Virus record (IMG/VR): IMGVR_UViG_3300037502_000933
Location: 1-20,182 of that record
Direction: 5' to 3' (one strand)
Origin: a virus
DNA: 20,182 nucleotides
Shown here: one piece after another, positions 1 to 20,182 of the stretch
Position numbering within the stretch: the stretch's first letter is position 1
Layout: every line of letters starts with the position of its first letter
Notes under the pieces: model-generated
Seen by the model: only the letters and a program-made list of their open reading frames with translations
What the model was told of the DNA's origin: nothing
The model's database searches: none
Translations under genes and position numbers: made by a program

Positions 1-891
1 ATCAGGCACATCAAAGCCGCGGGTCAAGATGTCCGTGGCGATTAGCCCGTGGATCTCCGTATCTGGCTTGGCAAAGTCCTCGATCGCGGCTTGCTTAAAC
101 TCATCCGCATCCTTGTAGCTGATCGATACAAAGTTATATCCCCGCTCGGCAAACCTCTGCACCAGGTCGGCTCCGTGGGCTACGCCGGCGCAGAATACGA
201 TTGTCTTGCGTGGCTTGCCAAAGACCTCATGGGTTTTCTTTTCCCACTCATCAACAATATCGCCGGTAATCTTCATGCCACGCTCGGTCACCACATCGGG
301 AGACCATTCGCCAGCAACCTTCTTGGCGCCTTTCATATCGATCTCTTTAGCGATGAAAACCTTGAGCGGGGTCAGCCACTTGTTATCCACCAGCCATTCC
401 GTTGTGGCGCCGTTGACCACATTTGTATAGACCTCGCCTAGGCCCTTGGTAAACGGGGTCGCTGTAAGACCGATCACCTTGACCTGGGGATTAGTTTTAA
501 TAAAGTCGATCGTCTGCTTCCTGGCGATATGGCACTCATCCACGATCACCAAGTCCACATCTGGGAACCCGCTGCGGCGCTCTAGAGTTTGAGCTGAGCA
601 GACTTGCAGGCGCTCGCCCTTGTCAAATTTCCAATGGCCAGCCTGGAACACGCCATGATCGAGCTTATACTTTGTAAGCCTGTTGCTAGTTTGATCTACC
701 AGGACTAAACGATCTAAAACGATCGCGGCCCTGTTGTATTTCTCTGAGGTAGCTTTCATTAAATAGATCGCAACCTCTGTCTTACCGAACCCTGTCGGAG
801 CATAGAGCAGCTGCGCTCTGTGTCCGTTTTTGAATCCATCCCTTAGCTTTTCAATCACCTTCATCTGATGGTCTCTCAGATGTAATTCCAT
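1..891 (-). CDS. SF2 DEAD/DEAH-type DNA helicase, C-terminal part beyond window
   Basis: This is a superfamily 2 ATP-dependent helicase, probably acting on branched or double-stranded DNA in phage replication or recombination (UvsW/RecG-like role inferred). The frame is open from an ATG at 891 to the window edge, giving 297 residues without a stop. Visible motifs are Walker A APTGFGKT (residues 31-38), Walker B DECH (118-121), motif III-like TATP (143-146) and a motif V segment ATDILTRGFDVPD at the window edge, so both RecA-like lobes are started but motif VI is outside. The start is supported by GAGGAG seven bases upstream. The preceding 63-residue gene stops three bases earlier, so translation is probably coupled. 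It belongs with the ParB-like and winged-helix genes in the left operon. The helicase class is secure; the exact subfamily is not. Confidence 0.9.
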   Translation of the reverse strand, partial: MELHLRDHQMKVIEKLRDGFKNGHRAQLLYAPTGFGKTEVAIYLMKATSEKYNRAAIVLDRLVLVDQTSNRLTKYKLDHGVFQAGHWKFDKGERLQVCSAQTLERRSGFPDVDLVIVDECHIARKQTIDFIKTNPQVKVIGLTATPFTKGLGEVYTNVVNGATTEWLVDNKWLTPLKVFIAKEIDMKGAKKVAGEWSPDVVTERGMKITGDIVDEWEKKTHEVFGKPRKTIVFCAGVAHGADLVQRFAERGYNFVSISYKDADEFKQAAIEDFAKPDTEIHGLIATDILTRGFDVPD

Positions 892-894
892 AGA

Positions 895-1086
895 CTAACT
901 CCTCTGTTTTTGATGTTCTTTATCAATGGCATCACGCATCAGCTGTGCGTTTACTCCGAGCTCGTGCGCCATAAACTTTGCTACATCGTAATTGCGTTTA
1001 TTGCACTCCCGCTCAATGGCAATTATCGCCATTTTGCAGCGGATTAAAAACTCAGAGTAATCCTGGGTTGTCTCTACCCGCTTCAT
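895..1086 (-). CDS. Small hypothetical phage protein, 63 aa
   Basis: I do not recognise this protein. It is a mostly helical, charged 63-residue product with one central hydrophobic helix (residues 18-25, containing MAIIAIE) and a basic C-terminus. Its ATG overlaps the stop of the upstream ParB-like gene in an ATGA arrangement (1083-1086), and its own stop lies three bases before the helicase ATG. It therefore sits inside a tightly coupled three-gene cassette and is very likely translated. It may be an accessory factor for the ParB-like protein or the helicase, but that is inferred from position only. Confidence 0.75.
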   Translation of the reverse strand: MKRVETTQDYSEFLIRCKMAIIAIERECNKRNYDVAKFMAHELGVNAQLMRDAIDKEHQKQRS

Positions 1087-1946
1087 TCAATCCCCGCTTT
1101 CTTTAACTTGTTTGTGAGAGCTTTAACTGTCCGCATAAGCTCTGAGTTTCGGTTCTGGTATGTATCGCGGCTCTCGCGTAAAGACTTATTCTCCATCTCC
1201 AGAATCTTGATCTGGTTGCGCAAGTCAGCGATCAGCTCCTCTGCGTCTATTTTCTCAATCTCGCTGGCATCCCACTGACCTATTGCAACCTTGTCCTTAA
1301 GAAGGGTGTTTTCTTCATGCAGCTGGGTGATGGTGTCGGTCAGCTCGGTAATTTTGTCGTCAAAGGCTGGATCTTCCTTCTTGACCTCTTTCTTTGCCTC
1401 CTCTTTCGGCTTTGATTCTTTCTTGGTTTTGGAGATCTTTTCGGTCTTCATCTCGGACTTATTGCCGTGTTTATTTACATAAGTCCTGGACTTCTTGGGT
1501 TCGATCTTGCCCTGCTCTTCCAGGGAATGACGCACCCGGCCGACGGTCATTTTCGATACGCCAACGTGTTTGGCGATCTGGGTATCCGACCACTTCTTCC
1601 ATTCCTCATCCATGAGCATCTTGGTGAGGATCTTGCGGATGTCTGCTGAGCTCCAGCCCAGGCCGCGCTTATTGCCGTTAGCGCCGTATGAGTAGAGCTC
1701 TGCATCCCTGACGGTGCCTGGCCTTACCTCGCACTCAATCTCCAGGCCGCCGATAGTCTTGGTGGCAAAGTAACGGTGAAACCCGTCTGCCAGCCAATGG
1801 TTTGAACCATCGTGGAAAACGACGATTGGAGGGAACTTATCGCCCTCCTGCATGTGCTCGGCATATCGAGCGACAACCTGCTGATCTAATTCTTCACGAG
1901 CTTGTGTGCCTCCATCCAACCGGATGACGGATAGTTGTAAGTTCAT
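1083..1946 (-). CDS. ParB/Srx-fold DNA-binding protein with HTH and coiled coil
   Basis: The N-terminal part (about residues 5-80) resembles a ParB/sulfiredoxin-like domain: an arginine in TQAR near residue 17, a PPIVVF strand, and the ParB-type box ADGFHR (53-58). A helix-turn-helix follows at about 119-141 (DTQIAKHVGVSKMTVGRVR). Next come a Lys/Glu-rich linker (150-195) and a long heptad-like coiled coil (196-285), so a dimer is expected. Phage proteins of this type act as DNA-binding regulators, segregation-like factors or ParB-type nucleases. Which applies here cannot be told, since no separate ParA is present in the window. The ATG at 1946 has a strong AGGAGG seven bases upstream. The gene lies 18 bp downstream of the winged-helix gene and overlaps the next gene by four bases. 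Confidence 0.85.
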   Translation of the reverse strand: MNLQLSVIRLDGGTQAREELDQQVVARYAEHMQEGDKFPPIVVFHDGSNHWLADGFHRYFATKTIGGLEIECEVRPGTVRDAELYSYGANGNKRGLGWSSADIRKILTKMLMDEEWKKWSDTQIAKHVGVSKMTVGRVRHSLEEQGKIEPKKSRTYVNKHGNKSEMKTEKISKTKKESKPKEEAKKEVKKEDPAFDDKITELTDTITQLHEENTLLKDKVAIGQWDASEIEKIDAEELIADLRNQIKILEMENKSLRESRDTYQNRNSELMRTVKALTNKLKKAGIE

Positions 1947-1964
1947 TTACTTCCTCCTAGCGTT

Positions 1965-2168
1965 TCAATCTTTGAATTTGTATAACTTGATGCTGCCCTG
2001 TTGGGTTACATCTAAGTAACCCTTTTGATGCAGGAGTTTAAGTATAGTGCTGGCCCTGCTGTCGCTCAGTATGAATCTTTTGCCCAGGGCCTTTGTTGTC
2101 GTAGGGCCCTTGATCTTGGCCAGATGCTCCAAAACTCTTTCCTCTAAGTCAGTCAGTATCCTTGGCAC
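1965..2168 (-). CDS. Small winged-helix DNA-binding protein, candidate regulator
   Basis: This 67-residue protein is almost entirely one winged helix-turn-helix domain. Helix 1 is around ERVLEHLAKI (9-18). The HTH is around TTTKALGKRFILSDSRASTILKLL (23-46), and the wing is GYLDVTQQGSIKLYKF (50-65), as in MarR/ArsR-like compact regulators. It starts with GTG, supported by a strong AGGAGGAG a few bases upstream. The 35-bp dyad at 2184-2218 ends 16 bases before the start codon. A second copy of that dyad lies at 9982-10016, so this protein is the natural candidate to bind both sites and to autoregulate; this is inference from position. It heads the left operon with the ParB-like and helicase genes. 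Confidence 0.8.
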   Translation of the reverse strand: MPRILTDLEERVLEHLAKIKGPTTTKALGKRFILSDSRASTILKLLHQKGYLDVTQQGSIKLYKFKD

Positions 2169-2183
2169 TGCTCCTCCTTTATC

Positions 2184-2218
2184 TCAACACATGATACCCA
2201 CCCTCTCTCATGTGATGA
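2184..2218. promoter_or_regulatory. 35-bp dyad operator, copy 1 (upstream of winged-helix gene)
   Basis: Half-sites TCAACACAT (2184-2192) and ATGTGATGA (2210-2218) flank a 17-bp core. The second copy at 9982-10016 has the same half-site spacing and a related core, with about 28 of 35 positions identical. The core includes ATGATA, which reads as a TATCAT -10 on the minus strand (2196-2191) for the winged-helix gene. An additional half-site-like GTGTTGA lies at 2223-2229, so the dyad may extend. The arrangement fits a repressor or activator site covering the left-operon promoter. Confidence 0.65.
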
Positions 2219-2259
2219 CATGGTGTTGACTCTATCCCCAAGGGGTGGAAGCCGAGGTT

Positions 2260-2299
2260 CCTACCCAGCCCGGAGGGCTCACAACAGAGCCTACCCAGC
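2260..2299. repeat. Direct repeat CCTACCCAGC, two copies 30 bp apart
   Basis: CCTACCCAGC occurs at 2260-2269 and again at 2290-2299 (GCTGGGTAGG on the minus strand). Between the copies is a small hairpin, GGCTC (2276-2280) with GAGCC (2287-2291). On the minus strand this gives two identical single-stranded-looking motifs around a stem at the 3' end of the candidate RNA. The role is unknown: repeated RNA motif or protein site. Confidence 0.5.
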
Positions 2300-2493
2300 T
2301 AACCCATGAGGCAGCGATTCATTCACCAAGAGTCTTGTCCCACCGCTTTCCTCTTGGCTACACCAGTCCCTCGCTGACAGGCTGGTACCTAAACGGGGGG
2401 TGTAACCGCTAGGTGTCTTTCCTTCCGCGCCACCGATTCAAGTGCTTGCTAACGGGCGGAGTCCGGTCAGAATGAAACCCGGCCTAGAAAAGG

Positions 2494-2588
2494 AAAAACC
2501 CCTTAGCGAGGACTTGGGCTTGACAGGCCGGGCATCTGATGGGAGAGATGCACATCAAGCCCTCACTAAGAGGTTCTTTGTTCCCATC
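2494..2588 (-). terminator. Long pseudoknotted hairpin with U-run, terminator-like
   Basis: On the minus strand the arm at 2573-2561 (CCTCTTAGTGAGG) pairs over 13 positions with 2511-2499 (CCTCGCTAAGGGG), including two G-U pairs, and is followed by five T (2498-2494). Inside are GGGCTTGA/TCAAGCCC (2562-2555 with 2523-2516) and GCATCT/AGATGC (2551-2546 with 2537-2532). The apical loop contains TCCCATC (2544-2538), which can pair with GATGGGA (2588-2582) just upstream, a seven-base pseudoknot. It may end the RNA or be its core domain. Confidence 0.6.
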
Positions 2589-2883
2589 AAAACGCCGGGC
2601 GTCACTCCGACAAGGTGGAGACTATCATAGTCCGAGGAAGTTCCGCAAGTGGTTTCCGGCTGATCGGTACAGTGGCCGGAGCACCGCTTTGCAAATCAGC
2701 ACCGATCTGCCTAGTGCCAGATCCCAGGTGGATAGCCCTCTCTGGCTGCAAGCGTTTATCGCCACCTCTTGCTGGGCGCATGAAAACAAACAACAGGGGA
2801 GGGGGGTGTACAACAACCGAACCCACGTTGCCGGGAATCCTGTTGTTACCCCTCCGCTTCCAATCCTACACCCGCCCGGGAAT

Positions 2884-2913
2884 AAAAAAACCCCCGGGTG
2901 TCTAGGCCGGGGG
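2884..2913 (-). terminator. Intrinsic terminator
   Basis: On the minus strand CCCCCGG (2913-2907) pairs with CCGGGGG (2897-2891) across a 9-base loop and is followed by seven T (2890-2884). It would end transcription arriving from the early operon and from the promoter at 2988-3017. Confidence 0.8.
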
Positions 2914-2981
2914 TCTCACCAAAGGTGACCATGAGTGCCACTGCTAGGAGGTTTCATGGTGACTGCGAGGAGGCACAGTCA
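2884..2981 (-). ncRNA. Candidate small RNA, about 98 nt, with two CCUCCU loops
   Basis: A sigma-70-like promoter (2988-3017) and a strong intrinsic terminator (2884-2913) bracket about 98 bases on the minus strand. Four hairpins can be drawn. (1) GACTGTG/CGCAGTC (2980-2974 with 2967-2961) has a loop that is exactly CCUCCU, with one G-U pair that exists only on this strand. (2) ACCATGA/TCATGGT (2960-2954 with 2934-2928) has a loop containing a second CCUCCU (2951-2946). (3) TCACC/GGTGA closes a TTT loop near 2928-2916. (4) is the terminator. CCUCCU is the anti-Shine-Dalgarno sequence, and loops of this kind are known in alphaproteobacterial sRNAs that bind mRNA ribosome sites. A role in translational control of host or phage mRNAs is inferred. 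It could instead be the 5' domain of the larger RNA. Confidence 0.55.
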
Positions 2982-2987
2982 AGGCGG

Positions 2988-3017
2988 GTTATACACCTCC
3001 CTGTATGACAGTGTCAA
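2988..3017 (-). promoter_or_regulatory. Sigma-70-like promoter inside the end of the 178-aa gene
   Basis: On the minus strand there is a perfect -35 TTGACA (3017-3012), an 18-bp spacer, and TATAAC (2993-2988), five of six matches to the -10 consensus. The start point would be near 2981. It overlaps the last codons of the upstream gene and points into the noncoding RNA region, not into a gene. Confidence 0.65.
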
Positions 3018-3525
3018 GCCTATGTAACCGGCGGCTATCAAGTACAAAACTGACCTTGGCGTTTCCAGAGGTGTCATCAACCCGCCGCTGGTACTCGATG
3101 CGCTTATTCCCGCTGGCAACTACCGCCCGCCGTATGTCTGATAAAAATCCAGCCACGGTAATGTGCATTGGATCAACCGAATATTTCACCCCACCTATCT
3201 CCATCTCGGTTACCTCCCAAAGAATGTCAAAGATCACCAAGATGTTTGGGTACATAGCCTTATACCTCTTGGCGTCTTTTTCATTAAAGGTAATCGCAAA
3301 CTGGGGTTCAATATCGTAGAGCTCTTTGGCTTTAAATAAGGGAGTACGAACAGTCTTTAGGTCAACCTGAAAGATGCCACAAAGATCATGGGTAAACTTA
3401 TCATGACGCTTATCAGGGTTTACATATCCAGGTATACCAAGTTGATACAAACGACCAACCGAAAACGAATGCTCGGTATCCTCCCCATACTTTTCGCACC
3501 ACGCTAACTTGTCTTCTGTATCCAC
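2989..3525 (-). CDS. Hypothetical protein, possible PD-(D/E)XK-like nuclease fold
   Basis: This 178-residue protein is not recognised with certainty. An alternating pattern near residues 46-60 (HD, then VDLKTVR) gives D47 and D55-x-K57, compatible with a PD-(D/E)XK catalytic arrangement. It is followed by a helix and the strand NILVIFDIL. A conserved glutamate before this was not pinned down, so the nuclease idea is weak. It starts with GTG directly after the TGA of the preceding gene (TGAGTG) with little Shine-Dalgarno, so it likely depends on coupling. It is the last protein gene of the long early operon before the RNA region, and a promoter for that region lies in its 3' end. Confidence 0.7.
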   Translation of the reverse strand: MDTEDKLAWCEKYGEDTEHSFSVGRLYQLGIPGYVNPDKRHDKFTHDLCGIFQVDLKTVRTPLFKAKELYDIEPQFAITFNEKDAKRYKAMYPNILVIFDILWEVTEMEIGGVKYSVDPMHITVAGFLSDIRRAVVASGNKRIEYQRRVDDTSGNAKVSFVLDSRRLHRLDTVIQGGV

Positions 3526-3747
3526 TCAGGAATCCATTGTTCTAAGATACAAAACACCATCCTCGCCAACCTTCCAAGTCCTATCCCCGGCCTTCAAGTG
3601 GATGTCCGGGATGCAGGTGCAGTCTTTGTTACTAAATACCCCGCAGTCATCGTCATGGCCGACCTCGACCTGGATCACCCCCCCGGCGGTGCTTTGGTAT
3701 TTCTGTAGCTCCAGAACCCCCTTGGCCAGTCTGTCTTGATAGTTCAT
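3526..3747 (-). CDS. Small hypothetical protein with Cys cluster, 73 aa
   Basis: I do not recognise this 73-residue protein by name, though short phage proteins with a similar acidic/Cys segment exist. Residues 31-47 contain HDDDCGV then DCTCIPDI, three cysteines that could bind metal, followed by a beta-rich end (RTWKVGEDGVLYL). Its ATG overlaps the previous gene's stop (ATGA, 3744-3747), and its TGA abuts the GTG of the next gene. No signal or membrane segment is seen. Confidence 0.7.
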   Translation of the reverse strand: MNYQDRLAKGVLELQKYQSTAGGVIQVEVGHDDDCGVFSNKDCTCIPDIHLKAGDRTWKVGEDGVLYLRTMDS

Positions 3748-4382
3748 TCTCCCATCCCATCGTAATCAAAGGTTTTAGTATCCCCGAGCCGCCACTTGGC
3801 AAATTGCTCCACACGATATTTCTTGGTCGCCACCTTGAAGTCTGGCTTCTTCATCACCTCTGGATTAAAGGCAGGTTCAAAGAATCGGCAGCGGTTATTC
3901 GGCTGCAAGGCAAACTGGCCGTTGTCCAGCTTCAAAAGGTTGTAGCTCTTATGCTCATCCGGGGTCTCAGACAATGTGAAATCCGGGATCCTGGGGTCTG
4001 GGTTACAGGTATCCAGGGTGAACATGTATTCCCCCTTGTGGGTCTGGCGATCCTTGCCAAAGAACTCAGCCCGTAGTCCCTTGAGGAACGGCTTATCAAC
4101 CACGGTAACGTAGTAGCTCAGCGCATCCCAAATCTCTAATACATCTAGCGGCAGCGGTTTGTCGTAAACCGGCATCCAAGAAAAGGCATGGATCGGTAGC
4201 TTGTCATACAAAGCGCCATACTCAGGAAGATAAGTCTCAAACCTGAACGCCTCGCCCCGGATAGCTTTGACGCTGACCCAGATCCCAGGGATTAGTGGCG
4301 TATCAGCTGTGCAAGTAAAGTCGTACAGATACTCAGGCCGAACCCAAACCTTGACCGGCGGCAGTGGGCATACAAAGTTCAA
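3744..4382 (-). CDS. Hypothetical phage protein, 212 aa
   Basis: The function is not recognised. The protein is soluble, rich in aromatic residues and proline, and mixed alpha/beta, with no transmembrane segment. The start is TTG at 4382, chosen because it overlaps the upstream TGA in a TTGA junction and has AAGGAG eight bases upstream inside the preceding gene. The next ATG would remove a large N-terminal part. The stop overlaps the ATG of the following 73-residue gene by four bases. It lies in a run of small accessory genes. Confidence 0.75.
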   Translation of the reverse strand: MNFVCPLPPVKVWVRPEYLYDFTCTADTPLIPGIWVSVKAIRGEAFRFETYLPEYGALYDKLPIHAFSWMPVYDKPLPLDVLEIWDALSYYVTVVDKPFLKGLRAEFFGKDRQTHKGEYMFTLDTCNPDPRIPDFTLSETPDEHKSYNLLKLDNGQFALQPNNRCRFFEPAFNPEVMKKPDFKVATKKYRVEQFAKWRLGDTKTFDYDGMGE

Positions 4383-4642
4383 CTGTTCTTCTCCTTTAGC
4401 TTGGCTTCAAAAGCACGATATTTCAAAATAATTCCAGGAGATGAATTATGAATATCCAAGATTTCTTAATCTGAAATTGTTTTCCAAAGTTTTGATGGAT
4501 TATTTTCTATGCTTTTATCTTTAAATCCATATTCTTCAACATCATCGCCCATCATTAGACAACAACCATTTGGGTCAATATTACAGTTTGGGTATGAATA
4601 GCATCCAACGTGTGGATCTAGGGTTTTATTTTTAGATTTCAT
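4379..4642 (-). pseudogene. Small Cys-containing phage gene split by one in-frame TAA
   Basis: The ATG at 4642 overlaps the upstream TGA (ATGA) and opens a 58-residue frame with C14, C20, C27 and C28, ending at TAA (4468-4466). The same frame continues without another stop for 28 more residues to TGA at 4381-4379, which overlaps the TTG of the next gene. The downstream half ends KYRAFEAKLKEKNS, matching the end of the gene at 6141-6353 (KYFRAIEAKLKEKNT). The break reads TISD-stop-EI, where the relative has TDEEI, so one GAA to TAA change explains it. The original product would be 87 residues of unknown role. Alternatives are a sequencing error, translational readthrough, or a working 58-residue product. 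Confidence 0.7.
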
Positions 4643-4929
4643 TTAACCTCCAAGTGTTCGTTATCAAAGAGCCATCCGACAGTCTTCCGATGAGCCATCT
4701 CCCAAATATCAACCCGGTCTTCCTTGCTCATCTTAGAACCTTGATCTAGCCCGGCATGACATCTGAAACACAGAGCCGCGATCCGGTAGTCATGCGCCTT
4801 GATCGAGCGACCCTTCCCATCCCGCAGCTGGTTGGAATGGGCGGCCACAATGGTGCCATCCCTAGCGCCACAGAGTTGACATGGAGACTCCCGGACTACT
4901 TCCAAAAGCTTCTTGTTTCGGTAATTCAT
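4639..4929 (-). CDS. HNH-fold putative nuclease (DUF1364/Ref-like)
   Basis: This 96-residue protein has a treble-clef/HNH-like zinc layout: C17-x2-C20, the AH motif with H31, H46, then C54-x2-C57-H58 (CQLC, AAHS, CFRCH). This matches phage recombination-associated HNH proteins such as DUF1364 and, distantly, P1 Ref. It would nick or cut DNA, perhaps during recombination; the exact activity is inferred. The ATG at 4929 has AGGGGA about eight bases upstream and lies 68 bp inside the preceding gene. The stop overlaps the next ATG (ATGA). Confidence 0.65.
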   Translation of the reverse strand: MNYRNKKLLEVVRESPCQLCGARDGTIVAAHSNQLRDGKGRSIKAHDYRIAALCFRCHAGLDQGSKMSKEDRVDIWEMAHRKTVGWLFDNEHLEVK

Positions 4930-5116
4930 TGATCATTCCCCTGACCTCGGATAGTGTCTGCCGGGCTTTGTATAAAGCCTCCAGGCTGGCGATCCGGTCA
5001 TCTTCTAACATCCGCAGCATCTGCGATGCCTTGATCATCTCAAGGCGCTCATCCTCAAACTTCATGTGTTTGGCATTGGCTTTAAGCCACGCTGCCAGTC
5101 TATGTGCCTCATTCAT
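4862..5116 (-). CDS. Small helical hypothetical protein, 84 aa
   Basis: This is an unrecognised soluble protein, nearly all alpha-helical, with charged heptad-like segments from residue 1 to 65 (for example MLRMLEDDRIASLEALYKARQTL). The last 20 or so residues lose helical character and overlap the HNH gene start by 68 bp. The ATG at 5116 follows the stop of a possible 30-residue membrane peptide. Coupling and composition favour a real gene; its C-terminal end may be under little constraint because of the overlap. Confidence 0.65.
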   Translation of the reverse strand: MNEAHRLAAWLKANAKHMKFEDERLEMIKASQMLRMLEDDRIASLEALYKARQTLSEVRGMINELPKQEAFGSSPGVSMSTLWR

Positions 5117-5201
5117 GCTTGGCCTCCCACCATAGCAAAAGAGATATGTACGCCATCATGGCTATGTAAAACTTAGCCGGCCCCAAGCTACTCCACTCCA
5201 C
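5109..5201 (-). CDS. Possible 30-aa membrane peptide
   Basis: A GTG at 5201 opens a 30-residue frame containing a single hydrophobic helix (FYIAMMAYISLLLWW) and a charged end EAKHE. It fills the otherwise empty stretch 5117-5187 and overlaps both neighbours (13 bp upstream, 8 bp downstream), as other genes here do. A shorter version could begin at the ATG pair near 5156. The Shine-Dalgarno is poor, so this is tentative. Confidence 0.4.
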   Translation of the reverse strand: MEWSSLGPAKFYIAMMAYISLLLWWEAKHE

Positions 5202-5391
5202 TACCAGTACTGTTAAGTTCATCAATCTCCTCCATCTGTTCTTTGGTTAGAACATCTCCATCACAACACTCTGAGACTAGATGCCAATTCTCATGGCTAG
5301 ACACAGCGCCCCAGTATTCAGTTCGCCCATACCCAAAGTCCCGTTTGACCTCTCGGCAAGGCTTTCTGCACTCGCTACAGATTCCGTCCAT
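5188..5391 (-). CDS. Small zinc-ribbon-like protein, 67 aa
   Basis: The start at ATG 5391 is preferred over an in-frame one 11 codons upstream, because it shares one base with the upstream TGA (TGATG) and has AGAAGGTG just upstream. The product begins MDGICSECRKPC, giving C5-x2-C8-x3-C12, and has a CC pair near residue 43, so a zinc site is plausible. The C-terminus is acidic, then Ser/Gly-rich. The function is unknown. It lies among small accessory early genes and is followed by the 30-residue membrane peptide candidate. Confidence 0.7.
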   Translation of the reverse strand: MDGICSECRKPCREVKRDFGYGRTEYWGAVSSHENWHLVSECCDGDVLTKEQMEEIDELNSTGSGVE

Positions 5392-5582
5392 CAACGCACC
5401 TTCTTGTTTTGTTCGCCAACCCACAGCCCGGCGCAGACTAGCTCCAGCTGCTCAGATGGGGGGTTAGTCTTAAGGGCATAGTTCATGCCTACCTTGAACC
5501 CTTCAGCGTGGGCCGTGTCGATACGGTGATCAACCAACAGCCAGGCGGCTGCGATCATAAAGCCAAGTAAAAAGATTTTCAT
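5391..5582 (-). CDS. Small N-terminally anchored membrane protein, 63 aa
   Basis: Residues 3-17 (IFLLGFMIAAAWLLV) form one hydrophobic segment after MK. A soluble part then follows with the block GFKVGMNYALKTNPPSEQLELVCAGLWVGEQNKK, a pattern I associate with small conserved phage membrane proteins of unknown role. An N-in, C-out anchor in the inner membrane is expected. The ATG overlaps the stop of the Rap1a-like gene (ATGA, 5579-5582) with AGGA eight bases upstream. Its TGA shares a base with the next ATG. A spanin role is possible, but no lysis partner is visible. Confidence 0.7.
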   Translation of the reverse strand: MKIFLLGFMIAAAWLLVDHRIDTAHAEGFKVGMNYALKTNPPSEQLELVCAGLWVGEQNKKVR

Positions 5583-5914
5583 ACTGGATTCCTATTAGTT
5601 CTGTTAGCACACGGCCAGACTTGGGCAAATGAATCACGAACTAGGGTGTAACCTTGTTGGTTTCTACGGGCTGGGTTCAAGGCTAGATACTGACGGACGA
5701 TGTCATTAATCTGGCCGGCTGTAATTCCGGACTCAGTCTTTGGGCAGAAGTGCAGATGGACATAGGCGTCATAGATCCCCATGATGTAACCAAGAGCCTG
5801 CATCCGTTCCATCACTTCTGTAGACGCTTGCTTCTGATACAAATCGTTACCTGTCCAAAACTCTGCCTGGGCCATAGCAGGAACCATGAACAGTGCGACT
5901 AGTAACTTTTTCAT
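5579..5914 (-). CDS. Exported Rap1a/Tai-family immunity-like protein
   Basis: The start at ATG 5914 is chosen over one seven codons upstream because it overlaps the previous stop (ATGA) and gives a clean signal peptide, MKKLLVALFMVPAMAQA, cut before EFW. The mature part has the Rap1a/Tai pattern: GNDLY, ALGYIMGIYDAY, FCPK with C57, GITAGQ, VRQYL and a final VWPC with C102, so one disulfide in the periplasm is expected. In bacteria this family neutralises type VI secretion peptidoglycan amidases. In a phage it might guard infected cells or inhibit a host cell-wall enzyme; this is inference. The family call is fairly secure from the FCP/WPC layout. Confidence 0.75.
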   Translation of the reverse strand: MKKLLVALFMVPAMAQAEFWTGNDLYQKQASTEVMERMQALGYIMGIYDAYVHLHFCPKTESGITAGQINDIVRQYLALNPARRNQQGYTLVRDSFAQVWPCANRTNRNPV

Positions 5915-6144
5915 TCTTCTTCTCCAAGGTTGCATTTCGCGCCAGCCTCAAATCCTTTAGTCCATGCGCGCTGCCAACACAGGCACCACAAATCCCAATA
6001 GCCGCCATCAAGAGGAAACTTAAATTCGGGATCGTTGTGCATTTCAAACAAATCCTTCACATCTTTGCGTTTAATAAAGGCTTCCCAAGACTTGTCACGG
6101 TCAATGTTTTTTAAGGGGATGTCATCAAACAATCCTTTGCTCAT
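5911..6144 (-). CDS. Small hypothetical protein, 77 aa
   Basis: The function is not recognised. The protein has a charged N-terminal half, then an aromatic motif GGYWDLWCLCWQRAWTKGFEAG with two close cysteines, and an acidic tail LGEEE. The tail codons and the stop overlap the next ATG (ATGA). Its own ATG overlaps the stop of the upstream gene, whose final codons AAGGAG provide the Shine-Dalgarno eight bases away. Similar Trp-rich small proteins are common in phage accessory regions. Confidence 0.7.
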   Translation of the reverse strand: MSKGLFDDIPLKNIDRDKSWEAFIKRKDVKDLFEMHNDPEFKFPLDGGYWDLWCLCWQRAWTKGFEAGAKCNLGEEE

Positions 6145-6353
6145 GTGTTCTTCTCCTTTAGTTTAGCTTCGATGGCACGAAAATACTTGTAGGTATCTAC
6201 CGTGTTGCACGACTTCACAGCGGTATCTATTTCCTCATCCGTCAGCCCAACCCATTCACGCCTTACACCCTCTTCGTATGCTTTACGCATCTCAGGTGTC
6301 CATGTGTAATCAGCATCTGTTATTGCCAAACCAAGTTTATCTAATGCACTCAT
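6141..6353 (-). CDS. Small phage protein with C-terminal EAKLKEKN cassette, 70 aa
   Basis: This is an unrecognised but family-like small phage protein. It has the motif GLTDEEI in the middle and ends FRAIEAKLKEKNT. The ATG at 6353 shares a base with the upstream TGA; a GTG one codon earlier would also work. The codons for KEKN (AAG GAG AAG AAC) double as the Shine-Dalgarno for the next gene. The C-terminal piece is shared with the interrupted gene at 4379-4642, so the two are probably paralogues or share an exchanged cassette. Confidence 0.7.
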   Translation of the reverse strand: MSALDKLGLAITDADYTWTPEMRKAYEEGVRREWVGLTDEEIDTAVKSCNTVDTYKYFRAIEAKLKEKNT

Positions 6354-6556
6354 CACATTTTCCTCTGACAGTTAAAGGCTTGAGTTCCCACCCTGAAAGA
6401 CCCAGCGTACCGGCAGTCCTCAACGATGTCGCTTTGTTTGTAAACAATTCCCAACAAGATTCCTAAAATTAGGGCAACCATAACCCCCATAGCGTTAGCC
6501 CAGGTCTTTCTTAAGAAAGATGTAAACGCCTTCCACTCATCGCTCAAAGTGATCAT
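6353..6556 (-). CDS. Small single-pass membrane protein, 67 aa
   Basis: Residues about 20-41 (ANAMGVMVALILGILLGIVY) form one strong transmembrane helix. It is preceded by a basic/aromatic amphipathic segment (KAFTSFLRKTW) and followed by about 25 residues with two cysteines (DCRYAG and FNCQ). The ATG at 6556 has AAGGAG about eight bases upstream and lies 20 bp inside the preceding gene. The stop overlaps the next start. The role is unknown; a holin-like or signalling function cannot be separated on sequence alone. Confidence 0.7.
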   Translation of the reverse strand: MITLSDEWKAFTSFLRKTWANAMGVMVALILGILLGIVYKQSDIVEDCRYAGSFRVGTQAFNCQRKM

Positions 6557-6776
6557 CCCGCATCTCCTTTATCTGATTCTCCAGTCTCTTGATATAAAAC
6601 GCCTGCTGCTCTAATCGTTCTTGATAACGCCGCAATACCTGGCCGACTTCCTCAATCCTGTGTCCAAGCCGGATAGCAAAGGTCTTGAAGTCCTCACCAT
6701 TAGCCACGGGATCTAAGTTGGGGTTATGCCCCCTGGCATACATCTCTTCGGCCAGCTCGATTAGCTCTCGGATCAT
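6537..6776 (-). CDS. Small coiled-coil hypothetical protein, 79 aa
   Basis: An N-terminal helix (IRELIELAEEMYARG) is followed by a short Asn/Pro loop. A long heptad-like coiled coil then runs from about residue 31 to the end (RIEEVGQVLRRYQERLEQQ). It is probably a dimeric soluble protein of unknown role. The ATG at 6776 overlaps the TGA of the RHH gene (ATGA). It could act with the upstream DNA-binding protein, but only adjacency suggests this. Confidence 0.65.
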   Translation of the reverse strand: MIRELIELAEEMYARGHNPNLDPVANGEDFKTFAIRLGHRIEEVGQVLRRYQERLEQQAFYIKRLENQIKEMRDDHFER

Positions 6777-7054
6777 TTTGTTAGTTCGTTTATCTGATCG
6801 GCCAAAATGGCACCAATGTCTTTACCCCGAACCGCAACCATCTGAGCTTCTTTGCAGTCGTACACAACCTTGGCTGCATCTCTTATGCCTTGGTTATATC
6901 CGGCAGCAAATCGATCGTCGTTACCTTCTAAGATCATCGTGATTGCTTCTCTTACCAGGGTAGAAGCTTTCCTGCCCTTGGCATAAGCCTTCAGCTTGAT
7001 GTGCTGATCTTTTGGCAAATAAAAGGAAAACGGTACTAGCTTGCGTTCTTCCAT
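6773..7054 (-). CDS. Ribbon-helix-helix-like DNA-binding protein
   Basis: This 93-residue protein has an N-terminal strand PFSFYLP (8-14) followed by two helices, KDQHIKLKAYAKGRK and ASTLVREAITMIL. That is the layout of Arc/CopG-type ribbon-helix-helix proteins, which bind DNA as dimers through the strand. The C-terminal half (about 50-93) is a separate alpha/beta region of unknown role. The ATG at 7054 has AGGGA about nine bases upstream and overlaps the preceding gene by 19 bp. RHH proteins often bind short palindromes, so the 23-bp palindrome at 10026-10048 is a conceivable target; that link is speculative. Confidence 0.6.
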   Translation of the reverse strand: MEERKLVPFSFYLPKDQHIKLKAYAKGRKASTLVREAITMILEGNDDRFAAGYNQGIRDAAKVVYDCKEAQMVAVRGKDIGAILADQINELTK

Positions 7055-7479
7055 GAATTAAAGTCCCTATGTGCTGTCGATAGCAATCGTCTAGCTTCAG
7101 CGTTTGTTTTAAGTTCCGATCTGGACTTCACGCCAAGGTAATTCCTCAGCCACTCCGTAGCCTCCTCCTCGCTTGGATTAAAGATCTGGCTGTCGTCATG
7201 CAGGTATTGCCAGAACTCTTCATCGCGGCAAAGCAGGCCGGCCAGGCGAATGGCCTTGTCACCCTCGTATTCCTTATCCCGATCCATTGGCTGCTCTTCG
7301 GAGTTTAGGCGCACCATCACCACCTGGTACCGCGATCCAACAAAGTCTCGCAGCAGATCCTCTGGGATCTCGTCAGGGTGCATTGAGAGCGTCAAAACGT
7401 AACCAGTCTTGTCTTGCTTAAGAGCAACCTTGATGGCTTCAAACTGAAGCGTTTTGATCTCAGAATGGGTAGTCGTCAT
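7036..7479 (-). CDS. Conserved phage hypothetical protein, 147 aa
   Basis: The start at ATG 7479 (MTTTHSEIKTLQ) is preferred over an in-frame start 23 codons upstream, whose extra sequence is an Arg/Ser-rich shadow of the SSB-like gene. GAGG lies about seven bases before the chosen start. The product has a beta-rich N-terminal part with PDEIPEDLL and GSRYQVVMVRL, then a helical C-terminal part. I associate this pattern with uncharacterised phage proteins found next to Erf/SSB genes, so a recombination accessory role is a guess. It overlaps both neighbours by about 20 bp. Confidence 0.7.
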   Translation of the reverse strand: MTTTHSEIKTLQFEAIKVALKQDKTGYVLTLSMHPDEIPEDLLRDFVGSRYQVVMVRLNSEEQPMDRDKEYEGDKAIRLAGLLCRDEEFWQYLHDDSQIFNPSEEEATEWLRNYLGVKSRSELKTNAEARRLLSTAHRDFNSWKNAS

Positions 7480-7744
7480 CCTCGTCCTCAATCTGTTTCT
7501 GAGCCGGCTTTTTGTCGGCAGCGTAAGGCTTCTGGAACGACAAACCAAGGTATGGTTGACCAGCCTTAGTCTTGTTTTTCCAAAGTGATACAGAAATGGT
7601 TACCGGATCTTCCCCTTTGGCAATCAGCTCCTGGAGCATTGCTTTATCAAGAACTGCGTCCCCTTTATAGTCAGGGTGTTTGTCGTCGGTCTTCTTGTCA
7701 TTTTTCCAAAGAGATCCGGTATTTACTTTTGGTACAAAGCTCAT
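7460..7744 (-). CDS. SSB-like protein with acidic C-terminal tail
   Basis: This 94-residue protein has a compact beta-rich pattern (TGSLWKND, HPDYKG, VTISVSLWKN, YLGLSF) compatible with a small OB fold. It ends in a very acidic tip, EDEDDDYPF. That tip copies the DDDIPF-type tail by which bacterial SSB recruits partner enzymes. Together with Erf directly upstream and the nuclease gene in the same operon, a single-strand DNA-binding role is likely. The core itself is not a recognisable classical SSB, so the call rests on tail and context. The ATG at 7744 overlaps the Erf stop (ATGA). Confidence 0.55.
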   Translation of the reverse strand: MSFVPKVNTGSLWKNDKKTDDKHPDYKGDAVLDKAMLQELIAKGEDPVTISVSLWKNKTKAGQPYLGLSFQKPYAADKKPAQKQIEDEDDDYPF

Positions 7745-8463
7745 GCTGCCTCCTTAAATTTATTGCGAGCGTTTGAAAACTTATCCATCAGATCTTTGAA
7801 GAACGCAGCATCCTGAGCCTTGACCTCCTCAAATAGCTGCTTGTTCTTCTTGTAAATTGCCATGACATCCTCTTCGGTAGTCGCATATCCAAGCAATGTA
7901 TTGGCAGCTTTATCAATTATTTCTAGCCAATTAGCATCACCCGGAGTTCCAGAAACAATCATCTGCCAGTCACCTGGCTTTCCTTGGATTGTTGTTTTAG
8001 CGGCCGGAGCTGGTTCTTGAGCTGGCGTAGGAACTGCCTTTGGTACTGGCTTAGGAGCAGCCTTGGGCTTTTCTTCTTCGGCCCCGGTCACAGCATCAAG
8101 CTCGTCGTGCTCCACAATTTCAAGGGCGTTGACGTATAGGTACCGACGCAGGTACGAGATCGAGGCGCCCAGGTTCTGAACCGGGTGACATCCCTTGAGT
8201 TCGGCTGCTGCCATCGGAGCCGTGAACAACACGTAATCTTCCGGCTTATCGGTGTTATAGACCGTCAAAGTAGCATCACTAGTGCCGCACCTAAACACAG
8301 CACAAAGGCCAGTATCAGCAAAGATGGTTTGAACAACCGGTAGAAAATCTTGAAGCTCGAAATAGTCATAGCCTGCAAACTTATTTTTGCCTGACTTAGT
8401 CAGTTTCTTTTCCTGCAACAGCAGTCGCGCTAATTGCAGCTTTTGATACACGTTCTGTGTCAT
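7741..8463 (-). CDS. erf: Erf-family single-strand annealing recombinase
   Basis: Erf proteins anneal complementary single strands and promote phage genome circularisation and repair. The N-terminal domain (about 1-125) shows the family pattern: YQKLQLAR, KSGKNKFAGYDYFELQDFLP, then QNLGASISYLRRYLY (96-110) and EIVEHDELDA. A Pro/Ala/Lys linker (131-158) leads to a helical C-terminal domain (160-240). The length of 240 fits phage Erf proteins. The ATG at 8463 has GAGGTGA six bases upstream and lies 68 bp inside the DUF3310 gene. The following gene is the SSB-like protein, and the Cas4/RecB-like nuclease is farther upstream, so the operon holds a complete exonuclease-annealase-SSB set. Confidence 0.85.
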   Translation of the reverse strand: MTQNVYQKLQLARLLLQEKKLTKSGKNKFAGYDYFELQDFLPVVQTIFADTGLCAVFRCGTSDATLTVYNTDKPEDYVLFTAPMAAAELKGCHPVQNLGASISYLRRYLYVNALEIVEHDELDAVTGAEEEKPKAAPKPVPKAVPTPAQEPAPAAKTTIQGKPGDWQMIVSGTPGDANWLEIIDKAANTLLGYATTEEDVMAIYKKNKQLFEEVKAQDAAFFKDLMDKFSNARNKFKEAA

Positions 8464-8665
8464 TTAAAGTCACCTCGATAAGTTTTTCTAAGTAATGGGA
8501 GGCTTTGATTAAATCCTCCACGCCGCCTTTCTCTTTGTAGCGGGATACGTACTTCACAATGTTGCCCTCAAGGTATCCCAGCTTGTTGGCAATGATGTAA
8601 TCCCAAGGCTGGATGGGCTTTTCAATGTAATGCCGCCCACCCACTTGCTCTTCATTGGCTGTCAT
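8396..8665 (-). CDS. DUF3310 phage protein (SaV-like)
   Basis: The product has the DUF3310 signature: GGRHYIEKPIQPWDYI, then GYLEGNIVKYVSRYKEKGGVEDLIKASHYLEKLI. Members are widespread in phages and often annotated as nucleotide-kinase-like, but the function is not firmly established. The family core ends near residue 64. The last 25 residues are read from DNA that also encodes the first part of Erf in another frame (68-bp overlap). The ATG at 8665 has GAGG about nine bases upstream and overlaps the previous gene by 14 bp. Confidence 0.8.
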   Translation of the reverse strand: MTANEEQVGGRHYIEKPIQPWDYIIANKLGYLEGNIVKYVSRYKEKGGVEDLIKASHYLEKLIEVTLNDTERVSKAAISATAVAGKETD

Positions 8666-8906
8666 TCTCTTTTTCCTCTAACTCAAGAGTTTCGTACCAA
8701 ATTTTTATTTGATGTGAAACATTTGTTGCAAAAACATCAGGGTCTGCTTTTGACCAAAATCCAAATCTAGCCAAGTGTTCAATTAATATGGTTACAACAA
8801 CGCTTGGTGTTTTTCCCCGAATAGAATCTGCAATACCTTTCCACACAAAATCCATTTCCTCATCAAATTCGTCATCGTCCTCGTTAAAAATATCGTTAGC
8901 ACCCAT
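8652..8906 (-). CDS. Acidic hypothetical protein, 84 aa
   Basis: The function is not recognised. The ATG at 8906 (MGANDIFNEDDDEFDEE) is preferred; a TTG six codons upstream would overlap the previous gene by ten bases. No good Shine-Dalgarno is seen for either, so coupling to the peptide gene that stops at 8915 is likely. The N-terminus is strongly acidic. The centre has helices with hydrophobic faces (SVVVTILIEHLARFGFW), and the tail is again acidic (LELEEKEND). Codons look A+T-richer than in its neighbours. Confidence 0.6.
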   Translation of the reverse strand: MGANDIFNEDDDEFDEEMDFVWKGIADSIRGKTPSVVVTILIEHLARFGFWSKADPDVFATNVSHQIKIWYETLELEEKENDSQ

Positions 8907-8914
8907 GACAAAGC

Positions 8915-9058
8915 TTAATAGCAAGAGATTGGCTTGAACGGGCCGTCACGGTTCACGTCCCAGCAGCACATACCTTTGGGCGTGTTCTCGCATTTGATAA
9001 CTGCAAACGCAGGGCCGGATAACATCAATGCACAAAGTAAAGTAGCAAGCTTTTTCAT
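8915..9058 (-). CDS. Secreted Cys-rich mini-protein, 47 aa
   Basis: The ATG at 9058 overlaps the nuclease stop codon (ATGA, 9055-9058) and opens 47 codons to TAA at 8917-8915. The first 19 residues are a textbook signal peptide (MKKLATLLCALMLSGPAFA, cut after AFA). The mature 28 residues carry four cysteines (VIKC, MCCW, ISCY), enough for two disulfides. It would act in the periplasm or outside the cell. I know no named family. It could inhibit a host envelope enzyme or change the cell surface during infection, but this is speculation. Confidence 0.75.
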   Translation of the reverse strand: MKKLATLLCALMLSGPAFAVIKCENTPKGMCCWDVNRDGPFKPISCY

Positions 9059-9930
9059 TTCATACTCTCCTGATAGTCGCGCCATTGCTGGCAATAGTTG
9101 GAAACTGGGCAGAAAGATTCACATCGGGTGCGACTGCCCGGACGCACTTCGATCTCGTAAGCTTTTCCTAATTTGGCAATCGTCTCTAAGGCTTCTTGAT
9201 TGGTCATGTGAACTGACCTAGCCCGGGCGCCCCCAACTTTCTTGACTGCCCACATGGTCGGCTTTTCCCACATCTCCTCTGGGGTGCAGGCCGGCAGATT
9301 GCCATCGGTCTCTAGCTCAAACTCACAGGCGGCATGGGCATGGATACGCTCCTTGATGAACGCTTCCCGCTGCTCAAACGGCCATAGCTTGATAGGGATC
9401 TCCTTGACCGGGGCTTCCGGGTAGCCATCCCGGGTGCCAGCATCCCGGCGGCTCCAGTCCCTGATGATGGCCACGATACCTAGGGAAATCACTGGTATCT
9501 TTTTGACCCTCTCCACTAGGTAGGCATACAGGTTTAGCTGCTGCTCCCACTCGATCTTTTCATTCATCACGGCCCAAGCCGAAACGGTCTTGTAGTCCCG
9601 GATCTCGATGAAGTTATCCCCCTTGATCTGAAGGTCGATAGCCCCGGAGATCTTCCAGCCATCAATTTCTGTGGACAGTCGCTCCTCAACAATGTGATTG
9701 GCATCCTGGCCATGCTCCAAGACCTTGTGGACAGCTGAACCAAAGATCGACCAGACCATGTCGGATACGTCCTGCTCCAGCTCGTCCTCAAACTTCTTGG
9801 TCAGGGCTACGATCTTGGGGCTGTTGATCAGCTGCGTGACAGAGAGATTCGCTCTGCCCTTGGAATAGGTCGGGCGCTCCAGAACATTGAGAAATGTCTG
9901 TGGGATGTTGAATTTGTTGGTAAGCTTCAC
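9055..9930 (-). CDS. Cas4/RecB-like PD-(D/E)XK exonuclease
   Basis: This 291-residue protein has the RecB-family nuclease motifs in order: H68 in FGSAVHKVLEHG, D99 in GAIDLQI, the core IEIRDYK (E109, D112, K114), and the QxxxY-type motif EQQLNLYAY (about 130-137). At the C-terminus, C270-x3-C274-x5-C280 resembles the Cas4/AddB cysteine set that binds an iron-sulfur cluster; the matching fourth cysteine is not certain. It probably resects DNA ends for Erf. It starts with GTG at 9930 with AGGAG six bases upstream; an overlapping ATG is out of frame and stops at once. It is the first gene after the strong promoter at 9957-9985. No other CRISPR component is present. Confidence 0.85.
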   Translation of the reverse strand: MKLTNKFNIPQTFLNVLERPTYSKGRANLSVTQLINSPKIVALTKKFEDELEQDVSDMVWSIFGSAVHKVLEHGQDANHIVEERLSTEIDGWKISGAIDLQIKGDNFIEIRDYKTVSAWAVMNEKIEWEQQLNLYAYLVERVKKIPVISLGIVAIIRDWSRRDAGTRDGYPEAPVKEIPIKLWPFEQREAFIKERIHAHAACEFELETDGNLPACTPEEMWEKPTMWAVKKVGGARARSVHMTNQEALETIAKLGKAYEIEVRPGSRTRCESFCPVSNYCQQWRDYQESMK

Positions 9931-9956
9931 ATTAGCTCCTAGCAGTAGACAGGCAA

Positions 9957-9985
9957 ATTATGGGCAATCAGATTTCCCATGTCAA
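9957..9985 (-). promoter_or_regulatory. Strong sigma-70 promoter of the early operon
   Basis: On the minus strand a perfect -35 TTGACA (9985-9980), a 17-bp spacer and CATAAT (9962-9957, five of six) lie just ahead of the nuclease gene at 9930. The -35 overlaps one half-site of the 35-bp dyad, so a protein bound there would directly affect this promoter. Confidence 0.8.
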
Positions 9986-10016
9986 CACATTATTCCCATA
10001 CCTTCTCATGTGTTGA
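9982..10016. promoter_or_regulatory. 35-bp dyad operator, copy 2 (between divergent promoters)
   Basis: Perfect inverted half-sites TCAACACAT (9982-9990) and ATGTGTTGA (10008-10016) are separated by 17 bp. One end overlaps the -35 of the leftward promoter; the other abuts the TATAAT of the rightward promoter. Copy 1 lies at 2184-2218. Such placement would let one protein switch both directions. Confidence 0.75.
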
Positions 10017-10022
10017 TATAAT
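9993..10022 (+). promoter_or_regulatory. Plus-strand promoter for rusA
   Basis: A perfect -10 TATAAT is at 10017-10022, with a weak -35 TTCCCA (9993-9998) and an 18-bp spacer. The start point would be near 10029, inside the 23-bp palindrome. The poor -35 lies within the core of the 35-bp dyad, which suggests a need for an activator or control by occlusion. Confidence 0.6.
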
Positions 10023-10025
10023 TTG

Positions 10026-10048
10026 TCACTGTAACACTGTTACAGTGA
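10026..10048. promoter_or_regulatory. 23-bp perfect palindrome in the rusA leader
   Basis: TCACTGTAACA and its exact complement flank a single central C. The site covers the expected transcription start and ends six bases before the rusA ATG at 10055, where a Shine-Dalgarno would sit. It is most likely a repressor operator. As RNA it could also fold into a hairpin and hide the ribosome site. The arms differ from the 35-bp dyad, so a second regulator is implied. Confidence 0.7.
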
Positions 10049-10054
10049 GAATCT

Positions 10055-10399
10055 ATGATCCAGCTAGAGCTACCCTATCCACCCAGCGTAAACCACTACT
10101 GGGGCCAATTTGGCAAGCAACGCTTTATTGGCAAGAAGGGCAAGGAGTTCAGGCTGCTGGTCGCAGAAGCCTGCCTAGACGCCAAAATTCAGACCCTGGA
10201 GGGCCGTTTGGCTGTCCATGTAGCCCTATGGCCACCCGACCGCCGGGCGAGGGATGTAGACAACGTATTAAAGCCGCTGCTGGATGCCTGTGAGCATGCC
10301 GGCTGCTTTGTGAACGACAGCCAGATCGACGAGCTTCACATCATTCGGCAGGGGGTCAAGAAGGGCGGCAGCTGCACCGTCTTGATCCTCCCGATCTAG
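10055..10399 (+). CDS. rusA: RusA-like Holliday junction resolvase
   Basis: This 114-residue protein carries the RusA pattern: N-terminal LPYPPSVNHYW, then RARDVDNVLKPLLDA with the acidic residues D67, D69 and D77 and lysine K73, and FVNDSQIDEL with D88 and D92. RusA homodimers cut four-way junctions, which fits the Erf/nuclease cassette on the other side of the divergent promoter region. It is the only plus-strand gene and so has its own control: TATAAT at 10017-10022 and the palindrome at 10026-10048. The Shine-Dalgarno is weak. Its stop codon TAG overlaps the minus-strand TAG of the giant virion gene within one CTAG, leaving no space for a terminator between them. Confidence 0.9.
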   Translation: MIQLELPYPPSVNHYWGQFGKQRFIGKKGKEFRLLVAEACLDAKIQTLEGRLAVHVALWPPDRRARDVDNVLKPLLDACEHAGCFVNDSQIDELHIIRQGVKKGGSCTVLILPI

Positions 10400-13300
10400 T
10401 CAAAAGCCTGGCGGCGCAGGGACTCGATCCCCTCTAGGATTTCGCCTTTTAGGTTGCCAAACTCATTCATTTGCTCCCGGCGTTCTTTGGGACTCATGTC
10501 CTTGGCCGAGGTGGTGCCGATCCGGCGGATCTCTTTGTTAATCTCTTTTAGGGCAGAGTCCATCTGGCTGGTGTAGTCGTGCAGGCCAATCAGCCCCTCG
10601 TGCTTTTCGAGATATTTGTCTGCCTCGTCGTATTTTTCCCGATCCAGAAGACTGTTAAAAGTCTTCCATTTCTGGTCTGTAGCCTCTTTGAGGTCATAGA
10701 AGAGATCCTCCCGGCCTCTAGGCACCGGAGGCAGCACAAAGGCTCCTATGACCGGCAGATCCTTGACACGGCTCTCAGCCCGGTCTCCGGCCAGCATGTT
10801 GGTTCCCCACATGGCCATCGCGGCTGCGGAACCAAAGAGGCTGCGCATCAGGTGATCGGCCTCTATCGGCGCTAAAAGGCGCTTACCGTCCGTTCCCGGG
10901 ATGCTGGTCAGGGCGCTGACCACCTTGCCAAGCTCGGAAGTGGCGGCGTTGTACTGCTCGGCAGCCTCCAGATCCTGCATTCCTTTGGGGATAACCTCGC
11001 TGCCAGTCCAGAAGTTCTTGTTCAGACCAATTTCAATAAACGGCTTGGCGCCGGTCGGTACCACATTCGGGCCCAGCATGGAGTCCATAAAGGCCTCTTT
11101 CAGGGCTTTGCGGAAGCGGCGGCTGTCCATCTCGGTCTCAGCCCCTTCCCTGGTGATCTTGTTGTACAGGAGCTCCGGGATGGCCTTGAAGAAGAAGCTG
11201 GCCGAGGTGTGCATGGGAAGAGCCACGGTCTCGCCAAAGTACTTTTTGCTGCCAGGAATAATAAAGTTACGAAGCTTGGTTTGGTCATCGAGCTTCTCGT
11301 ACTCCTCGTCATCACCCACGGCAAAGCAGTAAAGCAGGGTGGTGAATGACAACAGGCCGCCAGTAATCGCCATGCGGGTAATGGCTTTTTGACGGGCCAT
11401 ACCCTTCAGACCGCCACCTGCCAGAGTCGTAGCCAAAACATCGATTGACACGGCGTAGGCGTTCATAAAGGATACTGTCCGGCTTAAGAACTGAGCTGTC
11501 TGGCCGCTGCCTCGCTTTAGGAAGTCAATGACGTTGTTGGCCTGGAGAAGCGCCTGTGCCTCATCCCCGGTTTCTTTCAAAACCTGTTTGTAGATGGATA
11601 CCCGCTGGGCATAGTCCGAGGCATCCCCGATATGGTCGAGCACCCGAAGAACCTTGGCGTACATGGATTTATTCAGCAAGCCAATCTCAAGAGCCAACTC
11701 TTGCTCGGGAGTCCTGGCCGTAGACATAAATCCACCAATACCGGCCTGCCGCAGTTTCTGGGCAATCGGATCTTTGTCCACTAAAACCTTACCGAAGGCG
11801 ATAAATGTGTTGGCCCATACGGCAAACGGGTTCTTAACGCCGGATACCCAGGCTGCCGTCGGTGCATCCATAAAGAGCTGCTTGAGCTGGAAAGCTCCGG
11901 ACAGAGTGATCGAGCGACGCAGGCCATTAGCCATGATCGACAGGATCTTGTTCATCGGAATCTCTACGTTCTCCATCCCGATCGCGGCTTCAGCAATCAG
12001 CGGATCAGCCACGCCAATTACGATTCGGCGGCCATTACGCAGGATGTTGAACTTCACGCCATCAGAGTCAGCACCCTCTTTGGGGAAGACCTTCAGCTTG
12101 CCCTTCTCGTTACGGATGCCGTATTCATCAGCAATCCGGTTGGCAGCGTAGTTACGCATGGTGTTTTTGGTCATCCACATAACGTTGTGAATCATGTTGT
12201 CCACAATGTCATCGATGTCCAGCCCAACCTCGCCAGCCTTGAATCTCTTCTCCCTGGCCACATTGGTCATGGTTCTGGTCGTGCCGCCAGTGGGGAAATC
12301 ATGGGGATCTTTCTGATCGTCCATGATTCGATACCAGGGCACATAATCCTTGATGGCCTTGAGCTGCTCGTACCTGGCTTTGCTTAGATTGCCAGCGAAG
12401 TACGACATGTCCAGCTGGTTTTGATTCACAGCTGTCCAGTTATCCATCATGGCCCGCAGCTCGGGATATTCTTTCTCCAGGGCGATGAACTCATCAATCT
12501 GCTCGTCGTCCATGTTGACCTTGCTTGCGGCCCGCTCAATATTGGCCAGGGCTTCTGCGGCTTCTTCTGGGTTTTCGCCAGAATCCAAGGCATCTTGATA
12601 GCGCTGCTCCCGAGCAAGATACTCATCAATAATGCTGCGTGAACGCTTGGCCTCAAAGTACGCCTGGATCACATTTGCCGCCCTTTGAGCTCCCAGCTGA
12701 TCTACAAGCTTTGCCTTTTCTTTCAGGACGTTGGCCATCGATTTACTGCGCTTAACCGCCATGAACTGCTTGGTCTTATCGTTGTACTCTAGACCACCCT
12801 GAACCATGACCTGGGTGCCTACGTGGCCAGCATGGATGGCATTGGTAACCGCGATCGAGGCTACCGCCTTACCCTGAGCGTCACGCAGCTGACCGTTGTA
12901 GCGAGAAAAGTCAGCCTGGTCTACACCGGTTCCGTACCAAATATTCTTGTTGCGGGCATAGGTGATGGCCCGATCTGCGCCAGAAATAACACCCTTACCA
13001 ACGCCTAGCGGATCATCAATCACCCGTTGTCCAATTTTCTTTGTGCCGCGATATGTGCCAAGCATCCGATCTTTTACTGAATTTGATGGATGTAACGGGG
13101 CCTCTGGTCGATTGTGCTTTTCTAGCAAATCATCAAGACGTCGTGTGTCTTCGTTGTCTACATCCTTCATAAACTCCGGAGTGTCATCAATAACCTGGTT
13201 GCTCGGAGCCGCATTAACTGGTTCTTGATTTACTTGATCAAGATAGTCAACAAATGTTCTATCAGGTAAATAGTTAGCATTTTTTAATTTTTGATAAAAA

Positions 13301-16300
13301 GTGCGAAGCTGATTAGCTAATCGTTTAAAAAACTTTTCTACGATATTTACCGGTGCTCTGTTCGTTACTGCCCACCGCGACACTTGATCTGCATACCATT
13401 CGCCAAAAGACTTCCAGTATGAGCTCATTTGAAAAACAGTTTGATCAGCTGGAACTTTAGCTCGCTTGCCAACAGCTCGGCCACGAAGCGCTGCCACTAG
13501 ATCCTTGGCCATCTTTCCTTCTTGTCGCGACAGCCAGGATTCATGGGCTTTCTTCAAAGCTGCCTTTTGCTCTGGAGTAGCTCTTTCATAAACCAATCGC
13601 TCGTGGAGGTGTCCCATTTCGTGAGCGATAACCTCTAACATAAATGTTGGGCTGGTTGATTTCTCAAACAAAATGTAGTAACTGTCATCAGCCATCCGAC
13701 GCATTGAACCACGTTCTTTTTCGTCTAAAGTTCCTGATCCAATTCGACGATGAGGCCCAGTAAAGTTGTTACGATTGCGTTTAGCGTCTTCAATTGTTGA
13801 TACATAAACCGGGACATTAATCTTTAACAGATCTTTCCAACCACGAATTACTCCGGCTAGTTTTTCATCAATGTCATTAGATGTTGCCAGACCACGATCA
13901 AAAGTTATAAATGGATTTGATTTGTGTTTAGATGCAGCGTCAGCCTCAGCCTTCTGTTTAAACTCAATCATTTCTTTTTTGACATCATCCGGAACTTGTT
14001 TGCCAGTAAACCGTTCAATATCTACTCTGGCCCGTTGAGTCTTGATTGCTGGGACATAGACTGGATCCCCAGTCATCATGGAATAACCACGAATTAGGGC
14101 GTAATCGCCTTCTTGATAAACTACTTCACCGCCAATTTCGTCGGCAACCATCTGAGCATTTGCCTTTTGCTCTTCGGTAGTCTTAGCCTCGGCTCTGGGT
14201 GCTTTTCTTTTTTGAGACAGTAGGTATCCGGCATAGTCCATGCCAAATTGGCCAAGTTGTTTCTCAGATGAGTAGTCACCAGGCAAGCCAAACTTGCGCT
14301 CACCACCTGGGCTTGTGACTATTTCAGCTCCAGCATCCACTTGATCTTCTATAAGCGTATGAATTGCCACCGGCCCTTTAGCTGTTGGCATTTTCTTAAA
14401 TAACTGTTTATTAGCTTCGTAAGTGTCTGATGCAGAATCTAGCTTGCGTGTAAACTGTCTAACGCGCGGATCGACAAAGGTGCCGGCCTTCTTTTTAAGA
14501 TCCTCAATCCGTTTTTCATTGACATCAACTTCAAGCTCATCAATCTTGTCTAGGATTTTTTCCGCCTGGCGCTTATCGATTTCTTTGACCATAGCGGCAA
14601 AGTCTCTGTCCGACCCGGTCATTACCATAGCTACATCTTCTTCAAGAGTGGCAGCTTCTTTAGCCTCTTGCTCCTTGACCAGCCGATCTCTTGTTTCAAT
14701 CCTGCGCTTTTCCTCAGCTTCACGCATCCGTTGGCGCTGCTCCTCAGTCATGGCAGCCTCTCTGGCTACCTTGGCCTCAAAGGCGTCCGGATCTTCAATG
14801 TATTCCTTGACCTTAAGCTTTTGTTTCAGATCAAGCTTACTTTCTGAGATCTTCACTCCTTTAAGAGCAGCAAACTCGATGGCAGACTGAATGTCGTTGG
14901 AATCAACCAGATCACGCAGCGTGGTCTCAACCGAGGCCGGGGAGATAGCAAACTGCGGGCCGCGACCTTCTTTAGGCTTGACCGCAGCGGTCAGGCGCTT
15001 CTTGAACTCAGCAAGACGCTCCTTGTTATTTTTGATCTTGAACGTGCCATCGTTTGGAATGGAGAAGGTCACAAAGTCGCGACGACTTTTTGCTGTGGCA
15101 TTCCACTCATCATCATCTTTATACGGAGACTTGGCGATTGCTTCATCAACCTGGCGCTCCACTTCTTTGCGCATGGCCGAGTAGTCAATCTTCTCGCCAC
15201 GAGCACCTTTGCTAACTGCCTCTTGAATAACGGGCTTAGTGATTGGCTCGGACTCTCCGTCTTCAACGTGCTCTTCTTTGACAGCTTTTTTAGCGGGAAC
15301 TTTAGAAACCTTAACAGGAACGGTCGGAGGTTTTTTGGGCCATCCACCAGCCGGTCGAGGTAACGCTTCCATCCTTTTTCGTGCTTCGCCAATTCGAGAA
15401 GCTATGTCCTCTAACCTGTCCTGGTATTGTTTGTAAACTTCGTTGCGCTGATCAGCAGGAGCTTCGTCTACTTTTTTCCAACTTTCACGTTGAACTTCAC
15501 CATATTCTTTATTGAGATTATCAATTTCTATTGTTCGTAAACCGTTGGACACTGACATATACGGTTGTTGCTCAACTGGCAATTTCATTTCTTCTACTTC
15601 AGCAGCCTGTCTCTTAGCTGCCTGGCGCTCACGATTGATCGCGGCCTGTTCTTCTTTGGTCGGTTTTTTAGCGGCTTCTGCTCGCTGTTTGTTTAACCTT
15701 GAAATTTTGCTAATTCTTGAGTAGGCGTTATTAAATTCTTCCATCGCCTTACCAAGGGCATCACCAACGTTTTCACCAGACTTCCAACGAGTGTAAACAT
15801 CAAATTTCTTTTGAGCTGCTTGTAAGAATTTCTCAGCTGGTGCTTTGCCAACCCCCCAGCTCTCCATGATTTGTTCCACAGGAGGCGGGGCTTTCATCGG
15901 AACTTGTTCCTTCATCCATTCTGGAACTTCTGTCTCGGCTTGTTCTGTCGGCTCTTCAGCTAGGCCCCTAATTGACGCATATTCCTCTGGAGTCAGAGAG
16001 TTAACAATCTTGGTAAGTTTTTTCTCCAGGGCTGGGTTTTTAATGTCATCAATAGTGAACCGCTCCAGTAGGTCAGGCGCTTCAGCTTTGGGAATATCAA
16101 TCTTTTTAAGCTCAGCCGGAGTTGCCTTGAGCAGTCGGTTGTACAGATCTTCAGTGACCGGAGCTACAGTTGGAGCGGCCTTTGGAGCGGCTCCTTGAAG
16201 GTTTCTAATCTCCTGGCGGATCTCTGACTGCCTGGCATCAAACTCCTGCATCTCAGGAGAATCTGGGGCGATAAGCGGATCCTGGCGCTTGGCCTCAATG

Positions 16301-17670
16301 CGGTCAAACTCAGCCTGTAGTGCGTCTATCCTGGATTGAGCCTCAGCTGGGGCTTCTACTTTTGTAGGAGCTGCAACCGGCTCAACACCCTCAAGCTCTT
16401 CTTCTGCAAAGGCAGGAGTAACTGGCGCTTCAGCCTTTTCCTCCTCCGGCATGGTTGGTTCAACCCGTGGGGCTGCTGCTTTAGCGGCAGGCTTTGGAGC
16501 TTCTTCTGGAGCCTCTGCCGGAGCGGCTTTACCACCACGCAGCTCCTCATAGATACGCCGGCCACCAAAGGCAGCGGTCTCAGCGATACTGGTCGGGCCT
16601 TCGCCAACGGCTTCAGCTACCACCTCGCCAGGCTTACGAATTTCTCCATAGGTCGCTAGCTGGGCCGCGGCTTCACCACCAGCGCCACTAAGCACCTGGG
16701 CTGCCGGCTGGGCGATCGCTATGTTAATAGCCTCCCGGGCCTTTGGACTACCAACCAGGCGCTTGGGAACCAAGGCTTTGCTGGCTAGACCGGCCGTAGC
16801 GGCATCAGCGGCCCCAATAATGGCACCACGCTTCAAAGCGAAGTCGTAGGCTTCTTTAAAAAGCTTGGGGTCATCGAGGGCCGACATCACAGCGTTTGTA
16901 TCGTTGATGTCTACGCCGTTTTCGGCTAGGTACTCAAATACGCTATTGCCAAGCTCCGAGGTCAGACTTGTTCCACCCATCGCGGCAGCACCAGCAATTG
17001 GCTGGCGGGTAACTGCACCTATGGCCAGAGCAGGAGCCATCTGCGGCAAGCTTTCTGCTGCGAATCCAGCCATAGCCCCAAACGGGTCTGTGGCCAGCGC
17101 CTCAAAAGCTTCGCCAAAGGTTTTTGCTCCACCAATAGCTTGGGTCACCGGCCGACCAGGAATTGCACGGGCCTGGGCCTCACGCTTGGCTACAGACTCC
17201 AGCTCGTCCATCTGAGCCTGTTGCAATATGTTGATTGCGTTTTCTTGTTCCTCTGGGCTTAGAGGAATGAACTCACCAGTCATGGGATCTGTGCGGCCAG
17301 CCTCGCCACGACGGATCTTCTCAATTTCTTTTTGACGAGATACTGCCGACATCGAGGGCAGCACGTTCATACCACGCAATACACCGCGCTTGATGTCCCG
17401 ACCAACCCGCTCGCCTAGTGAAGTGCCAGCCTCGTACTCTCTAGTCTTCTGTCGTAGCGCTGCTGCTTCGGGCGTATCCGCTACCGGAGTTAGCATTTCC
17501 TCTGGAGATAGCACCGGTTCGCTAGGAGCTCCCTTAGCAAATCCAATCCGCTCAGCAAAAACATCAAATGAAAGATCGGAATAAAACTTTTGATGAAGTC
17601 CTTTTGCTAACTGTTCATCCGATAGATCGCTGTACTGCGGGTACTTTTGCCGAATCTGCTGGATGTTCAT
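10396..17670 (-). CDS. Giant virion (ejection-type) protein with metalloprotease motif, 2424 aa
   Basis: This is a multi-domain phage protein of the size of podovirus internal/ejection or polyvalent proteins. Residues 1-45 form a short domain (IRQKYPQYSDLSDEQLAKGL) that I associate with large phage virion proteins. About 165-330 is Ala/Gly-rich and partly hydrophobic. About 370-440 is a Pro/Ala/Glu linker, and about 520-1080 is highly charged and helical. AHEMGHLHE holds the zinc signature H1350-E1351-x2-H1354. The C-terminal part (about 1900-2424), with a hydrophobic stretch near 2098-2120, resembles large polyvalent protein domain LPD38. It is probably packaged and injected with DNA; the protease may process virion or host proteins (inferred). 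The ATG at 17670 follows the upstream stop after two bases. Two A+T-rich islands suggest module exchange. Confidence 0.85.
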   Translation of the reverse strand: MNIQQIRQKYPQYSDLSDEQLAKGLHQKFYSDLSFDVFAERIGFAKGAPSEPVLSPEEMLTPVADTPEAAALRQKTREYEAGTSLGERVGRDIKRGVLRGMNVLPSMSAVSRQKEIEKIRRGEAGRTDPMTGEFIPLSPEEQENAINILQQAQMDELESVAKREAQARAIPGRPVTQAIGGAKTFGEAFEALATDPFGAMAGFAAESLPQMAPALAIGAVTRQPIAGAAAMGGTSLTSELGNSVFEYLAENGVDINDTNAVMSALDDPKLFKEAYDFALKRGAIIGAADAATAGLASKALVPKRLVGSPKAREAINIAIAQPAAQVLSGAGGEAAAQLATYGEIRKPGEVVAEAVGEGPTSIAETAAFGGRRIYEELRGGKAAPAEAPEEAPKPAAKAAAPRVEPTMPEEEKAEAPVTPAFAEEELEGVEPVAAPTKVEAPAEAQSRIDALQAEFDRIEAKRQDPLIAPDSPEMQEFDARQSEIRQEIRNLQGAAPKAAPTVAPVTEDLYNRLLKATPAELKKIDIPKAEAPDLLERFTIDDIKNPALEKKLTKIVNSLTPEEYASIRGLAEEPTEQAETEVPEWMKEQVPMKAPPPVEQIMESWGVGKAPAEKFLQAAQKKFDVYTRWKSGENVGDALGKAMEEFNNAYSRISKISRLNKQRAEAAKKPTKEEQAAINRERQAAKRQAAEVEEMKLPVEQQPYMSVSNGLRTIEIDNLNKEYGEVQRESWKKVDEAPADQRNEVYKQYQDRLEDIASRIGEARKRMEALPRPAGGWPKKPPTVPVKVSKVPAKKAVKEEHVEDGESEPITKPVIQEAVSKGARGEKIDYSAMRKEVERQVDEAIAKSPYKDDDEWNATAKSRRDFVTFSIPNDGTFKIKNNKERLAEFKKRLTAAVKPKEGRGPQFAISPASVETTLRDLVDSNDIQSAIEFAALKGVKISESKLDLKQKLKVKEYIEDPDAFEAKVAREAAMTEEQRQRMREAEEKRRIETRDRLVKEQEAKEAATLEEDVAMVMTGSDRDFAAMVKEIDKRQAEKILDKIDELEVDVNEKRIEDLKKKAGTFVDPRVRQFTRKLDSASDTYEANKQLFKKMPTAKGPVAIHTLIEDQVDAGAEIVTSPGGERKFGLPGDYSSEKQLGQFGMDYAGYLLSQKRKAPRAEAKTTEEQKANAQMVADEIGGEVVYQEGDYALIRGYSMMTGDPVYVPAIKTQRARVDIERFTGKQVPDDVKKEMIEFKQKAEADAASKHKSNPFITFDRGLATSNDIDEKLAGVIRGWKDLLKINVPVYVSTIEDAKRNRNNFTGPHRRIGSGTLDEKERGSMRRMADDSYYILFEKSTSPTFMLEVIAHEMGHLHERLVYERATPEQKAALKKAHESWLSRQEGKMAKDLVAALRGRAVGKRAKVPADQTVFQMSSYWKSFGEWYADQVSRWAVTNRAPVNIVEKFFKRLANQLRTFYQKLKNANYLPDRTFVDYLDQVNQEPVNAAPSNQVIDDTPEFMKDVDNEDTRRLDDLLEKHNRPEAPLHPSNSVKDRMLGTYRGTKKIGQRVIDDPLGVGKGVISGADRAITYARNKNIWYGTGVDQADFSRYNGQLRDAQGKAVASIAVTNAIHAGHVGTQVMVQGGLEYNDKTKQFMAVKRSKSMANVLKEKAKLVDQLGAQRAANVIQAYFEAKRSRSIIDEYLAREQRYQDALDSGENPEEAAEALANIERAASKVNMDDEQIDEFIALEKEYPELRAMMDNWTAVNQNQLDMSYFAGNLSKARYEQLKAIKDYVPWYRIMDDQKDPHDFPTGGTTRTMTNVAREKRFKAGEVGLDIDDIVDNMIHNVMWMTKNTMRNYAANRIADEYGIRNEKGKLKVFPKEGADSDGVKFNILRNGRRIVIGVADPLIAEAAIGMENVEIPMNKILSIMANGLRRSITLSGAFQLKQLFMDAPTAAWVSGVKNPFAVWANTFIAFGKVLVDKDPIAQKLRQAGIGGFMSTARTPEQELALEIGLLNKSMYAKVLRVLDHIGDASDYAQRVSIYKQVLKETGDEAQALLQANNVIDFLKRGSGQTAQFLSRTVSFMNAYAVSIDVLATTLAGGGLKGMARQKAITRMAITGGLLSFTTLLYCFAVGDDEEYEKLDDQTKLRNFIIPGSKKYFGETVALPMHTSASFFFKAIPELLYNKITREGAETEMDSRRFRKALKEAFMDSMLGPNVVPTGAKPFIEIGLNKNFWTGSEVIPKGMQDLEAAEQYNAATSELGKVVSALTSIPGTDGKRLLAPIEADHLMRSLFGSAAAMAMWGTNMLAGDRAESRVKDLPVIGAFVLPPVPRGREDLFYDLKEATDQKWKTFNSLLDREKYDEADKYLEKHEGLIGLHDYTSQMDSALKEINKEIRRIGTTSAKDMSPKERREQMNEFGNLKGEILEGIESLRRQAFD

Positions 17671-17672
17671 AT

Positions 17673-19145
17673 TTATCTGCGTATCCCTAATGGATCAGAC
17701 TGAGACCCTTGTTGAGACGAACCACCTGCTGTCGGAGCAGGAGCTGGTCGGCCAAGTAATGCAGCCTCTTCATCCCTGTAAAGCTGTTGTCTATATTGGT
17801 CAGCCAAAGTTGTTGGATTTCCAGCAGCCGCATTCTTTTGATCTTGTTGCTTACGCTTCATAAGTTCACGAGATTCTGGACTTGTATATATCTTAAGTCG
17901 AGCGTCTACATTATCACGAGCCTTATTAACAGTCTCAACATCAGTTGCTTGACCGTAGATATTAGCTCGTTGAAATGCTGCACCGCGCTCACGAACATAT
18001 TTAATATAACCCTCTTCCAAAATTATGTCGTCAGGTCTGTTATCGCCTTGAGCTTTTCTGGATCGTAAGTAAGTTTGAGCATAACGGTCGCCCTCAGCAC
18101 TGCGGCCAGCAAGTGAGGTTTGTTTAAGAGCTTCTTTGTAGCCAGTTTCACTGATGTCTTTGAGCAAACCTTGCTCTTTGGTAATTGCATCAAGCTCTTC
18201 GGTGCGGGCCTTCTCAATATTGCCCATCTTGGCGTCATAGGCAGACTTGGTACGAAGATCGTTGATCTCAGCAATCCTACGGTCAATGTCGGTCATGCCG
18301 GTGCGACGCTCTTTCTCATATCGAGCCATGCTAGGCCCAAGGCGATATGGATCAAGATTCAATATACGGTTAGCGATTGTGTCGGATTCCTCAAACCGCC
18401 GTCTTTCATCCTGGGCTGCTTTCAGTCTTTCAGCTTGCACATCAGGAGCCTCACCGATTCCGGCTTCACGCTTGCGCTCTTCAATAGACTTCACAGCCTG
18501 GAGACGGCGGATTAACTCCGCCAATTGACGCTGCGGGTCAATTTCTTCATCGGGTTTCTTTACCTCTTCTCCTAGCTCAAAAAAGCCTGGGCTGGTCTCG
18601 ACAAACGATCCCTCTTTCCCAGCAAAGGCAACGATCCCACCGCCAGCATAATCAGCACGGCGGATGTTGTCTGCGGGTAGGCCAGCAATTCCAGGACGGC
18701 GCTGCTTCATAGCTTTTAGCATCATCAGCTTTTTGATCATCTCGGGGTTCATGGCCATGCCACCACCCTGATAGTCCCGGGGGACTACGATGTCATCAAT
18801 GAAGCCACCACCTGCTAACTGGGCTGGCTCAGAGGTTGTTGTGTTGGGTGCGGCCATAGGCATAGCGGCCTGAATGCCCTGCTGCTGCTGAGCGGCTTGA
18901 CGCTGCCGGCTACCCTGAAGCGCCATGAGTCCGGTGGCCTGCTCAATTTGCTGTTTAATCGTGGGCGCCCCTTCCATCTCTTGGGCCTGCTCAGCAGCTG
19001 CGCCTTCTTGCATCTTCTTGCGGCGGTTTAGTTCGCCTAGAGCAAGGAACGGAGGAACCTGTGGATTAGCCCCGTTGGCGTATTGCATCAGCGCCTGCAT
19101 CGGCACATCTTTGAGGCGTTCTTGAAGCTGGACTAGGTTAAGCAT
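17673..19145 (-). CDS. Virion-associated protein with Gly-rich motifs, 490 aa
   Basis: The N-terminus (LVQLQERLKDVPMQALMQYANG, then PPFLALGELNRRKKM) is a pattern I associate with structural proteins of lytic podovirus-like phages. A Gln/Ala-rich part follows, then three Gly-triplet motifs: LAGGGFIDDIV, YQGGGMAM and YAGGGIVAFAG (about 110-175). The second half is charged and coiled-coil rich. The exact role is unknown, but its place between another structural protein and the giant protein suggests an internal or head-tail component. The ATG at 19145 has AAGGA eight bases upstream. The DNA for about 17790-18130 is A+T-richer than the rest. Confidence 0.75.
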   Translation of the reverse strand: MLNLVQLQERLKDVPMQALMQYANGANPQVPPFLALGELNRRKKMQEGAAAEQAQEMEGAPTIKQQIEQATGLMALQGSRQRQAAQQQQGIQAAMPMAAPNTTTSEPAQLAGGGFIDDIVVPRDYQGGGMAMNPEMIKKLMMLKAMKQRRPGIAGLPADNIRRADYAGGGIVAFAGKEGSFVETSPGFFELGEEVKKPDEEIDPQRQLAELIRRLQAVKSIEERKREAGIGEAPDVQAERLKAAQDERRRFEESDTIANRILNLDPYRLGPSMARYEKERRTGMTDIDRRIAEINDLRTKSAYDAKMGNIEKARTEELDAITKEQGLLKDISETGYKEALKQTSLAGRSAEGDRYAQTYLRSRKAQGDNRPDDIILEEGYIKYVRERGAAFQRANIYGQATDVETVNKARDNVDARLKIYTSPESRELMKRKQQDQKNAAAGNPTTLADQYRQQLYRDEEAALLGRPAPAPTAGGSSQQGSQSDPLGIRR

Positions 19146-19154
19146 ATTCAGTCC

Positions 19155-20039
19155 TTAAACAATTTGTAATGCTTTTAACAGCGCAACCAAGCCCTGAGCG
19201 CCTGATGCAGCCTGGCCAAACGGATCTGCCGGAGTAGTATAGAACGATGATGTAGCGATTCCTGGGATGCCGGTAATCATCTGGCGCTGGAACTGGAGCT
19301 GCTCCCGTGGGTACTGCTCCTCACGCAGGAACTGCTCGTAAGCCTTGCCAAGACCCTGCTGCTCAATGTCACGCTGGGTTGCCCCGGCGGCTAACTGTTG
19401 GGCTAGGTTTCTAAGGCCAAATTCACCCTGTTGAGCACCTGTCTGGGTGAGCGCTTGGGTAGCGGCGGTTTGTGCTTGAAGCCCCTGAAGACCAGACGCA
19501 ATATCAGCCTGGCGCTGTTTCTGTGCAGCCTCAAATGCCCCGGCGTATCCCTTACCACTAATGTCACTCAGTAAGGTCTGAAGGTTGCGCTGGGCCTCTG
19601 CCTCCATGATTGCCTGACGGGAGCCGCCATAAGCCCCTGCCTGAGCCATACGGCCTTGCATAGCCTGCCGAGCAATATCTGCCTGGCGAGTAGCCTCCCG
19701 GCGCTGGGGTTCTAATACGGCCTCAAGGTACGGATTCATGTAGGACTGAACCGTGCCAACCGTTGGCATGTATTGTTGTGTTGCGCCATAGGTTTGCTGG
19801 GCTTGCTGGGCAGCCGTGGACAAGGATGACGGTACGGTCAGGTTGCCTAACCCTTGGAAAGCTTGTGTCTGTAGCGCAGATGGGCCAGCGCTTAGCTGCC
19901 CGGTGTATTGCTGAAACGGCAAATTAGATAGCGCCTCAGCTTTCCCAAGCATGTCCGTAATGTATGGCCCAGCCCAGGTGGAGAGGTTAGTCTCCTGGGT
20001 AGTCTGAGCATTTAATGGAGGAGTTGTTACGTCTGCCAT
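19155..20039 (-). CDS. Ala/Gln-rich phage structural protein, 294 aa
   Basis: The centre of this protein has the pattern SYMNPYLEAVLEPQRREATRQ and GAYGGSRQAIMEAEAQRNL (about 102-155), seen in many phage virion proteins of unknown exact role. Composition is heavily Ala, Gln and Gly, with long amphipathic helices. This suits an internal head protein or one of the ejection set. There is no signal or membrane segment. The ATG at 20039 has AAGGA eight bases upstream. It is followed after nine bases by the 490-residue gene, so the three virion genes form one transcription unit entering from the right. Confidence 0.75.
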   Translation of the reverse strand: MADVTTPPLNAQTTQETNLSTWAGPYITDMLGKAEALSNLPFQQYTGQLSAGPSALQTQAFQGLGNLTVPSSLSTAAQQAQQTYGATQQYMPTVGTVQSYMNPYLEAVLEPQRREATRQADIARQAMQGRMAQAGAYGGSRQAIMEAEAQRNLQTLLSDISGKGYAGAFEAAQKQRQADIASGLQGLQAQTAATQALTQTGAQQGEFGLRNLAQQLAAGATQRDIEQQGLGKAYEQFLREEQYPREQLQFQRQMITGIPGIATSSFYTTPADPFGQAASGAQGLVALLKALQIV

Positions 20040-20048
20040 ATCAGTTCC

Positions 20049-20182
20049 TTACGCCGGGGTGTATTTCCGGGGGTTAATCTGCTTACCTTGCTTGGGCGTT
20101 CCAGTACGAGCCTTGCGTACTTTAGCCATCATGTCATACAGCACATCTGCCCCAGCATCGGAGTTACCGTTGCCAAGGTGCG
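20049..20182 (-). CDS. Partial conserved phage protein, C-terminal 44 aa
   Basis: Only the end of this gene is inside the window; it runs in from beyond 20182 and stops at TAA (20051-20049). The visible 44 residues include LGNGNSDAGADVLYDMM, then a Lys/Arg-rich tail ending PRKYTPA. I associate this pattern with a conserved small phage virion-region protein but cannot name its function. The spacing to the next gene is nine bases, with its Shine-Dalgarno in between. Confidence 0.6.
   Translation of the reverse strand, partial: HLGNGNSDAGADVLYDMMAKVRKARTGTPKQGKQINPRKYTPA

Follow-up and report, generated by a model that had tools for sequence, protein, structure and literature searches.

Structured phage RNAs to which no function has been assigned are an already known kind of molecule. 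GOLLD, a structured noncoding phage RNA found by covariation in environmental sequence, is often longer than 800 nt, is encoded close to tRNA islands and assembles as a 14-mer cage (PMC12286853). ROOL and OLE are likewise large ornate RNAs with unclear functions. The pRNA of phage phi29 is a phage-encoded structural RNA with a compact fold, and its size is comparable to that of the RNA described here. Alteration of the host RNA polymerase by RNA alone is another known phage strategy, represented by the HK022 putRNA, which acts in cis on the RNA polymerase of its own operon (PMC9378689). We analyzed a 20,182-nucleotide stretch of viral DNA (IMG/VR record IMGVR_UViG_3300037502_000933, positions 1 to 20,182; hereafter the window, to which all coordinates refer unless a contig is named), whose minus strand carries a structured RNA of about 245 nt, module C (2222..2471). 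The broad kind of this RNA is known, and the family itself is new. GOLLD is nearest to it in kind, both being phage RNAs without an assigned function, but C is only about 245 nt long, no tRNA was detected in the window by ARAGORN, and the GOLLD model gives no match. ROOL and OLE differ from C in size and architecture, and their models do not match it either. Some copies of C lie near terminase genes, as would befit a pRNA, but most lie away from packaging genes and the pRNA model does not match; several carriers of C have ordinary large-terminase genes nearby.

A sequence-only reading of the window had proposed positions 2226-2880, a gene-free block of about 650 bases, as a candidate ornate noncoding RNA with the size and context of GOLLD and ROOL, perhaps of a new class. 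The interpretation as structured noncoding phage RNA stands, and neither of the two conditions named for its rejection applies: covarying homologues exist, and they have no conserved protein frame. That of a single giant GOLLD- or ROOL-like molecule is not supported, and models of GOLLD, ROOL, HEARO, OLE and the group I intron find no match in the block. The block is a minus-strand cassette made of a hairpin (module A), a promoter, module B of about 100-130 nt, and module C. These modules are separable, because protein genes separate A from B and B from C in L003 and L004, two related phage contigs reached via the ParB-like protein encoded downstream in the window; the pieces of these contigs that match the window correspond to ~2924-2796 (A), ~2650-2480 (B) and 2442-2170 (C). 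The individual features noted earlier are readily found in the sequence: two crossing pairings (GGGTGTA at 2873-2867 with TACACCC at 2810-2804, and AACAACAGG at 2847-2839 with CCTGTTGTT at 2797-2789), a long hairpin followed by a U-run (2573-2556 pairing with 2522-2499, then UUUUU), an upstream promoter candidate, and a G+C content of 57% against ~46-53% in the surroundings. Folded as RNA, the whole block has an energy z-score of -4.3 relative to 20 shuffles. Relatives of the 178-aa protein encoded upstream were sought, and none was found. The genes inserted between the modules occupy positions 3565-4993 of L003 and 3566-5111 of L004; judged by eye, a phosphoesterase-like ORF of 313 aa and an ORF of 226/187 aa lie there on the opposite strand, and an ORF of 76 aa on the same strand.

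The gene block upstream of the cassette ends with an intrinsic terminator (2884..2914, minus strand; ACCCCCGG...CCGGGGGT plus a U-run), which is kept in L003 and L004 with base changes. Module A (2798..2855, minus strand) is a conserved hairpin with the outer stem GGAGGGG/CCCCTCC around the core GGATTCCCGGCAACGTGGGTTCGGTTGTTG. Relatives of it were found in L003, L004, L028, L038/L039, L209, L210, L213, L214 and L217, and by eye the outer stem varies on both sides among them. It constitutes a second conserved hairpin family, with the core GATTCCYGGCAACGTGG..TTCGGTTGTTG and a variable G-rich outer stem, that occurs both with and without C nearby and is possibly another small RNA.

Module C is widespread among environmental phages. 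With the block as query, blastn gave no match among 50,697 phage and 72,556 plasmid records, and further IMG/VR contigs were found via short exact patterns from C; a gapped C pattern matched at least 120 stretches. The covariance model built from 18 aligned sequences matched 84 of the 85 sources searched and 30 further contigs, as well as the divergent contigs L005 and L006 and the INPHARED record MW202484, so that, the window aside, C is known from at least 115 contigs of IMG/VR. The window copy matches over its full length with 246 bits, being one of the sequences from which the model was built. With divergent C queries, blastn produced one true match, again MW202484, and otherwise chance matches or none. 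Bacterial and archaeal reference genomes, about 85,000 in number, yielded no true copy when scanned with exact or gapped patterns, which divergent copies could escape; a pattern match in a Prevotella MAG (L044) scored 12 bits under the C model and is a chance one. The carriers are environmental contigs of several phage lineages and appear to be virulent-looking aquatic phages. In L003 and L004 the C segment is 89% identical to that of the window at the DNA level, compared with about 75% for the adjacent coding DNA. In MW202484 (L140), hypothetical proteins are annotated at 4908-5532 across the divergent copy of C (63 bits), and these genes are probably spurious.

The fold of C is defined mainly by covariation. 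Taken by itself, C has no significant folding energy (z = -0.7); since the folding program models no pseudoknots, covariation is the decisive evidence for this module. The first alignment gave 43 pairs by RNAalifold, 24 of them with compensatory changes. Covariation was then scored by an APC-corrected G statistic on 77 distinct C sequences; the null was a set of 20 alignments simulated along the maximum-likelihood tree and given the gaps of the real one. The maximum under this phylogenetic null was 87.7, and 14 observed pairs exceed it, all of them canonical and located in helices P2, P3, P4 and P5 and pseudoknot PK1; PK2 comes next, with E = 0.05. C therefore carries compensatory changes beyond those accounted for by phylogeny. 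In the 43-pair structure including pseudoknots, 97.4% of cells are standard pairs as opposed to 30-40% with slid partners, a control that favours the structure in so far as the latter was partly derived from the same alignment, a bias from which the tree-based null is free. Compensatory changes are seen in 30 of the 43 pairs, and double-changed cells number 768 versus 228 in shuffles. G-U pairs are common at covarying positions (pair 29-42 is GU in 24 of 76 sequences), which argues for an RNA rather than a DNA cruciform.

The elements of this fold follow one another along the minus strand. Helix P1 (2453..2465; 2465-2463 with 2455-2453) exposes in its loop the 5' strand of PK1, in which UCCGC at 2460-2456 pairs with GCGGA at 2428-2424, joining the first hairpin to a strand downstream of P2; three PK1 pairs exceed the null maximum, all three with compensatory changes, and 98.2% of cells are paired. 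Hairpin P2 (2444-2441/2434-2431) and pseudoknot PK2, which connects the P2 loop (2435, 2436, 2439) to 2417-2415, both covary, and pair 38-56 switches between GC (50) and CG (26). Covariation likewise identifies helix P3 (2414-2411/2390-2387), helix P4 with an A bulge and the invariant loop UGUCAGCGAG (2386-2380/2369-2362), and helix P5 (2357-2351/2332-2326), where six pairs are above the null maximum and all eight counted pairs show compensatory changes. Pseudoknot PK3 is proposed from complementarity between CAGCGA at 2376-2371 and UCGCUG at 2317-2312; all of its cells are paired (100%), but the pairs are almost invariant. The mini-hairpin P6 (2303..2311, CC-UCAUG-GG) comes from pair counting, as helix 11. 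Helix P7 (AGC 2300-2298 with GCU 2269-2267), which carries the variable hairpin P8, stems from a rule-based search, weaker evidence than that for the other helices, and is present in 90 of 94 homologues, among them as UGC/GCA (26), CUC/GAG (17), GAC/GUC (15) and UAC/GUA (8). A tertiary pair 133-226 had an E-value of 3.7 against the null and is not claimed. Judged from these alignments, the C fold would be locked by at least two covarying pseudoknots and an invariant third one.

The gene-free character suggested earlier holds for C: among 89 homologues, any given reading frame is open in at most 5 and none is common to them, and two invariant anchors are spaced 70 to 78 apart, with lengths that differ by single bases. 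On the opposite strand, a 55-aa frame (2245-2412) that is also conserved in L003 and L004 was rejected as coding; its changes are mainly non-synonymous and it is absent from the other relatives. None of the 4227 models of Rfam 15 hits the window above its curated threshold, and at E<=10 the block attracts only sub-threshold models of terminator hairpins (for example, anti-hemB) or of low complexity. Rfam searches of six divergent loci reported only a tRNA elsewhere in L037, and that of the B-C-D region of L106 reported nothing above threshold. Family models did not match the core motifs of group I or group II introns or of known self-cleaving ribozymes, and the open-licence papers on phage noncoding RNA families that were searched contained no description of the C RNA. 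Taken with the homologues and their abundant compensatory changes, the lack of an Rfam match makes the proposed new class likely, and the strong structural evidence argues for C as a real new RNA family.

In most relatives C is preceded by a B unit that begins a few bases after a sigma70-like promoter. In the window this candidate promoter (2621..2648, minus strand) consists of TTGCGG at 2648-2643, a 16-nt spacer and GATAGT at 2626-2621, and most of the homologous B elements have TTGACA-type and TATAAT-type boxes at the same place. According to base pairing read from the sequence, module B (~2494..2614, minus strand) is a pseudoknotted RNA with a terminator-like end: a 5' hairpin (2611-2607/2598-2594), an 8-bp pseudoknot (2589-2582/2544-2537), and the long stem with its U-run mentioned above. 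The B elements of another sequence class (31 relatives; alignment A5) follow the same plan. In all 31 of them, the 5' hairpin loop is perfectly complementary to 7 nt farther downstream, immediately ahead of the terminator stem's 3' arm; 19 different heptamers are involved, and a chance match has a probability of about 1% or less in each case. L040 and L041 have C with no B ahead of it, and at some other loci B is replaced or displaced. Upstream of B in L051, L059, L061, L072, L103 and L106, the -35 box (TTGCG/TTGACT) lies within the loop of the preceding terminator hairpin, forming a fused terminator-promoter. Between B and C, extra structured-looking inserts of very roughly 80-220 nt occur in L046, L108, L109 and L136, as if further small RNA genes accumulate at this spot.

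The genomic settings of C are diverse. It is single-copy in all 31 phage records searched (up to 78.8 kb), and lies upstream of a ParB-helicase operon at 28 loci, between the scaffold and capsid genes at 24, and elsewhere close to genes for terminase or ahead of replication-like genes. The next gene is mostly on the same strand; a convergent gene adjoins C in L067, L076 (an ORF of 2020 aa) and L111, and a convergent methylase-like gene follows it in L109. No protein family is common to all 23 sampled C records, the widest reaching 17 of 23, a result that is suggestive rather than proof, as some contigs are incomplete and the clustering was at the sequence level only. Sequence beyond the AACCUAUG tail of C is not conserved, a T-run of at least 5 occurs within 90 nt after C in only 11 of 108 copies, and an intrinsic terminator of its own is absent in most of these 108 loci. 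The Methylophilales phage MEP301 (L141) has a capsid protein 70% identical to that of L106 and lacks C: its scaffold-capsid junction contains only a promoter and the capsid leader. Because this junction keeps the leader without B-C, the pair appears to be gained or lost as a unit.

The reading that we favour, with a probability of about 0.6, is that C is a stand-alone phage RNA of a new family, probably trans-acting and usually carried in a B-C cassette. The usual order is a host-type sigma70 promoter, B with its intrinsic-terminator-like stem, and C; transcription from the promoter would mostly yield B, and C would arise as a discrete RNA through read-through or from upstream transcription. 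C would then form a compact, pseudoknot-locked particle of about 245 nt and target a host component in trans, such as RNA polymerase, the ribosome, an RNA-binding protein or a defence protein. Its single copy, its unrelated neighbouring genes and the lack of a phage protein common to all sampled carriers speak for such a role. A stable RNA particle without an obligatory phage protein suggests direct action of RNA on a host machine, and an important viral function is indicated by C being more conserved than its neighbouring genes in the closest relatives, occurring in at least 115 contigs, with one copy per phage wherever whole contigs were searched, and giving no true copy in the pattern scans of reference genomes. 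We further propose, only tentatively, that B and C form a mobile two-RNA cassette that unrelated phage lineages exchange. C would then be a functional RNA of a new kind: either a ribozyme, or an RNA that needs no phage protein to capture a host machine and could, for example, reprogram host transcription or translation or block defence. Against a stand-alone gene, C in most loci has no intrinsic terminator of its own to account for its 3' end, and the prevalence of same-strand next genes fits a cis element as well; the loci where B is missing or displaced speak against the cassette. C can be put to the test by means of its covariance model, the B-C cassette and the cultured phage MEP301, whose corresponding site is empty.

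The strongest rival to a trans-acting C is antitermination in cis, which we consider unlikely on balance: B and C together would be a put-like transcription switch, B being a pseudoknot-controlled terminator, similar to the terminated short leader RNA made from lambdoid late promoters, and C a nascent-RNA antiterminator that modifies the host RNA polymerase. A promoter and a terminator do stand directly before C, the operon that follows usually shares its strand, and a host partner would account for the missing shared phage protein. HK022 put and the lambda pR'-tR' leader resemble B-C in that a phage operon starts with a host promoter and a structured RNA that is short and terminated, and C, like put, might act on the host RNA polymerase. 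However, put RNA is shorter and is repeated at operon heads, whereas there is one C per phage and not one per operon; C is situated after the terminator of B and not before it; a further promoter (TTGACA-TATAAT) directly follows C in the capsid setting; and the next gene is convergent in L067, L076, L111 and L109.

A simpler cis role, as a leader or riboswitch of the next gene, would suit the window and the ParB-type phages, where less than about 200 nt separate the end of C from a start codon and where, in the window, C adjoins an operator-like palindrome and a ribosome-binding site. We hold this to be improbable, since the next genes differ widely (MarR-like, ParB, capsid, terminase-linked or convergent), so that C has no constant association with one same-strand regulated gene, and no conserved expression platform follows it. 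Equally improbable is C as a ribozyme or processing substrate whose fold cleaves or protects phage transcripts: its compact multi-pseudoknot fold and many invariant unpaired-looking bases recall catalytic cores, and cleavage could account for the missing terminator, but no Rfam ribozyme family matches and no conserved cleavage context was recognised at either end. Least credible is an element acting as DNA, such as a packaging site, an origin or a cruciform; single copy number and the adjacent replication or packaging genes in many phages are compatible with it, but the frequent G-U pairs at covarying positions, the RNA-like pseudoknotted architecture, promoters placed for transcription and a strand consistent relative to these promoters all point to RNA.

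Several other elements were observed around C. In L072, L106, L054, L080 and L046 a conserved, structured-looking leader of the major capsid gene lies just after C; it has a sigma70-like promoter of its own, and in MEP301 it is found at L141 23795-23590 (minus strand). The operator-like palindrome of the window (TCAACACCATG...CATGTGTTGA, 2184-2231, minus strand) lies between C and the MarR-like gene and is conserved in L003 and L004, which have in addition a second repeat that forms an alternative hairpin. Farther along the window, the minus strand encodes at 3744-4382 a protein of phrog_3704, a family named ferredoxin whose other members come mainly from cyanophages and pelagiphages, and at 10396-17670 a 2424-aa LPD38 polyvalent protein.

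Follow-up and report, generated by a model that had tools for sequence, protein, structure and literature searches.

In a linear virus record of 20,182 bases (label G000; hereafter "the window"), a promoter and a terminator flank a short stretch that shows CCUCCU, the core of the anti-Shine–Dalgarno (anti-SD) sequence, twice. Does this locus encode a small RNA (sRNA) under selection, and would such an RNA act on ribosome-binding sites (RBSs) in general or on particular genes of the phage itself? An earlier note had proposed a phage sRNA with two anti-SD loops that could damp host translation or time phage gene expression. Here we compare the window with related IMG/VR phage loci (L-numbered below).

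Predicted transcription unit and fold

The unit comprises the following features:

2884–2981, minus strand: predicted sRNA of ~98 nt, 3 hairpins plus terminator, identified by fold z score and by a match to covariance model R1
3012–3017, minus strand: −35 hexamer TTGACA, 6/6 match, within the 3′ end of a 178-aa gene
2988–2993, minus strand: −10 hexamer TATAAC, 5/6 match, 18-nt spacer, overlapping the stop codon of the 178-aa gene
2961–2980, minus strand: hairpin 1, GACUGUG-CCUCCU-CGCAGUC, 7-bp stem with one U·G pair, loop CCUCCU at 2973–2968
2928–2960, minus strand: hairpin 2, ACCAUGA-AA-CC-UCCUAGCAGU-GG-CAC-UCAUGGU, carrying the seed CUCCUAGCAGU (2950–2940)
2917–2927, minus strand: hairpin 3, CACC-UUU-GGUG, small, with loop UCCU in several relatives
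2884–2913, minus strand: intrinsic terminator CCCCCGG..CCGGGGG-U7, which also ends the upstream operon; 100% of cells paired in 14 homologues

Along the minus strand, the end of the 178-aa gene (stop at 2989) and TTGACA-18-TATAAC are followed by the predicted sRNA, whose sequence from 2981 to 2884 is UGACUGUGCCUCCUCGCAGUCACCAUGAAACCUCCUAGCAGUGGCACUCAUGGUCACCUUUGGUGAGACCCCCGGCCUAGACACCCGGGGGUUUUUUU. The promoter agrees with the consensus at 11 of 12 positions, and at least 11 matches are expected with a probability of 0.00045 per 70-nt background window (~0.05% of random 70-nt windows of these phages); a simple scan that requires T at the last −10 position misses it. The −10 hexamer ends 6 nt upstream of position 2981, which therefore fits as the 5′ end. 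Most relatives have an equivalent −35 element (TTGACA or TTGACG). The minimum free energy of the RNA is −39.5 kcal/mol (z = −3.3), and none of 200 shuffled sequences was equally stable. The bracketing of about 98 nt by a promoter and a strong terminator, as first noticed, thus holds on the minus strand; promoter, terminator and fold define the unit computationally, and its transcription is predicted from them.

Hairpin 1 is as the earlier note described it, with an exact CCUCCU loop on a 7-bp stem with one G–U pair (2980–2961), and the loop has an unpaired probability of 1.0. The claim of a second CCUCCU loop stands only in part: hairpin 2 holds CCUCCUAGCAGUGG in its loop region, but this CCUCCU lies partly within a 2-bp inner helix, so that the accessible loop is UCCUAGCAGU.

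The RNA starts where the 178-aa gene has its stop codon, and its terminator would end the upstream operon, as expected if the locus were mainly the 3′ end of the operon mRNA (a 3′UTR-derived RNA or a plain terminator) with incidental loops. This is very unlikely, given that the sRNA has its own promoter in the window and in most relatives, that its stems covary around a fixed loop, and that the loop coevolves with its targets (described below).

The strand can be read from the conserved stems, in which 13 G–U cells but only 2 A–C cells are found when the alignment is read as minus-strand RNA. Because these G–U pairs hold only in the minus-strand copy, the minus strand is the strand under selection, and the counts, in line with the promoter and terminator, support a minus-strand transcript. 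The reverse complement shows GGA in its loops, which would suit a plus-strand RNA that titrates CsrA/RsmA through loops reading AGGAGG. RNAs of the CsrB/RsmY type carry GGA in the loops of the transcribed strand; here promoter, terminator and G–U/A–C counts all mark the minus strand as the transcribed one, and the plus strand has no terminator. We rejected this reading, which is extremely improbable.

A conserved family with covarying stems and an invariant loop

Exonuclease homology gave 80 related IMG/VR loci, and 2 more sets were added later. Several dozen distinct phage loci of IMG/VR have the same RNA at the equivalent place, where promoter, hairpins and terminator follow the exonuclease operon on the same strand. 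Model R1, built from 5 other phages with the window left out, matches the window at 2883–2981 (minus strand) with 42 bits (E = 1.7e-6). In an alignment of 14 homologues, (i) 96.5% of cells pair, and pairing falls to 56% or less when the partners are slid by one column; (ii) double compensatory changes occur in 17 of 20 base pairs, hairpin 1 having them at all 6 stem pairs of the model and hairpin 2 at all 7 outer pairs; (iii) the covariation score is 0.535, compared with 0.186 for shuffled alignments, and none of 500 shuffles reaches it; and (iv) the loop CUCCUAGC is invariant at every letter in the members carrying it, while its flanking stems are rewritten. The conserved hairpin 2 loop reads CUCCUAGCRG. 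The pattern that the earlier note held against an sRNA, loops not conserved while stems are, is thus the opposite of what these homologues show. The hairpin 1 loop, by contrast, is CCCACA, UCCCCC or CCCUC rather than CCUCCU in many relatives, and stays C-rich.

Loci L082–L112 were fetched by a pattern containing CTCCTAGC, and loop conservation there is by construction; the argument from the loop therefore rests on loci fetched by exonuclease homology alone. Among 49 distinct terminators from those loci plus the window, 7 have at least 2 CTCCT in the 90 nt upstream (expected 0.2; maximum 3 in 2000 shuffles), and all 7 are the sRNA locus.

An Rfam scan of the window found no family at its cut-off, blastn against annotated phages gave no match, and a close-relative scan found no relatives of the 178-aa neighbour gene in IMG/VR. 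No cultured phage is close (exonuclease identity 40% or less), Pelagibacter phage Baldr and Planktothrix phage Pag-Yong1 being too distant for use. The sRNA constitutes a new, widespread phage RNA family that Rfam does not contain. The window, from an uncultured aquatic phage, most likely encodes a ~98-letter RNA whose loop fits the RBSs of its own exonuclease and ParB-like genes exactly. A host-derived sRNA was set aside: CTCCTAGCRG plus a terminator, searched in 257 Gb of bacterial and archaeal genomes, gave 3 chance-like matches and no convincing host copies. With the looser pattern CTCCTNGGC, most matches were chance ones in coding sequence or tRNA ends; it also brought in one further group with CUCCU (L120, L122, L127 and others).

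L120, L122, L127, L130, L131, L134 and L140 form a group of phage contigs in which CUCUCCUUGGC is placed between hairpins ahead of a terminator and follows a gene ending ..GIKGLRIW; they may represent one more such family.

Complementarity to ribosome-binding sites of the phage

The genes around the sRNA encode an Erf-like annealing protein, a PD-(D/E)XK exonuclease, RusA, a ParB-like protein, a phage DNA helicase and a ferredoxin-like auxiliary protein. Two of them are predicted targets:

9936–9946, minus strand: predicted target 1, ACUGCUAGGAG, spanning −16 to −6 relative to the exonuclease start codon, perfectly complementary over 11 nt to the hairpin 2 loop
9055–9930, minus strand: target gene 1, PD-(D/E)XK / Cas4-RecB-like exonuclease (phrog_2139)
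1953–1961, minus strand: predicted target 2, GCUAGGAGG, spanning −15 to −7 relative to the start codon of the ParB-like gene, complementary over 9 nt
1083–1946, minus strand: target gene 2, ParB-like protein (phrog_1033)

As expected of a phage antisense RNA whose loop matches the RBS of a phage gene, complements of 11 nt at the exonuclease and 9 nt at ParB were found, and these are the only RBSs in the window with sRNA complements of at least 9 nt. With both partners opened, the net pairing energy is −11.2 kcal/mol for the exonuclease and −9.9 kcal/mol for ParB, compared with −5.2 and −6.9 kcal/mol for 2 ordinary AGGAG sites. By raw duplex energy alone the targets do not stand out (gene 2168 ranks first), whereas by contiguous complementarity they do; part of the pairing energy is generic, since any C-rich loop pairs with any SD. 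The loop complement GCTAGGAG is the extended SD of particular phage genes: of its 86 occurrences in the exonuclease-selected loci, 75 lie 3–12 nt before a start codon. Across phages, 86 sRNA-complementary 9-mers were counted at RBSs, whereas dinucleotide-shuffled sRNAs gave 26.3 ± 7.2 (maximum 46 of 200) and foreign sRNAs, swapped between phages, gave 44.8 ± 8.6 (maximum 70 of 200).

The DECH-motif codons of the helicase hold sRNA complements of 10 and 12 nt in the window (~530–540, minus strand) and at L013:19199, respectively; these arise from different sRNA parts in the 2 phages and are probably due to chance.

Coevolution of loop and targets

Were the loop nothing but an anti-SD, sRNAs would be interchangeable between phages at the RBSs, and they are not. 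The longest match to the exonuclease RBS averaged 8.27 nt for a phage's own sRNA and 6.59 nt for foreign sRNAs (permutation test, 22 phages, p = 5e-5), and the corresponding contiguous-match test for the ParB RBS gave p = 0.0023; the helicase RBS as a general target was not significant (p = 0.10). When duplex energy was used instead, the exonuclease again stood out (p = 0.00025) and ParB did not (p = 0.14, not significant). The result was replicated on new loci (16 phages, p = 0.0036) whose candidates were chosen only by a fixed promoter-plus-terminator pipeline; L205, L163 and L195, described below, are among them. The permutation tests use loci outside L082–L112, although some of the sRNAs in the tests were first noticed by the word TCCTAGC; the tests treat phages as independent, on fragmentary genomes with predicted start codons. 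At single-letter level, the nucleotide that follows CUCCUAGC changes together with its partner, A facing U in 21 of 25 cases and G facing C in 5 of 5 (21/4 versus 0/5, Fisher p = 0.0009; one self-match excluded).

Individual phages show the changes directly. In L205, the sRNA sequence CUCCUAGCAGUGG matches the exonuclease RBS CCACUGCUAGGAG at 13 of 13 nt, whereas the related L163/L165 and L066 carry UUGGCAGUGG or CCUGGCAGUGG in the sRNA and CCACUGCCAAcGGAG at the exonuclease RBS, so that the pair CUCCUAGCAGUGG/CCACUGCUAGGAG is replaced by UUGGCAGUGG/CCACUGCCAA; in L163, loop and target have both changed and a 10-nt match is retained. L195 pairs UUCCUAGCAGUU with AACUGCUAGGAA (12-nt match, UUCCU/AGGAA), and L047 pairs UCCUAGUGG with CCACUAGGA. 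The complement reaches 14 nt in L073, 13 nt in L059, 12 nt at the helicase of L035 and 18 nt at the gene immediately downstream in L057. In L151, L152, L154, L155 and L184, the match lies instead at a 74–75-aa ORF directly before the exonuclease. Clear complementarity is lacking at both the exonuclease and the ParB RBS in L008, L039, L067, L182 and L215. The complementarity between sRNA and RBSs and the coevolution of loop and target are thus established computationally, and intermolecular covariation of this kind is strong comparative evidence for the predicted RNA–RNA pairing.

Sites of 9–12 nt complementary to the sRNA were also found between the sRNA and the next RNA (L059:8882 and L069:16636), and the sRNA may also pair with a leader downstream of itself, to judge from these sites.

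A specific switch or a general anti-SD RNA

In the general form of the earlier proposal, the CCUCCU loops would cover the SDs on many mRNAs of the host (and of the phage) and so damp translation in the host. The 2 accessible CCUCCU loops in the window, the C-rich loops of nearly all members and a weak same-strand resemblance to RF02837, RF02278 and RF02344 agree with it. A general anti-SD RNA would need only the core. Here, the conserved element is the hairpin 2 loop plus 3–6 nt beyond the core, and this extension covaries with the phage's own targets: the sRNA of a phage fits its own exonuclease and ParB RBSs better than foreign sRNAs do, so the loop is more than an anti-SD. Moreover, the CCUCCU of hairpin 1 is not kept, and L195, L163, L073, L059 and L046, which are without any CUCCU, keep their target matches. 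General host damping would leave the loop–target covariation unexplained, and we regard it as unlikely.

A combination of both roles is less improbable, though still doubtful: the hairpin 2 seed would be specific for phage genes, and the C-rich loop of hairpin 1 would bind host or other phage mRNAs non-specifically. Most members keep the structure of hairpin 1 together with a C-rich loop, and in L008 the hairpin 1 loop has a 9-nt complement before a possible start (18030), but the sequence of this loop drifts.

We therefore consider the locus to be, with good probability, a phage trans-acting antisense sRNA that blocks the translation of recombination and replication genes of the same phage; it would seem to be a switch dedicated to turning these genes off and not a general brake on host protein synthesis. 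What stands of the first small-RNA reading is its own promoter and terminator, the varying stems and the pairing of loops with SD regions, not the idea of 2 equivalent general anti-SD loops. The alternative that the earlier note had offered, timing of phage gene expression, fits as well. The loop extension matches and covaries with the phage's own RBSs at the exonuclease and ParB, the 75-aa ORF or the helicase.

In the proposed mechanism, the sigma70-type promoter would direct a ~98-nt transcript ending at the intrinsic terminator, and its hairpin 2 loop (CUCCUAGCRG) would pair over the extended SD of the phage's own mRNAs. In the window these would be the mRNAs of the exonuclease, with 11 bp, and of the ParB-like gene, with 9 bp; in relatives they would also include those of the 75-aa ORF that precedes the exonuclease, of the helicase and of a small number of further genes. 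With the SD hidden by pairing, loading of the 30S subunit should stop, as has been described for c4 (PMC12197685) and NfeR1 (PMC10746234). As the sRNA accumulates, recombination and replication proteins would be repressed, and the hairpin 1 loop, being C-rich, probably contributes some weak, general pairing with SDs. Because the targets are recombination and replication genes, the simplest role would be to cap or end their synthesis. Repression, its timing and any protein partner of the sRNA we infer.

Comparison with known RNAs

Few phage antisense RNAs are known, and those reviewed are mostly from laboratory temperate phages and have one phage target each (PMC12197685). The c4 RNA of P1/P7 is likewise phage-encoded, has its complementary sequences in loops and blocks translation by pairing around the RBS of a phage gene; its target is the antirepressor gene ant (immunity), whereas the sRNA described here has several predicted recombination and replication targets per phage, and the likeness that we propose is one of function (PMC12197685). 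The sar RNA of P22 (68–69 nt) blocks initiation of a phage gene, as proposed here, but has a single target (ant), is tied to lysogeny and is without a multi-target seed (PMC12197685).

The rhizobial alpha-r14/NfeR1 RNAs (RF02344) are alike in having 3 hairpins, unpaired anti-SD motifs, differing stems, a length of ~120 nt and occlusion of the RBSs of several mRNAs; by contrast, they are bacterial and repeat the ultraconserved CCUCCUCCC three times, whereas the seed here is CUCCUAGCRG and coevolves with its targets (PMC10746234). The RF02344 model scored 17.5 bits (E = 0.89) against the window, below the gathering cut-off of 58.8; CCUCCUCCC, expected unpaired in 3 hairpins, is absent from the window hairpins, 2 of which hold CCUCCU. 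The models of the Betaproteobacteria toxic sRNA (RF02278; 19.0 bits, cut-off 50) and anti-hemB (RF02837; 23.8 bits, cut-off 49.5) also stayed below their cut-offs; both share with our sRNA a CCUCC loop and a terminator on the same strand.

Plasmid copy-number antisense RNAs such as pMV158 RNAII resemble the sRNA in that they block translation of a replication gene and have a YUNR loop motif, which speeds antisense pairing, but they are cis-encoded with long complementarity, whereas the sRNA is encoded away from its targets and matches 9–18 nt (PMC4485353). The seed loop CUAG of the window fits YUNR, as do the changed forms CUGG, UUGG and UUAG. We tentatively suggest a plasmid-style copy-number or timing circuit, in which every replicated genome would make the sRNA from a constitutive promoter; its dose would rise with phage DNA, stop translation of recombination and replication proteins and so bring replication to a close with no protein repressor involved, the circuit having diversified across dozens of aquatic phages through paired loop and RBS changes; this is a possibility well short of even odds.

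These uncultured phages supply comparative evidence for a conserved sRNA with several targets, predicted to be the phage's own DNA-metabolism genes. The family offers natural matched and mismatched sRNA–target pairs for a reporter assay, and the approach is a way of finding RNAs of this kind in uncultivable environmental phages.

Neighbouring structured RNAs

A second, larger structured RNA lies between the sRNA and the ParB operon (window 2294–2461, minus strand; probably within ~2215–2880). About 20 distinct phage loci share its core, with nhmmer E values as low as 1e-50; double compensatory changes occur in 19 of 35 predicted pairs, and the minus-strand region has a fold z score of −5; no convincing Rfam match was found up to E = 10. 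In L025, L028, L031 and L234, the larger RNA is on the opposite strand relative to the exonuclease. In L005, an insert of ~1.6 kb (16460–18070), including a 313-aa minus-strand ORF, separates the sRNA from the larger RNA.

In a phage subgroup, the Betaproteobacteria-1 RNA (RF02932, 87–99 bits) was found just downstream of the sRNA, where the group of the window has the larger RNA. The matches are as follows:

L106, 798–914, plus strand: RF02932
L154, 15564–15680, plus strand: RF02932
L084, 224–340, plus strand: RF02932
L150, 17394–17513, plus strand: RF02932
L059, 8999–9123, plus strand: RF02932
L195, 16508–16630, plus strand: RF02932
L152, 19091–19211, plus strand: RF02932

RF02932 therefore occurs in phages.
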